From contig NZ_MVDE01000002.1 in the NCBI RefSeq assembly GCF_002843385.1, positions 1 to 64,000 on the forward strand: 64,000 nt of DNA, read 5' to 3'. A model generated the notes under the pieces. It did not search any database. It was given only the letters and a program-made list of their open reading frames with translations, and had not been told where the DNA came from. A program made the translations under genes and the position numbers. The stretch is from Labilibaculum manganireducens. Its GTDB lineage: Bacteria; Bacteroidota; Bacteroidia; Bacteroidales; Marinifilaceae. Position 1 is the stretch's first letter. Every line of letters starts with the position of its first letter. Below are positions 1-64,000 of the stretch, in pieces.

Positions 1-347
1 ACCCTGAAATACTACCCAACCATATTTTAAATAAAGCCACTGCATACTGTCTCAACGAACTGGAATCGATTTACAATATTATAATATCTACAGATTACGA
101 TTTGGATAATAATAGGATTGAACGACCAATGCGTTACATTAGCATTAGTCGTCGCAATTCGCTTTTCTGTGGCTCTAATGCTGGAGCTGCCAGAACTGCG
201 AAACTATATTCTCTGGCTATTTCATGCAGACTGAACAATGTGAATGCCTTTTCTTATTTCAAAGATGTGATACAGCATCTGGCAGAACACCAAACCATGA
301 CCAACGAACAAATGAGAAACTTGCTTCCTGATAAGTGGGCTGAGTAA
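1..347 (+). CDS. tnpC: IS66 family transposase, C-terminal fragment (cut by window start)
   Basis: The frame is open from the left edge, and the first full codon is at base 3. The visible 114 residues are the end of the IS66 TnpC transposase. They contain the signature LDNNRIERPMRYISISRRN, which corresponds to the family's conserved D-N-N-x-x-E-R segment including the last acidic catalytic residue. The short IS66 C-terminal element follows (AGAARTAKLYSL to LLPDKWAE). In this family the protein is a DDE transposase that works with TnpB-type accessory proteins, which are not in view. The stop lies 88 bases inside the inverted repeat end, as expected. Whether the element is intact cannot be judged. 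Confidence 0.88.
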   Translation, partial: PEILPNHILNKATAYCLNELESIYNIIISTDYDLDNNRIERPMRYISISRRNSLFCGSNAGAARTAKLYSLAISCRLNNVNAFSYFKDVIQHLAEHQTMTNEQMRNLLPDKWAE

Positions 348-363
348 TATCTGATATTTTAAT

Positions 364-408
364 ACCCCGTCAATTTTGAACCAAAATTTGACGGGGTGTT
401 TTTTTTTG
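364..408 (+). terminator. Terminator inside the IS66 end
   Basis: A 10-bp perfect stem (ACCCCGTCAA at 364-373, TTGACGGGGT at 388-397) with a 14-nt loop is followed by a run of T. It would end the transposase transcript before the inverted repeat. Confidence 0.75.
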
Positions 409-435
409 ACGGAGTGGCGACCCGGAGACGCTTAC
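408..435 (-). repeat. IS66 terminal inverted repeat (right end)
   Basis: Read inward on the minus strand it starts GTAAGCGTCTCCGGGTCG and then continues GCCACTCC. The GTAA start matches IS66-family ends. The inner boundary is approximate. Confidence 0.7.
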
Positions 436-577
436 ATTTAGAGGGGGTAGGTGTTTGTTCTCGAAATCAAAAAAAAAACTTGCATTAGTACGGTGGGGGA
501 ATGGTTGACAAGAGGATGTAATAGAATTTTGCTATTGCTGAAACTGGTTTGATCCGATCCAGAATTTTGGCAAAAGA

Positions 578-611
578 AAAACCCTTTCCACATAAGAGTG
601 AAAAGGGTTTT
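578..611 (-). terminator. Terminator of the purine permease operon
   Basis: A stem of AAAACCCTTT and CAC pairs with GTG and AAAGGGTTTT, with one mismatch and a six-base loop. It lies 20 bases beyond the permease stop, with U-rich sequence on the minus strand. Confidence 0.7.
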
Positions 612-630
612 AGAATATGAGAAACTGCGA

Positions 631-1953
631 TTACTCACCAATATTATAAATGTATTTCAGTACAAATAAAAAGGAAATACAAATCATTGCAATGTTTAGT
701 TCCTTGTAACGACCAGTTAGTACTTTTAAAATTACATAGGAAAGCATACCGAATGCAATACCTTCTGCAATGCTGTATGCAAGAGGCATCATAATCATGG
801 TAAGGAAAGCAGGAATGAATTCTGAGTAATCATCAAAGTTAATTTTTGTGATTGGACTCATCATGAAAATACCGATGATTACAAGAACTGATGAACTTGC
901 AGCCGCAGGAATCATTGTGAAAAGCGGCGTGAAGAATAAGGCCAGAAAGAACATGAATGCCACAACCAATGAGGTCATACCAGTTTTTCCGCCTTCGGCT
1001 ACACCGGCAGCACTTTCAACGTAAGTTGTTACAGTTGATGTTCCCAATACTGCACCTGCAGTAGTACCAATAGCATCAGCAAAAAGAGCTTGCTTAACAC
1101 GGGGTACTCTTCCTTCTGAATCCAAAAGATTTGCTTTTGATGATACACCAACAAGGGTTCCAACAGTGTCGAACATATCTACAAAAAGGAAAACGAATAG
1201 AATCGAAACAAACTTCCAGGATAGAACCTCCTCAAATCCTACAAATTTGAAAAAGATAGGCTCTAATGATGGAGGAAGACTAACTAAACCACCATCTTTA
1301 GGAAGGCTGGTAACATCTAATCCTGGAATCAATCCAACAACAGTTACAGCAAGAAGTCCAATTAAAATTGCACCTTTTACGTTACGAACCAAAAGTATAC
1401 CAATTACAATGATGCCTAAAATACAAAGCAATGCCCCTGCAGAATGAAGATTTCCCAAGTGAACAGGAACTCCTTGTCCTTGTACAATAATTGCAACATC
1501 TTTATGCGCTAATCCGATAAAAGCAATAAACAAACCAATACCTACCGAAATAGCATGTTTAATATTGGTAGGAATTGAGTTGATAATGGCTTCGCGAACG
1601 TTAAAGAACGTAAGTAAAAGAAAGATGATACCTTCTGCAAATACTGCGGTAAGAGCTAACTGCCAGCTGCATCCCATTACACCACATACGGTGAATGCGA
1701 AAAAGGCATTTAGTCCCATCCCCGGAGCCAAAGCAAAAGGAAGTTTAGCAACCAATGCCATAACTAATGTAGCAATCACTGCAGATAATGCAGTTGCAGT
1801 CATTACAGCACCATAATCCATTCCTGCAACGGAGAGAAAGTATGGATTTACAGCCAAAATATAGGCCATAGTGGCAAAAGTGGTTAAACCGGCGACAATC
1901 TCTGTCTTCATGTTTGAACCTTGCCCAGTGATATTAAAAAATTTATCTAACAT
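631..1953 (-). CDS. NCS2 family purine permease, AzgA/PbuG type
   Basis: This is an integral inner-membrane importer of 440 residues that should take up hypoxanthine, guanine or adenine with protons. The N-terminus FFNITGQGSNMKTEIVAGLT followed by TFATMAYILAVNP is the hallmark of the AzgA branch of NCS2 transporters. The segments ALAPGMGLNAFFAF and TSTVTTYVESAAGVAEGG are also conserved there and contribute to the substrate site. The length is typical. It sits 24 bases downstream of a Tsx-like outer-membrane protein on the same strand, so the pair probably forms a trans-envelope route for nucleosides or bases. The exact substrate cannot be read from the sequence. Confidence 0.9.
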   Translation of the reverse strand: MLDKFFNITGQGSNMKTEIVAGLTTFATMAYILAVNPYFLSVAGMDYGAVMTATALSAVIATLVMALVAKLPFALAPGMGLNAFFAFTVCGVMGCSWQLALTAVFAEGIIFLLLTFFNVREAIINSIPTNIKHAISVGIGLFIAFIGLAHKDVAIIVQGQGVPVHLGNLHSAGALLCILGIIVIGILLVRNVKGAILIGLLAVTVVGLIPGLDVTSLPKDGGLVSLPPSLEPIFFKFVGFEEVLSWKFVSILFVFLFVDMFDTVGTLVGVSSKANLLDSEGRVPRVKQALFADAIGTTAGAVLGTSTVTTYVESAAGVAEGGKTGMTSLVVAFMFFLALFFTPLFTMIPAAASSSVLVIIGIFMMSPITKINFDDYSEFIPAFLTMIMMPLAYSIAEGIAFGMLSYVILKVLTGRYKELNIAMICISFLFVLKYIYNIGE

Positions 1954-1977
1954 GGTTGTTTATAATTAGTTTTTCGA

Positions 1978-2631
1978 TTAGAAATTCCATTTTACAGCTA
2001 AAGTAGGGCGAACTTTAAAATCGTCACCGGCAAAATTGTTTGAGATCTCTACCTCACTACCAAGAGATAAGTTTTTAGAAACGTTGTACCAAATCTGAGG
2101 CTCAGTTAAGAATACAGTGTCATCAGATAAACCGTTTTCAGTCCAAAGATCTGCAAATCCTGAGAAAGTCATTTTACCTTCTAAGAAGTTTACATACCAG
2201 GTTCCAGTGATTTGGAAGTTAGCCTCGTCAGCATTTTTAATTGCTTTGTAACCTGCATAAGTTGAGAATCCAGATTTTGCACCACCTTTTGCATAGTTTA
2301 AACCTAAAATCCATGCGTTGTTAATTGTGTACCCAAAATCTCCAATTGGAGTTTCTGCATTTCCAACACCACCATTGTATTCAATGTGAATACCGAAAGG
2401 CATTTTTTCTGTTTTTAATACACGGGCAATCTCAAAATAACCTTGGTTGATTCCGTTTTCTGCATCGTAATCAAAATCTACGAAAGTAAACGTGTTACCC
2501 CATTTGTCCATTTTAAACATTTCGAAAGTAGACGTGAATTGATCTCTGTCGAAATCGCGGTGCAACTGAAAGTTTTGAGCATTCACTGCGAAGGAAGCCA
2601 GAACAGCGAAGATTACAAGTAATTTTTTCAT
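1978..2631 (-). CDS. DUF5020 / Tsx-like outer-membrane protein
   Basis: The 217-residue protein has a clear signal peptide (MKKLLVIFAVLASFAVNAQ, cleavage about residue 19). The rest alternates hydrophobic and polar residues as in a beta-barrel and ends in aromatic WNF, as many outer-membrane proteins do. It resembles the DUF5020 family, which is related to the nucleoside channel Tsx (assignment from family recall). The neighbouring purine permease supports a role in passing nucleosides across the outer membrane. The gene starts 51 bases after the HAD gene, so it may be read from the ybaK promoter. Confidence 0.7.
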   Translation of the reverse strand: MKKLLVIFAVLASFAVNAQNFQLHRDFDRDQFTSTFEMFKMDKWGNTFTFVDFDYDAENGINQGYFEIARVLKTEKMPFGIHIEYNGGVGNAETPIGDFGYTINNAWILGLNYAKGGAKSGFSTYAGYKAIKNADEANFQITGTWYVNFLEGKMTFSGFADLWTENGLSDDTVFLTEPQIWYNVSKNLSLGSEVEISNNFAGDDFKVRPTLAVKWNF

Positions 2632-2682
2632 CTTAAAATGATTGTTTAGGTTTGAAAATAGTAGTTACTAAAAATGGTTGTT

Positions 2683-3321
2683 TTAATTCTTTATAATATC
2701 GTTAAGGTGATTGACCACAATAGGGCAACCAGTCTCTTTTAATTTTTTGATGGATTGATGACCTGCAGCAATTAATATACAACTACAGCCTAATTCCTGA
2801 GCAACTTCGTAGTCGTGGGTCGTGTCACCAAACAGGCAAACATCTTTCGGAGTAAGCTGATGACTTTCAATCATTTTAATTCCATTTGCAATTTTAGAGC
2901 TGGCATAAATATTATCAATGCCGGAAATTTCGGAGAAAAAACTGCCAATATTTTCACTTGCAACCGAAGCGTTCAGCATGTTCTGTTCCATTGCCGACAG
3001 GATAAATTGTTTTTTACCTAAGGACGAAAAATGGGAAAGAAGCTGAATAGCTTCAGGAAATATGCTTGATTCAGGTAGTAAGGATTTGTAATTGGAGATA
3101 AATTCTGTTGCAACCATGTCCCAATCTTCCTTTTCAAAATTGAATCCAACAGATTCGTAATATTTTTTTACCGGAAAAGTAAAAACGTCTCTATAGCTTT
3201 CCTTGCTTAATATAGGAAGCTCTCTTTTTATCAGCATCTCGTTGATGCTTTGAAGACCTATTGAAAGATCATCCAAAAGTGTTCCGTTGTAATCCCAAAT
3301 AATCGCTTTATTTTTTATCAT
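2683..3321 (-). CDS. HAD family hydrolase, phosphoglycolate-phosphatase-like
   Basis: The 212-residue protein has the HAD layout: motif I WDYNGTLLDD near residue 9, motif II LSAM near 107, and motif III/IV GDTTHDYEVAQ near 165. The second acid of motif I, normally DxD, is Asn here (DxN). The same WDxNGTLLDD form occurs in other Gph-like HAD proteins, so it is probably normal for this subfamily rather than damage. The substrate is unknown; small phosphorylated metabolites are likely. The start overlaps the stop of the upstream ybaK gene by four bases, which indicates translational coupling. Confidence 0.8.
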   Translation of the reverse strand: MIKNKAIIWDYNGTLLDDLSIGLQSINEMLIKRELPILSKESYRDVFTFPVKKYYESVGFNFEKEDWDMVATEFISNYKSLLPESSIFPEAIQLLSHFSSLGKKQFILSAMEQNMLNASVASENIGSFFSEISGIDNIYASSKIANGIKMIESHQLTPKDVCLFGDTTHDYEVAQELGCSCILIAAGHQSIKKLKETGCPIVVNHLNDIIKN

Positions 3322-3806
3322 GTAGTTTGGGATTTTAGGGTAGCTATCGCTCCGGTTACTGCACCTGATACTTTTAGCAGATCATGTGGATTTAGCTTTA
3401 GTTGTTTGCCTCTGATGCCGGCACTGATTAACACGTAGTCAAGCTTAAGAGCACTCATATCCATAAAGATAGGATAATCTTTTTTCATTCCCAGCGGAGA
3501 ACAGCCACCACGAATATAGCCTGTTAGTTCCTGAATATTTTTCATGGGAACCATTGCACATTTTTTATTGCCGCTAAGAGCTGCGAATGCTTTAAGATCA
3601 AGTTCGGAGGCTCCGGGAATGCAAGCGACAATTGTGCCAGTTTTATCTCCGGTAAGGACAAGTGTTTTGAAGATAAATTGAATATGCTGACCTGTTTTTT
3701 CAGCTACGCGTTCGGCTCCCAATTCTATTGGATCCAAATCGTAATCGATAATTTCGTATTCAATTTTTGCCCGATCTAAAATGCGGGCCGCATTTGTCTT
3801 TTTCAT
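3318..3806 (-). CDS. ybaK: Cys-tRNA(Pro)/Cys-tRNA(Cys) deacylase, YbaK/EbsC type
   Basis: The 162-residue protein belongs to the YbaK/ProX family, which removes cysteine mischarged on tRNA-Pro. Visible family features are the N-terminal TNAARILDRAKIEYEI, the lysine-bearing QIQFIFKTLV-like segment (here QFIFKTLVLTG), and the conserved GYIRGGCSPLGMKKDYPIFM around residues 104-123. The length is normal. It is the first gene of a probable four-gene minus-strand run with a promoter motif about 90 bases upstream. Confidence 0.9.
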   Translation of the reverse strand: MKKTNAARILDRAKIEYEIIDYDLDPIELGAERVAEKTGQHIQFIFKTLVLTGDKTGTIVACIPGASELDLKAFAALSGNKKCAMVPMKNIQELTGYIRGGCSPLGMKKDYPIFMDMSALKLDYVLISAGIRGKQLKLNPHDLLKVSGAVTGAIATLKSQTT

Positions 3807-3892
3807 CCTTTTGTTTTTTGGCCAGTTAAAAAAACAATTGCTTTTTTACTGGAAACTACCAGTTTCCCAGATGATGCCTTTATAATAAGGCG

Positions 3893-3900
3893 CAAAAGTA
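3893..3900 (-). promoter_or_regulatory. Bacteroidota -7 promoter element for ybaK operon
   Basis: On the minus strand the sequence TACTTTTG matches TAnnTTTG. It predicts a leader of roughly 80 bases before ybaK. A clear -33 TTTG is not visible. Confidence 0.5.
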
Positions 3901-4168
3901 GTAAATTTTTTAAATTTCAAAATTAAAAACTTTTTTGTCTGCTCATTAAAAAACTGATATTTGTCAGAAACAAAGGTTTGCAGGAGGAAATAATAGTATT
4001 GTTTTAATTTGTTAAGAATTAAAATTACATATTTAAGAGAAAGCAGATTAGGTGTTTGAATCGTGTTGTTACAGAATTATGACAATTTTTTATCGGGTGT
4101 CGATCTAAGGCAAATACTGTCCTGATTTTGTTTTATCTTTCAGGTATAGAAACTTATACTAAAATATT
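3901..4168. other. Divergent intergenic region, no gene seen
   Basis: This is the rest of the 362-base gap between ybaK and the pseudouridine synthase. It is AT-rich with no coding frame. TATCTTTC at about 4134, one base off the promoter consensus, may serve the plus-strand gene. Confidence 0.4.
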
Positions 4169-5074
4169 GTGAAAGTAATCGAAACGCATATTGTTCCAGA
4201 GGGTATAGGCGATATTCGTTTGCAGGATTATGCTCCTTCTGTTTTTGTTTCAGTTTCATCTCATCAGGGAATGAAAAAGGCAATAAAGAAGGGGATGGTA
4301 CTGGTGAATGGAGTTGTTGCAAAAACTGGTTTGTGGGTAGAATCAGGGCAACGAATTGACATGTGTGATTTGGAATTGCCTCCGGCAAAGGTATTTGAAT
4401 TGGAACTCGAGGTAATTTATGAAGATGAGCATATTGCTGTGATTAATAAACCTGCTGGCATTTCGGTAAGTGGAAATTTATTTCGCACTATACAAAATAC
4501 TTTGCCGTTTAATTTAAAGCATTCAACATGTATTGATGCTTTGACGGTTTTTCGTCCGGTTCATCGTTTGGATAATCCTACTTGTGGATTGTTATTGATA
4601 GCAAAAACATCCCATGCAATTAAGTGCTTAGGAGCGCAATTCGAAAATAGAACTGTCAGCAAGCAATATACAGCAGTAGTTATCGGCAGTTTGCCTGATA
4701 AAGGTAAGGTTGATATGCCTGTTGATGGTAAGGATGCGGTTAGTTCGTTTCGGGTAATTCAAAGAAATAATTCGATTCGCAATCAAACCTTAAATATGGT
4801 TCATTTGTTTCCAAAAACAGGAAGAACTCATCAGTTGAGAATTCATATGGCAGGAATGGGAACTCCAATTTTGGGCGATAAACTATATGGAAGTGAAGGT
4901 GAGATTTTGCGCAGGAAAGGATTGTTCCTGTGCGCAACAGGGCTTCAGTTTCATCATCCGGTTACAAACGAGAAGATGGATATATCGATAGATCCACCTT
5001 ATAAGTTCGGCCGTTTTATGGAGATGGAAGAAAAACGATGGGAGAAATACAAAGACGATTTTAATCTGGTGTAA
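4169..5074 (+). CDS. RluA family pseudouridine synthase
   Basis: The 301-residue protein converts specific uridines in rRNA or tRNA to pseudouridine. Residues 30-54 look like an S4-type RNA-binding segment (KKAIKKGMVLVNGVVAKTG). Residues 129-140 hold the family motif RPVHRLDNPTCG, in which Asp135 is the expected catalytic nucleophile. PKTGRTHQLRIHM and GDKLYG are the later conserved motifs. The start is GTG, placed just ahead of the S4-like part. The target position on RNA cannot be told (RluA, RluC and RluD share these motifs). It converges on the thioesterase gene with only two bases between the stops. Confidence 0.9.
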   Translation: MKVIETHIVPEGIGDIRLQDYAPSVFVSVSSHQGMKKAIKKGMVLVNGVVAKTGLWVESGQRIDMCDLELPPAKVFELELEVIYEDEHIAVINKPAGISVSGNLFRTIQNTLPFNLKHSTCIDALTVFRPVHRLDNPTCGLLLIAKTSHAIKCLGAQFENRTVSKQYTAVVIGSLPDKGKVDMPVDGKDAVSSFRVIQRNNSIRNQTLNMVHLFPKTGRTHQLRIHMAGMGTPILGDKLYGSEGEILRRKGLFLCATGLQFHHPVTNEKMDISIDPPYKFGRFMEMEEKRWEKYKDDFNLV

Positions 5075-5076
5075 TT

Positions 5077-5550
5077 TTACTCATAGAATGCTTCGATTCC
5101 TGGATATCCAAACTTTTTCTTTGCCATTTCAGGAGGAAATATCATATACTGTACCTCGGCTTCAGAGCAGACTTTTCCATTTTCATCCAATATTTCAGCA
5201 TGAATGTTCGCAAATTTCTTTTCTTGAGAAATTAATTGAGCCCGCACTGTCAGCAATCCTTTATCTGTAAAAGCAGAGCTTCTGAATTTTGCATTTAAGG
5301 CTGTGGTTACTCCACTGGTTTGGCATTTTACAAATACTACCCAGCAAGCAATTTCATCAAGAATAGTAGTCTGAACTCCTCCGTGCAATACATTTTTGAA
5401 ACCCGACAAATGAGCTTTCGGATTCCAGTGCGAGACAATAAAATTGCCATCTTCGAAGAATTCCATTTGCAAACCTTGTTCATTTTTTGAGGAGCAGCCA
5501 AAGCAGTTTCCATTTTCGGTTTCGATATAAGGATTGATTATTTTTTTCAT
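5077..5550 (-). CDS. PaaI-type hotdog thioesterase
   Basis: The 157-residue single-domain protein has the hotdog thioesterase signature. FKNVLHGGVQTTILDEIACW carries the HGG loop and the acidic residue on the following helix, and TTALNAKFRSS forms the central strand. An N-terminal CFGCSSKNEQGLQM motif is seen in bacterial acyl-CoA thioesterase relatives of human THEM4. It probably hydrolyses acyl-CoA or aryl-CoA esters; the substrate is not predictable. It is not obviously in an operon. Confidence 0.8.
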   Translation of the reverse strand: MKKIINPYIETENGNCFGCSSKNEQGLQMEFFEDGNFIVSHWNPKAHLSGFKNVLHGGVQTTILDEIACWVVFVKCQTSGVTTALNAKFRSSAFTDKGLLTVRAQLISQEKKFANIHAEILDENGKVCSEAEVQYMIFPPEMAKKKFGYPGIEAFYE

Positions 5551-5675
5551 GCTTATTGAATTTGGGGTTCGAAAGTAAGAAAGGATTCTTTAATTGCGAA
5601 ATTATTGCCGATGTATAAATGAACAAAGCGAAGGAGTGCAACAAACTTGTCGTGCAATTCATTTAATTATCGGTC

Positions 5676-7721
5676 TTAAAAACGAAATTTGAGGAGTAAT
5701 TTGATTTCTGATTTTGTGTCGCCATTGATTTCTGAATTGCCCGAGCCTATGCTTGTTTGGTTGGAATATTTTGTTTGAGAATATCTCGCGTATAATTTAA
5801 GATGCCTGTTTAATTCCCAATTAAAATTGATGTAAAAACGATTTCCTTTTAGATAGCAGGCGGGCACGGAGTAGGCGTAAAGAATGTCATTTTCGTACGC
5901 GTAAATTCTCGAATTAAAAGAATCTGTGTCGAATAAAGCGTAACGAATATTCAGGGAAATAGGTTTGTTTGTAAAGTGATAGATTAAATCCTGATAAAGG
6001 AGATAACCATTTTCAATGATATTTTCCTTTTGGTATTGTGAGATTTCAATTCGGTTTCTAATTTCCCAATTCTCATTCAGTTTTGCCGATAAATGAAGAC
6101 GGTATTGATTTTTCTTCTGGTCGACCAGACTTTTGATAACACCTGAGCTGTCGTTTTCTGGTTTGCTTTCCTGCTTGTACCTAAAATAAACCGAAACCGA
6201 ATTGTTAGGAGTAAATTCAAGTTGTGAGAAATATTCATGTCCTTCACTGGGCGAGTTGGCTGAATATCTCAGCCATGGAAATTCGAACTGATCGTAATAA
6301 GCTTTTAGAGTCCATTTTGGATAAGGATGAAATTCTACCCCCATGTAAAAACCTTCTTCGTTTTGAGTTTTACTTTGTTCTGCAAATGCATTCGAGAATA
6401 AGGCATGATAATCCGGATCGTATTTTCGGTAGATCAGTTCGAAGTTAAGCTGTGGGTGAGCCTGTATATTTGCCCCTTGCAAAAGTGCCTTGCCTCCTGA
6501 TTTGCTTTGCGCTATTTCTCCGTATAAGTGTATCGATCGAAATTGAGTTTCGTAGTAAAGACTAATATTACGGTTGTCACTTCCCTTAAGGCCGTAAAAA
6601 TTGTAAGCAGCATCGGTTCCTTTTATTTCAGGTGTATATTTAGATTGCAGAAAAGATATTCCCAGTTCTATCTTTTTCAGATTGGCCGATAAATAGGTGC
6701 CAAAAATCATTTCTTCCAATTTGTGTTTTTTTTCAAATTCGCTGTAATTTCTATGAAAGCCTGTGTTTACAATGCTGGAAATAAAAGGTTTTATGGAATC
6801 GGATTGAAGAGTGCCATCTTTCTTTTTGTAGGAGGTGAACAGCGCAAAATTTACATTTTTAAGAGGTTCTAATAGTAACGATATGCCACGATGAAACTGG
6901 TTTTCATCAGTAGATTTATAGCTTTTAATTCCTTGAGATTTATATGCGTTATGGGTTGTTAAAGAGGATTTGCCACCTCCCAATCCAGACCAAATGCTCA
7001 ATCCTTGTCCAAATTTGATCTGATAATCACCAAGATTTACTTGTTTTAAAATCCCTTTGGAATTGTATTGAATGTAGGCTGAGTAAAAATCGAAACCATT
7101 CTTATTTTTTGCTTCAAAAAACGGTTCTCCTTTGTCTTTTTCGGAGGTGAAACCAAAAGAGACATTTTTTTCAGGAGATGTATATTGGTAGCGCGAATAA
7201 TATTTCCATGGGTTTCCAAGATATCTTGAGTTTGTATTTTCAGTAGTGTAGCCTTTTTCTTCCTCAATTGTTCTTTCTGATTTTAAAAGTAGAATGTGCT
7301 TTGCTTTTTTTCTTCTGCTGAGAGTGTCTTGTGCCATTTGTTTTAGACTAACAAATGGAGCAATGGTTCGAATAGTTTCCGATGAAAATCCGGGTATTAG
7401 CTGTAATTCATAAAGACTAAATATTTGGCCGGTACTTTCTCTGTATTTAATGAAATTGGCGATTTGATTTTTATTGAGAATAAACAGCTTGTTAAGATCA
7501 CTTTCATTCGCACTATTTAAATTTATTGGATCAGTTAAAAGGATGTTTAATTCGTCGAGCAGATTCGAGTAATCCAAATCTTCTTCGCTTTGTTCTGCAA
7601 TTGATTCAATTAAATTTTCAATCAAATCATTTTGTGACGCTGTATTTTGGGATTTGGTTATTAGTGCGCAGCAAAGTAAACACAAGAGGATTATTAAATG
7701 TTTTGAGGAATTCATGCGCAC
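5676..7721 (-). CDS. Helix-hairpin-helix protein with probable outer-membrane beta-barrel
   Basis: The 681-residue protein starts with a signal peptide (hydrophobic LIILLCLLCCALITKS, mature start near SQN). Residues about 65-130 contain ComEA-like helix-hairpin-helix repeats (NLNSANESDLNKLFILN, FSLYELQLIPGF). The remaining 500 residues are aromatic-rich alternating strands ending in LLLKFRF, which suggests a barrel in the outer membrane. The HhH part, usually a DNA-binding module, would then lie in the periplasm. The family is widespread in Bacteroidota as a hypothetical protein; I know of no assigned function. Its start lies three bases beyond the stop of an upstream barrel gene, so the two are co-expressed. 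Confidence 0.7.
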   Translation of the reverse strand: MRMNSSKHLIILLCLLCCALITKSQNTASQNDLIENLIESIAEQSEEDLDYSNLLDELNILLTDPINLNSANESDLNKLFILNKNQIANFIKYRESTGQIFSLYELQLIPGFSSETIRTIAPFVSLKQMAQDTLSRRKKAKHILLLKSERTIEEEKGYTTENTNSRYLGNPWKYYSRYQYTSPEKNVSFGFTSEKDKGEPFFEAKNKNGFDFYSAYIQYNSKGILKQVNLGDYQIKFGQGLSIWSGLGGGKSSLTTHNAYKSQGIKSYKSTDENQFHRGISLLLEPLKNVNFALFTSYKKKDGTLQSDSIKPFISSIVNTGFHRNYSEFEKKHKLEEMIFGTYLSANLKKIELGISFLQSKYTPEIKGTDAAYNFYGLKGSDNRNISLYYETQFRSIHLYGEIAQSKSGGKALLQGANIQAHPQLNFELIYRKYDPDYHALFSNAFAEQSKTQNEEGFYMGVEFHPYPKWTLKAYYDQFEFPWLRYSANSPSEGHEYFSQLEFTPNNSVSVYFRYKQESKPENDSSGVIKSLVDQKKNQYRLHLSAKLNENWEIRNRIEISQYQKENIIENGYLLYQDLIYHFTNKPISLNIRYALFDTDSFNSRIYAYENDILYAYSVPACYLKGNRFYINFNWELNRHLKLYARYSQTKYSNQTSIGSGNSEINGDTKSEIKLLLKFRF

Positions 7722-7724
7722 AAA

Positions 7725-8537
7725 CTAAAAGGTTATATTGATATCAGCCGAAGGAGTATAACCCAATACCGGATGCCGGGAAAAGGAAATGTTGGCTTTC
7801 ACAATTTTAAAAGAAAATCCCATTCCCATGCTGATTGAATTCGGATGATTGTATACTCCTGCGCGTAGAGATATTTTTTCAGTTATTCCATATTCAATGC
7901 CAAATTTGCTTCTCATGTCATGATCCAAATCCTTTTCAATTTCAGAGGTGATAATCGTTTGATCGGACAACTTCCACGAAAGACCAAATCTTGCAGTACA
8001 GGGAATTTTATCTTCATAATCTGCAGTGGTGAAATTTGTTTGACTTGGGTTGAAAATATGAAAGCCTAAGTAAATATCAGGAAATATTTCTGCGAGAATT
8101 CCAGCTTCGAATGTGTATTTGCTCTGTGATCCGTAGGATTGATTCAATTCTTGTCGGATTTGATCAAATTGCAATCCTGCCCAAAAGTGTTTCCCTAAAG
8201 CACGGGAATAAGCGATACCAATTTTGGTTTCTTTATATAGATTAAAACCAAATTGTGTATAAGTCATGCTGAAAGTTCCCAGTTGAGTCGGATAGTTAAA
8301 ATGAAATGCTTTCGTGCTTAGTTCTTTTACTTCAAACCGATTTTCGTAGTACGCTCCAAAAGATTTTTCATCCAATTTTGCCAGTATTGCCTGATTGTGG
8401 AAACCTGCCCAAATATCTAATAATGCAACACTTGAATTTCCCATTGCATGCGAGCGGGCACCAGCTAAATGATTTTCATTTGATGCGAATAAATGAATTG
8501 GGAGTAAAAGAAGAAGAAGCAGATACGTTTTTTTCAT
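7725..8537 (-). CDS. PorV/PorQ-like outer-membrane protein of unknown function
   Basis: The start chosen is the ATG at 8537 because it gives a clean signal peptide (MKKTYLLLLLLLPIHLFAS); an in-frame ATG 60 bases upstream would bury it. The mature part begins with the GARSHAMGNSSVALLDIWAG type of motif seen at the N-terminus of PorV, PorQ and UPF0164 barrels (compare LGSSARVTAMGGDQIAL in the PorQ of this window). It has regular aromatic strands and ends in INITF. About 270 residues. Translationally coupled to the HhH-barrel gene downstream, which suggests a shared complex. Function unknown. Confidence 0.7.
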   Translation of the reverse strand: MKKTYLLLLLLLPIHLFASNENHLAGARSHAMGNSSVALLDIWAGFHNQAILAKLDEKSFGAYYENRFEVKELSTKAFHFNYPTQLGTFSMTYTQFGFNLYKETKIGIAYSRALGKHFWAGLQFDQIRQELNQSYGSQSKYTFEAGILAEIFPDIYLGFHIFNPSQTNFTTADYEDKIPCTARFGLSWKLSDQTIITSEIEKDLDHDMRSKFGIEYGITEKISLRAGVYNHPNSISMGMGFSFKIVKANISFSRHPVLGYTPSADINITF

Positions 8538-8765
8538 CCTGAGATTATTGTCCAAGTCATAGAAAGAGTAAATGAACACCTTTTCTCTTATGATCATTAT
8601 CTGTTTCGAAATAATTTTAATGTATTGATACTCTTGAATCTATGAAATAATATTATTGTTGAAAATAGTAATTGTGTGATCTTATAAGCACTGATTGTTT
8701 GTTATAAGCTGAATTGCATTGTTTAAATGTTAATCAGGATTACATCGGTGATAAATATAATAAAA

Positions 8766-8799
8766 AAAACCACAAAACAGAATTATGTTTTGTGGTTTT
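8766..8799 (-). terminator. Terminator of purE
   Basis: A 13-bp stem (AAAACCACAAAAC pairing with GTTTTGTGGTTTT) with an eight-base loop lies 25 bases past the purE stop, with A/T runs on both sides, so it can act in both directions. Confidence 0.75.
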
Positions 8800-8823
8800 A
8801 TTTTTAAATTTTTATTTTGTTTC

Positions 8824-9330
8824 CTAATTGGTCTTGAATTCGTATTTGACAGAAGATAATTCTTCGTTCGCTTTAACGATTTTTTCTTTAAGACTTTCTT
8901 TAAACGCGATAACATCTTTTTGTAATTCGCTATCCCCTATGGCAAGCATTTGTCCGGCAAGAATACCTGCATTCATAGCACCGTTAATGCCAACTGTTGC
9001 AACAGGAATTCCCGGAGGCATTTGAGCAATACTTAAAAGCGCATCCATACCATCTAAGGATGCATTGATTGGTACTCCAATTACCGGTACTGGTGTCATT
9101 GCAGCAATTACACCAGGCAGATGTGCTGCCATTCCTGCTCCGGCAATAATGGCTTTTATTCCACGATCGAATGCTCCTTTGGCAAATTTCTCAACTTCTT
9201 CAGGTGTTCTGTGAGCAGATAATGCATGAATCTCGAAAGGGATTTTGAAGTCGTTTAAGACTTTGGCGGCTTTTTCCATAACCGGAAGGTCAGATGTACT
9301 TCCCATTATGATACTTACTTTTGCTTTCAT
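8824..9330 (-). CDS. purE: N5-carboxyaminoimidazole ribonucleotide mutase PurE
   Basis: The 168-residue enzyme of de novo purine synthesis moves the carboxyl group of N5-CAIR to give CAIR. Conserved class I PurE features are present: MGSTSDLPVM near residue 9, SAHRTPEE at 38-45, GAGMAAHLPGVIAAMTPVPV, and SLDGMDALLSIAQMPPGIPV. The length is typical. Class I PurE needs PurK upstream in the pathway; no purK is visible in this window. The gene stands alone between terminators. Confidence 0.96.
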   Translation of the reverse strand: MKAKVSIIMGSTSDLPVMEKAAKVLNDFKIPFEIHALSAHRTPEEVEKFAKGAFDRGIKAIIAGAGMAAHLPGVIAAMTPVPVIGVPINASLDGMDALLSIAQMPPGIPVATVGINGAMNAGILAGQMLAIGDSELQKDVIAFKESLKEKIVKANEELSSVKYEFKTN

Positions 9331-9374
9331 ATGGTTTTATTCGTGGATTTGGTAAATAAAATGACAAAAAATTG

Positions 9375-9382
9375 TACTTTTG
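9375..9382 (+). promoter_or_regulatory. Probable promoter of hpt-adk-obgE
   Basis: TACTTTTG followed by GC matches the Bacteroidota -7 element TAnnTTTG. It lies about 240 bases before hpt, giving a long leader (9390-9624) in which I see no further coding frame or recognised riboswitch. Confidence 0.45.
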
Positions 9383-9624
9383 CAGCAAAAATTAAGGAAT
9401 TGTTTTAATTCCAATGTTGCTTGCATTGTTGACTATTTTTTCAAACGTAAAATTGAAAAAAAAATATGTATGTAGCACTGTGGAATTGGAACATTTTTTA
9501 TTTCTGTTTTTTTAGAGTGAGACATATTTATTTTACGATATTTTAGGGCATTGCCTTAAACGCCCGATATTTCAAGGGAAATCTTGTTGGGGGAAATCGG
9601 ACAACTAAGACAAAAATTGAATCA

Positions 9625-10167
9625 ATGAAAACTGTAAAACTTCTGGATCGAGAATTTAGAGTGTCTATTCCTTCTGAGGATATTGACAATGTAATTGCCG
9701 AAATGGCTGAAAAAATGAATAAGGATCTTGCTGGGACCAATCCTTTATTTATTTGTATTTTAAATGGTTCTTTCATGTTTGCATCAGATTTGATGAAGCA
9801 GATAACTGTTGAAAATGCTCAGATTACTTTTATGAGATTGTCCTCATACGATGGAATGGGAACAACTGGGAAAGTGAAAAAACTAATGGGTTTTACAGAA
9901 GATTTAAAAGACAGAACGGTTGTGTTGTTGGAAGATATTGTTGATACAGGAATTACGATCACAAATACACTGGAACAAATTAAAGATTACGAAGCCAAAG
10001 AAGTTTTGATTGCAACCATGTTGTTTAAACCAGATGCTTTGATTCGTGATGTGAAATTAAATTACGTAGGTATGGAAATACCGAATGATTTTATTGTTGG
10101 AAGAGGATTGGATTACGATGGAATGGGTAGAAACCTTCCGGATGTGTATACTGTAATTGAAAAGTAA
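9625..10167 (+). CDS. hpt: Hypoxanthine phosphoribosyltransferase
   Basis: The 180-residue enzyme transfers ribose phosphate from PRPP to hypoxanthine or guanine in purine salvage. The PRPP-binding motif VVLLEDIVDTGITIT spans residues about 99-113, and LNGSFMFASDLM near 47 and RLSSYDG near 71 are the other family motifs. The length is normal. It is the first gene of hpt-adk-obgE: its TAA is followed immediately by the ATG of adk, so translation is probably coupled. The order places salvage next to nucleotide phosphorylation. Confidence 0.95.
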   Translation: MKTVKLLDREFRVSIPSEDIDNVIAEMAEKMNKDLAGTNPLFICILNGSFMFASDLMKQITVENAQITFMRLSSYDGMGTTGKVKKLMGFTEDLKDRTVVLLEDIVDTGITITNTLEQIKDYEAKEVLIATMLFKPDALIRDVKLNYVGMEIPNDFIVGRGLDYDGMGRNLPDVYTVIEK

Positions 10168-10773
10168 ATGTTGAACATTGTTTTGTTTGGACCTCCAGGT
10201 TCGGGAAAAGGAACTCAATCTAAGTTGCTTCAGAAAAAATATGGGTTGATTCACCTTTCTACAGGCGATGTGTGCAGAGAAGAAATTAAGCAGGCAACAC
10301 CCGAAGGATTGGAAGCAAAAAGATTGATTGATGGAGGAAATTTTTTTCCGGATAAATTAGCTTATCGAATTGTTGAGAAATTTTTAGACAGCAATATAGA
10401 AGCAAAGGGTTTTGTATACGATGGCATGCCACGTCACGAAGGTCAGATTGATGTGTTTGACGGAATGCTTGCTAAAAGGGACAGTGTTGTTGATATAGTT
10501 ATCGAATTAAAAGTGGAAGAAGAAGAATTAATTCAACGACTTTTAAAAAGAGGCGAATCTTCCGGTCGGCTGGATGATTCAGGAAGAGAAGTAATTGAAA
10601 AACGCCTTCGGATTTATGAAAATGTTACTGCACCGATTGCAAAGCGGTATAAAGAAAAAGGTGTGTATCACTCTCTCGATGCAATAGGATCATTAGATGA
10701 TGTACTTGAACGAATTAGCTTATTGCTGGAAAAATGTTTAGCGGGACAATTAGTTCCTGTTGAAGTACAATAG
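10168..10773 (+). CDS. adk: Adenylate kinase
   Basis: The 201-residue kinase interconverts ATP plus AMP with two ADP. The P-loop GPPGSGKGT is at residues 8-16, and [10 protein letters not shown] is the AMP-binding start. [12 protein letters not shown] corresponds to the usual DGFPRT segment and keeps the AMP-contacting Arg. [10 protein letters not shown] and [13 protein letters not shown] complete the core. The LID is the short, zinc-free form. The DGMPRH variant and the 20-residue tail are mild departures from other Adk proteins. It abuts hpt without a gap and is followed 16 bases later by obgE. Confidence 0.93.
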
Positions 10774-10789
10774 ATTAAAAATATATATT

Positions 10790-11779
10790 ATGGCTGGGTC
10801 TAATTTTGTTGATTACGTAAAAATATTTTGTCGTTCGGGTGCAGGAGGTGCCGGGTCAACTCACCTTTTCAGGGATAAGTTGACAATGACCGGTGGACCG
10901 GATGGTGGTGATGGTGGCCGGGGAGGACATGTTATCATACGTGCAAACAAGCAGCTTTGGACTCTGGTGCATTTAAAATACAGTCGCCACGTCTTTTCTG
11001 GTGATGGAGGCGATGGTGGACAGAGCCGAAGTACAGGTAAGGAAGGAGAGGATAAGGTGATTGAGGTGCCATTGGGTACTGTTGCCCGCGATGCTGAAAC
11101 TGGTGAAGTTATTTTTGATGTAACCGAAGATGGTGAAGAGAAAATCTTAGTGAAAGGTGGTCGTGGAGGTCTTGGAAACTGGAATTTCAGATCTTCAACA
11201 AATCAAACACCTCGTTATGCTCAAAGCGGAGAAGAAAGAGTGGAACGACCGGTAATACTAGAATTAAAGGTTCTTGCAGATGTTGGTTTAGTTGGTTTTC
11301 CAAGTGTGGGTAAATCTACCTTGCTTTCTGTTGTATCTGCGGCAAAACCTAAAATTGCTGATTATCCTTTTACCACGTTGGTTCCTAATTTAGGTATCGT
11401 GTCTTACCGTGATAATCGCTCATTTGTGATGGCAGATATTCCTGGTATTATTGAAGGTGCTCACGAAGGGCGTGGACTAGGATTGCGGTTTTTACGGCAC
11501 ATTGAGAGAAATTCGGTTCTTCTGTTTATGGTAGCTGCCGATAGCGACGACATTCATAATGAATACAAAATTCTGTTGAACGAACTAAAACAGTTTAATC
11601 CGGAACTTCTGGACAAACAGAGATTGCTGGCAATTACAAAATCAGATATGTTGGATCAGGAGTTGATTGATGAGATGAAACAGGATTTACCTGAAATACC
11701 TCATGTTTTTATTTCTTCAGTGGCTCAAAAAGGACTTACCGAATTAAAAGATATGCTTTGGAAAGCTATTAACGAGTAA
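10790..11779 (+). CDS. obgE: GTPase ObgE/CgtA
   Basis: An essential GTP-binding protein of ribosome assembly and stress control. The start at ATG 10790 gives [12 protein letters not shown], the standard Obg N-terminus; an earlier in-frame ATG at 10760 lies inside adk. The glycine-rich Obg fold covers residues 1-158 ([21 protein letters not shown]). The G domain follows with G1 GFPSVGKST at 169-177, G3 [17 protein letters not shown]4 TKSD and G5 SSVA. The protein is about 329 residues, with no long C-terminal extension. Last gene of the operon, followed by a terminator. Confidence 0.96.
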
Positions 11780-11808
11780 AAGCTTTTACAGCATTAAAAT
11801 AACTTAGG

Positions 11809-11848
11809 GCTTCTTTCTCCAATTACTGATGAGAAAGAAGCTTTTTTT
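11809..11848 (+). terminator. Terminator of hpt-adk-obgE
   Basis: An 11-bp perfect stem (GCTTCTTTCTC and GAGAAAGAAGC) with an 11-base loop is followed by seven T, 30 bases past the obgE stop. Confidence 0.9.
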
Positions 11849-12134
11849 ACATCAGTAATTTTGCATTGTTTTCAATTCTTCCAGTGTTTATTTTCTTTAT
11901 TCCTTTGTCTTTCTTTTGATTTAGCAAAACTAAAAAAAAAGGCAATAGTCAATACAATTAAGTTTTTTAGATTGAATTTTATTTGTGTTTGTTCTGAATT
12001 ACTGGGTATTGCAATATCTTTTTTCGTTGATTTTTAGGGAAATAGGAATGGCTTTATTTCCGGAATATTGCTTTAAGTAAGGGCATTTCAACAGGCTGTT
12101 GATAAACTACTTCCTAACGAATGGTTCTTTTAAC
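11849..12134. other. Intergenic region upstream of parE, no gene seen
   Basis: AT-rich, without a coding frame or recognised RNA. It ends at the promoter motif of the topoisomerase gene. Confidence 0.4.
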
Positions 12135-12142
12135 TATATTTG
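12135..12142 (+). promoter_or_regulatory. Promoter element that fixes the parE start
   Basis: TATATTTG matches TAnnTTTG. The transcript would start near 12149, about 11 bases before ATG 12160, so the longer reading frame from 12121 cannot be the coding start if this promoter is used. Confidence 0.5.
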
Positions 12143-12159
12143 TAAAAACGCGATTTTTC

Positions 12160-13992
12160 ATGACTGCAAAATATTCTGAAGACTCAATCCGTACATTAGA
12201 TTGGAAAGAACACATTCGCAAACGCCCTGGTATGTATATCGGGAAACTTGGCGATGGATCTTCTCATGATGACGGTATTTATATTTTATTGAAAGAAGTA
12301 ATTGATAACTCAATTGATGAGTTTGCTATGGGAGTGGGCAAATCAATCGAAGTTAGTATTACAGACAGGAACGTAACTGTTCGTGATTTTGGCCGGGGTA
12401 TTCCCCTAGGGAAGTTAATTGATGTAACTTCTAAAATGAATACAGGAGCAAAATACGATTCTGAAGTATTTAAAAAATCCGTAGGTCTTAATGGAGTGGG
12501 GATAAAGGCCGTAAATGCCTTGTCCGATCAGTTTATTATTGAATCTTTTCGCGAAGGAGAGGTTAAGAAAGCTGTTTTCTCAAGAGGTGTTCTTGTTGAG
12601 GAAAATGACATTCAGCCTACCGAGGAAAAAAATGGTGTGAAAATTGTTTTTCATCCTGACGAGGAGTTGTTTTTAAATTATCGGTTTATTTCGGAATATA
12701 TAGAAACACTGCTTAAAAACTACGTTTATCTAAACGCAGGACTGTCTATTTACTTTAATGGTCAAAGATTCTTTTCGAAAAATGGATTGCTTGATCTTTT
12801 GAATGAGAATATGAATTCGGAAGGATTATATGATATCATTCATTTGAAAGGTGAGGATATCGAAGTTGCTATGACCCATGGCAGACAGTATGGCGAAGAG
12901 TACTATTCCTTTGTAAACGGACAGCATACAACGCAAGGGGGAACTCACCTTGCTGCATTTAGAGAAGCCTTGGTGAAAGGGATTCGGGATTTCTTTAAAA
13001 AGGATTTTGATACATCAGATATCAGGACTTCTATTATATCAGCAATTAGTATTAAAGTACAGGAGCCGGTTTTTGAATCACAAACGAAAACAAAATTGGG
13101 TTCTAAAGATATAGGTCCGGAAGGACCGTCCGTTCGGAATTTTATAATGGATTTCGTGACTTCTAATTTGGATAATTATCTGCATAAAAACCCAAGTGTA
13201 GCCGAGGCTATTCTCCAGAAAATTATTGAGTCAGAAAAAGAGCGAAAGGCCATTTCAGGCATAAAAAAAATTGCCAAAGAACGAGCAAAAACAGCCAGCC
13301 TACACAATAAAAAATTACGTGATTGCCGGGTTCATTTTGATACAAAACACGAACAAAAATCAGAAGCTTCTCTTTTTATTACCGAGGGAGATTCGGCAAG
13401 TGGATCAATCACCAAATCCAGGGATGTAAATACTCAGGCTGTTTTTAGTTTAAAAGGGAAACCCTTAAATACATATGGATTAACGAAAAAGATTGTTTAC
13501 GAGAATGAAGAATTCAATCTGTTGCAGGCAGCATTAAATATCGAGGATGGATTGGAAGGTCTGCGCTATAACAATGTGATTATTGCAACCGATGCCGATG
13601 TAGATGGAATGCATATTCGCTTGTTGTTGATTACTTTCTTTCTGCAGTTTTTCCCTGATGTTGTAAGAAGCGGACATTTGTATATTTTACAAACACCGCT
13701 GTTTCGCGTTCGGAATAAAAAAATAACTCATTATTGTTACTCCGAAGAGGAAAGAGTGAAGGCAATGAAAAGTGTTGGTGCTAACCCTGAAATAACCCGA
13801 TTTAAAGGTTTAGGTGAAATCTCACCAAGTGAATTTAAACACTTTATTGGTAAAGACATCAGGCTTGATCCTGTTGTGATGAAGAAAGATGATTCTGTTC
13901 CGGACATGCTGGAATTCTACATGGGGAAAAATACTCCTTTAAGACAAGAATTTATCATCGGTAATCTTCATATTGAAAGAGATGAGCTTTAA
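12160..13992 (+). CDS. parE: DNA topoisomerase IV subunit B (GyrB/ParE family)
   Basis: The ATPase subunit of a type IIA topoisomerase. From ATG 12160 it has 610 residues and starts [20 protein letters not shown]. The GHKL ATPase domain shows [14 protein letters not shown] at 45-58 and [13 protein letters not shown]. The TOPRIM domain shows EGDSASGS at 409-416 and [10 protein letters not shown] at 478. GyrB inserts are absent and the length fits the short ParE-like form of Bacteroidota. The A subunit follows 50 bases downstream. ParE rather than GyrB is inferred from the linkage to an A subunit with an atypical C-terminus; a second gyrase should exist elsewhere. Confidence 0.9.
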
Positions 13993-14042
13993 GCAAATTT
14001 CATCAATCGATTTTTTAGAACTAAATAAACCCAAATACCTCT

Positions 14043-16634
14043 ATGAGTAACGACGAGACAAATGGTATGGAAATCCCAGAGGAAATGGATAATGATGTGA
14101 ATGGCGTGCACTCCGAAACAATGAGGAATGTGACATATCTTTCAGGGATGTATCAAAATTGGTTTCTGGATTATGCATCCTATGTGATTTTAGAACGAGC
14201 TGTACCCTATATAAATGATGGGTTAAAGCCTGTTCAGCGAAGAATTTTGCATGCCATGAAGCAACTGGATGATGGGCGATACAATAAGGTAGCCAATATT
14301 ATTGGTAACACCATGCAGTATCATCCTCATGGCGATGCTTCAATTGGAGATGCGCTGGTTCAGCTGGGACAAAAAGATTTGTTGATTGATATGCAGGGAA
14401 ACTGGGGAAATATTCTTACCGGTGATTCTGCCGCTGCACCAAGATATATTGAAGCACGTTTATCCAAATTTGCTTTGGAGGTTCTTTTTAATCCAAAAAC
14501 AACCAATTGGAAACAATCTTACGACGGGCGTAACAAAGAACCAATAACGCTTCCGGTAAAATTTCCATTATTATTGGCGCAAGGGGTAGAAGGTATTGCG
14601 GTTGGACTGGCATCCAAAATTTTACCACATAATTTCAACGAATTAATTGATGCTTGTGTGTCCTACCTGAGTGGTGAGGAGTTTGAACTTTATCCGGATT
14701 TCCCAACAGCTGGATTGGTTGAAGTAAGCCGTTACAATGATGGTTTGCGTGGTGGTGCGGTGAAAGTGAGAGCTAGAATTGAAAAGTTCGATAACCGGAC
14801 TCTTAAAATCACGGAAATCCCATTTGGAAAAACAACATCAAGCGTAATTGAATCCATTATCAAAGCAAATGATAAAGGGAAAATTAAGATCAAAAAGATT
14901 GATGACAATACGGCTGAATTTGTAGAAATCCAGATTCATTTGGCCAATGGTATTTCTTCTGATAATACCATTGATGCTCTTTATGCTTTTACAGATTGTG
15001 AAATTTCTATTTCTCCCAATTCATGTATTGTTGAGAATGATAAACCGAAATTTATTGGTGTTGCCGAAATTTTAAGACGGGCTGCCGATAATACGGTTGC
15101 TTTACTGAAACTCGAGCTTGAAATACGCAAAAATGAACTCGAAGAGTCATGGCATTATGCTTCTTTGGAGCGAATTTTTATTGAAAACAGAATCTATCGG
15201 GACATTGAGGAGTGTGAAACATGGGAAGAGGTTATTGAAACTATCGATACTGGTTTAAAACCCTTTACGGCACACTTAATGCGTGCTGTAACCCGTGATG
15301 ATGTTGTACGGTTGACTGAGATTAAAATTAAAAGAATTTCTAAATTCGATATTAATAAAGCCAAGGATTTTATTCAATCTATTGAAGATGAGATAGCGGA
15401 AATTGAAGTTCATTTGGCAAATATTATTCCTTTCACAATCAGGTACTATAAATCCATAAAGAAAAAATATGGAATTGGGCGGGAAAGAAAAACTGAAATT
15501 AGAAGTTTCGAAAATATTGTAGCAACCAAAGTAGTGGTTGCCAACGAAAAATTATACGTTAACAGAGAGGAAGGCTTTATTGGAACAGGTCTGAAGAAGG
15601 ATGAGTACATCTGTGATTGTTCTGATATCGATGACATTATTGTGATTAGAAAAGACGGTACTTATTTTGTGACCAAGGTTGCTGATAAGTGTTTTGTTGG
15701 AAAGAACCTGCTGCACATTGCAGTGTTCAGAAAGAATGATAAAAGAACTATTTATAATGTAGCTTATCGGGATGGCAAGGCTGGAAACTCTTACGTAAAA
15801 CGTTTTTCTGTTACCAGTATTACTCGTGACAAGGAGTACGATATCACCAAATCTACCGATGGTTCACGAATTCTGTACTTTAGTGCGAATCCAAATGGTG
15901 AGGCTGAAGTTATTCGCGTTGTTTTAAAGCCAAAGGCTCGTTTGAAAAAAACAGTTTTTGAATTTGATTTTGCAGAATTGGCTGTTAAGGGACGTGCTTC
16001 AATGGGGAATATATTATCCAGAAATGACGTCCATAAGATTACTCTGAAACAAGAAGGGGTTTCTACTTTGGGAGGACGAAAAATATGGTTTGATCCGGAT
16101 GTTTTACGTATAAATACAGATCAAAGAGGTGATTTTATTGGCGAATTTACAGGAGATGACAAAATTCTTGTTGTAACAAGAGCATCATCGTTTCATTTTA
16201 CAAGCTTCGATTTAAGTAATCACTATCCTGATAACATCAGTATTATTGAAAAATATGACGATGAAAAAATTTGGTCTGCTGTCTTTTTTGATGCTGATCA
16301 GGATTATTACTACCTAAAACGCTTTACCATGGAAGGAAATGGCAAAGAGGTAAGTTTCTTAGGTGAAAATCCTGCTAACAGACTTGTTTGCTTAACCGAT
16401 GAGCAGTATCCAAGATTCGAAATTTCATATGGTGGCAAAAATGAAGACCGGCCTAATGAAATTGTAGATGGAGATGAGTTTATAGGTGTAAAATCATACA
16501 AAGCAAGAGGAAAAAGATTATCAATTTACGAAATTTCTGAAATCAAAGAAATTGAGCCTTTACCTCGCGAAGAGGAAGATGAAAATATTGAAGGCGTTGA
16601 GGTTGATGATAACGCTGAAAATAATCAAGATTAA
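14043..16634 (+). CDS. parC: DNA topoisomerase IV subunit A (GyrA/ParC family)
   Basis: The 863-residue DNA-cleaving subunit partners with ParE. The winged-helix core contains YHPHGDASIGDAL at 93-105 and APRYIEARL, in which Tyr135 is the expected DNA-linking tyrosine. The C-terminal half forms a degenerate beta-pinwheel with IRKDGTYFVTK-like blades, but no GyrA box (QRRGGRG) is visible, which supports topoisomerase IV rather than gyrase. At the position of the quinolone-contact Ser (E. coli GyrA Ser83, ParC Ser80) this protein has Ala99; the acidic partner Asp103 is present. The last 25 residues are very acidic. Confidence 0.9.
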   Translation: MSNDETNGMEIPEEMDNDVNGVHSETMRNVTYLSGMYQNWFLDYASYVILERAVPYINDGLKPVQRRILHAMKQLDDGRYNKVANIIGNTMQYHPHGDASIGDALVQLGQKDLLIDMQGNWGNILTGDSAAAPRYIEARLSKFALEVLFNPKTTNWKQSYDGRNKEPITLPVKFPLLLAQGVEGIAVGLASKILPHNFNELIDACVSYLSGEEFELYPDFPTAGLVEVSRYNDGLRGGAVKVRARIEKFDNRTLKITEIPFGKTTSSVIESIIKANDKGKIKIKKIDDNTAEFVEIQIHLANGISSDNTIDALYAFTDCEISISPNSCIVENDKPKFIGVAEILRRAADNTVALLKLELEIRKNELEESWHYASLERIFIENRIYRDIEECETWEEVIETIDTGLKPFTAHLMRAVTRDDVVRLTEIKIKRISKFDINKAKDFIQSIEDEIAEIEVHLANIIPFTIRYYKSIKKKYGIGRERKTEIRSFENIVATKVVVANEKLYVNREEGFIGTGLKKDEYICDCSDIDDIIVIRKDGTYFVTKVADKCFVGKNLLHIAVFRKNDKRTIYNVAYRDGKAGNSYVKRFSVTSITRDKEYDITKSTDGSRILYFSANPNGEAEVIRVVLKPKARLKKTVFEFDFAELAVKGRASMGNILSRNDVHKITLKQEGVSTLGGRKIWFDPDVLRINTDQRGDFIGEFTGDDKILVVTRASSFHFTSFDLSNHYPDNISIIEKYDDEKIWSAVFFDADQDYYYLKRFTMEGNGKEVSFLGENPANRLVCLTDEQYPRFEISYGGKNEDRPNEIVDGDEFIGVKSYKARGKRLSIYEISEIKEIEPLPREEEDENIEGVEVDDNAENNQD

Positions 16635-16682
16635 TTTTCTTTTCAGCGAATTCTTATTCCTTGATTTATTTAAAATTTTGAA

Positions 16683-17195
16683 ATGAAGATTTTTTTGATT
16701 GGATATATGGGCTGTGGTAAATCACGCTGGGGTAAGATGATTGCGGCTCATTATGGTTTTCATTTTGCAGATCTTGATACTCTGATTGAAAAGAGAGAGA
16801 ATTTAACGATCCCAAAAATTTTCGAAAAATTCGGAGAATCAGGTTTTCGCCAACGGGAACATGATGCATTGAAATCAATTTCCGATACAGAAAATCTTAT
16901 TGTAGCTACCGGTGGCGGAGCTCCATGTTTCAACAACAACATGGAGGAGATGAATCGCTTGGGGGTTACTTTGTTTATCGAATGCAGTCCTTCGTTGCTT
17001 CGGGAGCGAATTACGAACTCAGATACCGAGCGTCCTTTGGTGAAAAATTTCTCACAGGATGAACTTCTGGACTACATCGTAAGGCATTTAAAGACCAGAA
17101 TGCCTTTTTACGAAAAGGCACAGTATAAAATGGTCTCTGGTAACTTGGAATTAGAAGACTTTATCGTAATTCTAGATCCAATTATAAATCCGTAA
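16683..17195 (+). CDS. aroK: Shikimate kinase
   Basis: The 170-residue kinase phosphorylates shikimate in the chorismate pathway. The P-loop GYMGCGKSRWG starts at residue 7. DLDTLIE is the metal and shikimate-contact segment, GESGFRQREHDAL and ATGGGAP bind shikimate, and ERPLV marks the lid. The length is normal. It follows parC by 48 bases on the same strand and overlaps the convergent HAD gene by 14 bases at the 3' end. Confidence 0.93.
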   Translation: MKIFLIGYMGCGKSRWGKMIAAHYGFHFADLDTLIEKRENLTIPKIFEKFGESGFRQREHDALKSISDTENLIVATGGGAPCFNNNMEEMNRLGVTLFIECSPSLLRERITNSDTERPLVKNFSQDELLDYIVRHLKTRMPFYEKAQYKMVSGNLELEDFIVILDPIINP

Positions 17196-17835
17196 GTTGA
17201 GGAATCTCAAAATCATTCAAACTACCAAGAACTTTATTTGCGATGATAAATTTATCAAGATTACAGGCATTTTTCTCAGGAACTGCAATGCATTTCATAC
17301 TAGCTGCAAGAGCAGAGATTACGCCATTTAAAGAATCTTCGAAAACTACACATTCTGAAGGATGAATGCCGAGTAATTCCGCTGTTGTTATAAAAACCTG
17401 TGGATGTGGTTTTCCATATTTTTCAAATTCGGCCGAATGAACTACTTCGAAATAATCTTGAAGTTGTAGTTTTTCCAAAACAGCTGAGATAATTCTCATT
17501 TTCGAGGATGAGGCGAGTCCAATTTTAAAGGAAGCCTGTTGTAAATTTTTCAGAGTTTTATTCACGCCATCCAAACAAGCTCCTTTTTCCAATACCAAAC
17601 GAATAACATTTTCAACAATATCTTCTGTAACTTTCCCTTTCGAAACATGATTCCAGGGCGTCATTTTATACATTACTTCAACTACCTCGTCTATTCTTTT
17701 TCCCATGAACTGTTCAAACATTTTATTGTTAACATCAAGTCCAAGTGAAGAGAATACTTTTGTTTCACTCTCCTGCCAGAATGGTTCTGAATTAATCAAA
17801 AGACCATCCATATCAAAAATTACTGCTTTAATCAT
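17182..17835 (-). CDS. HAD family sugar phosphatase, HxpB/YniC-like
   Basis: The 217-residue HAD subfamily IA protein has motif I FDMDGLLINSEPFW at residues 7-20 with both acids intact, motif II ASSSKMRI, and motif III/IV KYGKPHPQVF and VFEDSLNGVISALAA. DGLLINSEP and the four-helix cap closely resemble E. coli YniC (hexitol phosphatase B) and beta-phosphoglucomutase relatives, so a small sugar phosphate is the likely substrate. Its 3' end overlaps aroK on the other strand, and it diverges from gldA. Confidence 0.82.
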   Translation of the reverse strand: MIKAVIFDMDGLLINSEPFWQESETKVFSSLGLDVNNKMFEQFMGKRIDEVVEVMYKMTPWNHVSKGKVTEDIVENVIRLVLEKGACLDGVNKTLKNLQQASFKIGLASSSKMRIISAVLEKLQLQDYFEVVHSAEFEKYGKPHPQVFITTAELLGIHPSECVVFEDSLNGVISALAASMKCIAVPEKNACNLDKFIIANKVLGSLNDFEIPQLTDL

Positions 17836-17949
17836 AGTTACATTTTACATTTAGCTTGCAAAAATACTTATTTTAAGTATACGATAGAGAAGGCAGCAAT
17901 CACATCTGATTATTTACTGTTAATAATTGTTAAATCGCTGACAGTTCAG

Positions 17950-17978
17950 TTGGATAGATGGGCTTTTTTCTAAATTTG
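17950..17978 (+). promoter_or_regulatory. Promoter of gldA-gldF-gldG
   Basis: TAAATTTG at 17971-17978 matches TAnnTTTG. A TTG at 17950-17952, 18 bases before it, is a plausible -33 element. The predicted start is about 20 bases before gldA. Confidence 0.55.
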
Positions 17979-18003
17979 TTAGATACAATTAGATTTTTCG
18001 TAT

Positions 18004-18933
18004 ATGGATATTGTTGTTGAACATCTTACCAAAAGATATGGTCCTCAAAAGGCTGTTGATAATGTATCTTTTCGTGTGAAAGCAGGAGAGGTTTTAGGTT
18101 TTTTGGGTCCTAACGGAGCAGGAAAAACCACTACCATGAAAGCAATGGCATGTTTTATTAAACCTGAAGAAGGAGACATATTGGTTGGTGGTTACTCTAT
18201 TCATGATCATCCCGAAATCATTAAGAAAAATATTGGATATCTGGCCGAAAATAATCCATTGTACCAGGAAATGAACATTATCGATTTTCTGGAATTCATT
18301 GCGAAAATTCATGGGATACCTAAATATCTTATTCCTGAAAGGATATTGGATATGATTCGGACATGTGGTTTAGAAGGGGAAAAACACAAATTAATTGGTG
18401 AGCTGTCAAAAGGTTATCAGCAAAGAGTAGGGTTGGCGCAGGCTTTAATTCATGATCCGGATATCTTAATTCTTGATGAGCCGACAACTGGGCTTGATCC
18501 AAACCAGATTGTTGAGATTCGGGAGCTTATCAAGCGTATTGGAAAGGAAAAAACGGTTATCTTAAGTTCTCATATTTTAGCAGAGGTTGAAGCTACCTGC
18601 GATCGTATTTTAATCATTAATAATGGTAGAATTGTAGTGGACGGAACCGCTGCAGAATTAAGGAAGCAAGCTCAGGGAAATGAGATCCTGAAATTGGGAG
18701 TACAAGGAGGCGATATTGACCATATTTTTGAATCCTTATTTGAGATTGAAACCATCGATTCTATTGATATTATTGATGTTGATAAACAATTGTTTGAGAT
18801 ACAGTCTTTGCCCAATACAACATCAGTTAAAGCAATATTTGATACTTGTGTTCGAAATAATTATTACATTACTGAGCTGACGCCTACAGAAAAAAAACTG
18901 GAGGATATATTTAGGATATTAACCCTTCATTAG
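18004..18933 (+). CDS. gldA: Gliding-type ABC transporter ATPase GldA
   Basis: The 309-residue cytoplasmic ATPase has Walker A GPNGAGKT at 35-42, the Q-loop region LAENNPLYQEM, the ABC signature LSKGYQQRVGLAQAL, and Walker B ILILDEPTTGLDP with the switch His in SSHILAE. The length and the following permease plus auxiliary gene are the GldA-GldF-GldG arrangement first described in Flavobacterium gliding. Homologues also occur in non-gliding Bacteroidota, so motility is not proven. Stop and next start are six bases apart. Confidence 0.88.
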   Translation: MDIVVEHLTKRYGPQKAVDNVSFRVKAGEVLGFLGPNGAGKTTTMKAMACFIKPEEGDILVGGYSIHDHPEIIKKNIGYLAENNPLYQEMNIIDFLEFIAKIHGIPKYLIPERILDMIRTCGLEGEKHKLIGELSKGYQQRVGLAQALIHDPDILILDEPTTGLDPNQIVEIRELIKRIGKEKTVILSSHILAEVEATCDRILIINNGRIVVDGTAAELRKQAQGNEILKLGVQGGDIDHIFESLFEIETIDSIDIIDVDKQLFEIQSLPNTTSVKAIFDTCVRNNYYITELTPTEKKLEDIFRILTLH

Positions 18934-18939
18934 ATTTTT

Positions 18940-19659
18940 ATGAAACAGATTTTGCACATTGCCAGCCGGGAGCTAAGCACCTTTTTTGATTCATTAACAG
19001 CTTATGTATTAATCGTTATTTTTTTAGGATTTAGTGGTTTTTTTACTTGGATTTACGGGGCAGATGTCTTTTTTGTAGGGCAAGCTAATCTCAATACATT
19101 TTTTACTGTTGCTTACTGGAGTTTGTTTATTTTTATTCCGGCTCTTACTATGCGTTCAATTGCGGGGGAATTAAAGGCAGGAACACTTGAGCTCCTTCTT
19201 ACTAAACCCGTGAGCGATTGGCAATTAATTTTTGGTAAGTTTTTGTCCACTTTGCTGCTAATTGCAATAGCTCTGGCTCCAACAGTAATTTATTATTTCA
19301 CTTTATGGGCAATTGGTCCGGTAGATCATTCGGCAATTTTATTGGGATACGTGGGTTTATTGCTTATGAGTATGGTTTATATTAGTATTGGATTGCTTGC
19401 CTCCTGTATTGCCTCCAATCCAATAATTGCTTCTTTAACAGCCTTATCTATAGGCATATTCTTTCACATTATTTTTGATGTGTTGGCTTCGAATTTTGTT
19501 GGTTTCCTTGGGAGTTTCTTTAGTTATATGAGTCTTTCAACTCATTTTGAATCAATATCAAGAGGTGTTGTTGATACAAAAGATCTGATTTATTTCTTCT
19601 CTCTTGTGTTTTTCTGTCTTTTTACGTCAAAAATGATTTTATCAAATCGCAATCTGTAA
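18940..19659 (+). CDS. gldF: ABC permease GldF
   Basis: The 239-residue inner-membrane protein has about six membrane segments, starting with DSLTAYVLIVIFLGFSGFF near residue 15. The segment TMRSIAGELKAGTLELLLTK (residues about 69-88) is the conserved cytoplasmic coupling region of ABC-2 type permeases. It belongs to the GldF family as the membrane channel for GldA. It lies between gldA and gldG with tight spacing (6 and 10 bases). Confidence 0.85.
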   Translation: MKQILHIASRELSTFFDSLTAYVLIVIFLGFSGFFTWIYGADVFFVGQANLNTFFTVAYWSLFIFIPALTMRSIAGELKAGTLELLLTKPVSDWQLIFGKFLSTLLLIAIALAPTVIYYFTLWAIGPVDHSAILLGYVGLLLMSMVYISIGLLASCIASNPIIASLTALSIGIFFHIIFDVLASNFVGFLGSFFSYMSLSTHFESISRGVVDTKDLIYFFSLVFFCLFTSKMILSNRNL

Positions 19660-19669
19660 ATCCTGATTT

Positions 19670-21184
19670 ATGACTAAAAGAAAAAATATAATATACAGCA
19701 GTTTAGTTGTAGCAGGAATTTTAATCATCCTGAATTTTATTTCTTCGGTTTTTTTCTTTCGGGCTGATTTTACCGAGGATAAGAGATATACATTGGATCG
19801 ATCAACCAAACGTATTTTAAGAGAGGTGGAGACACCTATTATAATAACTTTGTATGTGTCTGATAATCTGCCTCCGGACGTTAACAGGACGGTACAGGAT
19901 CTGAAAAACCTTTTAACAGAATATAATAATTACAGTAAGAAGAAAATTGATTTTGAATTTATCAACCCCAATGTGAATGAGGAGTTGGAACAAGAGGCCA
20001 TCGAGGCCGGAATCAATCCAGTGCCGTTGGAAGTTCGGGAAAAAGATCAGATTAAGGTGCAAAGAGTCTTTTTGGGAATGTCTATTCAAGTTGGAGATAA
20101 GTCAGAAATTATTCCATTAATTAAACCTGGAATAGTTATGGAATATACTTTGTCTACCTTAATTAAAAGACTAACCATTAAGGATAAACCTAAAATTGGC
20201 TACATTGTTGGACACGGTGAGCCTGCACTTGGAAAATTGGAACAGGCCATTGCCGAATTATCCATTTTGTACGATGTTAAGCAGATTCATTTGTTATCTG
20301 AGCCTGATCTTTCGAATTACAAGTCTTTGATGTTAATTGGGCCCATGGCAACCATTTCATCAACACAATTATCACGTCTGGATAAATATCTAGCTGGCGG
20401 AGGGAATTTATTTATAGCTATTGAGCGGGTAAACGGAATGTTGAATGATGGAATTGGCGTTTCGGTAAATACCGGTTTGGAAACATGGCTGCAAACCAAA
20501 GGCTTGTATGTAGATGATTCTTTTATTGTGGATAAAAAATGTGGAACCGTAACGGTTCAGCAGCAAGGATATTTTTCCTATCCACAGCAAATTAATTTTC
20601 CTTTTTTGCCTGTGATATCAAAATTTTCAAACCATACGATTACAGATGGTATAGAAACGGTTGTGTTGCAGTTTGCAAGCCCGATTAGTTTCATAGGTGA
20701 TAGTACGATGAACTATCAGCCTCTTGCCTTTACATCCGACATTTCGGGGAAATTAAAAGCACCAATTAGTTTTAATATTGGAAGAATATGGCGTGCACAG
20801 GATTTTCTTTATCCGGATTTAACCGTTGCGGCTACAATAAGAGGAAATATGGGTGGTGAAAAAGAAGCGCGAATTTGTGTTGTAGGTGATGGAAATTTTA
20901 TTGTAAATGGTTTAGGTGCCAGTAAAATTGCTATTCAGAGAGATAATATTAATTTTTTAGCGAATGCGGTAGATTGGCTAAGTGATGATACCGGGTTGAT
21001 GTCGTTAAGAACAAAAGGCGTTTCTTCACGCCCAATAAAAGAAATTACCGATGCCAGAGTTTTCTTTTTAAAATATCTTAATTTCTTACTTCCACTTGTG
21101 CTAATAATTGCATATGGTTTGTTCCGTTTTGAAAGAAGACGAAGGAAGCGAACTAAAAGAATGAAACCTGGTTTTATAAAGTAG
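19670..21184 (+). CDS. gldG: ABC transporter auxiliary component GldG
   Basis: The 504-residue protein has one N-terminal membrane helix (VVAGILIILNFISSVFFF), a large periplasmic part and a second helix near the C-terminus (FLLPLVLIIAYGLFRF) followed by a basic tail. The start RADFTEDKRYTLDRSTKRIL and the motif IGYIVGHGEP are typical of GldG/DUF4350-like substrate-side partners of ABC-2 transporters. It completes the GldA-GldF-GldG unit. The transported substrate is not known for this family. Confidence 0.87.
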   Translation: MTKRKNIIYSSLVVAGILIILNFISSVFFFRADFTEDKRYTLDRSTKRILREVETPIIITLYVSDNLPPDVNRTVQDLKNLLTEYNNYSKKKIDFEFINPNVNEELEQEAIEAGINPVPLEVREKDQIKVQRVFLGMSIQVGDKSEIIPLIKPGIVMEYTLSTLIKRLTIKDKPKIGYIVGHGEPALGKLEQAIAELSILYDVKQIHLLSEPDLSNYKSLMLIGPMATISSTQLSRLDKYLAGGGNLFIAIERVNGMLNDGIGVSVNTGLETWLQTKGLYVDDSFIVDKKCGTVTVQQQGYFSYPQQINFPFLPVISKFSNHTITDGIETVVLQFASPISFIGDSTMNYQPLAFTSDISGKLKAPISFNIGRIWRAQDFLYPDLTVAATIRGNMGGEKEARICVVGDGNFIVNGLGASKIAIQRDNINFLANAVDWLSDDTGLMSLRTKGVSSRPIKEITDARVFFLKYLNFLLPLVLIIAYGLFRFERRRRKRTKRMKPGFIK

Positions 21185-21204
21185 AACGGGTGTAGGAAGA
21201 GTTG

Positions 21205-21279
21205 TTTTATCCCGGCTTCTGGCAATTCCGGGAAAGAATATACCAGAAGCTTATTAGCATATCAATAAATCGGGATAAA
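21205..21279 (+). other. Interleaved inverted repeats downstream of gldG
   Basis: Arms TTTATCCCG (21206-21214) and GCTTCTGG (21215-21222) pair with CCAGAAGC (21243-21250) and CGGGATAAA (21271-21279), giving a 17-bp stem with a 20-base loop and a 20-base bulge. CCCGG (21211-21215) can instead pair with CCGGG (21228-21232). A small TCAGA/TCTGA hairpin at 21284-21298 with T-rich sequence follows and may be the gldG terminator. The rest of the 383-base gap holds no gene. Confidence 0.5.
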
Positions 21280-21505
21280 TAAGTCAGATCGAGTCTGATT
21301 TTATTTATTAATTGCAATTTAATTATATATTCCTTTCCGATCAAAATTTTTTGATTAATGTTTGAATTGTTTGTTGTGATAAAAATGTTGTTGGTCTGCA
21401 AAATATGGATGTACAGCGCTTTTTAGTAGTGTTATTTAAATGGAATTAAAATAAAGACATCTAATCGTTGTTAATAAAACATTTAGTATTGTTAATAAAA
21501 CAACA

Positions 21506-21539
21506 TAAAAAAAACGAAGCAAGTACTTCGTTTTTTTTA
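21506..21539 (-). terminator. Terminator of the parAB-DUF5683-mltD run
   Basis: An ACGAAG-centred stem (AAAAAACGAAG pairing with CTTCGTTTTTT) with a six-base loop lies 29 bases beyond the transglycosylase stop; T-rich on both strands. Confidence 0.75.
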
Positions 21540-21567
21540 TTTTATATTGTTTTAACAGGATTAATTT

Positions 21568-23274
21568 TTAGCTTTTGGGTTGAATCTTCAATTTTTGCCC
21601 CACTTTAAGACTTCCATCATCTTTTATATTATTAATTTTCATAATGTCGGAGTTGGAAATGCCCGGAAATTTCTTGGCGATAGTCCAGAAGTTGTCACCT
21701 CTTTTCACGGTATAATAAATGTATGATTCGTTACTGTTAGCAGTAGGAGTTGATTTCGCACTGGTTTGTGTTGTTGATGCAACTGTTTTGCCCAATGTAG
21801 CTTGTTTCTGACTGTAACTCATTGTATTGAAACTACTATAATAGGATTCTTTTCCTTTAGGAACATACAGCACTAGTTTTTGGCCAACTTTAATTAAGTT
21901 TCTTCTTACGTTATTCCAATATCTGAGATCCGACGTTCTAACGTGAAACCAGGAAGCAATAAGTCCTATGGCATCACCCGATTTTACTTTGTAATACACC
22001 TTGGCTTTATCCTTGGGTGCAACGTGGGCAAACTTTTGGTAACGGTCATTAGGATTTACCACTTTATCTTTCATGCTAAAATAATACTCCTTTTTGTAAG
22101 CAAAAATAGAGTCTTGATTATCTATAAACTTAGAGGTGTATTCCAGAGGGATTTTTAATGCATAACCATTTTTACTGGCAGGTATAATATCAGCTCTGTA
22201 TTGAGGATTTAATTCTCTTAATTGTTCTTTTGAAATGTTGATTACGTTGGCAACCTGATCAAAGTGAAGTTGTTCACTAATAAGCAATGTGTCGCATGCA
22301 ACAGGCAAATTTGATGGTTGCGGGAATAACTGATGCTCTTTGTGGTAATTAAAAGTATAAAGAGCGGCTATAAATGCAGGTACATATCCTCTTGTTTCTT
22401 TTGGTAAATGAAAATAGATATCCCAATAGTTTTTCTTACCGCCACTTCGTCTTATTGCTTTATTAACATTTCCTGGGCCACAGTTGTAGGCAGCAATTAC
22501 CAAATGCCAATTTCCGTAAACCCGGTACATATCCTTCAGATATTTTACTGCGGCATAACTGGCTTTTACAGGATCTCTTCGCTCATCAATAAAAGTATTA
22601 ATGTCAAGCTTATACATTCTGCCGGTTCCATACATAAATTGCCATAAACCACTGGCTCCGGCTCTGGATAGTGCTTTTGGATTTAAAGCCGATTCGATGA
22701 TGGGTAAATATTTTAATTCCTGAGGCAGACCTTCTTTGTCCAAAATCTCTTCGATAATCGGGAAATAATATTCTGACATTCCCATCATCATTTCAACCTG
22801 AGATCTTCTTCTTTGCGAATACAATTCGATGTAGTTTCGCACGATTTTATTGTAAGATAAATCGATTATAGAAGGAATTTGTTCCAATCGTTTGATATAA
22901 ACGGAATCGGGAATTTTTTCTGTTTGAACCGAAATGGAGTCCTGAACGTATTTTCTTGTTTTAAATGTATTTTTTGCGTACCACGAATAAAGCAGACTGT
23001 CTAAGTTGTTTGAGAAGGTTGTATTAATACTGTCATTCAAATCCCAGCGAACATCCACCGGATTAATTTTCAGAAAATCCAAAGAGTCCTTTTCAGTTTC
23101 CTCAATTACATTTACTGCAACTTTCGATAAGGTGTCAATTTCAGAAAGAGTTACTTGTTCAATTTCTGATTCTGTCTTGAATGTCTGTTCCGAACTTGAC
23201 TGTTTGGTAGTGCTGCAAGCAAATGCTGTCCCTAAAAAAATAAGGGGTAAAATATATTGTTTTCTTTTCATCAT
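21568..23274 (-). CDS. mltD: Membrane-bound lytic murein transglycosylase D-like lipoprotein with LysM
   Basis: The 568-residue cell-wall hydrolase cuts peptidoglycan glycan strands. A lipoprotein signal ends in GTAFAC with Cys20 as the lipid anchor. After a linker comes a Slt/MltD catalytic domain (about residues 180-320) with YLPIIESALNPKALSRAGAS (catalytic Glu in IIES), GLWQFM and AAYNCGPGNV. Two LysM repeats close the protein (YYKVKSGDAIGLIASWF near 425 and YYTVKRGDNFWTIAKKF near 520). It is the last gene of a parA-parB-DUF5683 run, an arrangement common in Bacteroidota, so it may be co-expressed with segregation genes. Confidence 0.9.
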   Translation of the reverse strand: MMKRKQYILPLIFLGTAFACSTTKQSSSEQTFKTESEIEQVTLSEIDTLSKVAVNVIEETEKDSLDFLKINPVDVRWDLNDSINTTFSNNLDSLLYSWYAKNTFKTRKYVQDSISVQTEKIPDSVYIKRLEQIPSIIDLSYNKIVRNYIELYSQRRRSQVEMMMGMSEYYFPIIEEILDKEGLPQELKYLPIIESALNPKALSRAGASGLWQFMYGTGRMYKLDINTFIDERRDPVKASYAAVKYLKDMYRVYGNWHLVIAAYNCGPGNVNKAIRRSGGKKNYWDIYFHLPKETRGYVPAFIAALYTFNYHKEHQLFPQPSNLPVACDTLLISEQLHFDQVANVINISKEQLRELNPQYRADIIPASKNGYALKIPLEYTSKFIDNQDSIFAYKKEYYFSMKDKVVNPNDRYQKFAHVAPKDKAKVYYKVKSGDAIGLIASWFHVRTSDLRYWNNVRRNLIKVGQKLVLYVPKGKESYYSSFNTMSYSQKQATLGKTVASTTQTSAKSTPTANSNESYIYYTVKRGDNFWTIAKKFPGISNSDIMKINNIKDDGSLKVGQKLKIQPKS

Positions 23275-23280
23275 TGTTTT

Positions 23281-23940
23281 TTAAAAGGTAATTTGGCATC
23301 TAAAGCCAAGAGAATTGCCCGAAAAAGCAGAATAACTAACCGCTGGTTCTACTTTAATAGTCAAGTCATTGTTCACATTAAAATTGGTAAAATGTGCATC
23401 AACCGCAGCATCAACAATATTTAGTACGTAAACTCCGACCAAAATGATATAGCTAAGATCGCGATCGTGCTTATAAGAGTCTTTACCATTTTGCAAAGTG
23501 GTTTTAAACCAGGTATCTGTACGTGAATCCGTTTCTTCCCAATCATTTTCCAGAATTTTCTGGTAACTATCCGCAGTAGGTTTTTCGGTCACTAGTTTTT
23601 CTTCTTCAGAGAGAGCTTTCCAATCGTAAAATTCAGAAAAATCTTTAAAGCCACTTTTGTATTTTTTATAATTTTTGGTATTCCAGTTAATGGCATAAAC
23701 TGTTACCCCAATCCCTGCGTAAAGAATAGGTATCTTCCAGTACTTTTTGTTGTATGCTTGTCCTAAACCAGGAAATATAACAGAGTACATGGTTGCTTTA
23801 TGAGGAGAATGAACTTTAACAATTGATTCTACCGCTACAGTGTCTGCTTCTACTAATTGCTGAGAAATGGCATTGTTTGACTTGCCAAAAAGCATAAGAA
23901 AGATCAGCCCAAGGATAATTACCAGGCGCAAATTATTCAA
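23281..23940 (-). CDS. DUF5683 family membrane protein
   Basis: The 219-residue protein has an N-terminal hydrophobic segment that could be a signal (LVIILGLIFLMLFGKSNNAI). The family signature region HKATMYSVIFPGLGQAYNKK and WKIPILYAGIGVTVYAINWN spans about residues 48-90. The C-terminal DLSYIILVGVYVLNIVDAAV is a second hydrophobic stretch. DUF5683 is found next to parB and MltD genes in many Bacteroidota; no function is assigned. Six bases separate it from mltD. Confidence 0.82.
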   Translation of the reverse strand: MNNLRLVIILGLIFLMLFGKSNNAISQQLVEADTVAVESIVKVHSPHKATMYSVIFPGLGQAYNKKYWKIPILYAGIGVTVYAINWNTKNYKKYKSGFKDFSEFYDWKALSEEEKLVTEKPTADSYQKILENDWEETDSRTDTWFKTTLQNGKDSYKHDRDLSYIILVGVYVLNIVDAAVDAHFTNFNVNNDLTIKVEPAVSYSAFSGNSLGFRCQITF

Positions 23941-23969
23941 TGTTTAAAATTTTAAAAGTTTCAACTAAC

Positions 23970-24848
23970 TTATGATTTCATTTGATCCAATACTGCTAGG
24001 ATACGTTCTAAATCGTCATCGGATGTAAATGGGATAATGATTTTTCCTTTGCCGTTTTTGGTGCGTTTAAGATCAACTTTTGCACTAAAATGATTGGCTA
24101 AGTGATCTTTTAAAGATTCATACTCTTTAGGAAGCGCTGTCACTTTCTCCGGAGCAGGTTTTTCTTCAGTTGTTTGGTTGAAATTACGAACCAATTCTTC
24201 AACTTTTCGAACTGAGAAATCATTTTCAACGGTTACTTGAAAAATTTCCAGTTGAGTTCTTGGATCATCAACATTTACCAATGCGCGGGCATGGCCCATA
24301 AGTAGTTTTTTCTCGCGAATTCCTTTTTGAATTTCAGCAGGTAGTCTTAGGAGTCGTAAATAATTTGAAACTGTAGAGCGTTTTTTGCCAACACGGTCAG
24401 ATAAACTCTCTTGTGTCAGTTTGCACTCTTCAATTAATCTTTGGTAACTAATGGCAATTTCAATAGAATCAAGATCTTCACGTTGGATATTTTCAACCAA
24501 GGCAAGTTCCAGCATTTTATCATCTTCAGCCAATCGAACGTAAGCTGGAATTTTTGTTAGTCCGGCAATTTTAGCTGCCCGATAACGTCTTTCTCCGGCA
24601 ATAAGCTGGTAGGAGTTATTATGAATTTTTCGAACCGTAATTGGCTGAACAATTCCTAATTCTTTAATAGATTGAGCCAATTCATTCAAAGCTTCCTCAT
24701 CAAATTTGGTTCTTGGCTGATAGGGATTTGCTTCAATTTTTGAGATCTCGATTTCGTTACTTAAATCTTTTTCAGGTCTTGCCTGAACATCATCGATATC
24801 ATTAATAAGTGCTCCTAATCCTCTTCCTAATGCGCTCTTTTTTACCAT
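23970..24848 (-). CDS. parB: Chromosome partitioning protein ParB
   Basis: The 292-residue parS-binding CTPase. The N-terminus KKSALGRGLGALI is typical, the CTP-binding motif GERRYRA lies at 85-91, and ENIQREDLDSIEIA at about 117-130 is the second ParB box. A central helix-turn-helix (LTQESLSDRVGKKRSTVSNY) binds parS, and the last 50 residues form the dimer domain. It follows parA by 15 bases. I found no convincing parS site in the window. Confidence 0.95.
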   Translation of the reverse strand: MVKKSALGRGLGALINDIDDVQARPEKDLSNEIEISKIEANPYQPRTKFDEEALNELAQSIKELGIVQPITVRKIHNNSYQLIAGERRYRAAKIAGLTKIPAYVRLAEDDKMLELALVENIQREDLDSIEIAISYQRLIEECKLTQESLSDRVGKKRSTVSNYLRLLRLPAEIQKGIREKKLLMGHARALVNVDDPRTQLEIFQVTVENDFSVRKVEELVRNFNQTTEEKPAPEKVTALPKEYESLKDHLANHFSAKVDLKRTKNGKGKIIIPFTSDDDLERILAVLDQMKS

Positions 24849-24863
24849 CTTACTATTTCAATA

Positions 24864-25667
24864 TTATTCGCTAATGAGTTTTGCTTTGGTGTTTGTTTTT
24901 GTCAGGTTATTATTTTTCAATAATTCACGAGCCAAATTTAAGTAATTAACTGCTCCGGCCGATTCTGCATCGTAAAGAATTGCTGGTTTACCGTAACTTG
25001 GAGCCTCACCTAGCTTAGTGTTACGCTGAATGATTGTTTCGAAAACCATATCCTGAAAGTGTTTTTTAACTTCACTTACAACTTGATTAGATAATCGTAA
25101 ACGGCTATCATACATCGTCAAAAGAAATCCTTCAATTTCCAAATCCGGATTTAAACGGTTCTGAATAATTTTAATCGTATTCAGAAGTTTTCCCAAACCT
25201 TCCAATGCAAAATATTCACACTGAACAGGAATGATTATTGAATTAGCTGCTGTCAGCGCATTCACGGTAATTAAACCAAGTGAAGGCGAACAGTCAATTA
25301 GAATAAAATCATAATCAGGACTTAATTTTTCAAGAACTTTCAATAAGATTTGCTCACGATTTGCAAGATTCAACATCTCAATTTCAGCACCTACCAAGTC
25401 AATGTGCGAAGGAAGAATATCAAATCCTTCAATCTCGCTATGCAAAATGGCTTCTTTAGGTTCAATTCCATCAACAATACATTCGTAAATGCTTTTTTCA
25501 ATGTTTCGAACATCAAAGCCAATGCCTGAGGTCGAATTTGCCTGCGGATCAGCATCAACAATTAAAACCTTATACTCCAAAACAGCAAGACTTGAAGCAA
25601 GATTTATTGCTGTAGTGGTTTTTCCAACCCCTCCTTTTTGGTTTGCCAGAGCAATTATTTTAGCCAT
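24864..25667 (-). CDS. parA: Chromosome partitioning ATPase ParA/Soj
   Basis: The start at ATG 25667 (MAKIIALANQ) is preferred over the ATG six bases upstream. The deviant Walker A KGGVGKTT is at 11-18, with VDADPQANSTSG and FILIDCSPSLG as the other MinD/ParA motifs. The length (267) is standard. First gene of parA-parB-DUF5683-mltD, with a promoter motif about 50 bases upstream. Confidence 0.95.
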   Translation of the reverse strand: MAKIIALANQKGGVGKTTTAINLASSLAVLEYKVLIVDADPQANSTSGIGFDVRNIEKSIYECIVDGIEPKEAILHSEIEGFDILPSHIDLVGAEIEMLNLANREQILLKVLEKLSPDYDFILIDCSPSLGLITVNALTAANSIIIPVQCEYFALEGLGKLLNTIKIIQNRLNPDLEIEGFLLTMYDSRLRLSNQVVSEVKKHFQDMVFETIIQRNTKLGEAPSYGKPAILYDAESAGAVNYLNLARELLKNNNLTKTNTKAKLISE

Positions 25668-25714
25668 AAACAATTCTGATTACAAGGTTTTATATTATAA
25701 AAATGAACTTGTTC

Positions 25715-25722
25715 CAAAGATA
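25715..25722 (-). promoter_or_regulatory. Promoter element of parA operon
   Basis: TATCTTTG on the minus strand matches TAnnTTTG, about 50 bases before parA. Confidence 0.5.
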
Positions 25723-25882
25723 CTATTTTAAAGCATATTTAAAATTTTGAAGCGATCTAAAATAGTAACAAATGCAAGAGAATTATCAACATATTATAGT
25801 GCTGCAAGGCTAAAACCATAAGGAAACAGAACTCCTTGGGGATGAACGCTTTTCATAATTGAAAAATAACTTGTACGCTTTT

Positions 25883-26884
25883 CTAAAGTTTGTCGATTAT
25901 CTTACTGCTTTCAGCTAAAAGTTGATCTTTGTTAATAGGTACAACAACAGGAATTTCACATACAATTCCTCCTGCAAGGTTCGAGATTGCAGCAATTTGT
26001 CTTGCATTCATACCGGTGGCCAAACACAAGGCCGCAACGCTGATTACAGTATCGCCGGCTCCTGAAACATCAGCAATTTGTCTAACTACTGCCGGAATGT
26101 GTTCGTAGGTTTTTTCATTGCTGATAAAAACGCCTAACTCTGATAAAGTAATAAATAGTTTTTTAATGCCCATCTTATTCTGAAACTTCTTGGCTTCGTC
26201 GAATAATCCTTGAATATCTCCTTTTTCAAGCAGAAGATTGGAACCTTCCACAAATTCTTTGAAGTTTGGTTTGAAAAGGCTTACATTTTTATAGTCGTTG
26301 TAATGACGTTTTTTAGGATCTGCCAAAACAGGAATTGCTTTACTGTTAGCAAGATTGGTGATTTCATCAATCAGGTTTTTGGTGATCACACCTTTGTCGT
26401 AATCTTCAAAAATAATCGCATGAATTTCATGTTTCTCGATTAAGCTTTTGATGTGATCAATAAACTCAGTTTCTATTTCATCCGCTAATTCATGAGTATC
26501 TTCCTCATCAACACGAATAAGGTGTTGGTTGTTGCTTATGAAGCGTGTTTTTACCGTTGTTCTCCGTTTGTTGCTAACAACTATTCCATATTGCTCTTCT
26601 TCAATCTCAGTTAAAAGATTTAGAAATTCTTTGCCTTTTTCATCCTCACCAATTACTGAACAAAGAATAGGGCTTGCACCTAACGATTTGATGTTTAGAG
26701 CTACGTTTGCTGCTCCACCTAATCTGCTTTCGTGTTTAACGCAAGAAACAATTGGTACCGGTGCCTCTGGTGATATCCGATCTACTTTACCCCAAACGTA
26801 GGCGTCAACCATAACGTCGCCGATAACCAGCACATTTAATTTGGAGAAGGATTCGAATGTTTGTTCTAATTCAATTTTATTCAC
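25883..26884 (-). CDS. PfkB-family kinase, D-glycero-beta-D-manno-heptose-7-phosphate kinase type
   Basis: The 333-residue protein resembles the kinase half of HldE (RfaE1): VLVIGDVMVDAYVWGKVDRI near residue 20, then SPEAPVPIV, RLGGAANVALNIKSLGA, and the catalytic anion-hole motif DVSGAGDTVISV near residue 270. HldE proteins often carry a nucleotidyltransferase half; here it is absent, so the ADP-heptose pathway would need a separate enzyme. It acts in the cytoplasm, feeding lipopolysaccharide or glycoprotein heptose synthesis. A neighbouring sugar kinase of the same family with another substrate is possible. Confidence 0.82.
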   Translation of the reverse strand: MNKIELEQTFESFSKLNVLVIGDVMVDAYVWGKVDRISPEAPVPIVSCVKHESRLGGAANVALNIKSLGASPILCSVIGEDEKGKEFLNLLTEIEEEQYGIVVSNKRRTTVKTRFISNNQHLIRVDEEDTHELADEIETEFIDHIKSLIEKHEIHAIIFEDYDKGVITKNLIDEITNLANSKAIPVLADPKKRHYNDYKNVSLFKPNFKEFVEGSNLLLEKGDIQGLFDEAKKFQNKMGIKKLFITLSELGVFISNEKTYEHIPAVVRQIADVSGAGDTVISVAALCLATGMNARQIAAISNLAGGIVCEIPVVVPINKDQLLAESSKIIDKL

Positions 26885-26911
26885 TATTTCCTGGTTTTTG
26901 AATTATGTCAG

Positions 26912-26919
26912 CAAAGATA
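26912..26919 (-). promoter_or_regulatory. Promoter element of the heptose kinase gene
   Basis: TATCTTTG followed by C on the minus strand matches TAnnTTTG, about 28 bases before the start codon. Confidence 0.5.
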
Positions 26920-27021
26920 AACAAATTCGTGTGTTCGCGAATTTTTAGCACATTCCTTATGTATTTTTAACACATTTGGGAAGTTCGATTACAAATTTTA
27001 AATGCCTGAAACCGATGTCGT

Positions 27022-29496
27022 TTACATTGGATCGACGTCAAAATTAATTTGAATAGATTTAAATTGATCCATGCTTTTTAGATGATTTGCATGTTGATTT
27101 AAAATCCATTTGGCTTTAGATGGGGAACTTTTCTTTTCTATTTTTAAAAGGATATTAACGATGTATAAGTTTTGAATTCGGTTAATAACAGGCGATTGAG
27201 GCCCAAATACACGAATGCCAAAAATTTTCCGTAAAGATTTTGCCAAGGTTTCTGATGCCTGATTTACCAGAGTTTGGTTTTTGTGTTTTAAACAGATGTT
27301 GATTAAGCGGTAAAAAGGCGGATAAATAAATTCTTTTCTTTCTGCCAATTGATCGGAGTACATCGAAATATAATCGTTTTCGATTACATTTTTTATGATT
27401 GGGTGTTCGGGAGTATAAGTTTGTATCAGTACTTTGCCTCTTTTCTTTTTTCGTCCGGCACGTCCGGAAACCTGAGCCATCATCTGAAAACTCCGTTCGT
27501 AGGCACGAAAATCCGGGTAATTTAGCATTGAGTCGGCATTTAGCACACCAACCAAACTCACATTATCAAAATCGAGCCCCTTCGAAACCATTTGTGTGCC
27601 CACTAAAATATCGAGTTCCTGATTTTCGAATTTGTAAATGAGCTTTTCATAGGCCATCTTTTTTCGGGTGGTATCCAAATCCATTCTTGCAATTCTTGCA
27701 TCAGGAAAGAAACCCGTTAATTCCTCTTCAATTTTTTCAGTTCCAAAACCTTTGTCTTCAATTTCGGTTGAACTGCAATGTTCACAGCTGGTTGGCGGAT
27801 GAATACTGTGAGCACAGTAATGGCAAACCAACTGATTGTTGAATCGGTGGTATGTTAAGCTTACAGCACAGTTTGGGCAATGAGGAACCCACCCGCAGCT
27901 TTTGCATTCCAGATAGGGTGAATATCCTCTTCTGTTTTGAAATAAAATAATCTGTTCCTTATTTTTCAGGCAAGTCTCCATCATTTGCATCAACTCAGGA
28001 GAGAACATCGATTTCATCTGTTTTTTCCGTTTGGCTTCCTTTACATCAGCAATAATTATTTCAGGCATTTCCAGATTCTGGTGACGCTGAAACAATTCTA
28101 CCAAACCGTATTTGCCCGTTTTGGCATTGTAGTAGGTTTCTATTGCGGGTGTGGCAGTGCCCAATAAAGTTTTTGCCTGATGCAGATGAGCCAGATAAAT
28201 AGAAGCATCTCGTGCGTGGTATCGTGGAGCCGGATCGAATTGTTTGTACGTGTTTTCATGTTCTTCATCGACAATTATTAATCCTAAATTTTTGAAAGGC
28301 AAAAATATTGATGAACGAACACCTAAAATTACCTGATAGGCAGTATCAGGATTGTTTTGATTGATGTTGTTGTAGATTTCTACCCGTTCGGCATCGTTGA
28401 ATTTTGAATGGTAGATTCCCACTTTATTTCCAAATACAGTTCGCAGCCGATTGATGATCTGAGTTGTTAAAGCAATTTCCGGCAACAGGTAAAGTACCTG
28501 TTTCCCAAGTTGTAACTGCTCCTGAATCAGATGGATGTATATTTCTGTTTTTCCACTTGAGGTGACTCCGTGGAGCAGTACACAGTTCTTCTCTTCAAAG
28601 TTTTCACGGATCTCAGCAATTGCTTTTTCCTGATATTCATTCAATTCTTTAAGTCCTGAAGTTTCGGCATGTGACAGATCGATTCTATCCAGTTTCTCAT
28701 GGTAAATTTCAAGAATGCTTTTTTCCACCAAACTTTTTAAAACGCTTTTGGAAGCTGCTGTTGACTTTAAAAGTTCGGGGACTGAAACTTTTAGAGCATT
28801 TTCTTCGAAGTAGTGTTTGGAAAGATTAAGATAGGAGAGGAGTATCTCCTGTTGCTTTTTTGCTCTTTTTAAGTCATTAATCAGATCGCCCATTTCCGAT
28901 TCGCTAAAATCAGATGCCAATCGAACAAACTCCTTTTTCTTTTCCTTGTAATGGTTAATAATTTGTTCTTCGATGGAAACAGCTCCTTTTTCGAGTAGTG
29001 ATTTTACTTGAGGAAGCGTATTTTTTAATCCTGTGGCCTGATTTAAGGCAGAAATATTCACGTCTTTTGAATGCTTTAGTACATTCAAAATTTGCTCCTC
29101 GGTTTTGCTAAGAGCTTCCAAAGTCTGAAAATCTTCGTTTGCAGTTATCTTGGTTTGGCTTTCCAGCTTTAATCCTGAAGGAAGTGCCGCTTTAAAAACG
29201 TCACCTAAAGTACATTGGTAATATTGTGATATCCACTCCCAAAAATTGAATTGAAATGAATTGATAATCGGAGATTCATCGAGACAGGTAATAATGTCCT
29301 TAGTTGAATAATCTGCAGGAGCTGTGTTGTGAATGTTTTTTACAATTCCGGTGTAGAATTTTTTACTGCCGAAAGGAACAACTACCCTTTTTCCAATGGC
29401 CAAATCAGCTTTTAGTTCCTCGGGAATAGAGTAGGTAAAAAGCCGGGCCAATGGAAGTGGCAGTATGATATCTGCAAATTTGGTAGTTTTGTTCAT
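27022..29496 (-). CDS. priA: Primosomal protein N' (PriA helicase)
   Basis: The replication-restart helicase reloads the replisome at collapsed forks. The start at ATG 29496 gives MNKTTKFADIILPLPLARLF; the upstream ATG at 29517 would lie before the predicted transcript start. From this start it has 824 residues. The helicase core holds Walker A LLHGVTSSGKTEIY and the DEEH box (VDEEHENTYKQ). Paired cysteines in CKSCGWVPHCPNC and CHYCAHSIHPPTSCEHC form the two zinc sites. Domain order and length agree with PriA. Confidence 0.95.
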   Translation of the reverse strand: MNKTTKFADIILPLPLARLFTYSIPEELKADLAIGKRVVVPFGSKKFYTGIVKNIHNTAPADYSTKDIITCLDESPIINSFQFNFWEWISQYYQCTLGDVFKAALPSGLKLESQTKITANEDFQTLEALSKTEEQILNVLKHSKDVNISALNQATGLKNTLPQVKSLLEKGAVSIEEQIINHYKEKKKEFVRLASDFSESEMGDLINDLKRAKKQQEILLSYLNLSKHYFEENALKVSVPELLKSTAASKSVLKSLVEKSILEIYHEKLDRIDLSHAETSGLKELNEYQEKAIAEIRENFEEKNCVLLHGVTSSGKTEIYIHLIQEQLQLGKQVLYLLPEIALTTQIINRLRTVFGNKVGIYHSKFNDAERVEIYNNINQNNPDTAYQVILGVRSSIFLPFKNLGLIIVDEEHENTYKQFDPAPRYHARDASIYLAHLHQAKTLLGTATPAIETYYNAKTGKYGLVELFQRHQNLEMPEIIIADVKEAKRKKQMKSMFSPELMQMMETCLKNKEQIILFQNRRGYSPYLECKSCGWVPHCPNCAVSLTYHRFNNQLVCHYCAHSIHPPTSCEHCSSTEIEDKGFGTEKIEEELTGFFPDARIARMDLDTTRKKMAYEKLIYKFENQELDILVGTQMVSKGLDFDNVSLVGVLNADSMLNYPDFRAYERSFQMMAQVSGRAGRKKKRGKVLIQTYTPEHPIIKNVIENDYISMYSDQLAERKEFIYPPFYRLINICLKHKNQTLVNQASETLAKSLRKIFGIRVFGPQSPVINRIQNLYIVNILLKIEKKSSPSKAKWILNQHANHLKSMDQFKSIQINFDVDPM

Positions 29497-29514
29497 TCGT
29501 GTGTTCTTTTTCCC

Positions 29515-29522
29515 CAAAGTTA
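29515..29522 (-). promoter_or_regulatory. Promoter element that fixes the priA start
   Basis: TAACTTTG on the minus strand matches TAnnTTTG. Transcription would begin near 29508, leaving only about a dozen bases of leader before ATG 29496. Confidence 0.45.
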
Positions 29523-29591
29523 TGAGTTCTGATTAGAATCTCATCATAACTGGAAAATAAGCATGAACAAAAACCACCGTTTTCAGAAAAT

Positions 29592-31439
29592 TTAGATAGA
29601 AAGAATATCGTTAAGACTCATCAGTGAATCCTTAACTTTCTTCTTGTTTTTAATGGTTTTGTTGAATGAAACGTGTGAAACCTCACCGTTAACAATTCCA
29701 ACCATAATACTCTTTTGATCATCCAGTAAGGCTTCAACTGCGGCAACACCTAAAGTAGATGCAGTTACACGGTCGAAAGCCGATGGAGAACCACCTCTTT
29801 GCATGTGTCCCAAAACAGATACTCTAATGTCGTACTCAGGATGTTCTTTTCCAATTTCCTTTGCAATTGTGTAAGCGCCACCAGATTTGTCACCTTCGGC
29901 TACAATTACAATACCACTTGATTTGTGTTCTTTATATCCTTTTTCAAGATATTTTTGCAATTCCTGAGTGTGGGTTTCTTTTTCAGGAATTAAAATAGCT
30001 TCAGCTCCTGTTGCAATTCCACTTCGCAAAGCAATAAAACCAGCATCACGACCCATTACTTCAATAAAGAACAAACGGTTGTGAGCACTTGCAGTATCGC
30101 GGATTTTATCAACAGCGTCAATTACTGTGTTGATTGCCGTGTCGTAACCAATCGTGTAATCGGTACCAAACAAATCATTGTCAATAGTACCTGGAATTCC
30201 CACTACAGGGATATCAAATTCCTGTGTAAAAATTCGGGCTCCGGAAAATGTACCGTCACCACCAATAACCACAAGAGCATCTATTTTATTGGCAATCATT
30301 TGCTCATGCGCTTTTTTTCTTCCCTCAACAGTTCTGAATTCTTCACTTCTGGCCGAACGAAGAATGGTTCCGCCTTTTTGAATAATGTTGCTTACATCAT
30401 GAGATTTCATTTTCTTAAAATCACCATGAATTAAGCCTTCGTATCCTTGCAGTACACCTACAACTTCAATTTTGTTATAGATAGCAGCACGAACAACAGC
30501 TCTGATGGCTGCATTCATTCCCGGAGCATCGCCTCCTGAAGTTAAAACTCCAATTTTCTTAATTTTAGACATGCTTAAATCGTTTTTATTTTCAAGTTTT
30601 ATTTTTTCAATTGTATCATTCATCAGCCAGGTGGGAGTGGATGTTGCTCCGCTTACACCAACCGATTTTGCATTCGCAAACCAGTCCATATTCAACTCAT
30701 CAGGGCAAGTGATAAAGTAACTGTTCCGATTTGTTCTTTTACAGACATCGAACAGTAATTTTCCGTTCGAACTTTTTTTTCCGCTCACAAAAATGATCAC
30801 ATCGTGTTTGCCTGCAAAATCCTTAAGTAAGGGAACACGATTCGATACCTTCCTGCAAATTGTATCATTAATGCTAAGGCTGTTTTTGCATTCTTTTTTC
30901 AGATATTCTGAAATTTCGGCAAAGCCTGAAATGGTTTTTGTTGTTTGCGAAAACAGAACAACCGGCAAGCTGAAGTTCACCAATTTTAAATCATCTGTAT
31001 TTTCAACAACAATTGCCTTGCCTTCGGTTTGACCGACTAAACCATTTACCTCGGCATGACCTTTTTTACCGTATATAATTATTTGACCGTTTGACTTCTT
31101 AATCTCCCGGTATGCTTTTTTTATCTTTTTTTGCAGGTTTAAAACTACCGGGCACGAAGCATCAATAATTTCAATATTTTGATTTTTTGCTGTTTCGTAA
31201 GAGGTTGGAGGCTCTCCATGTGCTCTAAATAAAACTTTTTTTCCTGATAGTTTCGAAAACTGATCGTGATTGATGGCTTGTAACCCTTGAGCATTAAGAC
31301 GATCAACTTCGATATTGTTGTGAACGATATCACCAATACAGAAGAGTTGATTGTCCTCTTTCAGTATTTCTTCCGCTTTATTTATGGCATTTACAACACC
31401 AAAGCAGAATCCGGCGTTAGGATCAATTTCAATATTCAT
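29592..31439 (-). CDS. Fusion of IspH (HMBPP reductase) and PfkA (6-phosphofructokinase)
   Basis: One uninterrupted frame of 615 codons encodes two complete enzymes. Residues 1-289 are IspH, the 4Fe-4S enzyme of the last MEP-pathway step. The three cluster cysteines are Cys12 (GFCFGVV), Cys96 (DASCPVV) and Cys195 (DTICRKVSN), and His40, His74, His128 and Glu130 (KGHAEVNG) are in place. Residues 290-615 are ATP-dependent PfkA: GVLTSGGDAPGMNAAIRAV, GGDGTFSGA, catalytic PGTIDNDL with Asp420 and Asp422, MGRDAGFIA and GHMQRGGSPSAFDR. The junction is KNDLSMSKIKK with no stop. Met290 (ATG at 30572) looks like a normal PfkA start and could allow separate initiation. An alternative is an ancestral gene pair whose stop was lost, or a sequencing error. 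It follows cmk by 23 bases. Confidence 0.88.
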   Translation of the reverse strand: MNIEIDPNAGFCFGVVNAINKAEEILKEDNQLFCIGDIVHNNIEVDRLNAQGLQAINHDQFSKLSGKKVLFRAHGEPPTSYETAKNQNIEIIDASCPVVLNLQKKIKKAYREIKKSNGQIIIYGKKGHAEVNGLVGQTEGKAIVVENTDDLKLVNFSLPVVLFSQTTKTISGFAEISEYLKKECKNSLSINDTICRKVSNRVPLLKDFAGKHDVIIFVSGKKSSNGKLLFDVCKRTNRNSYFITCPDELNMDWFANAKSVGVSGATSTPTWLMNDTIEKIKLENKNDLSMSKIKKIGVLTSGGDAPGMNAAIRAVVRAAIYNKIEVVGVLQGYEGLIHGDFKKMKSHDVSNIIQKGGTILRSARSEEFRTVEGRKKAHEQMIANKIDALVVIGGDGTFSGARIFTQEFDIPVVGIPGTIDNDLFGTDYTIGYDTAINTVIDAVDKIRDTASAHNRLFFIEVMGRDAGFIALRSGIATGAEAILIPEKETHTQELQKYLEKGYKEHKSSGIVIVAEGDKSGGAYTIAKEIGKEHPEYDIRVSVLGHMQRGGSPSAFDRVTASTLGVAAVEALLDDQKSIMVGIVNGEVSHVSFNKTIKNKKKVKDSLMSLNDILSI

Positions 31440-31462
31440 TTTTTATCCTGTCTGTTGATTAC

Positions 31463-32155
31463 TTACAGCTCATTCATGCGATCAACAATCCAATCCAATT
31501 GTTCGTCCGGAGTCAAATGGCTGTTGTTGAGTACAATTGCATCCTCAGCTTTTCGGAGCGGACTTTCATCACGGTTTTCATCGATATAATCTCTTTTTGA
31601 AACGTTCTCTCTGATTTCGTCCAATGAAATGTTTTCTCCTTTATCTTTTAGTTCTTTATAACGGCGAATGGCTCTTATTTCCACATCGGCAGTCATAAAT
31701 ATTTTTAAATCGGCATTTGGGAAAACCACAGTTCCAATATCCCTGCCGTCCATTATAACTCCACCTTCCTTGCTTAATTCACGCTGAAAAGCCACCATTT
31801 TCTCACGCACAAATTTGATTTTCGCAATCAGACTTACGTTGTTCGAAACAGCCATTTGGCGAATCTCATCTTCAACCAATTCAGCATTTAAATAAGTCTC
31901 GTGACGCTGTTTTTCAGTATTGTACTGAAAAGAGATGTTTACCTGATCGATTAAATGAGCCAGCTTATTTTCATCTACTTTGTCGCCGGAAATTAAGTTG
32001 TTTCTCATTGCAAAAAGAGTAACCACCCGATACATTGCGCCACTGTCAATATAAGTGTATTTAATTTTTTTTGCCAAATCCTTGGCAACAGTACTTTTTC
32101 CGCACGACGAATGTCCGTCGATTGCTATAATTAGTTTCTTTTCAGGTATATCCAT
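31463..32155 (-). CDS. cmk: Cytidylate kinase
   Basis: A 230-residue kinase of CMP and dCMP. The start at ATG 32155 (MDIPEKKLIIAIDGHSSCGK) puts the P-loop DGHSSCGKST near the N-terminus; a longer frame upstream adds residues not seen in the family. YIDSGAMYR, MDGRDIGTVVFPNADLKIFM and the late KRDYIDENRDESPLRKAEDA are conserved Cmk motifs. It lies between porQ and the IspH-PfkA gene on the same strand; porQ next to cmk recurs in Bacteroidota. Confidence 0.94.
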   Translation of the reverse strand: MDIPEKKLIIAIDGHSSCGKSTVAKDLAKKIKYTYIDSGAMYRVVTLFAMRNNLISGDKVDENKLAHLIDQVNISFQYNTEKQRHETYLNAELVEDEIRQMAVSNNVSLIAKIKFVREKMVAFQRELSKEGGVIMDGRDIGTVVFPNADLKIFMTADVEIRAIRRYKELKDKGENISLDEIRENVSKRDYIDENRDESPLRKAEDAIVLNNSHLTPDEQLDWIVDRMNEL

Positions 32156-32303
32156 TCTATTTATTGCTCGATTTTTTTGTGCAATTGGGTACAAAAGTAT
32201 AAAGAAAATCGATCAAAATATGAGATTTGGAACTAAAAATAGGGGGTGTAAAAGATTATAGTCTCCTGTAAACGATTGAAATGCGCAATTTGAATTATTT
32301 TTT

Positions 32304-33329
32304 TTAGAAATTAAAGTCGCTTAATCGGGTGCTGATTGAGAAATGATTGCTTGCACCTGCCAAATGATACTTTGCCGAGGCAAAACTAACCTGGAAACGC
32401 GATACTTTAACTCCAAATCCCCAAGTGAATCCAACAGTCGAAGTTTTTTCATCAACTTTAAGTTCCATTCTTCGCTGAAAGTTGTACCCCAGCCGAATAC
32501 TAAAGTTCTTCGATGGCAAAAACTCTGTACCTAAAATAAAGTGTTTCAGAGCTTTGTCGGAGAAACTGTCTTTGCCTGATTTTGAAAAAGAATCGTCAGT
32601 GCTATTTAATTCGGATTCGTAAGTCAGATCAAATTCTTCAAGATGGCGGTAGTTGATTGCAAAACGGAAAGGAGCATGCTGCAGTTTGGTGCTCAGTCCA
32701 ATTAATACTTCATTCGGAAGATCTTCCCGATGCGATCCGTAGTAAGCTTTTATCTGATAACCAAAATTTCGTGCCACAATCGAGGCTCTGAATAGTTCAT
32801 CGGAACTGTCGTAGATCAAGGCCAAATCGGCAGCCAAACCAAAAGAGCTGTATTTTTCCAAGGCCGAATAAACTGGTTTAATTGAAGCTCCCACACGAAT
32901 ATTCTTATTCAATTGCCTGCCATAACTAATAATCAGCGCGTAATCGGAAGCTTTAAAATTGCCAGTTATTTCTCCAAATTCGTTTGCTTCGGTAAATTTT
33001 CCATAGTTTACGTAATGCATCGCCAATGAAAAGGTGCCGATTTTAGCATAATCCTTGGTGTAGGAGGCGTATCCGTAATTGATATCAGTTAGGTAATTTA
33101 CGTAATTCAATGCCACTTTTTGATCCAAATCGGGATGGAGGGCTGCAGGATTGTAAAAAGAGTAATCTGCATCAATATCGCTTAATGCAATTTGATCTCC
33201 TCCCATGGCAGTAACTCTGGCTGAACTTCCTAAATTCAGGAATTCGTAGATGTTTTCTCCACCACTTTGGCCTTTCAGCGTAAGACTTGCAAGAAGAGAA
33301 ATGACGATTAGAATTGCTGTTTTATTCAT
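32304..33329 (-). CDS. porQ: Type IX secretion system protein PorQ
   Basis: The 341-residue outer-membrane protein has a signal peptide (ILIVISLLASLTLKG). It then has the PorV/PorQ family start YEFLNLGSSARVTAMGGDQI, and DADYSFYNPAALH, which is characteristic of PorQ. Regular strands follow, ending in TRLSDFNF. In Porphyromonas PorQ is needed for type IX secretion and attaches A-LPS together with PorU, PorV and PorZ (family knowledge). Its position upstream of cmk supports the call. No protein with a recognisable type IX C-terminal sorting domain was seen in this window. Confidence 0.85.
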   Translation of the reverse strand: MNKTAILIVISLLASLTLKGQSGGENIYEFLNLGSSARVTAMGGDQIALSDIDADYSFYNPAALHPDLDQKVALNYVNYLTDINYGYASYTKDYAKIGTFSLAMHYVNYGKFTEANEFGEITGNFKASDYALIISYGRQLNKNIRVGASIKPVYSALEKYSSFGLAADLALIYDSSDELFRASIVARNFGYQIKAYYGSHREDLPNEVLIGLSTKLQHAPFRFAINYRHLEEFDLTYESELNSTDDSFSKSGKDSFSDKALKHFILGTEFLPSKNFSIRLGYNFQRRMELKVDEKTSTVGFTWGFGVKVSRFQVSFASAKYHLAGASNHFSISTRLSDFNF

Positions 33330-33384
33330 AGAATTGATGGCTTAGGCATCCTAAAGATAGAAATCCGAATGAAAAGATTCTTGC

Positions 33385-33891
33385 TTACAGTTGTTCTTTT
33401 TTCTTTTTAAGGCGATCGACTACTTCGTAAACTGCAGGACAGTAATGTGTATTTTTTAATGTAAGATCGAGTATTTGATAAAAGCGTTTGCGATCGGTAT
33501 GCGGATATTCGCGGCAGGCACGGGGACGATTTTCATAAACCATGCAGTAATTGTCTGGCATCAAAAACGGACAAGGGGTTTCCTTAAACACATAATCGTT
33601 TTCATTGTCCATATATAAATATTGATTGATGAACTCGGAAGGTTTCATTCTAAACTGTTTTGCCAGGCGTTCAATGTCCTTATCGATAACAATCGGACTA
33701 ATGCTCTTGCAGCAATTGGCACATTCCAGGCAATCCAGATCTTCGAATACTTCATCGTGAAGTGTGTGAACAATAGAATCCAATTGTTTGGGTTTCTTTT
33801 TTTTAAGTCTGGTGAATAATTCTTTGGTAGCAGTTTCGGTATTTTTTGCATTCTGCTTCAACAACTCCAAATCGATCTTTATTTTGCCCAT
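33385..33891 (-). CDS. YkgJ family cysteine-cluster protein
   Basis: The 168-residue protein has the cysteine pattern LDCLECANCCKSISP near residue 55, TPCPFL, NYCMVYENRPRACREYP and a late HYCPAVY, as in the YkgJ/UPF0153 (CxxCxxCC) family, thought to bind zinc or an iron-sulfur cluster. Function is unknown. The first 45 residues and the tail are charged and helical. It is upstream of porQ with a 55-base gap and has its own promoter motif. Confidence 0.8.
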   Translation of the reverse strand: MGKIKIDLELLKQNAKNTETATKELFTRLKKKKPKQLDSIVHTLHDEVFEDLDCLECANCCKSISPIVIDKDIERLAKQFRMKPSEFINQYLYMDNENDYVFKETPCPFLMPDNYCMVYENRPRACREYPHTDRKRFYQILDLTLKNTHYCPAVYEVVDRLKKKKEQL

Positions 33892-33996
33892 TATCTAATT
33901 CTATTTTTTGAAGTTTCAGTTTCGTTTGCGAGAGAAATAATCCGCTAATAATAGATATCTCAACTCTTCTTTGGAAATTGAGAATTTTAATGAGTA

Positions 33997-34004
33997 CAAA
34001 AATA
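33997..34004 (-). promoter_or_regulatory. Promoter element of the YkgJ gene; surrounding gap empty
   Basis: TATTTTTG on the minus strand matches TAnnTTTG, about 105 bases before the start. The remaining 380-base divergent gap (33892-34271) shows no gene or RNA that I recognise. Confidence 0.4.
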
Positions 34005-34271
34005 GCCGTAAAAATCGGAATTACATGGATGAGATTATTGGTTTTAGTAATTCTAATGAGATGTAAGCCGAAGCGGATGCGAATAGCTTAGGTTGTGGTA
34101 AGGTAATTTACTCTTTGGCTTTTGGTTGCGCATTTAATGTAGTGGCATGTTAAATTAAAAAGCATTGTGCTTGTATTTTAATGACAAATTACTGATAAAC
34201 GATAATAAATTGTTGTAAAACAGAAATATATTTCTTAAATTCGTATGTTCATTATTTAATATATTATTGCT

Positions 34272-34910
34272 ATGAAAAGTAACCGAAGAGTTTTAAAGCA
34301 TTTAGCATCATCTTTTTATTTATTCTATATAATCAGTCTTTTAGGCTTGGTTGGTGCTGTGTTGTCATTTTTTATGGATTTAATTTTTGATTGGGATGGA
34401 GCGGTAGAAATGAGATTTAAGGTTATTTCAAGTTTTGTAGAACTTCCGACTAGTTTTACAATGCTTGATGGTAGTAAGTTTAATGGTGTGGGTGAGTTTT
34501 ATATTTTGCCACGTGTTCTTGAAATAGATAATCTAAGTTATTGGATTCTAAGTTGGTTAGATCAGTTTATGTTGTTTGGTGTTGCGGTGTTCTTAACAAG
34601 GCAATTAAAGGAGGTGTTTGAATCAATATCATTGGCTTCAAAGAGTAATCTGTTCTTTGTTCGTAAAAATTACACTCGAATTAAGAGGGTTGGGCTAGTT
34701 TTAATTATTTTTTGTATTTATATGTTTATTGAATCCACTATTTATTCATATCTTTTTTTGAAAGACCTGCATGTTATGGATATAGCAATACATGTTAATC
34801 CTGATTTTAGTGTATTGTTTGGGATTTTTCCAGCTTTGATAGTTCTTGCAATTGCTCAAGTGTATAAAGCAGGAATTGAAATGAAAGAAGAAAGTGATTT
34901 AGTCATCTAA
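34272..34910 (+). CDS. DUF2975 family membrane protein
   Basis: The 212-residue protein has about four membrane helices (YLFYIISLLGLVGAVLSFFM first, the last in IFPALIVLAIAQVYKAG). FEFI-type segments of the family are seen as FLTRQLKEVFESISLASKSN, the conserved cytoplasmic stretch between helices 2 and 3 of DUF2975 proteins. It precedes a small Cro/CI regulator by 12 bases, the usual DUF2975-XRE pairing (like YoaS-YozG in Bacillus). Function unknown; the pairing suggests that the membrane protein and regulator act together. Confidence 0.78.
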   Translation: MKSNRRVLKHLASSFYLFYIISLLGLVGAVLSFFMDLIFDWDGAVEMRFKVISSFVELPTSFTMLDGSKFNGVGEFYILPRVLEIDNLSYWILSWLDQFMLFGVAVFLTRQLKEVFESISLASKSNLFFVRKNYTRIKRVGLVLIIFCIYMFIESTIYSYLFLKDLHVMDIAIHVNPDFSVLFGIFPALIVLAIAQVYKAGIEMKEESDLVI

Positions 34911-34922
34911 GGAATTTCAATT

Positions 34923-35147
34923 ATGCCTATAATAACAAATTTAGATGTGATGCTGGCCAAGCGAAAGATGAGTTCGAAAGAGCTTGCAGATCGAATTGGG
35001 ATAACGGTAGCCAATTTATCTATCCTGAAGAGTGGTAAAGCGAAAGCCATTCGTTTTTCTACATTGGAAGCTATTTGTCGGGAACTCCATTGCAAACCAG
35101 CTGATATTTTGGATTATATACCGTGTGAAGATAATTCCCCAAATTAA
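34923..35147 (+). CDS. Small Cro/CI-type HTH regulator (YozG-like)
   Basis: The 74-residue single-domain HTH_26/XRE protein has NLDVMLAKRKMSSKELADRI as helices 1-2, GITVANLSILKSGKAKAIRF as turn and recognition helix, and LEAICRELHCKPADILDYI as the conserved tail. It is the partner of the DUF2975 gene, probably autoregulating the pair. Confidence 0.85.
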   Translation: MPIITNLDVMLAKRKMSSKELADRIGITVANLSILKSGKAKAIRFSTLEAICRELHCKPADILDYIPCEDNSPN

Positions 35148-35212
35148 TATGGGTTGAAATTTTCATTGATGGAATTTACGTGATTTTTATTTTTCGAATA
35201 AAAACTAAAAAA

Positions 35213-35533
<321 letters not shown>

Positions 35534-35926
35534 TTACTTGGCGGAATTGTTTTTTTTTAATTGTAAATACTCCTCATGCAGTAAAATGTGTTTCTCCTGT
35601 AATTCTACCAATTTGTGCAGGAGGACTGCATTTTCGTTTAAAAGATCGTTTATTTTTTTTGTATTGTGATAAATTACATCTGGTTCTTCTATTTTTATCT
35701 GTTTGTCTTCTTCTTGCTTAGTGTTGCTGTCCAATATTTTTTTTAGCAAATAGTTGGCATCTTTATTACAGGCAATTGAAATCTGTTTTAAGGTCTCAGG
35801 TTTCCAATTGTCTTTCTTCATATAGGCATATATTGTTCGCCTGTCAACATTAATTCTTCTTGCAATTTCAGTAATTGGCAACCCCGATTCCGTAATTAAT
35901 GTTTTTATAATATCGCCTTTTGACAT
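35534..35926 (-). CDS. HTH regulator with C-terminal coiled coil
   Basis: The 130-residue protein has an N-terminal helix-turn-helix (ITESGLPITEIARRINVDRR, TIYAYMKKDNWKPETL) at about 11-47. A charged linker follows, then a leucine-rich coiled coil at about 88-125 (INDLLNENAVLLHKLVELQE, KHILLHEEYLQLKK). It ends with a double TAA, beyond which the frame still looks coding, so the protein may be a truncated form. DNA-binding regulator; targets unknown. Confidence 0.72.
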   Translation of the reverse strand: MSKGDIIKTLITESGLPITEIARRINVDRRTIYAYMKKDNWKPETLKQISIACNKDANYLLKKILDSNTKQEEDKQIKIEEPDVIYHNTKKINDLLNENAVLLHKLVELQEKHILLHEEYLQLKKNNSAK

Positions 35927-36068
35927 GAGGTGTGAATTATTTAATCAAAAAGTGTCTATTTAATTTGGACAGCTTTGTGAAATTTATAATCTTTATTATG
36001 AAATAGAATAAGAGTTATGTGATCTCTAGCGCACAAATTAAGCAATAGTTTTAAAATAGCGGTATTCA

Positions 36069-36338
36069 ATGCAAAAAAAATTTAACATCAATGATCGATT
36101 GGGGAATTTAAAAGCCAAGGAAGGAGCTGCGCTCAGAAAAGCAATTGCACTAATGATGGGTAGAACAAGAGAGCATGTTAGCAGAATTCTTAATGCGCCG
36201 GAGGGTTCATCAAAAGATTTTCCTTCTGAAGTAATTATAAGGCTTGCTGATTTTTTTGAATGTAATCCTGAAGATTTATATAATACTCCACCCAGGCCAA
36301 TAAATAAAAAAGAGTTGTTTAATGTAGAACATGACTGA
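36069..36338 (+). CDS. Small HTH (XRE-like) protein
   Basis: The 89-residue protein contains KEGAALRKAIALMMGRTREH (helices 1-2), VSRILNAPEGSSKDFPSEVI (turn and recognition helix) and IRLADFFECNPEDLYNTPPR (conserved tail). This is a Cro/CI-like fold with one insertion. It is divergent from the HTH coiled-coil gene and is followed by a tiny membrane ORF, suggesting a small regulatory module. Confidence 0.65.
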   Translation: MQKKFNINDRLGNLKAKEGAALRKAIALMMGRTREHVSRILNAPEGSSKDFPSEVIIRLADFFECNPEDLYNTPPRPINKKELFNVEHD

Positions 36339-36388
36339 GAAATTAAAAATCGCACTTTTGCTTTTTTTCGTGTTTTTGTAATGTAAGT

Positions 36389-36550
36389 ATGATTAAGATG
36401 AATAATTATGATGTTTTTAGTACAAGAGCCAAAGTGATTGACAGACTCTTGGTTGTATTATTTTTTGTGATATTATTGTTGGCTGTATATTGGGTTTGGT
36501 TATCTTATTCTTGGACTTTATCATTGAATTCTTCAATTTCTTGCCAATAA
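36389..36550 (+). CDS. Tiny single-pass membrane ORF (53 residues)
   Basis: ATG 36389 opens a 53-codon frame with a short charged N-terminus (YDVFSTRAKVIDR) and one strong membrane helix (LLVVLFFVILLLAVYWVWL), then a polar tail ending in CQ. A second ATG at 36398 is possible. It begins 50 bases after the small HTH gene on the same strand. No family recognised; it may be a small membrane partner of that regulator or a chance frame. Confidence 0.4.
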   Translation: MIKMNNYDVFSTRAKVIDRLLVVLFFVILLLAVYWVWLSYSWTLSLNSSISCQ

Positions 36551-36822
36551 CAAAAGACAATGTAGAAGTGTAGCGAGAGAATTCCGATGAAATATTATTT
36601 TAACAATTACAGGTTTCGTTTCTGGAGTTGTAGGATGAGTTTTTAACAGAAGTGACTATAATTACCTGATTTCAAAACAATTACCTTTTGTGTTGTTCTA
36701 GATAGATTTTAGTATAGATATGTTGAGTTTTTTTTGACGATAAAAAATACTTAAAATTAAATCCCTCAACTTTTCCTCTTGTCCCATTTTTTGGTACGAG
36801 ATCTGTAACGGGCAAAAAATAA
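36551..36822. other. Intergenic region, nothing recognised
   Basis: AT-rich sequence between the tiny ORF and the tRNA terminator; no convincing frame. Confidence 0.4.
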
Positions 36823-36859
36823 AAAACGCAAACAACAGGAATACTGTTATTTGCGTTTT
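36823..36859 (-). terminator. Terminator of tRNA-His
   Basis: A stem of AAAACGCAAA with TTTGCGTTTT plus AACAG with CTGTT, one mismatch between them, five-base loop, seven bases after the tRNA 3' end, followed on the minus strand by T-rich sequence. Confidence 0.85.
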
Positions 36860-36865
36860 ACTTTG

Positions 36866-36940
36866 GGTGAAAGACCGGTCTCGAACCGGCGACCTCTGGA
36901 ACCACAATCCAGCGCTCTAACCAACTGAGCTACAATCACC
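36866..36940 (-). tRNA. tRNA-His (anticodon GTG) with mismatched acceptor stem
   Basis: On the minus strand the cloverleaf is clear. The D arm is GCTC/GAGC. The anticodon arm is CTGGA-TTGTGGT-TCCAG with GTG anticodon. The T arm is GCCGG-TTCGAGA-CCGGT. A G at -1 pairs with C73, the tRNA-His hallmark. The acceptor arms GTGATTG and CTTTCAC leave two adjacent T-T mismatches (positions 5-68 and 6-67); CAATCAC would be expected. CCA is not fully encoded. Confidence 0.88.
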
Positions 36941-36960
36941 ATTTTTGCTCTAATGCGGTG

Positions 36961-36968
36961 CAAATATA
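36961..36968 (-). promoter_or_regulatory. Promoter element of tRNA-His
   Basis: TATATTTG followed by C on the minus strand matches TAnnTTTG, 20 bases before the tRNA. Confidence 0.55.
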
Positions 36969-37042
36969 GAGAAATCTTTAATTATTATCCAAGTGTTTAA
37001 TGAAAAAAATATAAAAATATATTCTGAAAGGATTATAAACTC

Positions 37043-37050
37043 TACCTTTG
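37043..37050 (+). promoter_or_regulatory. Promoter element of the AlkD-like gene
   Basis: TACCTTTG followed by CAG matches TAnnTTTG, 25 bases before the start codon. Confidence 0.55.
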
Positions 37051-37075
37051 CAGGCAGTTAACTAATTTTAGTAAA

Positions 37076-37750
37076 ATGGATTTTTTTATCGATAGAAAAG
37101 AAACAGAAGAATTGTTTCAGGAAATTTTCAAGAAAATTCAAATTCTTCGTAATGGTGAGACACATCATGAAATGAAAAAATTTGGATTGAAATACCCAAA
37201 ATCATTGGGAGCAACAATTGTAAATTTGCGGGAAATTGGGAAAGATTATCAGAAGGATCATCTTTTAGCGCATAAATTGTGGACAAAAGGCTTTCGCGAA
37301 TCGAAAATTGTGGCAACTCTTCTCGAAGAACCGGAAAAAGTGACAGGAGATCAGTTAGAGCGTTGGTTCGCCGAGATGGATTCAAATGAATTATTGGAGC
37401 AGGCTAGTATGAATCTTTTTCAGTATCTGCCTAATATAAAAGAGCTTGTTAAAGAGTGGGTGAAAAGTGAGGATGCCTCAAAACAGGTGTGTGCAGTAAT
37501 GGTTGTTGGACGCCTGGCAATGGATAAAAAAGAGGAGAGTGACAGGCTGTTTATCGATTTTATAGAAATGCTTCCAAAGAAATTCGAGGATGCTTACTTT
37601 TTGAATCAGGTAAAAAGAGCCTTGGGAAAAATTGCCCGAAGAGGAGATGTTGTTGTAAATAAGCTTGTTGCTTTGGTTTGCGAATTAAAGAGAGAGGATG
37701 AGGATTGGAAAGAGATTTGGGCTGATCTTCAATATGAACTTAATTTGTAA
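37076..37750 (+). CDS. DNA alkylation repair protein (AlkD-like HEAT repeats)
   Basis: The 224-residue all-helical protein looks like the AlkC/AlkD HEAT-repeat superfamily: LAHKLWTKGFRESKIVATLL and VKEWVKSEDASKQVCAVMVV form consecutive repeats, with repeated KxxxL and SxxEW-type capping. AlkD removes bulky or cationic N-alkylated purines without base flipping. The typical N-terminal FKTGxGxYxxGD motif is not evident, so this is a divergent or truncated member, and substrate prediction is uncertain. Confidence 0.65.
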   Translation: MDFFIDRKETEELFQEIFKKIQILRNGETHHEMKKFGLKYPKSLGATIVNLREIGKDYQKDHLLAHKLWTKGFRESKIVATLLEEPEKVTGDQLERWFAEMDSNELLEQASMNLFQYLPNIKELVKEWVKSEDASKQVCAVMVVGRLAMDKKEESDRLFIDFIEMLPKKFEDAYFLNQVKRALGKIARRGDVVVNKLVALVCELKREDEDWKEIWADLQYELNL

Positions 37751-37816
37751 GTGTTTTTTAAGATATTTTATGATGTGATATGGCATTCACATCTAGGAAA
37801 AGAAAATTAAACAAAG

Positions 37817-37824
37817 TAAATTTG
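37817..37824 (+). promoter_or_regulatory. Promoter element of the BI-1 family gene
   Basis: TAAATTTG matches TAnnTTTG, 56 bases before the start. Confidence 0.4.
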
Positions 37825-37879
37825 AGACAAATTTTTGCAACATTTAAGAATAGATTTTAAAGATTAATAGTTAACACAT

Positions 37880-38629
37880 ATGGGATATACAAAAAGTTCA
37901 AATCCTGTTCTAAGCGAAAAGATTTTTTACGCTTCAAGAAGTGGATCGTACAGTGAAGCAATGACGGTAAACGGAACCGTAAATAAAGTTGGTTTGTTAC
38001 TGTTTTTCCTTGTAGCTGCAGCAAGTTATACATGGGGATTATACAATGATTCTATGGATTCATCGGTGGTAATGCCGTGGTTAATAGGTGGAGCTATTGC
38101 AGGCTTAATTCTTGCTGTTGCTACTGCTTTTAAGCCGGTTTGGTCTCCTTACACAGCTCCTTTTTATGCTTTAGCCGAAGGTTTAATGTTGGGAGGTTTA
38201 TCAGCAATGATGAATTCGGCCTATCCTGGTATTGTAGTGCAGGCGGTTGGTTTAACATTTGCCACTTTGCTTGCAATGCTTTTTGCCTATAAATCAGGAT
38301 TAATTAAAGCAACAGAAAAATTTAAGTCTGGAGTTATTGCAGCTACAGGTGGTATCTTTATATTTTACATGTTGAACTGGATTTTGAGCATGTTTGGCAT
38401 TGGCTTAAATATCGCAAATGGTTCTGATTTACTAAGTATTGGGATCAGCCTGTTTATTGTTGTTATAGCTGCACTTAATCTGGTTTTAGATTTCGATTTT
38501 ATTGAAAAAGGTGCCCAATCCGGAGCTCCAAAATATATGGAGTGGTATGGTGCATTTGGGCTGATGGTAACATTGGTTTGGTTGTATGTTGAATTGTTGA
38601 GATTGCTCTCGAAATTGGCAAGACGATAA
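37880..38629 (+). CDS. Bax inhibitor-1/YccA family membrane protein
   Basis: The 249-residue protein has seven membrane helices after a cytoplasmic N-terminus of about 30 residues (RSGSYSEAMTVNGTVNKVGL). The family motif region APFYALAEGLMLGGLSAMMN and the C-terminal DFDFIEKGAQSGAPKYMEWY with FGLMVTLVWLYVELLRLL are typical of the YccA/YbhL branch, which in other bacteria behaves as a pH-sensitive calcium leak or FtsH-associated protein. The physiological role here is unknown. Confidence 0.9.
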   Translation: MGYTKSSNPVLSEKIFYASRSGSYSEAMTVNGTVNKVGLLLFFLVAAASYTWGLYNDSMDSSVVMPWLIGGAIAGLILAVATAFKPVWSPYTAPFYALAEGLMLGGLSAMMNSAYPGIVVQAVGLTFATLLAMLFAYKSGLIKATEKFKSGVIAATGGIFIFYMLNWILSMFGIGLNIANGSDLLSIGISLFIVVIAALNLVLDFDFIEKGAQSGAPKYMEWYGAFGLMVTLVWLYVELLRLLSKLARR

Positions 38630-38678
38630 AATTTACATTGAAACCCCAAATTACAAAACTTAAATTAAAACGAATCGA

Positions 38679-39893
38679 GTGAGGATAGTTGAAGTTTTAG
38701 ATCAGACGCATCAAAAAGATTTTTTAGATATTGCCAGAACCATTTATAAGGATGATTCCAATTATGCGTGTCCGTTGGATGCTGAGATTGAAGGAATATT
38801 TGATCCGAAGGAAAATTCATTCTTTAAGCATGGTGAGGCAGGTCGATGGATATTGCAAAACGATGAAGGAAAAGTAATTGGCCGCATAGCTGCGTTTATT
38901 AACACCAATAAAGCTTTTTCTTTTGATCAGCCGACAGGCGGATGTGGTTTTTTTGAATGTGTAAATGACAAGAAGGCAGCTTTTCTTTTGTTTGATACAG
39001 CAAAAGAGTGGTTAACTGTGCGTGGTATGGAAGCCATGGATGGTCCGGTGAATTTTGGCGAAAATGATAATCATTGGGGACTTTTGGTTGATGGTTTTAT
39101 GCCTCAGGGATACGGAATGCCATATCATCAAAAATATTACAAGGTATTTTTCGAGGAGTATGGCTTTAAGGTGTTCTTCGAGCAGTATAGCTATCATCTT
39201 GATTTAAAAAAGCCTTTCCCTGAACGATTTTGGAAAATTGCAGAGTGGGTTGCTAAAAAGCCGGGATTTACTTTTGAGCATTTTTCATATGCAAAATCGG
39301 AAAAATACATTCAGGATTTAATTGCAATTTATAATGAAGCATGGAAATTTCATGATAATTTCTCGCCGATAGATCCTGAGGATATCCGTAAAATGGCTCT
39401 TGATGGAAAAGGAGTAGTTGAGGAAGAATTCATTTGGTTTGCTTATCATGAAGGAAATCCAATTGCATTTTTTGTGATGATGCCGGATATCAATCAGATC
39501 TTGATAAAGATGGATGGTAAATTTAATTTCTGGAGTAAACTGAAATTTTTATATAATTTAAAAAAGAAAGCAATTACCCGCGCTCGAATCTCAATAATGG
39601 GTGTTGTTCCTAAATATCAAAGATTTGGGGTGGAGTCGGCAATCTTCTGGCACATGGATAAAGTGATGAAGAGAAAACCGCATTATAAAGAAGTGGAACT
39701 TTCGTGGGTGGGAGACTTTAATCCGAAAATGATTTCTATTTATGAGTCGGTTGGTGGTGTGAAAATGAAAACGCATTATACCTATCGTTTGCTTTTTGAC
39801 CCTAATAAACCTTTTAAACGGACACCTATTATCCCTCTGGAAAACAGGGGAAGTAAGGCAAAAGAGAAAAAAGTAGTGGAAAGAGGAGAATAA
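38679..39893 (+). CDS. GNAT-like acyltransferase family protein
   Basis: The 404-residue protein begins at GTG 38679 (MRIVEVLDQTHQKDFLDIAR). Its N-terminal part has FFKHGEAGRWIL and VIGRIAAFINT; the middle has DGPVNFGENDNHWGLLVDGF and QGYGMPYHQKYY. The C-terminal part has GVVPKYQRFGVESAIFW, a GNAT-like acetyl-CoA loop (QRxGVExA), then EVELSWVGDFNPKMISIYES. It belongs to a conserved bacterial family often annotated as hypothetical or GNAT; no substrate is established. The last 30 residues are basic. It starts 49 bases after the BI-1 gene. Confidence 0.75.
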   Translation: MRIVEVLDQTHQKDFLDIARTIYKDDSNYACPLDAEIEGIFDPKENSFFKHGEAGRWILQNDEGKVIGRIAAFINTNKAFSFDQPTGGCGFFECVNDKKAAFLLFDTAKEWLTVRGMEAMDGPVNFGENDNHWGLLVDGFMPQGYGMPYHQKYYKVFFEEYGFKVFFEQYSYHLDLKKPFPERFWKIAEWVAKKPGFTFEHFSYAKSEKYIQDLIAIYNEAWKFHDNFSPIDPEDIRKMALDGKGVVEEEFIWFAYHEGNPIAFFVMMPDINQILIKMDGKFNFWSKLKFLYNLKKKAITRARISIMGVVPKYQRFGVESAIFWHMDKVMKRKPHYKEVELSWVGDFNPKMISIYESVGGVKMKTHYTYRLLFDPNKPFKRTPIIPLENRGSKAKEKKVVERGE

Positions 39894-39905
39894 TTTATTT
39901 ATTCT

Positions 39906-39936
39906 TTTGCAAAACAGATTACAATATTTACCTTTG
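39906..39936 (+). promoter_or_regulatory. Full Bacteroidota promoter of rpmE (-33 and -7)
   Basis: TTTG (39906-39909) and TACCTTTG (39929-39936) are spaced by 19 bases, exactly the consensus layout. The start codon is 43 bases downstream, ruling out the in-frame start at 39944 as the main one. Confidence 0.75.
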
Positions 39937-39979
39937 CAGCCTATTGGAAGTAGATTATAAGAAACTAAAGGATATTAAA

Positions 39980-40243
39980 ATGAAACAAGGAATACATCCG
40001 GAAAATTACCGTCTTGTAGCTTTTAAAGACATGTCAAACGAAACTGTTTTTATTGCTAAGTCGACTGCTAGAACTAAAGAAACTATTGAGTTCGAAGGCA
40101 TTGAGTACCCAGTTATTAAGCTTGAGATCTCTAATACATCTCACCCTTTCTACACAGGTAAGATGACATTAGTAGATACTGCTGGTCGTGTTGATAAGTT
40201 CATGAATCGTTACAAGAAACACATGGACGGTAACAAGAAGTAA
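39980..40243 (+). CDS. rpmE: 50S ribosomal protein L31 type B
   Basis: From ATG 39980 (MKQGIHPENYRLVAFKDMSN) the protein has 87 residues. It has the L31 core (EGIEYPVIKLEISNTSHPFY, TGKMTLVDTAGRVDKFMNRY) and lacks the CxxC/CxC zinc cysteines of type A L31, so it is the zinc-independent form. It has its own promoter and terminator. Confidence 0.95.
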   Translation: MKQGIHPENYRLVAFKDMSNETVFIAKSTARTKETIEFEGIEYPVIKLEISNTSHPFYTGKMTLVDTAGRVDKFMNRYKKHMDGNKK

Positions 40244-40267
40244 GATTAAAAAATCTACCATATTAAG

Positions 40268-40298
40268 AAAAAGCCTCGATTATTCGAGGCTTTTTTTT
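40268..40298 (+). terminator. Terminator of rpmE
   Basis: A 12-bp stem (AAAAAGCCTCGA and TCGAGGCTTTTT) with a TTAT loop and a T run, 24 bases after the stop. Confidence 0.92.
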
Positions 40299-40345
40299 AT
40301 TTTTGATCATACATAAAAATCCTTCGGATTTAAATTACTACTACA

Positions 40346-41536
40346 ATGAATTATATTCTTTTTGATGATGGGACTTGGAATGATCTGCGTCCACTCACAT
40401 TTACCCGTCCGGTATCCGAGATTCGGGTTGGCATTTTAAGCATTCGTGAAAAATGGGAGAAATATCTTACAGCCAGCTTAAGTCATTTTACGCAGGATTA
40501 TTTATCTGTAAAATATCCAATCTTTGTTCAGGAACAAAATGTATTGATTAATGGTTCGGTACTTCCGGATGAGAGGTTGAAAGATGCAATTTGGAATTTA
40601 AAAGTGGGAGAGTATCTTGCAAAGGATGGAGTTATTCTGGCTGCTAATTTTTTGGCTGCTGACCTTGAGTTAGTGAACAAGGAAGGAATTGAAGCAAAAG
40701 TTAAAGTTGTGTATAAACAGGCTGTTGATCGAATCGCAATGCCTTACGATATATTTGGAAGTAATGACAAGGCTCTTCGTGCCGATTTTGAATTGCTGAC
40801 CAAAGGAAGACAATCGCAGACGATAAGTGATACGGTAAATGTTCTTGGAAAGGAGAATATATTTCTTGAAGTAGGAGCAAAAGTAGAATTTGCATGTCTT
40901 AATGCTGTTGACGGCCCAATTTACATTGGAAAAGATGCAGTTATTATGGAAGGATGTTTGGTGCGTGGTCCTTTGGCCATGTGCGAACATGCAGAATTAA
41001 AAATGGGTGCCAAAGTGTATGGTGCAACTACATTAGGTCCCTACTGCAAATGTGGCGGAGAATTAAATAATGTGGTGTTGTTTGGTTATTCGAGCAAAGC
41101 ACATGATGGTTTTTTAGGAAATGCAGTATTGGGCGAATGGTGTAATATTGGTGCTGATACGAATAATTCAAATTTGAAAAACAATTATTCGGAAGTGAAG
41201 TTGTGGAACTACTCAAGTGAAAGTTTTGAAAAAACAGGCTTGCAGTTTTGTGGTACTATTATGGGCGATCACTCTAAATGCGGTATTAATACTATGTTGA
41301 ATACCGGGACTGTTATTGGTGTAAGTGCCAATGTGTTTGGAGCAGGCTTTCCCCGTAATTTCATTCCCTCTTTTGCAATGGGCGGCAATCATGGTTTTAA
41401 GGAATATCGCTTAAAAGCAACTTTCGAAGTTGCTGATTTGGTAATGCAGCGCAGAGGTTTGGAATTTAATGAGGTGGAGAAAAATATATTAACAAACGTA
41501 TTTGAAATGACCAAAGAGTATCGGAAATCATTTTAG
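40346..41536 (+). CDS. GlmU family (putative sugar-nucleotidyltransferase-like) protein
   Basis: The 396-residue protein has an N-terminal half that resembles the nucleotidyltransferase fold of GlmU only distantly (MNYILFDDGTWNDLRPLTFT, RPVSEIRVGILSIREKW). The usual LAAGxGTRM loop is missing, so transferase activity is doubtful. The C-terminal half (from about 185) is a left-handed beta-helix of hexapeptide repeats (GPIYIGKDAVIMEGCLVRGP, GNAVLGEWCNIGADTNNSNL), as in acetyltransferases. Bacteroidota carry this family widely; its substrate is not known to me. Confidence 0.78.
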   Translation: MNYILFDDGTWNDLRPLTFTRPVSEIRVGILSIREKWEKYLTASLSHFTQDYLSVKYPIFVQEQNVLINGSVLPDERLKDAIWNLKVGEYLAKDGVILAANFLAADLELVNKEGIEAKVKVVYKQAVDRIAMPYDIFGSNDKALRADFELLTKGRQSQTISDTVNVLGKENIFLEVGAKVEFACLNAVDGPIYIGKDAVIMEGCLVRGPLAMCEHAELKMGAKVYGATTLGPYCKCGGELNNVVLFGYSSKAHDGFLGNAVLGEWCNIGADTNNSNLKNNYSEVKLWNYSSESFEKTGLQFCGTIMGDHSKCGINTMLNTGTVIGVSANVFGAGFPRNFIPSFAMGGNHGFKEYRLKATFEVADLVMQRRGLEFNEVEKNILTNVFEMTKEYRKSF

Positions 41537-41676
41537 CACAAATCCTTATTATATTAATATGAGTTCTTTCTGTTAACTGATAGAACTCATTTTTTATTTT
41601 GGCATAGCTATTGCCAAGTAAACAGTGACCAATTAATTTTGGTGGAAACAGACATTTTGTCATTTTTTACAGGACA

Positions 41677-41684
41677 TAAGTTTG
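41677..41684 (+). promoter_or_regulatory. Promoter element that fixes the lon start
   Basis: TAAGTTTG matches TAnnTTTG, with TTTG at 41656-41659 as a plausible -33 (17-base spacing). The predicted start at about 41691 makes ATG 41711 the first usable start. Confidence 0.5.
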
Positions 41685-41710
41685 TTTTCTTTATAGTGAG
41701 TAATGAGAAC

Positions 41711-44179
41711 ATGACAAGCGAAATAATGAGCAGAAAGATTGAAATCAATATAAGCGATATCGCATTGACGAATATGATGGACGAAGATTCAGATTTTATT
41801 CCAATTATAACCGATGAGGATGAAAATGCGCTGGACGAACTAGTTGTTCCTGACAGTTTGCCAATTTTGCCTCTTCGTAACACGGTTTTATTTCCTGGCG
41901 TAGTAATTCCTATTTCGGTAGGAAGAGAGAAATCCTTGAAATTAGTTCGTGAAGTATACAGCAAGAAGGGGATGTTGGGAGCAGCCACTCAAATAGATTT
42001 GAGTGTTGAAGATCCGCATTTCGATGATATTTATAAAATTGGAACGGTAGCTCAAATTATCAAAATTTTGGAAATGCCTGATGGTTCTACCACTGTTATT
42101 TTACAAGGTAAAAAGAGATTTGAGTTGCAGGAAATAATTTCAGAGGAGCCTTACCACATTGCTAAGATTAAAACGCTGAAAGATATTCGTCCTGTTGAGG
42201 AAGATAATGAGTTTAAAGCTCTTATATCTTCTGTTAAGGATATGGCCGTTAAGGTGATCAAATTGTCGCCGCACATTCCTAATGAGGCTAGTTTTGCAAT
42301 CAAGAATATCGAAGGATCTTCGTTTCTAATCAACTTTATTTCAAGTAATTCTGAAATTAAGCACAACCAGAAACAGAAGTTGCTTGAGATTGAGGAGATT
42401 GCCGGCAGAGCAATGAAACTTTTGGAGTTATTGGTTCGTGAAGTGCAGGTTTTGGAGCTGAAAGATGATATTCAGACCAAGGTGAAAACCGATATGGATC
42501 AGCAGCAAAGAGAATACTTGCTGCACCAGCAAATGAAAACCATTCAGGATGAATTGGGCGGAGGGCCAAACGATCAGGATGTAGAAGAGTTGGAAGAAAG
42601 GGCACAAACAAAAAAATGGACCGACGAAGTTGCTGCTGTTTTTGAAAAAGAATTGAATAAACTACAGCGTCTGAATCCTGCTTCTGCAGAATATTCGGTG
42701 CAATTAAATTACCTTGAGGAGCTGCTTGATTTACCATGGAGCGAATGCACCAAGGATAATTTTAACTTGAAAAGAGCTCAAAGAATTCTGGATCAGGATC
42801 ACTTTGGTTTGGAAAAAGTAAAAGACAGAATTATTGAGCATTTGGCTGTATTAAAACTAAAAGGGGATTTAAAATCACCGATTTTATGTTTGTACGGACC
42901 TCCGGGCGTAGGTAAAACATCTTTAGGAAAATCAATTGCGAGAGCCTTGGATCGAAAGTATGCCAGAATGTCTCTAGGCGGATTGCATGATGAGTCAGAA
43001 ATTCGTGGTCACAGAAAGACATATATTGGTGCAATGCCGGGAAGAATTATTCAGGGAATGAAAAAAGCCGGTTCATCCAATCCTGTTTTTATTTTGGATG
43101 AGATTGATAAAGTAAGTAATGATTTTAGAGGAGATCCATCTTCGGCTTTATTGGAGGTTCTTGATCCTGAGCAGAATAGTGCATTTCATGATAACTTTTT
43201 GGATGTAGACTACGATTTGTCGAATGTGATGTTTGTAGCAACGGCCAATAATATTGGGGCGATTTCAGCTCCTCTTCGCGATCGTATGGAAATGATTGAT
43301 GTAAGTGGTTACATTCAGGAAGAAAAAGTACAGATTGCCAAGACTCATTTGATTCCAAAGCAAATGGAGAATCATGGGATTACTGCTGATAATATTAAAA
43401 TCTCGAAGGAGGTAATTGCCGAAATCATCGATAAATATACCCGTGAGTCGGGTGTAAGAGCATTGGATCAACGAATTGCCAAGTTAATGAGGCGTATTGC
43501 CCGTAAGGTGGCAATGGACGAAGAATATGATATTAATATAAAGATTGAAGATCTGAAAGAATTTTTAGGTGCACCAATCTTTAACCGCGATAAATATCAA
43601 GGGAATGAATATGCCGGTGTAGTTACAGGTTTGGCCTGGACTTCGGTTGGCGGAGAAATCTTGTTCATCGAATCGAGTCTGTCGGCTGGAAAAGGGAAAT
43701 TAACCCTTACCGGGAACTTGGGCGATGTAATGAAAGAATCGGCACTACTGGCACAAGAATATTTGAGAGCGCACTGTGGTGCATTGGGAATTAAAAAGGA
43801 AACTTTTGATGAGTGGAACCTTCATGTTCACGTACCCGAAGGGGCGATTCCAAAAGACGGACCTTCGGCTGGTGTGACTATGGTAACTGCAATGGCTTCA
43901 ATTTTCACACAGCGTAAAGTGAAAAAACATCTGGCTATGACAGGTGAAATAACACTTCGCGGAAAAGTATTGCCTGTAGGAGGAATTAAGGAGAAAATTT
44001 TGGCAGCTAAGAGAGCCGGAATTAAGGAAATTATTCTTTGTAACCAGAATAAAAAAGACATTGAGGAAATTAAAGAGATTTATTTAAAAGGTCTTAAATT
44101 CCACTTTGTTGATGAGATTATGGAAGTTTTGGATATTGCCTTGATGAAGCAAAAGGTAGATAATCCCATAAAATTATAA
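41711..44179 (+). CDS. lon: ATP-dependent protease Lon
   Basis: From ATG 41711 the protein has 822 residues. The N-terminal substrate domain begins at LPILPLRNTVLFPGVVIPIS. The AAA+ module has Walker A GPPGVGKT at 396-403, VFILDEIDKV as Walker B and LRDRMEMIDVSGYIQEEKVQ after it. The protease domain has the catalytic Ser719 in PKDGPSAGVTM and Lys762 in GGIKEK. It degrades damaged and regulatory proteins in the cytoplasm. An in-frame TTG at 41639 lies upstream of the predicted promoter and is rejected. Confidence 0.97.
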   Translation: MTSEIMSRKIEINISDIALTNMMDEDSDFIPIITDEDENALDELVVPDSLPILPLRNTVLFPGVVIPISVGREKSLKLVREVYSKKGMLGAATQIDLSVEDPHFDDIYKIGTVAQIIKILEMPDGSTTVILQGKKRFELQEIISEEPYHIAKIKTLKDIRPVEEDNEFKALISSVKDMAVKVIKLSPHIPNEASFAIKNIEGSSFLINFISSNSEIKHNQKQKLLEIEEIAGRAMKLLELLVREVQVLELKDDIQTKVKTDMDQQQREYLLHQQMKTIQDELGGGPNDQDVEELEERAQTKKWTDEVAAVFEKELNKLQRLNPASAEYSVQLNYLEELLDLPWSECTKDNFNLKRAQRILDQDHFGLEKVKDRIIEHLAVLKLKGDLKSPILCLYGPPGVGKTSLGKSIARALDRKYARMSLGGLHDESEIRGHRKTYIGAMPGRIIQGMKKAGSSNPVFILDEIDKVSNDFRGDPSSALLEVLDPEQNSAFHDNFLDVDYDLSNVMFVATANNIGAISAPLRDRMEMIDVSGYIQEEKVQIAKTHLIPKQMENHGITADNIKISKEVIAEIIDKYTRESGVRALDQRIAKLMRRIARKVAMDEEYDINIKIEDLKEFLGAPIFNRDKYQGNEYAGVVTGLAWTSVGGEILFIESSLSAGKGKLTLTGNLGDVMKESALLAQEYLRAHCGALGIKKETFDEWNLHVHVPEGAIPKDGPSAGVTMVTAMASIFTQRKVKKHLAMTGEITLRGKVLPVGGIKEKILAAKRAGIKEIILCNQNKKDIEEIKEIYLKGLKFHFVDEIMEVLDIALMKQKVDNPIKL

Positions 44180-44195
44180 TTTGGAGTAGATTTAG

Positions 44196-44226
44196 AAAAA
44201 GGCTTTCGAAAGAAAGCCTTTTTTTG
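44196..44226 (+). terminator. Terminator of lon
   Basis: A 12-bp stem (AAAAAGGCTTTC and GAAAGCCTTTTT) with a four-base loop and T run, 17 bases after the stop. Confidence 0.92.
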
Positions 44227-44304
44227 TTTCGGTTCCTTGAAACCATAAAATTTCTTACTTTTAAACTGATATACCAATTTAATTTCAAAACACATTGTCT
44301 ACCT

Positions 44305-45405
44305 ATGAATGAAAAAGGAAAATATTTTATTGTAGCTCTTGGTTTAATCTTGTTAGGGCTATTGTTTTGGTATTTCAGTAACATAGTAACTTACGTTTTA
44401 ATTTCGGTTGTTCTTTCTTTCATCGGACGTCCGGTTGTCGACTTTTTAAATGGTTTAAAAATTAAGAAATGGCAATTCCCTTCGGTTTTATCGGCGGGGA
44501 TAACACTCATTCTTTTGTGGATGGTCATGATCATGTTCTTCCGCACCTTCATTCCAATGATTGCATCGCAGGCCCAGGATCTATCAAATATAGATGTGAA
44601 TGCCGCAGTTCAAAGTCTTGAAGAACCAATGCAAAGAATAGAAGCATTTGTTGTAAAGTATTCTGCTAATGGCGAGGCTTTTGACCTGAAAGCAGTTCTG
44701 GTTAAAAATATTTCATCATTTGTGAAAATATCTGATGTTTCAGATATTTTTAGTTCGCTGGTTGGTACTTTGGGAAATGCATTTATTGCTTTGTTTTCGA
44801 TCTCTTTCATTACTTTTTTCTTTTTGAAGGACAGCAGTTTGTTTACCGAGGGAGTTGTGGTTTTGGTTCCGGCCCGCAACGAAGAAGGCGTTCGCCATGT
44901 ATTGGATTCGATCAAAAAATTGTTAATGCGCTATTTTGTAGGACTGTTTTTTGAAGTGATACTCGTTGGCTTTATGGTAACCATTGGTCTTACCATTGTT
45001 GGTTTGCCTTTTAGTACCGCAGTTGTAATCGGCTTGTTTGCAGGTATCATGAATGTGATTCCTTACATTGGGCCAATCATCGGAGCCTGTTTTGGTATGA
45101 TTATTGGAATTGCGACCAATTTAGATGTTGATTTTTATACAGGAATTGTTCCTTTGTTAGGATATATGGCGATTGTATTTGCAACGGTTCAGGTGATCGA
45201 TAATATTTTGTTTCAGCCCTTAATTTATTCCAATAGTGTAAATGCTCATCCTCTCGAGATATTTATTGTGATTATCATGGCAGGAAGTATGGCAGGTATT
45301 TTAGGAATGATGCTGGCAATACCATCTTACACAATTATGCGTGTTATTGCAAAAGAGTTTTTTAACAAATACCGGTTTGTAAAGAAACTGACGGAAAAAA
45401 TTTAG
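44305..45405 (+). CDS. AI-2E family transporter (UPF0118)
   Basis: From ATG 44305 (MNEKGKYFIVALGLILLGLL) the protein has 366 residues; an earlier in-frame ATG at 44224 falls within the lon terminator. It has about eight membrane helices. Family motifs are VVLSFIGRPVVDFLN near residue 40 and the C-terminal GIMNVIPYIGPIIGACFGMI, VQVIDNILFQPLIYSNSVN and HPLEIFIVI. Members export AI-2 or exchange sodium and protons; the role here is unknown. Confidence 0.9.
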   Translation: MNEKGKYFIVALGLILLGLLFWYFSNIVTYVLISVVLSFIGRPVVDFLNGLKIKKWQFPSVLSAGITLILLWMVMIMFFRTFIPMIASQAQDLSNIDVNAAVQSLEEPMQRIEAFVVKYSANGEAFDLKAVLVKNISSFVKISDVSDIFSSLVGTLGNAFIALFSISFITFFFLKDSSLFTEGVVVLVPARNEEGVRHVLDSIKKLLMRYFVGLFFEVILVGFMVTIGLTIVGLPFSTAVVIGLFAGIMNVIPYIGPIIGACFGMIIGIATNLDVDFYTGIVPLLGYMAIVFATVQVIDNILFQPLIYSNSVNAHPLEIFIVIIMAGSMAGILGMMLAIPSYTIMRVIAKEFFNKYRFVKKLTEKI

Positions 45406-45431
45406 TTGGGATGCAGGTTATCCATAAAACA

Positions 45432-45467
45432 AAAAAAGCTTGATTCATTCTCGAATCAAGCTTTTTT
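45432..45467. terminator. Bidirectional terminator between the AI-2E and SDR genes
   Basis: A 15-bp perfect stem (AAAAAAGCTTGATTC and GAATCAAGCTTTTTT) with a six-base loop between convergent genes. Confidence 0.92.
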
Positions 45468-45498
45468 GTATCTGACAACAAAGGTATATCAATAGCTT

Positions 45499-46416
45499 TT
45501 ATAGGCTTGAAGCCTCAAAATGCTCTTTTAGTATTTTTAGTTCTTCTTCAAATCCTAATTTTTCTCCTTCGTACAATTTCATAATTCGCTCATCAACAGT
45601 AACCAATTGTTGTGGAAGTTCAAGATGTTGGTTGGTGAAAATCATTTCCATGTCTGGATTTTGCACTTGCATCACTTCCACTAAATCCATAATTGATTTG
45701 TTGTATTCCACCAAATTGTAAACTCCTGAATCTAATTTTCCACCCAAAAGGTTGGCTAAAATACTACTGGTTTTTTCCAAAGAAATAAACGGACGTTTTT
45801 GGTTCCCGCTTCCGTGGATAGAAATACGACCAACAAAGTGAGAATCGAAAAGTAAGCTGTTTAGAATCCCTTTCATATTCATACTTACGCCGTAACCAAA
45901 AACATTTCCCAAACGAATAATCTGAGTGTTTATTTTCGACATGATTCGTTCAACATGCTGTTCGCCTCTTAAAGTAGAACTTCCCAACGAAGTAGTTGGT
46001 TCAGGAATTGAATAAATATCAAATTCATTATCAGAATAACCGTAAACAGCTGTTGAACTAACGTATACCAACTGTTTTACGTTGCTTTCTTCTATGGCAT
46101 AAACCAACTCAGCGGTTCCCCAGTTATTAACCTGTTCATGAAGATGATGAAGCTTATCGTTGTCCGAATTTTCAGCAGCAAGATGATAAACAACATCTAC
46201 ATCCTTAATAATTTTATCGAGAGTTCTTGAATCCAAAAGTTCACCTCTAACAAAAGTTAGTTTACCAGGTTTTATTTGGGAGTGTAAAAACAGATTGAAG
46301 TTGGCCTGATGCAGATTATCCAATACAATAATTTCTTTTACATCAGGGTTCTGATTCAATTTTATGCATAATTCGGTGCCAATGTAACCGGCACCACCTG
46401 TAATTAATACTCTCAT
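45499..46416 (-). CDS. Extended SDR (epimerase-like) protein lacking the catalytic Tyr/Lys
   Basis: The 305-residue protein has the Rossmann motif TGGAGYIGTE at 6-15, DNLHQANF after strand 2, HLAAENSDN and VYVSSTAVYG (118-126), as in UDP-glucose 4-epimerase relatives. Where the catalytic YxxxK should follow, it reads SLGSSTLRGE (143-152): Tyr becomes Leu144 and Lys becomes Thr148. NAD binding looks intact, but normal SDR chemistry should be impaired. It could act as a sensor or structural protein, or use other residues. It is downstream of cysH by 39 bases on the same strand. Confidence 0.8.
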   Translation of the reverse strand: MRVLITGGAGYIGTELCIKLNQNPDVKEIIVLDNLHQANFNLFLHSQIKPGKLTFVRGELLDSRTLDKIIKDVDVVYHLAAENSDNDKLHHLHEQVNNWGTAELVYAIEESNVKQLVYVSSTAVYGYSDNEFDIYSIPEPTTSLGSSTLRGEQHVERIMSKINTQIIRLGNVFGYGVSMNMKGILNSLLFDSHFVGRISIHGSGNQKRPFISLEKTSSILANLLGGKLDSGVYNLVEYNKSIMDLVEVMQVQNPDMEMIFTNQHLELPQQLVTVDERIMKLYEGEKLGFEEELKILKEHFEASSL

Positions 46417-46455
46417 TGTATCTGTGTTTTAATTTCGGATTATTAGCTTCAATTA

Positions 46456-47118
46456 TTATTTGTCTTTTTTAATCACCAAATCGGTATTTAAACCGCATTC
46501 GGTTTTTTTCATTCCAAACCATCGTGCCGACCGATCATCTCCCAAAGTCATTTTTCGTGTGCAGGGTTCACAGCCAATGCTGTCGTAACCTTTTGCTTCG
46601 AGCGGATGACGGGGAAGATTGTGCTCTTTAATGTACTTGTAAATTTCCTGCTTGCTCCAGTCTAACATTGGATGAAACCGGATGACACCATGAGGAGCAT
46701 CCTGTTCTATGTTCATCGCTTTTCGAACAGCCGACTGATCTGCCCGAACACCATTGATCCAAACATCGTGATCAGCCAAAACACCATCCAGAGGTTGCAC
46801 TTTATTTAGGAAACAACAGTAATCAGGATCAGAGGTGAAAAGAAAATTTCCTTTCGCATCTTTTTGTTGTGCTTTTGGTATTGAAGATTTTGCATCGATA
46901 ATTTTCAATCCAAATTCTTCGGCGATTTGATCTTTAAACTGAATGGTTTCAGGGAATAAAAATCCGGTATTGATAAAATAAACAGGTATTGTATTGTCTA
47001 TTCGGCTGATGATATGAAGTAAAACAAGACTGTGCGATTGAAAAGAAGATGTGGTAAACATCGTCTTTCCTTCGGCTTTGTATTGTTTCAGTTTCCTTTT
47101 TATGCTTTCAAAATCCAT
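46456..47118 (-). CDS. cysH: APS/PAPS reductase family protein (CysH, iron-sulfur type)
   Basis: The 220-residue protein reduces adenylyl sulfate (or phosphoadenylyl sulfate) to sulfite. Cys101-Cys102 (DYCCFLNKVQPL) and Cys183/Cys186 (GCEPCTRKM) form the cluster-binding pairs of assimilatory APS reductases. Cys208 in the ECGL motif is the catalytic cysteine. FHPMLDWSKQEIYKYIKEHN is the conserved substrate-binding part. The N-terminus is slightly short (no typical nucleotide loop SGGKDS, here TSSFQSHS), so substrate preference is not secure. It probably shares a transcript with the SDR gene. Confidence 0.85.
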   Translation of the reverse strand: MDFESIKRKLKQYKAEGKTMFTTSSFQSHSLVLLHIISRIDNTIPVYFINTGFLFPETIQFKDQIAEEFGLKIIDAKSSIPKAQQKDAKGNFLFTSDPDYCCFLNKVQPLDGVLADHDVWINGVRADQSAVRKAMNIEQDAPHGVIRFHPMLDWSKQEIYKYIKEHNLPRHPLEAKGYDSIGCEPCTRKMTLGDDRSARWFGMKKTECGLNTDLVIKKDK

Positions 47119-47401
47119 TGTAAAAGTCCTTTTGCCTTGCTATATCCTAAGGCGGGTAAATGTGTATGTAAAGGATGGTAAAGATACTAATAAATATTCC
47201 AAATCAGGGAGATTTTGATCGGAGAGTAAGTTCGGGTAACCGGTAAAATCTGAACTTATAAAATAAGTTGCAGTGTAAGGTTTCAGTCAATTTTATTAAA
47301 AGTAGTGGGGTAAATATTTAATTAGGATTAATGTTTGATGAATTTGGAGTATTTTAGGTTTAAAACTCACACTAAGATTATTGTTTTGTTAAGTTCTGTC
47401 G
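47119..47401. other. Divergent intergenic region, no gene seen
   Basis: Upstream of cysH and the sensor kinase. A short palindrome, AACTTAT-AAA-ATAAGTT (about 47252-47268), could be an operator. No riboswitch recognised. Confidence 0.35.
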
Positions 47402-47409
47402 TATATTTG
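47402..47409 (+). promoter_or_regulatory. Promoter element of the hybrid sensor kinase
   Basis: TATATTTG followed by C matches TAnnTTTG, with TTG at 47381-47383 as a weak -33. It implies a leader of about 135 bases before ATG 47553. Confidence 0.5.
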
Positions 47410-47552
47410 CATGTGCATTATTTTTGGCTTAAATTCACTCATTCAGAATGTTTAGGGCAATTTTTTACGGAGTTTGGTTGCTTTTTAGGATTGGTGTTAT
47501 ATTTAACGGATATTTTTTAGTCGTTTTTTTAAGAAGATTTATAATTGATAAT

Positions 47553-50426
47553 ATGATAAAACAAATTTTTCTTTTCTTTCTTTTCACGATATTAATTACT
47601 GAAGCTTATGCTAAGGATGATTATAAGAAAGCCCGGTTTCATGATTTAGACAGCTTGAAAGCAACCATAAATGGGCTGGTTATGGTTGAAGGAAAAATGA
47701 AAAATTCTGATAGTGTAATTGGCCTTGTATCTGATAACCGGAAAATTTTAAAAGATGAATATCCGTCTTATTTGCATCTGCTTTTGAATAAAATTAAAAC
47801 TGATGAGGATACTACCGGCCTGGCAGAAATTTATTATCGGATAGGAGTAAACCATCGATATACACACGGTTACGATTCTGCTAAATATTACTATCAAAAG
47901 TCACTGCCCTTTGCTCATAAAATAAAAGATTACTATAAATTAGGCAGAATCTATAATGAGTTGGGGGTTGTCTGTCGAAAAACGGATCGGAATGAAGAGG
48001 CTCTTAATTATTTTGTTTCGTCAATTAATACTACAAAATACACCGACAACTTTTATGGAAAAGCCATCGCCGAAAACGGAATTGGAAATATCTATTTGGT
48101 GCAAAAAGAATATGAAAAGGCCTTATCCTATTTTCGGGAATCTTTAAAATATGGCTTAAGCAGCGACAACAAATATCATTTGGAGATTAGTTATGGGAAT
48201 GTTGGCGAAGCCTATCTCGATTTGCAGGAAGCTGATTCGGCCAATTACTATATTAATAAATCGCTGGAGCTGTCAAAATTACGTGGGAATCCTATTGGTG
48301 AGGGAATTTGTTATCAGCTTTTGGGGCAAGTGAAAATGTTTCAAAATGAATATGAGAAAGCTTATGTGTATTTTGAGCAGGCACTCGCTTTGCAACGAAC
48401 AAGAAATGATAAGCGTTACTTAAGTACGATACTAATTCAACATGGTAATGTTTGTTCGAAGTTAAAACGATACAAGGAAGCTGAAAAGAATTTGTTGGAA
48501 GGAAGATTAATTTCAAAAGAAATTCATTCTGTTGATAATCTCATGTTTGCGAATAAGATTTTGTATGAAATCTATTATGCAACAGGAAGATATAGGGAGG
48601 CAAGTGATGCTCTGTTATTGCATAAAAATTATACCGATTCGTTATACAACAGCGAATCAGTTCGCGTAATGAATGATTTGGAATTTAAATATCAATCGGA
48701 AAATAAAACACACCAGATTGAGCTGTTGAATACCAGAAATCAATTGATTGGAGAATCAAAAAAAATGCAGAGAAATCAGTTTGGAGTTCTGCTTTTGCTC
48801 TTTGGAGGATTGGCTGCATTTTTTTATTATTTATACAAGAACAAACAAAAGGTTTCAAGAGAGTTACAGATTGTTAACCAGATGAAATCAAAATTCTTTA
48901 GCAGTATCTCCCATGAATTTAGAACACCTTTAACCTTAATTACAGGTCCGGTAGAAAAGCACTTGGCACGGCCTCATTGTAATGAGGAGCAGGAAGAGAT
49001 GAAACTGATTCTGCGTAATACCAATAGATTACTTGCATTGGTTGATCAACTGTTAAACCTTTCTAAAATTGATGCAGGTCATTTTGCTATTGCTGCGCAG
49101 GAAGGCAATTTGTCAACATTACTAAAAGGAATTTCAAATTCGTTTACTTATCAGGCATCTGAGAAAAAGATAAATTATCAATTGGAAATAAATGAATCAG
49201 GAGATGTTTGGTTCGATACGAATATTGTCGAAATAATAATTACCAATTTATTATCCAATGCATTTAAGTTTGTTCCTGGAAATGGCAATGTGGAACTGAA
49301 GCTTGCTGCGTTTAATGATCATATTAAAATCACCGTAAGTAATTCAGGCTGCACATTAACCAAAGAGCAATTGCCGCATATCTTTGATCGTTTTTACCGT
49401 GCCGGTGAAAATGAAACGCAGGGAACGGGAATTGGACTTTCTTTAGTGAAGGAACTGTGTACTCTTTACCGCGCCCCCATAAAGGTTAGTTGTTCCAATA
49501 ATCAAATCATTCAATTTGAATTGTTGTTGCCAACATCTAAAGATCATTTTAAGGCAAACGAAATATCACTTTTGCCTCTGGCAAAAAAAGAGGAGCAGTT
49601 TTATGAAGTAAATTCAGATTTGAACCCGGAAGAAGAAAACGAGGTGAAAATTGAAGATTTGCCCGTATTGTTGCTTGTTGAGGATAATTTAGATATGCGG
49701 AAATACATCAAAACGTACTTTATTCATAAATACAAAATTTTAGAAGCTGATGACGGGGAAATTGGTGTTAAGATGGCAATCGAATATATTCCTGATTTGA
49801 TTATTTCGGATGTAATGATGCCAAAAGTTGGTGGTGTTGAACTTTGTTCCTGCTTAAAAGCAGATGTAAAAACCAATCACATACCCATTATTTTATTGAC
49901 TGCCAAAGTTGGTGATGACAATGAATTGGATGGTCTTAAATCCGGCGCAGATGATTACATCGTAAAACCATTTAATGCTCAGGCTTTAATCGTTAAGGTG
50001 GAAAGACTAATTGCCACAAGAAAAGAGATGCAGAAAAAGTATCAAAATGAAATAGTTATCAGTCCTTTAAATATTGTGTTTCCATCCGAAGAAGAAAAAT
50101 TTGCCAGAACATTACAGCAAGTTTTGGAGGATCAATTAGCGAATCCCGATTTTAGTGTCGATCAGTTTTGCGAACTTGCGCTTATGAGTAGAACTCAACT
50201 TCATCGAAAACTAAAAGCATTAACCGGACTGTCGGCTACCGCTTTTATTCGAACTCAAAGGGTAAAAGTGGCAGCGGAAATGCTATTACAGCCAGATGTG
50301 ACTATTAGTGATATCTGTTTTGCCACCGGATTTAACGACACCTCGTATTTTTCCAAATGTTTTAAAGAGATTCAAGGCTGCACTCCTTCTGAATATGTGA
50401 AATCACATAGCGAAACATGTATCTAA
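47553..50426 (+). CDS. Hybrid two-component sensor with TPR sensor domain and AraC output
   Basis: The start at ATG 47553 gives a signal peptide (MIKQIFLFFLFTILITEAYA); the frame is open upstream to 47448. From it the protein has 957 residues. Periplasmic tetratricopeptide repeats (about residues 80-370, for example AKYYYQKSLPFAHKIKDYYK) form the input. A membrane helix (FGVLLLLFGGLAAFFYYL) lies near 405. The kinase follows with phospho-accepting His454 (SISHEFRTPL) and ATP-binding NLLSNAFKF and GTGIGLSLVKEL. The receiver domain has Asp753 (IISDVMMPK) and an AraC HTH ends the protein (FATGFNDTSYFSKCFKE). It resembles HTCS regulators but with TPR instead of a Reg_prop propeller. Possible targets are neighbouring operons. 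Confidence 0.9.
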   Translation: MIKQIFLFFLFTILITEAYAKDDYKKARFHDLDSLKATINGLVMVEGKMKNSDSVIGLVSDNRKILKDEYPSYLHLLLNKIKTDEDTTGLAEIYYRIGVNHRYTHGYDSAKYYYQKSLPFAHKIKDYYKLGRIYNELGVVCRKTDRNEEALNYFVSSINTTKYTDNFYGKAIAENGIGNIYLVQKEYEKALSYFRESLKYGLSSDNKYHLEISYGNVGEAYLDLQEADSANYYINKSLELSKLRGNPIGEGICYQLLGQVKMFQNEYEKAYVYFEQALALQRTRNDKRYLSTILIQHGNVCSKLKRYKEAEKNLLEGRLISKEIHSVDNLMFANKILYEIYYATGRYREASDALLLHKNYTDSLYNSESVRVMNDLEFKYQSENKTHQIELLNTRNQLIGESKKMQRNQFGVLLLLFGGLAAFFYYLYKNKQKVSRELQIVNQMKSKFFSSISHEFRTPLTLITGPVEKHLARPHCNEEQEEMKLILRNTNRLLALVDQLLNLSKIDAGHFAIAAQEGNLSTLLKGISNSFTYQASEKKINYQLEINESGDVWFDTNIVEIIITNLLSNAFKFVPGNGNVELKLAAFNDHIKITVSNSGCTLTKEQLPHIFDRFYRAGENETQGTGIGLSLVKELCTLYRAPIKVSCSNNQIIQFELLLPTSKDHFKANEISLLPLAKKEEQFYEVNSDLNPEEENEVKIEDLPVLLLVEDNLDMRKYIKTYFIHKYKILEADDGEIGVKMAIEYIPDLIISDVMMPKVGGVELCSCLKADVKTNHIPIILLTAKVGDDNELDGLKSGADDYIVKPFNAQALIVKVERLIATRKEMQKKYQNEIVISPLNIVFPSEEEKFARTLQQVLEDQLANPDFSVDQFCELALMSRTQLHRKLKALTGLSATAFIRTQRVKVAAEMLLQPDVTISDICFATGFNDTSYFSKCFKEIQGCTPSEYVKSHSETCI

Positions 50427-50467
50427 ACTCGATAATAAGCTAGGTGCGACACTAAATAGTATAATAC

Positions 50468-50600
50468 TGAGGGTGTCCAAAAAGTAATATTTTGTATCGG
50501 ATTGTCATGTTGAGCGAAGTCGAAACATCTGTTTTTCAGAGTGAAAGATTCTTCGGCAAGCTCAGAATGACAATGGAACTATACTTTTTGGACACCCTCA
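50468..50600. repeat. 133-bp palindromic repeat element (MITE-like)
   Basis: Perfect 19-bp terminal inverted repeats (TGAGGGTGTCCAAAAAGTA and its complement) enclose imperfect inner arms: GTCATGTTGAGCGAAGTCGA and the complement of TCGGCAAGCTCAGAATGAC. The inner arms look like a dispersed intergenic repeat I associate with Bacteroidota. No coding frame. Non-autonomous element or folded RNA. Confidence 0.8.
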
Positions 50601-50726
50601 TTTTATTTTTCTTTCTTCACAAGGCATTATACCTATAATGTTCGTAATAGTTTATGATCGATTTAAAATGGAATAGCCTTCGCTTTTAAAGAAAAGTTTT
50701 ATAGTATGGCGAGGCAATCTACTTAG

Positions 50727-50907
50727 CGAGTATTTATTTTCATTTATCGAGTAAGCTAAATTGTAAGCCTAGTAATAAATAAGTAGAGCGAGTAGCTGTT
50801 TTTTGCTTTACGAGTAAATGGTTCGAGTATCCGAGTAGAGTTTTTATATTCACGAGTAAGGGAATTCGCTTGCAGAGTTGAACTAGGAAAGCAAAATGAC
50901 TTACTCG
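50727..50907 (+). repeat. Irregular array of CGAGTA hexamers
   Basis: CGAGTA occurs at 50727, 50748, 50789, 50811, 50824, 50832 and 50853, with one inverted copy (TACTCG) at 50902. Spacing is 8-41 bases. No coding frame covers the array. Confidence 0.6.
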
Positions 50908-51550
50908 GATTGTTTTTTTTCGTAAGGGAATTATGCAGTAGGCAACTCGAGAAAGTAGACTGTGAATTGTACTTACCTAAATTTTACCACTTGCCTATCT
51001 TCAAGCCAAATTTCACATTTTAAAATAGCCTCCTTTTAAATGAAAAAAGTAAAAATTATCGGTAAAAGATATTTTTGCGAATATTTAAAACACAAAGCAC
51101 TACAATCTTAAAGAATAAGTTGTTTTATATTTAGATGATATAAAGCATATTATCAGAAGGTTATACTACTATTGGAACATTTATAGCAGATTCTGGAACA
51201 TTTCTTATACTGATGTTTTCATTCGTGCAATTCTAAATCCAGATTTAAGGGAACATCAAGCCCCGAAAAACAAATCTCCTATCGGCGGTAATGCCTGTAA
51301 ACTCTATCTTTTTATTGTTTAAAACACCTTTTGATTAATAGGTTTCTCCGCTACCAGCAAGCTTATTTCTTCTCTTAATTAGATCCCCTATGGAAGTAGA
51401 GAATAATTGTTTTATGTCAAAATCCAAAAGGTTAAGTGTCAGATAATCAAAGTGTAGAACATCTAACCATACGAATGGAACAATACACCTATTTAAAAAA
51501 TGATTGTCGCCATACATTTACAATGTAATCGAAACCAAAAAATAGGAAAC
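50908..51550. other. Long intergenic region upstream of the envelope cluster
   Basis: Together with the two repeats it makes a gap of 1.1 kb. TATTTTTG at 51070-51077 fits the promoter element and could serve the cluster with a long leader or an unknown RNA. No convincing protein frame. Confidence 0.35.
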
Positions 51551-53272
51551 ATGAAAAAAGGAATATTCATAACGTTTTTGTTTGCGCTTAGCTTTAGTTT
51601 GGTAAACGGACAAGTTGTAGAGCCGGAAAAAGTAGTAAAGAAACAAGGTACACGTCGTGCTAATAATAAAATAGAACGAGGCGTAGATAAAGGCTTCGAT
51701 AAACTGGAAGAAGGTATTGGAAGTTTATTCGGTAAAAAGAAGAAGAAAAAGAAAGCTGCGAACGAAGAGCCAAAAAATACCTCAGATAAGAAAGAAGACT
51801 CAAATGGAAATGATGGGAATAATAGTAACGAGAGAGTAGAAAAGCAAGTTGCTAAAAAGCCAAATGTAGTTTGGAATAAATTCGATTTCGTTCCAGGTGA
51901 TGTAGTGATTTTTGAAGATAGTCCTGCAGTAACAGAGGAGAATGGTGAATTTCCTAGTCGTTGGGATTTGGTGAAAGGGCAGGTTGAAATAGCAAGTGTA
52001 AATGGCGAAAATGTGATGATGTTTATGGATGGAACCCCTACGGTTGTTCCATATCTGAAGAATGCAAGTGAAGATTATCTTCCTGAAATTTTTACGGTTG
52101 AGTTTGATTTTTACAAGCCAGCGAATGGCAATCGATTTTCGGTATACTTATACGATCTGAAAAATCAGAAGAATAGTGGTCAGGAAATTGAAATAGGCTA
52201 CAAACATATTTCTGTTGAGAATAGCGACGTTTCAGGAGAACACCCGGATTTGGATTATACATGGAATGATAAAGCGCGTTGGATTCATGTATCGATAGCC
52301 TATACAAAAGGCAAGTTGAAAGTGTATATGGATGACACCCGCTTGATAAATATTCCACATTATGAAGCAAATCCAACGGGAATCAGCCTGCAGGCTTATT
52401 GGGCTAAATTAGCCGACGACAAAGCATACTATGTGAAAAATGTTCGCATTGCAAAAGGAGGAGTAAAATATTACGATCGCGTTCTTCAAGATGGTAAAAT
52501 TATTTGTAATGGAATCCGCTTCGATGTTAACAAGGCAAGTTTAAAGCCTGAATCGATGGGGCCAATCAATGAAATATTCCAACTCTTACAAAAACAGCCC
52601 GACCTAAATTTCAGTGTTGAAGGTCATACCGACAGCGATGGAGATGATGCTTCAAACAAAAGTTTATCGGAAGCAAGAGCCAAAGTGGTGATGGAGAAAT
52701 TGATCGAAATGGGAATTTCATCGAACCGATTGAGTTATGCCGGTTATGGAGAAAGCAAGCCATTGGATAACAACAGCACACCAGAGGGAAAAGCGAACAA
52801 TCGAAGAGTAGAGTTCGTGAAAACAGAGGGGAATACTGCATCTGCCAATCCCAATACATCAGGCAATTCAATTTTTGATTCTTTGGATCGTAAAGCGATT
52901 GATACTAAAATGGAAAGCTTACCAAATGGGAATATCCCGGTTTCCGATCAATCGGGAATTCTGCTAAAAAATGGGACTACCATCATCTATGGATCATCGG
53001 ATGGAAATTTGGGTAAGATGGAAGTTTTGAATGTTGATGAAAGTGATAATTACAGGTTGACAGTTAAGTATGTAACCTATAATGATGATGGTTCTGTTCA
53101 CAGCAAATCGGATCATTTGGAAATTGGAGGTACTTATACCTGCGATTTGGACGAAGGAAATACCGGTGACATGATGAGATCGGAAGAAGATTTTTGGCTG
53201 GGCAGATCGGATGCGAAATCCACAACAATTGTACAGCGAGAGAACACTGGATTCTATTTGATTCCAAATTAA
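51551..53272 (+). CDS. OmpA family protein with LamG-like domain
   Basis: From ATG 51551 (signal MKKGIFITFLFALSFSLVNG) the protein has 573 residues. A lysine-rich stretch (GKKKKKKKAANEEPKN) and charged linker precede a concanavalin/LamG-like sandwich (EFDFYKPANGNRFSVYLYD, WIHVSIAYTKGKLKVYMDD). An OmpA peptidoglycan-binding domain follows (about 340-445; FDVNKASLKPESM, VEGHTDSDGDD, AGYGESKPLDNN, ANNRRVEFV). About 130 C-terminal residues of unknown type end in FYLIPN. It likely sits in the outer membrane or periplasm, bound to the cell wall. First gene of the plus-strand cluster. Confidence 0.82.
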   Translation: MKKGIFITFLFALSFSLVNGQVVEPEKVVKKQGTRRANNKIERGVDKGFDKLEEGIGSLFGKKKKKKKAANEEPKNTSDKKEDSNGNDGNNSNERVEKQVAKKPNVVWNKFDFVPGDVVIFEDSPAVTEENGEFPSRWDLVKGQVEIASVNGENVMMFMDGTPTVVPYLKNASEDYLPEIFTVEFDFYKPANGNRFSVYLYDLKNQKNSGQEIEIGYKHISVENSDVSGEHPDLDYTWNDKARWIHVSIAYTKGKLKVYMDDTRLINIPHYEANPTGISLQAYWAKLADDKAYYVKNVRIAKGGVKYYDRVLQDGKIICNGIRFDVNKASLKPESMGPINEIFQLLQKQPDLNFSVEGHTDSDGDDASNKSLSEARAKVVMEKLIEMGISSNRLSYAGYGESKPLDNNSTPEGKANNRRVEFVKTEGNTASANPNTSGNSIFDSLDRKAIDTKMESLPNGNIPVSDQSGILLKNGTTIIYGSSDGNLGKMEVLNVDESDNYRLTVKYVTYNDDGSVHSKSDHLEIGGTYTCDLDEGNTGDMMRSEEDFWLGRSDAKSTTIVQRENTGFYLIPN

Positions 53273-53337
53273 TAAAATCGAAAAATAGTAAGAGGGTAAT
53301 CTTCTTGATTAGCACTTTAAAGTAAAAAATAAAAGAC

Positions 53338-54000
53338 ATGAAAAATAGATTAAAGTATTTAACACTAGTTGTATTTAGCATCGCGTTGTTTTCTTGCGAT
53401 AAGGACGATGATTTACAGAGTAAAGACATAAAACGCTACAATGTGGAGACTGGCATTGTACACTACGAAACTTCAATATCAGGCCCATATGTGAATGGAT
53501 CAGGAACAGAAGATCTGTATTTTAAAAAATGGGGCGCTTTGGAAATGAATTTTGAGGATAAATCGGAAACGATCACCATTATTAATGTTAATGGAATAGA
53601 AGAATCGACAACTACGAATGCCCGCAATGCTTATAAAATTGATAATGAGAAAATTTATGTGGTTGATTATAAACACAGCATAATTTACACAAAAGAAGAT
53701 CCATTAATTGATTATATGCGTCAGAATAATTTAGATGCACTGGAAGCTGGGAAAGAGACCATGATAAGTATGGGTGGAGTTCAAATGGATAATGAAGATG
53801 TTCTTGGTTACGACTGTGAAGTATGGGATCTTCTTGGGGTTAAACAATGGATTTACAAAGGATTAACGCTGAAGATTGTAACAAGTATGGCGGGAATCAC
53901 CATCATAAAGGAAGCCACAAGTATCAAGTTTGATGTTTCTGTAGCCGACAGCTATTTCGAGCTTCCTAATTTTCCTCACAAGGACATTTCTGATTTGTAA
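53338..54000 (+). CDS. Lipoprotein with LolA/DUF4412-like motif
   Basis: The 220-residue lipoprotein has lipobox FSIALFSC with Cys20 followed by DKDDD. Such Lys-Asp-rich +2 to +6 residues match the surface-export signals described in Bacteroidota, so it may face outward. The body contains NVETGIVHYETS near 35 and YDCEVWDLLGVKQWIYKGLT near 162, then KIVTSMAGITIIKEATSI. The same layout is found in the protein at 56654-57700. The fold is probably LolA/DUF4412-like; function unknown. Confidence 0.65.
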   Translation: MKNRLKYLTLVVFSIALFSCDKDDDLQSKDIKRYNVETGIVHYETSISGPYVNGSGTEDLYFKKWGALEMNFEDKSETITIINVNGIEESTTTNARNAYKIDNEKIYVVDYKHSIIYTKEDPLIDYMRQNNLDALEAGKETMISMGGVQMDNEDVLGYDCEVWDLLGVKQWIYKGLTLKIVTSMAGITIIKEATSIKFDVSVADSYFELPNFPHKDISDL

Positions 54001-54057
54001 ATTAATCACTCATAATAATACAGGTAGATCATTTATTCATCATTAAACAAAAAAAGC

Positions 54058-54669
54058 ATGAAACAAATTTTAGTCATAGTGCTCTGTTTTGTCGCCAATT
54101 CGGCCTTGTTGGCTCAGGGGAAAGTGGAAAAAGAAGGAGTAGATGTGATGCTGGAAACCTACATGAAGGCAAACAAAAATATGATTGATTCGACCAAACC
54201 CATGATTGATTTTTTCTTAAAGTATGATGAGAAAGATAGTTTAAAGGCTCCCAATCAAAGCGATTTCGATCAGATGCTGAACGAAATGGGAATACTGGAA
54301 GAGGTGAAGAATGATCAGAGTGGTTTGACAAAAGAGGATGCTTTCCAGTTCATCAATGCATACATCAATGCAGATAAAGCTATTGGAAAAGAAGACGAAA
54401 AATCAGACAAGCCAGTGCCGGAAAGTCAATTGGATCAGGAACTGAAAAAGGCTGAAAAGCAGTTCGATGAAGCCAGTCCCGAACTGGAAGGAATGCTGAA
54501 AGAAGCCGAAAAGGAATTTGAAAAGCTCCAAAAGCAAACCAATTTTATGTCTTACGAAGATTTCAGAAAACGAGCCAAACAAAGGAAGCCTGATTTGAGC
54601 GAGAGTGAAATTAGAGATGCTTATAATGAAGTTGTGAAAGTGTTAGGTAACCCATCTAAATCCAAATAA
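54058..54669 (+). CDS. Secreted helical protein of unknown function
   Basis: The 203-residue protein has a signal peptide (LVIVLCFVANSALLAQG). The rest is highly charged and helical, with a coiled-coil-like stretch around 125-165 (LDQELKKAEKQFDEASPELE). I recognise no family. It lies between two lipoprotein or secreted genes with two bases to the next start, so it is co-translated with it. Confidence 0.65.
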   Translation: MKQILVIVLCFVANSALLAQGKVEKEGVDVMLETYMKANKNMIDSTKPMIDFFLKYDEKDSLKAPNQSDFDQMLNEMGILEEVKNDQSGLTKEDAFQFINAYINADKAIGKEDEKSDKPVPESQLDQELKKAEKQFDEASPELEGMLKEAEKEFEKLQKQTNFMSYEDFRKRAKQRKPDLSESEIRDAYNEVVKVLGNPSKSK

Positions 54670-54671
54670 AA

Positions 54672-55895
54672 ATGAAAAAAGCAACAATTATTCTTATCGT
54701 TTTGCTGTCGCTGATAAAAGTGACAAATGCTCAGGATTCAAAAATAAGTGGAAGCTGGCTGGTTACTAAAATAGTGGTGGGCGATCAAGTTGATGAACCA
54801 TTATTTGTTATCGATTACAGAGCTGATGGATCTATTATAACTCAGGGAATTGATGTAGGATCGTGGTCGCATAATCAGAAAGAAGAGAAATTGATTATGA
54901 GCTCGGATATGGATAAAGATTTTGGAGGAGATTGTAAAATTATGAATCTGAATCAGAAAGAGCTAAACTTTGAAAAGGGTGATCAGAAATGGTTCCTATC
55001 CAGACTAAATATGGATGAAATAGCCAAGAATAATTCAGAATCGGGCTTAATAGGTTCTTGGAAATTTGCCGATGAGGAAAATACAGATGTGACGAGAGTA
55101 TTGATCTTTGAGGCTCCGGATAGTTTTAGTTTTATCGAGAAAGAGCCAGGAATGGAAGGTAGGACTGGAGGAATGTGGATTTTTAATCCAAAAGAACAAA
55201 GCCTGCTGTTGATTGGCCGGATAGACCAGATTGGCGGTAAAAATAAAATTCTTACAATCAGTAAAACAGAACTGGTTTTAGAAAATGCAGGAGTAGAAAC
55301 AGTCTTGCTTAAATCAGAGGCTAATTCTCAAAATATCGAAAGATTAACTTTTACCGAAGCCGATTTCTTCGATGCAAATGGAGATTACAAGTATGATGGG
55401 GAAGAGAACAAATTGCCTTGGACTGATCCTTTCGAAATGCTGATGTCTTTAGTAAATACGAGTCAATTGGAATATAATTTTTCGACATTGGTAGAGGGGA
55501 CAAACGTTTTTGAAACTAAAAAACTGACCGCCGATGTTAAGACCGATAAAGAGGAGCAAAGTGTAAGTATCGATTTTATTTTTTATGGATACGACAGATA
55601 CAATTTGCCTGATGAAACGGAATTACCACCCAATGTTTTAGATTTCAATTATTACAATCGCCTGTATCCATTACAAGAGAATTCGTTTCGGGTAGCTGGA
55701 CAAGAAAAACTCACAACGCCATCGGGCACTTTCGATTGTACCGTAATTGAGTCTGTCGGCACTTCCGAAGAAAAATATAAACTATGGATGATTAATGATA
55801 AACCTGGAGTTTATGCCAAGATAATTGAAGACAAAGAAGGCATGTTTGGTCATTATTATATGTATGAATTAAATAAAATAATAGAAGCGAAATAG
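54672..55895 (+). CDS. Secreted protein with two lipocalin-like repeats
   Basis: The 407-residue secreted protein has signal IILIVLLSLIKVTNAQ. Two similar beta units, each starting with a G-S-W motif, follow: ISGSWLVTKIVVGDQVDE (about 25) and LIGSWKFADEENTDVT (about 125). The C-terminal 170 residues have DUF3108-like features (VAGQEKLTTPSGTFDCTVIE, YKLWMINDKPGVYAKII), reminiscent of the YDCEVW motif in the neighbours. Function unknown. Confidence 0.65.
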   Translation: MKKATIILIVLLSLIKVTNAQDSKISGSWLVTKIVVGDQVDEPLFVIDYRADGSIITQGIDVGSWSHNQKEEKLIMSSDMDKDFGGDCKIMNLNQKELNFEKGDQKWFLSRLNMDEIAKNNSESGLIGSWKFADEENTDVTRVLIFEAPDSFSFIEKEPGMEGRTGGMWIFNPKEQSLLLIGRIDQIGGKNKILTISKTELVLENAGVETVLLKSEANSQNIERLTFTEADFFDANGDYKYDGEENKLPWTDPFEMLMSLVNTSQLEYNFSTLVEGTNVFETKKLTADVKTDKEEQSVSIDFIFYGYDRYNLPDETELPPNVLDFNYYNRLYPLQENSFRVAGQEKLTTPSGTFDCTVIESVGTSEEKYKLWMINDKPGVYAKIIEDKEGMFGHYYMYELNKIIEAK

Positions 55896-55951
55896 CTTAT
55901 TATTCAATAAACCTTAATTAATTTTTTAAAAACCAGTAAAAAGTAAACAAA

Positions 55952-56467
55952 ATGAAAAACAAGTTAATTTTAGTATTCGCAACCGTGCTTTCTGTATTCT
56001 TTAGCCTGACTACCAAAGCACAAGACTCAAAAATTTTGGCCGGAGCTGGTCTTAAGTATGCAACAGATATCAGTACTATGGGTATTGAAGCTAAAGGTGT
56101 TTATTTAGCAAGTGATACATGGGAAATTGCTCCTGCATTCACTTATTATCTAAAGAAAAATAATCTGAATTGGTCTACATTAGATTTTGATGCACATTAT
56201 GTGTTTTCTGCAGATGATAAGAATACATTTTATGCCATTGGAGGTTTGAATATGACTTTCTTGAAGTATACTTATGAGGGTTATGAAGTTCTTGAAGGGT
56301 TTGGATCTGATAGTGGTTCTGTTTCCGACAGTAATGTTGGTTTAAATATTGGTGTGGGTAGTCGCTTTGCAATTTCTGACAAGATGTATTTTAATGCTGA
56401 TTTGAAATATACCATTGGTAGCACCAACTACTTGTCAGCAGGGGTAGGATTGTTATACCATTTCTAG
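55952..56467 (+). CDS. Small outer-membrane beta-barrel protein
   Basis: The 171-residue protein has a signal peptide (LVFATVLSVFFSLTTKAQ), eight or so amphipathic strands (WEIAPAFTYYLKKNN, FDAHYVFSADDKNTFYAIGG, MYFNADLKYTIG) and a C-terminal aromatic (LLYHF). This is the OmpW/OmpX-like eight-stranded type common in Bacteroidota. Function unknown; part of the envelope cluster. Confidence 0.75.
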   Translation: MKNKLILVFATVLSVFFSLTTKAQDSKILAGAGLKYATDISTMGIEAKGVYLASDTWEIAPAFTYYLKKNNLNWSTLDFDAHYVFSADDKNTFYAIGGLNMTFLKYTYEGYEVLEGFGSDSGSVSDSNVGLNIGVGSRFAISDKMYFNADLKYTIGSTNYLSAGVGLLYHF

Positions 56468-56500
56468 AGTTTTATTTGATTAGATACATTTAGTTAGTAT

Positions 56501-56570
56501 TTCCTGTTTGGGCAATCAACCAATTCACTTTACAACCAAACAACCATAATAAAAAAGTCCCGAACAGGAA
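56501..56570 (+). other. Inverted repeat between barrel and LolA-like genes
   Basis: TTCCTGTTTGGG (56501-56512) pairs with CCCGAACAGGAA (56559-56570), one G-T, with a 46-base AT-rich interval. It has no T run, so it may be an attenuator or processing site rather than a terminator. Confidence 0.4.
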
Positions 56571-56653
56571 GTCTTTCTAATCAAATTTTCACCAACCATT
56601 TTTTCTTAATGCTTACAAATAAACCAGAACATTTAATTCAAATTCATTCACTG

Positions 56654-57700
56654 ATGAAACAGATTATTCTTATAGTAACGTGTTTGCTAATGACGCATGT
56701 TGCTACAGCTCAACAAAAGAGTCAAATATATGCCATCAAATCGGGGCATGTTGAGTATCAACTCAGCGGAAATACTACTGGCACCAAATCTGTTTGGTGG
56801 GACAACTATGGGAATTCATCTTTTACGGAAACCAAATCGGTAAGCGTAACTAAAATGTTTGGAATTAAGAGTGAAACCAAAACACATGATATTTCAATTA
56901 TAAAGGGAGGACAGTTTTGGTCTGCTAATTTAATTGAGAATAAAGGGCAGAAAGGAACAGTTCCTTTTCAGAATATCACTGATAATATGACCGATGCTGA
57001 GAAGAAGAAGATGGGAAAAGATCTGTTGGAAGCATTTGGTGGCGAGATTGTTGGCAAAGAAAAAGTTTTGGGGAATGAGTGCGAAGTAGTAAAGCTAATG
57101 GGAGCGAAATGTTGGATATACGAAGGTGTTACCTTAAAATCGGAAGCCAAGATCCTAGGAATCGAAGCAATTGAAACAGCAACCAGATTTGACAAAAACA
57201 GTTCTGTGTCTGCCTCAAAATTTACTCCTCCCACCAACATTAAATACGAAGATCAGGATCAGTATCAGCAGGAAATATTTGGTGGCATGAGCGAAGGATT
57301 TAGCGATGACAGTGATGGCGATGAAGCAATAGATTTAGTTCCTGTAAAGTATCCTTATGAAAAGTTTCAGAAAATTGCAAATGGTTTTAGCTTTAATAAT
57401 TACCATAAAATGATGGTAATGAATATGGAAGGAACCTATAGCGCCATGTTTATGAAAGGAATGAACGGTAGTTTGGGAGTAGCTGCAACTTCACGTAAAA
57501 ACGGCAATCCAGGACAGGAAGGAAATTTGGATGTTTTTACACACAGTGGGAAAAAGTGTATGTATGGTAAAATGGAAGGAGACGAAGGTATTTCTTTAAT
57601 CATCGAAATTCCAGATTACGATACATATATTATACTTGTGTCCAGTTCTGTTCAGACTAAATCGGAGATGCTTCAACTAATGGATGCGTTTAATTTTTAA
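56654..57700 (+). CDS. Secreted LolA/DUF4412-like protein, paralogue of 53338-54000
   Basis: The start at ATG 56654 gives a signal peptide (MKQIILIVTCLLMTHVATAQ); the frame is open to 56609. From it the protein has 348 residues. IKSGHVEYQLSGNTTGTKSV, VLGNECEVVKLMGAKCWIYE and GVTLKSEAKILGIEAIETAT align with the lipoprotein at 53338. The difference is an added C-terminal domain (about 240-348). Function unknown. Confidence 0.68.
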   Translation: MKQIILIVTCLLMTHVATAQQKSQIYAIKSGHVEYQLSGNTTGTKSVWWDNYGNSSFTETKSVSVTKMFGIKSETKTHDISIIKGGQFWSANLIENKGQKGTVPFQNITDNMTDAEKKKMGKDLLEAFGGEIVGKEKVLGNECEVVKLMGAKCWIYEGVTLKSEAKILGIEAIETATRFDKNSSVSASKFTPPTNIKYEDQDQYQQEIFGGMSEGFSDDSDGDEAIDLVPVKYPYEKFQKIANGFSFNNYHKMMVMNMEGTYSAMFMKGMNGSLGVAATSRKNGNPGQEGNLDVFTHSGKKCMYGKMEGDEGISLIIEIPDYDTYIILVSSSVQTKSEMLQLMDAFNF

Positions 57701-57712
57701 AAAAGACAGACT

Positions 57713-58231
57713 ATGGAAAACAAGCAAAGTTCGCCAATTGCCTTACTCATTTTCGCAATTGCATTTATTATCGGAGGTTGGTTTTTTTATAAAAATATCA
57801 GCCAAACTATTGTTGAAGAGGCAAATGCTTCAAAGTCATGGCCTGCTGTAGAGGGCAAGGTTACTTTAGCGGATATCAGCACATCGATAAGTGATGGAAC
57901 AAAAATGTATGCTTCCAACATTGTTTACAAATATGTTGTTGAGGATAAGGAGTATTCAGGAACCCGGATTTCTACTGTTGATGGAAGTAGCAGTAGTGCA
58001 TCAGGTGCAAAAAAAGATATTCAGAAATATGCGGAAGGAAGTTCGGTTACTGTTTATTATGATCCGGAATTGCCTGATGCTGCCCTGCTTGAACCCGGCC
58101 CCAATTTTTTTACTTATTTGATTACTTACGGACCTTTACTGTTTTGTTTAATTGGATTCCTGATGTTGTGGCAGTTTGTTAAAAAAATTGGAGTGTTTGT
58201 TTTGGCCTTATTCGTAGGCTCAAGAAATTAA
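57713..58231 (+). CDS. DUF3592 family membrane protein
   Basis: The 172-residue protein has two membrane helices (LLIFAIAFIIGGWFFY and FFTYLITYGPLLFCLIGFLM) around a small beta domain. ASKSWPAVEGKVT, YKYVVEDKEYSGTRIS and VTVYYDPELPDAALLEPG are the DUF3592 hallmarks. The function is unknown in the family. Starts 12 bases after the preceding gene. Confidence 0.85.
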   Translation: MENKQSSPIALLIFAIAFIIGGWFFYKNISQTIVEEANASKSWPAVEGKVTLADISTSISDGTKMYASNIVYKYVVEDKEYSGTRISTVDGSSSSASGAKKDIQKYAEGSSVTVYYDPELPDAALLEPGPNFFTYLITYGPLLFCLIGFLMLWQFVKKIGVFVLALFVGSRN

Positions 58232-58274
58232 AATAGAATAGTTTGAAAAAAGTAACAATCATAAATTATAAATC

Positions 58275-59045
58275 ATGAAATCACACGAAATAGATTATAA
58301 GATTATAGGACATGATATTCAGTTGGTAGAGATTGAATTGGATCCCAATGAAACAGTTATAGCCGAAGCAGGAGCAATGTTATATATGAAAGAAGGGATA
58401 GATTTTCAAGCAAAGATGGGAGATGGTTCAGAGCCGGACAAGGGGCTTTTTGGAAAATTGCTCTCGGCGGCATCCAGAAAAATTACCGGAGAGTCAATAT
58501 TTATAACTCATTTTACACACCGGGGAACAGGAAAAAGTCAGGTTGCTTTTGCCGCACCCTATCCAGGAACCATTGTTCCTATCGATTTAGAGCAATTAGG
58601 TGGAACTGTGATTGTGCAGCGTGATGCTTTTTTGTGCGCTGCATTAGGAACAAAAATCAGTATGCATTTTAACCGGAAATTGGGTGCTGGTTTCTTTGGA
58701 GGCGAAGGTTTTATTCTTCAGAAACTGCAAGGCGATGGAAATGCTTTTATTCATGCCGGAGGAACACTTATCGAGCATGATTTAAAGGGAGAAACAATAA
58801 GAGTGGATACAGGCTGCGTTGTCGGTTTTCAGGAAGGTATTGATTTTAGTATTCAACAGGCCGGTAATTTAAAATCGATGGTTTTTGGAGGGGAAGGTTT
58901 ATTTCTGGCAACTCTTCAGGGAACAGGAAAAGTGTGGTTGCAATCCATGCCGATTAGCAAGTTAATCAATCAATTATCAACAGGAGGTTCCAATAGTCGA
59001 AAAGAAGGTAGTAACGGGATTTTACAGAGTCTATTGGAATCATAA
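58275..59045 (+). CDS. TIGR00266 / AIM24 family protein
   Basis: The 256-residue protein has the AIM24-type beta-helix with repeated GGEG motifs: [20 protein letters not shown] near 22, [38 protein letters not shown], and [24 protein letters not shown] at the end. The lengths agree with TIGR00266. Bacterial members have no assigned role; the yeast relative helps to organise inner mitochondrial membrane complexes. Confidence 0.9.
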
Positions 59046-59060
59046 TAAAATCCTGAAATC

Positions 59061-59654
59061 ATGATAAATATTGAATATTTAATCGATAGAGTAAAACTGG
59101 TTACCCTTCAGCCGAAAGAAGCATGGGCGAAAATTAGTGATGAGCAAATAGACCTGAAGGATTTCTTACTGTCTTACGTGCTTCCTTTGGTTTTGATTCC
59201 TACCATAGCCTCTTTTATTGGTTACGGATTGATTGGTCTGGGGAGTTATTTTAAAGTAGCTTCTTTTAGCTGGGGACTTCATCAGGCGATTCTTGCTTTT
59301 TTAGGCGCATTTTTAGGTGTTTTTATTAGTGCGTTCTGTATTCATAAGTTAGCAACTAATTTCGGTACTCAGGTAAGCCTGGATAATGCAATTAAACTGG
59401 TAGCCTATTCTTATACGCCAATATGGCTTGCGGGAGTTTTTTACATTCTTCCAAGTCTAACCATCTTGGCTTTACTGGCTGGCTTATACAGTTTGTATAT
59501 TTTATATATTGGTTTTGTTCCCATAACGAAGGTAAGCGAGGAAAAAAAGACCAACTACTTTATTGTCAGCCTGATTTTAGTCATTGGAGTGTCCGTTTTG
59601 GTCTCCTTTGTAATTGGGGTAATACTAATTTCAGCAGGTTTACAAACATATTAA
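59061..59654 (+). CDS. Yip1 domain membrane protein
   Basis: The 197-residue protein has five membrane helices after the Yip1-type N-terminus (RVKLVTLQPKEAWAKISDEQ). TNFGTQVSLDNAIKLVAYSY and TPIWLAGVFYILP are the conserved Yip1 loop and helix. In bacteria the family is uncharacterised. It follows the AIM24-like gene by 15 bases and closes the tight part of the cluster. Confidence 0.82.
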   Translation: MINIEYLIDRVKLVTLQPKEAWAKISDEQIDLKDFLLSYVLPLVLIPTIASFIGYGLIGLGSYFKVASFSWGLHQAILAFLGAFLGVFISAFCIHKLATNFGTQVSLDNAIKLVAYSYTPIWLAGVFYILPSLTILALLAGLYSLYILYIGFVPITKVSEEKKTNYFIVSLILVIGVSVLVSFVIGVILISAGLQTY

Positions 59655-59659
59655 AAAAA

Positions 59660-59681
59660 TCCGGAGGTTACAGCCTCCGGA
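59660..59681 (+). terminator. Hairpin after the Yip1 gene
   Basis: TCCGGAGG and CCTCCGGA form an 8-bp stem six bases after the stop; the T run is missing. A second pair (GGAATTAAA and TTTAATTCC, about 59698-59730) follows. A weak terminator or mRNA-stabilising structure. Confidence 0.5.
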
Positions 59682-59762
59682 AGAATACAATTAAAAGGAA
59701 TTAAACATCACGCAAGATCTCTTTAATTCCAAATTATTAATCATTTCAAATTTACAAAAAAA

Positions 59763-60800
59763 ATGAAAACGAGTAAACTTTATTTTTTCGCAGTCGCTTT
59801 TATGGCGTTAAGTATTTCGATGGTTTCGTGTAGTGGTGATGATGGTGAGGTCGGATTATTAGGTCCTAAAGGTGATAAAGGAGAACAAGGTGCAGCAGGA
59901 GAAGTTGGACCAGCTGGAACCGATGGCAGTATTATTTATAGCGGTGAAGGCGAGCCTGCAGCTGCAGTTGGTGCAGTTAGTGATTATTATCTGGACGTTG
60001 CAACAGGAATGTTGTATGGCCCTAAAGTAAATGCAGATAATTGGACAGATACAGATGGGTTTTCTTTGAAAGGCACAAATGGTACTAACGGAGCTGATGG
60101 AACCAATGGAACGAACGGTGTTGATGGTATCAATGGAACCAATGGAACCAATGGTGTTGATGGTATCAATGGAACCAATGGAACCAATGGAACAAATGGT
60201 TCAAAAATACTTTCCGGTGAAGGTGTTCCCGGTAATACTATCGGAAACACAGGTGATTTTTACCTTGACAAAGCAACCTGTGTGCTTTATGGCCCTGCGG
60301 TAACCGATGAGGAAGGCGATACAAGCTGGGGAGCTGGTTTAGAATTGAAAGGTGCTGATGGAAATGCCAATGTAAAAACATTTAAATATACTGCCAGTGT
60401 TTCTAATTGGACCGTGTATAGCAATATCGCTACTAGTTATACAAAAACGATTATTGATGATATTGACTTTCCTGCTCTAAACCAAGATGTGTACGAAAAT
60501 GGTATCGTATTGGTTTATTGGAAAGATGCAAACTCCATAAGACTTTTGCCATTAACTAAGCTAACTAATCAGAAAAACTTCCTTACACGCGAGGGGTGGA
60601 TATTTAAAAACAGTAGTGATGATAGGTACATACTACGATTACAGAACACTCTTAAAGGAATGGAAAATATGACGGAACTACTCGTTGTAGAAGATGTTGA
60701 ATATCAAATAAAACTAATAACGGGTCAGGCTGCTGTTCAGTTGGAAGCAAATAAAGGCAATCAACTTGAGTTTGATAGATTAGTTGAGAGTTTGAACTAG
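59763..60800 (+). CDS. Collagen-like repeat lipoprotein
   Basis: The 345-residue lipoprotein has lipobox SMVSC with Cys23, then SGDDGE. A first collagen-like G-X-Y run (GPKGDKGEQGAAGEVGPAG) leads to module A (SGEGEPAAAVGAVSDYYLD, ATGMLYGPK). A GTNGTNG/GVDGING run follows, then module B (SGEGVPGNTIGNTGDFYLD, ATCVLYGPA). The C-terminal 140 residues are a separate beta-rich domain. The two modules are internal duplicates. Surface fibre or adhesin-like role is inferred from the G-X-Y pattern only. Confidence 0.85.
   Translation: MKTSKLYFFAVAFMALSISMVSCSGDDGEVGLLGPKGDKGEQGAAGEVGPAGTDGSIIYSGEGEPAAAVGAVSDYYLDVATGMLYGPKVNADNWTDTDGFSLKGTNGTNGADGTNGTNGVDGINGTNGTNGVDGINGTNGTNGTNGSKILSGEGVPGNTIGNTGDFYLDKATCVLYGPAVTDEEGDTSWGAGLELKGADGNANVKTFKYTASVSNWTVYSNIATSYTKTIIDDIDFPALNQDVYENGIVLVYWKDANSIRLLPLTKLTNQKNFLTREGWIFKNSSDDRYILRLQNTLKGMENMTELLVVEDVEYQIKLITGQAAVQLEANKGNQLEFDRLVESLN
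60117..60188 (+). repeat. Two perfect 36-bp tandem repeats inside the collagen-like gene
   Basis: Units at 60117-60152 and 60153-60188 are identical and encode GVDGINGTNGTN. Degenerate units flank them (60067-60206). Copy change would keep the frame. Confidence 0.95.
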
Positions 60801-60816
60801 AAAAATATTGAAAATA

Positions 60817-60846
60817 AAAGGGCATTCTTTTAGGAGGATGCCCTTT
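60817..60846. terminator. Bidirectional terminator between collagen-like and rhomboid genes
   Basis: AAAGGGCAT and ATGCCCTTT form a 9-bp stem with a 12-base loop between convergent genes; T-rich on the plus strand. Confidence 0.85.
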
Positions 60847-60883
60847 TTGGATGTCATTAAGATTCTATTTTGGAATGTTTTTT

Positions 60884-62362
60884 CTATTGCAAATTGGTCA
60901 AGGTTGAGATTATTTTTTCCATTTTTTTGTTGCAGTCATCTATTGCAATTTCATATGCATCAGTATCTTCTTCAATAGATTTACATACAAATTCATAACT
61001 TTTTATTCTAAGTTCGCAATATTCTCTTAGTATCAAATTTCGGGTTCTGATGTGTGCTGGCAAGTCTAATTCTTTAAAGCTGTCAAGCAATTTTATATTT
61101 TCATTCCAATAGTAAATTCCATGCTTTGTAAACTCATCAATATATTGCTCTTCAGATGTGTCATCTGGTAAATTAAAGACTTCTAATGCTTTTGCTTCCA
61201 TACTTACAAATTGCTGTATTTCTTTTTCATACTTACCAATATCATTAGGCAGGATTTTGTACACCAATATAGATGAAAGTAGAGTTATAACTGTCAATGC
61301 AGTAATTGTAGAAAGTTTCAACTTTTTAGATTCGAAGTTTTTTAGGCTTGGAACAAAGGCGTATCCAATTATGAATCCGCTAAGAAGACCTCCAATATGT
61401 GCGGCATTGTCAATGCCACTATCGGGCTTTAATCCGTTTACTATATTGTAACCCACAAATACTAAAATACTTGTCATGAATGCCTTTTTCACTGATTTAT
61501 CAAGAAGATTGGTAGTGAGAAGAGCAAGAAAAACACCGTATAATCCAAAAATTGCTCCTGAAGCTCCTGCACTAATCGTGATGTCGTGATACCATAGACT
61601 TGCTATGCTTGAAGCAATACCTGTGAGTAGGTATGCGCCAATAAACCTGGTTTTGCCAAGATAAGGCTCTAATAAAAGGCCAATGTAGACTAATGCGTAC
61701 ATATTCATCAGTAAATGGAAGATTCCAATGTGTAAAAAAATAGCTGTGAATAATCTCCACCATTGTCCATCTAAGGTCATCGGTTTAAAATTAGCACCCC
61801 AATTTAAAAGACTTTCGCCGCTAGGGGCAAAAAAATTAACGCCGGATAATACCATGATCAGGAAAATAGAGATGGTAGTAAGAAGCAATATTGGAGTAAC
61901 AAAATAATCTTTGGTAGGCTTAAAAACAGAAAAGAAACCAGTTAGTTTATTTTTAGATGTAGATGGCGGTTTGCTTAGGGCATTGTTTTCTGTTCTCGGA
62001 TTCTTTTGCCATAGTTCTATTAATTTAGAATTAATATCTTCCTGTGACATTGTATTTTTTACCTCTTCGAATTTTGACACAAAAAGATTTATATTTTTCT
62101 TGTTTTTTCCCCAGTCGAAAATCTGTATACTCGTGCATGCACTTTTGATTGTTACTGATTTTTCTTCAATAGTTATATTTACCTCCTCGCTCCACGAAAC
62201 CATCGAAAAGTTTGTGTAAGCAACAAATCCACTTTCATTTATAAAACTTACATCCCAATTAAGTTGCTTGGCTGTTTCTATGGCAAATAGTAAATAATGC
62301 TCTTTGTCAATATTATCAAGCTGAAAAATTTCTTTGTGTTTAGGTGGAAATCCAAATGCCAT
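60884..62362 (-). CDS. Rhomboid family intramembrane serine protease
   Basis: The 492-residue protein has a soluble N-terminal domain (1-150) with no recognised family, then six or so membrane helices (155-350) forming a rhomboid. HLLMNMYALVYIGLLLEPYL holds the oxyanion Asn220, GASGAIFGLYG holds catalytic Ser268, and NAAHIGGLLSGFIIGY holds His322. A helical soluble C-terminal domain (about 370-492, DDCNKKMEKI at the end) follows. It cuts membrane proteins within the bilayer; substrate unknown. It lies downstream of the tandem array on the same strand, 155 bases beyond it. Confidence 0.88.
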   Translation of the reverse strand: MAFGFPPKHKEIFQLDNIDKEHYLLFAIETAKQLNWDVSFINESGFVAYTNFSMVSWSEEVNITIEEKSVTIKSACTSIQIFDWGKNKKNINLFVSKFEEVKNTMSQEDINSKLIELWQKNPRTENNALSKPPSTSKNKLTGFFSVFKPTKDYFVTPILLLTTISIFLIMVLSGVNFFAPSGESLLNWGANFKPMTLDGQWWRLFTAIFLHIGIFHLLMNMYALVYIGLLLEPYLGKTRFIGAYLLTGIASSIASLWYHDITISAGASGAIFGLYGVFLALLTTNLLDKSVKKAFMTSILVFVGYNIVNGLKPDSGIDNAAHIGGLLSGFIIGYAFVPSLKNFESKKLKLSTITALTVITLLSSILVYKILPNDIGKYEKEIQQFVSMEAKALEVFNLPDDTSEEQYIDEFTKHGIYYWNENIKLLDSFKELDLPAHIRTRNLILREYCELRIKSYEFVCKSIEEDTDAYEIAIDDCNKKMEKIISTLTNLQ

Positions 62363-62517
62363 ATTTTTTGTTTTTTATAATGGGTTCGAAAAAAAAATGC
62401 AATTATTTTGTTCGTTATGTTTTTTATTGTCGTACTTTTTTTTGGTGTTATTCAGGTTATTATCGGAAAATAGTTGGCCGTGAGTAATGGTTTAAATAGA
62501 AATTTCATCATTAGTCT

Positions 62518-62934
62518 TTATTTCAATGAATATCCACTAAAATATGTTACGCCTAGATAAAAGAAAAGAGCAAGTCCTCCAAAGAAGAATAGGAATGCAA
62601 AAGTATTTCTATTGGATCGTTGGGTTTTGTTTAGAGATTTATATTCTTTTTCTAATCCCCATTTAGAAATTGCCTTTTTTGCTTTTCTCTCTATCGGAAT
62701 AGAAGTTGGGAGTAGAACAATCAGTAGTCCAATGAAAATTGGGGTGTAGGTCTCAAATTTGTAATTAATAGACCCAATAAAAGCGAAATACAAGCCACCA
62801 AGGACAAATGTAAATGGAGTTGTAAAAGTATGTATTGCAGCAGGAAGTATTTGTTGGGGCATTTTTTCATTCACCCATCTTTTGGCAAAACTGTAGTTTG
62901 CGGATAACAAATATTTAAATAGAAATTTCATCAT
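62518..62934 (-). CDS. Tandem-array membrane protein, copy A
   Basis: The 138-residue protein has two or three hydrophobic segments (ILPAAIHTFTTPFTFVLGGL, TPIFIGLLIVLLPTSIPI, NTFAFLFFFGGLALFFYLGV) and a basic central region (ERKAKKAISKWGLEKEYKSL). No known family is recognised. It is the most divergent copy at the C-terminus (VTYFSGYSLK). Its start overlaps the stop of copy B by four bases (ATGA). Confidence 0.78.
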   Translation of the reverse strand: MMKFLFKYLLSANYSFAKRWVNEKMPQQILPAAIHTFTTPFTFVLGGLYFAFIGSINYKFETYTPIFIGLLIVLLPTSIPIERKAKKAISKWGLEKEYKSLNKTQRSNRNTFAFLFFFGGLALFFYLGVTYFSGYSLK

Positions 62935-63347
62935 TTTACTAAATATCCTTCAGTAAAAGTTATTATTAAATAAACAGACAAAGCAAAGCCTGCCCAAAAG
63001 AAGAGGAATGCAAAAGTATTTCTGTTTTGTCGTTGATTTTTACTTAAGCTTTTGTATTCTTTTTTAATCCCCCATCTTTCTATAGAATTTTTTGCCTTTT
63101 TTTCCACAAAAAAGGAAACACTAAGCATAACAATTCCTAATCCAATGAAGATTGGAGTGAATGTTTTAAATTTATAATCAATAGATCCTAAGATGACACA
63201 ATATATTCCTGCAGATAAAAAAGCAAAAGGTGAGGTGAAGGTATGTAGGGCAGTAGGAATTACTCGTTGTGGTAAATTTTTGTTAACGATCCATTTGGCA
63301 GCGCAATAATTGGCGGCGAGTAATGGTTTAAATAGAAATTTCATCAT
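62931..63347 (-). CDS. Tandem-array membrane protein, copy B
   Basis: The 138-residue paralogue has the same layout as copy A. The basic segment reads NSIERWGIKKEYKSLSKNQR, which it shares with copy D rather than with A or C. The last 26 residues (AFLFFWAGFALSVYLIITFT, EGYLVK) are identical to copy C. Overlaps copy C by four bases. Function unknown. Confidence 0.78.
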   Translation of the reverse strand: MMKFLFKPLLAANYCAAKWIVNKNLPQRVIPTALHTFTSPFAFLSAGIYCVILGSIDYKFKTFTPIFIGLGIVMLSVSFFVEKKAKNSIERWGIKKEYKSLSKNQRQNRNTFAFLFFWAGFALSVYLIITFTEGYLVK

Positions 63348-63757
63348 TTTACTAAATATCCTTCAGTAAAAGTTATTATTAAATAAACAGACAAAGCAAA
63401 GCCTGCCCAAAAGAATAGAAATGCAAAAGTATTTCTATTGGATCGTTGGCTTTTGTTTAGAGATTTATATTCTTTCTCTATATCCCATTTGTAAATTGCT
63501 TTTTTTGCTTTTTTTTCGATGTAAAAGGAAACTCCTAGCATTACTATTCCTAATCCAATAAATATAGGTAGGAAAGTTTTAAATTTATAATCAATTGTGC
63601 CTATAACAGTGCAGTATAAGCCTGCAGCTATAAATGCAAATGGAGTAGTAAAAGTATGTATTGTAGCAGGAAGTATTTGTTGAGTCATTTTTTTATTGAC
63701 CCATCTTTTGGCAAAACTGTAATTTGCTGATAATAAATATTTAAATAGCAATTTCAT
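63344..63757 (-). CDS. Tandem-array membrane protein, copy C
   Basis: The start at ATG 63757 (MKLLFKYLLSANYSFAKRWV) matches the other copies; the frame is open upstream but overlaps copy D. It has 137 residues. The N-terminal half resembles copy A, and the C-terminus is identical to copy B. Its start shares one base with the stop of copy D (TAATG), so the genes are translationally coupled. Confidence 0.78.
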   Translation of the reverse strand: MKLLFKYLLSANYSFAKRWVNKKMTQQILPATIHTFTTPFAFIAAGLYCTVIGTIDYKFKTFLPIFIGLGIVMLGVSFYIEKKAKKAIYKWDIEKEYKSLNKSQRSNRNTFAFLFFWAGFALSVYLIITFTEGYLVK

Positions 63758-64000
63758 TATTTTACTAAATATCCTCCAGTAAACGTTACTCCCAAATAAA
63801 AAGACAAAATAATGCTTGCCCAAAAGAATAGAAATGCAAAAGTATTTCTGTTTTGTCGTTGATTTTTACTTAAGCTTTTGTATTCTTTTTTAATCCCCCA
63901 TCTTTCAATAGAATTTTTCGCTTTTTTTTCTATGTAAAGGGAAACACTAAGCATTACAATTGCTAGTCCAATGAAGATTGGTGTGAAGGTTTTAAATTTA
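63757..64000 (-). CDS. Tandem-array membrane protein, copy D (partial, runs off window)
   Basis: The frame is open to the window edge, and the first complete codons read KFKTFTPIFIGLAIVMLSVS. The visible 80 residues cover the second and third hydrophobic segments. The central part matches copy B (NSIERWGIKKEYKSLSKNQR), while the end (IILSFYLGVTFTGGYLVK) differs from B and C. The start is outside the window, and more copies may follow. Confidence 0.75.
   Translation of the reverse strand, partial: KFKTFTPIFIGLAIVMLSVSLYIEKKAKNSIERWGIKKEYKSLSKNQRQNRNTFAFLFFWASIILSFYLGVTFTGGYLVK

Follow-up and report, generated by a model that had tools for sequence, protein, structure and literature searches.

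The locus at 29592..31439 on the minus strand of the window (the whole stretch of 64,000 nucleotides of Labilibaculum manganireducens DNA that was analysed) raises the question of whether IspH and a phosphofructokinase (PfkA) are truly encoded by one gene and, if so, which proteins that gene yields and what their joining means. An earlier note, made from the DNA letters, had described a full IspH and a full PfkA in one frame with no stop between them.

The ispH-pfkA frame and its two domains

The frame starts with an ATG at 31439 and runs uninterrupted on the minus strand for 615 codons to a stop codon ending at 29592, whereas the plus strand read from 29592 contains many stops. Its 615-aa product matches both families in Pfam and NCBIfam. 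The IspH domain occupies residues 1-284 (30588..31439, minus strand). It is complete, with the Pfam model LYTB (PF02401) matching residues 4-280 at 274 bits and the curated model NF002187 matching the full length, residues 1-284, at 349 bits against a cut-off of 276, and it is homologous to the solved IspHs 3dnf and 4h4c. Three cysteine motifs are present (GFCFG at residue 10, SCPV at 95, and TICR at 193), as are the conserved His, Glu, and Ser motifs, located by motif position and by alignment to solved IspH. We take the cysteines to be those of the cluster and the His, Glu, and Ser residues to play the roles generally ascribed to them in IspH. By these matches the fused domain is a member of the IspH (LytB) reductase family, and HMBPP reductase function is predicted for it.

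The PfkA domain extends from Met290 to the stop codon (29592..30572, minus strand) and is likewise complete: PF00365 (PFK) matches residues 294-570 at 379 bits, and TIGR02482 (PFKA_ATP) matches residues 294-594 at 424 bits, above its cut-off of 371 for the ATP type. This half is homologous to the solved bacterial phosphofructokinases 3pfk and 1pfk and carries the motifs GGDGT (393), PGTIDND (416), MGRDA (462), and GHMQRGGSP (544). We read GGDG together with PGTIDND as the signature of the ATP type rather than the PPi type and presume from general knowledge which residues of these motifs are catalytic. The family tests identify the domain as an ATP-dependent PfkA, whose activity is predicted.

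Between the two domains, residues 285-293 (30561..30587, minus strand) form a linker delimited by the junction alignment and by AlphaFold2 pLDDT values below 50 at residues 285-291. The junction reads KNDLSMSKIKK, as the earlier note had it, and the ATG of Met290 begins at 30572. The calculated mass is 67.2 kDa for the full chain and 35.1 kDa for a PfkA starting at Met290. An AlphaFold2 monomer model shows IspH with confidence, its last helix at residues 270-284, and the first PfkA strand at 295-300, while the PfkA half is poorly modelled. The model agrees with a flexible tether between two independent domains; since it came from a shallow alignment of 13 rows and has a pTM of 0.47, we read nothing into the placement of the domains.

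The neighbors on the same strand are cmk for cytidylate kinase (31463..32149, minus strand; PF02224, 227 bits), 23 nt upstream, and priA (27022..29517, minus strand), identified by its PriA domains, as the next gene downstream. The fused gene is the only ispH match found in its own genome, so the IspH activity must be supplied by the fused chain or by a fragment released from it through proteolysis. Phosphofructokinase has three further homologues in this genome, C9, C3, and C21, which were classified over the matched stretch only: the C9 homologue has its best score with PFK_mixed, under that model's cut-off, and exceeds the threshold of NF002872, the general ATP-PFK model; the C3 homologue passes neither of these models; and the C21 homologue scores best with a PPi-type model, below its cut-off. 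A promoter-like site (TTTG-N19-CATTTTTG, with one mismatch) lies within the ispH codons 223 nt before the ATG of Met290. It is present in five of the eight genomes scanned, drawn from the fused genomes and from the related group g17; in a sixth the -7 box at that position differs, two have none, and the site may be there by chance.

Both halves of the gene are under purifying selection, as judged from the low pN/pS over nine overlapping pairs, which is 0.15 for IspH and 0.11 for PFK. The PFK value is, if anything, too high, because in the PfkA of one genome, G001 (325 aa), a gap of one codon puts the later codons out of register here and in the all-pair synonymous counts given below. The repeat of the synonymous test omits G001, as do the pair-set comparisons. 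For the linker (codons 278-289) pN/pS is 0.63, a value owed chiefly to a very low synonymous rate (0.081, compared with 0.45-0.48 in the domains).

Distribution and origin of the fusion

The family sample comprised 56 genomes including the window's own, and IspH was matched in 52. One uninterrupted frame of IspH and PfkA, 616-635 aa long, recurs across species in 16 of these 52 (own genome included), which belong to five genus groups: the window's genus (8 of 9 genomes), g10 (2/2), g9 (1/1), g7 (1/1), and g5 (4/5). No ispH was seen in the ninth genome of the window's genus, which is 63% complete, or in the fifth g5 genome, which is 80% complete. Among the matches listed, 14 of 59 genomes (own included) cover the 614 query residues in full, uninterrupted by a stop, and 6 more match these residues when stops are read through. 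Across the fused groups the IspHs are down to 68% identical.

The A-rich junction is a place where a one-base slip could open such a frame, which would speak for a sequencing or assembly error. However, the 16 assemblies share the open frame while differing codon by codon, and all 16 junctions, when read in the DNA, have identical spacing. The open frame in so many assemblies means that ispH-pfkA is neither a chance occurrence nor an assembly error, a possibility that we now consider negligible. The alignment of junctions in relatives, which the earlier note had proposed, contradicts a sequencing error. The same note had named relatives with separate genes, together with proteomics showing two separate proteins only, as a sign against the fusion; relatives with separate genes do exist, in g17 and in other groups, alongside the 16 family genomes that keep the frame open. 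On these sequence comparisons, ispH-pfkA is confirmed as a real, conserved gene fusion in a marine group of Bacteroidales.

One of the 16 fused genomes, G028 (L015, G028:C1:2438352-2443190; L144), looks composite. From ATG290 to about +960 nt its pfkA half, compared in 30-nt steps, shows no difference from that of G061, a genome of another genus group, while its ispH and the DNA downstream match G017, unlike its pfkA half. In the rpoB region, rpoB itself and several conserved genes likewise go with G061, whereas r5, a gene resembling that of ribosomal protein L10, goes with G017. G028 is most likely a chimeric assembly, or possibly a case of gene replacement; it was counted among the fused genomes but left out of the codon counts.

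How the two genes were joined is suggested by g17. All five g17 genomes have ispH and pfkA of identical length, frame, and spacing, with a TAA at codon 286, four codons before the PfkA ATG; the junction reads IKLEIK*IISMSRIKK in g17 and IKLENKIIISMSRIKK in g7 and g9. Measurements in eight other family genomes gave a distance of 9 to 87 nt between the stop codon and the ATG in seven of them; in the eighth, G029, ispH and pfkA overlap in different frames and were counted as separate. A hand count puts the genomes in which the two genes are adjacent or fused at no fewer than 40 of the 59. The identical spacing with a TAA in g17 and the common adjacency of ispH and pfkA support the view that the fusion was made, or was undone in g17, by a stop-codon change between neighboring genes. 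The suggestion in the earlier note that an adjacent pair lost its stop is borne out to this extent, with the direction being either gain or re-splitting.

The trees are compatible with both directions. With G028 present, g17 falls outside the fused group in the IspH tree (support 74/40), weakly inside it in the PfkA tree, and inside it in the concatenated tree and in the rpoB trees, in which g17, g10, and g1 are grouped with support of 87/98; one fused clade is rejected by rpoB (AU p 0.040, G028 counted as fused). These trees are distorted by G028, whose pfkA, rpoB, and some further conserved genes are the same as, or group with, those of G061. In a seven-gene tree of 19 rows without G028, a branch with support of 68/79 separates the fused rows from g17, and holding g1, g10, and g17 together is not rejected by the same genes (AU p 0.163). 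The group g17 may therefore be sister to the fused group, which would imply a single gain, or lie inside it, which would imply an ancestral fusion and re-splitting in g17.

Outside the fused group, no IspH-PFK fusion was found in samples of the order, class, and phylum, whose draws overlap one another, by searches and reading of the DNA. Single-domain IspH surveys yielded frames of 550 aa or longer in 1 of 124 IspH-bearing genomes of the class and in 1 of 146 genomes of the order, both times the window's own genome, and in 4 of 130 genomes of the phylum, again including its own. The other three phylum frames (G669, G675, and G692) read as extensions in an overlapping frame ahead of IspH, and inspection by eye found no PFK motif in them. 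In a search of 393 genomes of the order, a stop-free match over the whole query came, among the matches listed, from G000 alone; eight others in that list covered the query only across stops, and their pfkA frames are separate. The reported open-frame length appears to join two same-frame matches of one query across stops, so that a length above 600 aa obtained with a two-domain query does not indicate fusion. Eight genomes with such reported lengths (G018, G332, G144, G396, G201, G359, G048, and G421) have a separate pfkA in the DNA, and 11 further candidates were rejected for the same reason (G040, G057, G387, G343, G160, G219, G036, G409, G258, G380, and G360); of these, G040 and G057 had shorter reported frames with pfkA cut by the contig end, and G258 has no IspH motif in the stretch read. 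A different fusion was observed in another Bacteroidales genome, G085 (L159:378-1703, minus strand), where the frame of IspH (residues 10-288) continues into a pyridoxamine-5-phosphate-oxidase-like domain (PF01243, 44.8 bits, residues 310-397); that junction also has a Met.

These results bear on whether the fusion means anything to the cell. A neutral loss of the stop, tolerated without functional coupling and without selection against it, would agree with the variable linker letters at codons 286-289, with the high pN/pS of the linker compared with 0.11-0.15 in the domains, with the fact that g17 lives with the same spacing and a stop, and with the lack of an independent IspH-PFK fusion in the order, class, and phylum samples. 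Against this, the frame has stayed stop-free across five genus groups whose IspHs have diverged so far, but a neutral fusion could last equally long. We give this reading an even chance, and it is compatible with the gene having two products, as discussed below.

Met290 as a putative internal start

The earlier note had suggested that Met290 could still give free PfkA, and several features of the junction speak for this, with exceptions. With G028 left out, all 15 fused genomes have ATG at codon 290 (30570..30572, minus strand), as do all five g17 genomes. The pentapeptide IKKIG that follows is also conserved, so the conservation of the Met could be partly incidental. We also trained a start-site profile on 53 other ORFs of the window that do not overlap and were taken mechanically rather than curated, with their first ATGs set against 339 internal in-frame ATGs; its leave-one-out AUC is 0.889. 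ATG290 scores 5.38, a value reached by 1 of the 339 internal ATGs, and 41 of the 53 ORF starts score at or below it. Within this gene, the score is 1.43 at the ispH start (reached by 17/339) and 2.11 at another internal codon, ATG273 (reached by 11/339). With ATG273 scoring fairly high and the ispH start scoring below ATG290, the score alone is no proof of use. In six of eight other fused genomes scored, ATG290 does about as well as in the window's gene (1 to 4 of 339), but it is weak in G001 (89/339 as high) and G017 (92/339), where the internal start may be decaying. The same ATG is the first after the stop in g17 and scores 4.45 in the four genomes scored.

Codons 278-293 (30561..30608, minus strand) are proposed as a putative internal translation-initiation region on the basis of this score and of synonymous change, for which differences were counted against the expectation for each amino acid. 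Over three branch-disjoint pairs, codons 279-293 are the lowest of 597 fifteen-codon spans (1 synonymous difference against 10.6 expected), and they are again the lowest in two further pair sets (1 against 8.0 and 2 against 7.5); the three sets share genomes, the span length was chosen after several had been viewed, and the ranks are uncorrected for that choice. Two single deep pairs show no such minimum at these codons (ranks 78/589 and 49/587). With twelve-codon spans the minimum lies at the junction in two of the three pair sets and at codons 451-462 in the third. When all pairs are counted, the best junction span ranks 3rd or 4th of 604 at eight codons and 7th to 12th of 600 at twelve, and spans of PfkA within codons 450-468 fall below the junction. 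Codons 451-462 (30054-30089 of the window, minus strand) are thus a second stretch of very low synonymous change.

The junction is A/T-rich and has little predicted folding: lower structure is predicted at 43 of the 610 codon positions in the window's gene and at 34 to 182 of 610 in seven fused genomes, the junction being only moderately unstructured in G014 (182), G016 (132), and G012 (116). The window's gene has A at -3, -12, and -13 of ATG290 and T at -6. According to Baez et al. (2019, PMC6847099), members of this phylum begin translation without a Shine-Dalgarno sequence, with adenines at -3, -6, -12, and -13 and a low degree of structure as the modulating features; the A/T-rich, weakly folded junction agrees with that description. 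The old PfkA start appears to have been kept, given its invariance, start-like context, and low synonymous change, with the exceptions noted above.

We favor a gene with two products, a 67-kDa bifunctional enzyme and a free 35-kDa PfkA from Met290, and regard this as the probable state of affairs. A stop-codon change within a cmk-ispH-pfkA operon, in which the position of cmk is taken from the window's own genome and co-transcription is presumed, would have joined the two genes. Translation from codon 1 would give the 67-kDa chain with IspH and an ATP-dependent PfkA separated by about ten flexible residues, and initiation at the former pfkA start codon could add free PfkA. Because bacterial PfkA forms tetramers, the two kinds of subunit could assemble together, with zero to four IspH units on each tetramer, and the internal start would set that number. 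An effect on flux is conceivable, and the fusion may, as the earlier note proposed, tether a glycolytic control point to the MEP pathway.

A fusion without a second product is the main rival. The internal ATG would then be a relic, the PfkA from this locus would all be fused, and free phosphofructokinase would come from the three other homologues, whose presence in the genome agrees with this, as do the weak start contexts of G017 and G001 and the missing synonymous dip in the two deep comparisons. However, the start context is strong in the window and in six of eight other fused genomes, the junction is the synonymous minimum of fifteen-codon spans in three pair sets, and Met290 is invariant; we consider this rival rather unlikely. 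The two-product reading could be carried further to a regulatory device, in which an oxygen-labile Fe-S IspH sits on the PfkA tetramer and its cluster state or HMBPP occupancy alters PfkA activity. This is a speculative proposal that we hold to be improbable. If it were true, the ratio of full-length to internally started PfkA would set the coupling between glycolytic flux and isoprenoid output in these facultative or anaerobic marine bacteria.

A retained downstream start would show how two central functions can be fused without losing the free form of one. The g17 genomes provide a natural control, being a related group that differs by a stop codon at identical spacing, and the genus of the window has cultivated species. 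The nucleotide-level test used here is also applicable to IspH-RPS1 and other bacterial fusions.

Relation to known IspH fusions

IspH has been found fused to several partners, and the reason has been posed as an open question (Rao et al. 2015, PMC4746011). The IspH-RPS1 hybrids of Clostridia and others (PMC4746011, NF000907) resemble ispH-pfkA in having a full IspH followed by a C-terminal partner in many species, and the reductase was active in the one tested. Here the partner is PfkA instead of ribosomal protein S1, and the gene reaches 236 bits with NF000907 against a cut-off of 624. The start-like internal ATG is described as a feature of ispH-pfkA and is not meant as a contrast with the RPS1 hybrids. 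The IspH-UbiA hybrids of sulfate reducers likewise have a C-terminal enzyme as partner and occur mainly in one lineage; however, UbiA acts on isoprenoids, whereas PfkA is glycolytic. Both the RPS1 and the UbiA hybrids occur in anaerobes (PMC4746011). With PfkA as its partner, the fusion described here is a member of neither hybrid class.

The same survey describes IspH fusions from single species, with CMP kinase, a helicase (in Bacteroidales bacterium CF), UDP/PNP phosphorylase, and, in Chromera velia, fructose bisphosphatase, and remarks that these single-example partners all act in phosphorus metabolism (PMC4746011). Two of them touch on the present case: fructose bisphosphatase catalyzes the reverse step of the metabolic node of PfkA, and CMP kinase is the upstream neighbor of ispH-pfkA. 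Phosphofructokinase is not named among the single-species cases in the parts of that paper used, while IspH-PfkA spans five genus groups. Searches of the full text of openly accessible papers found no title or abstract on an IspH-PFK fusion, and the terms isoprenoid, lytB, and phosphofructokinase did not occur in the searched text of a fusion survey (PMC4921024). The remark of the earlier note that it knew of no such fusion agrees with this search and with Rao et al.

A further likeness is to the separate ispH and pfkA neighbors of other Bacteroidales, which are adjacent in the same way but have a stop codon between them, and of which those in g17 share the spacing and the frame as well. IspH fusions as such are already known, and ispH-pfkA adds a central glycolytic enzyme to the partners of IspH. 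What is apparently new is PfkA as that partner, its occurrence in five genus groups, and an internal start that has apparently been kept.
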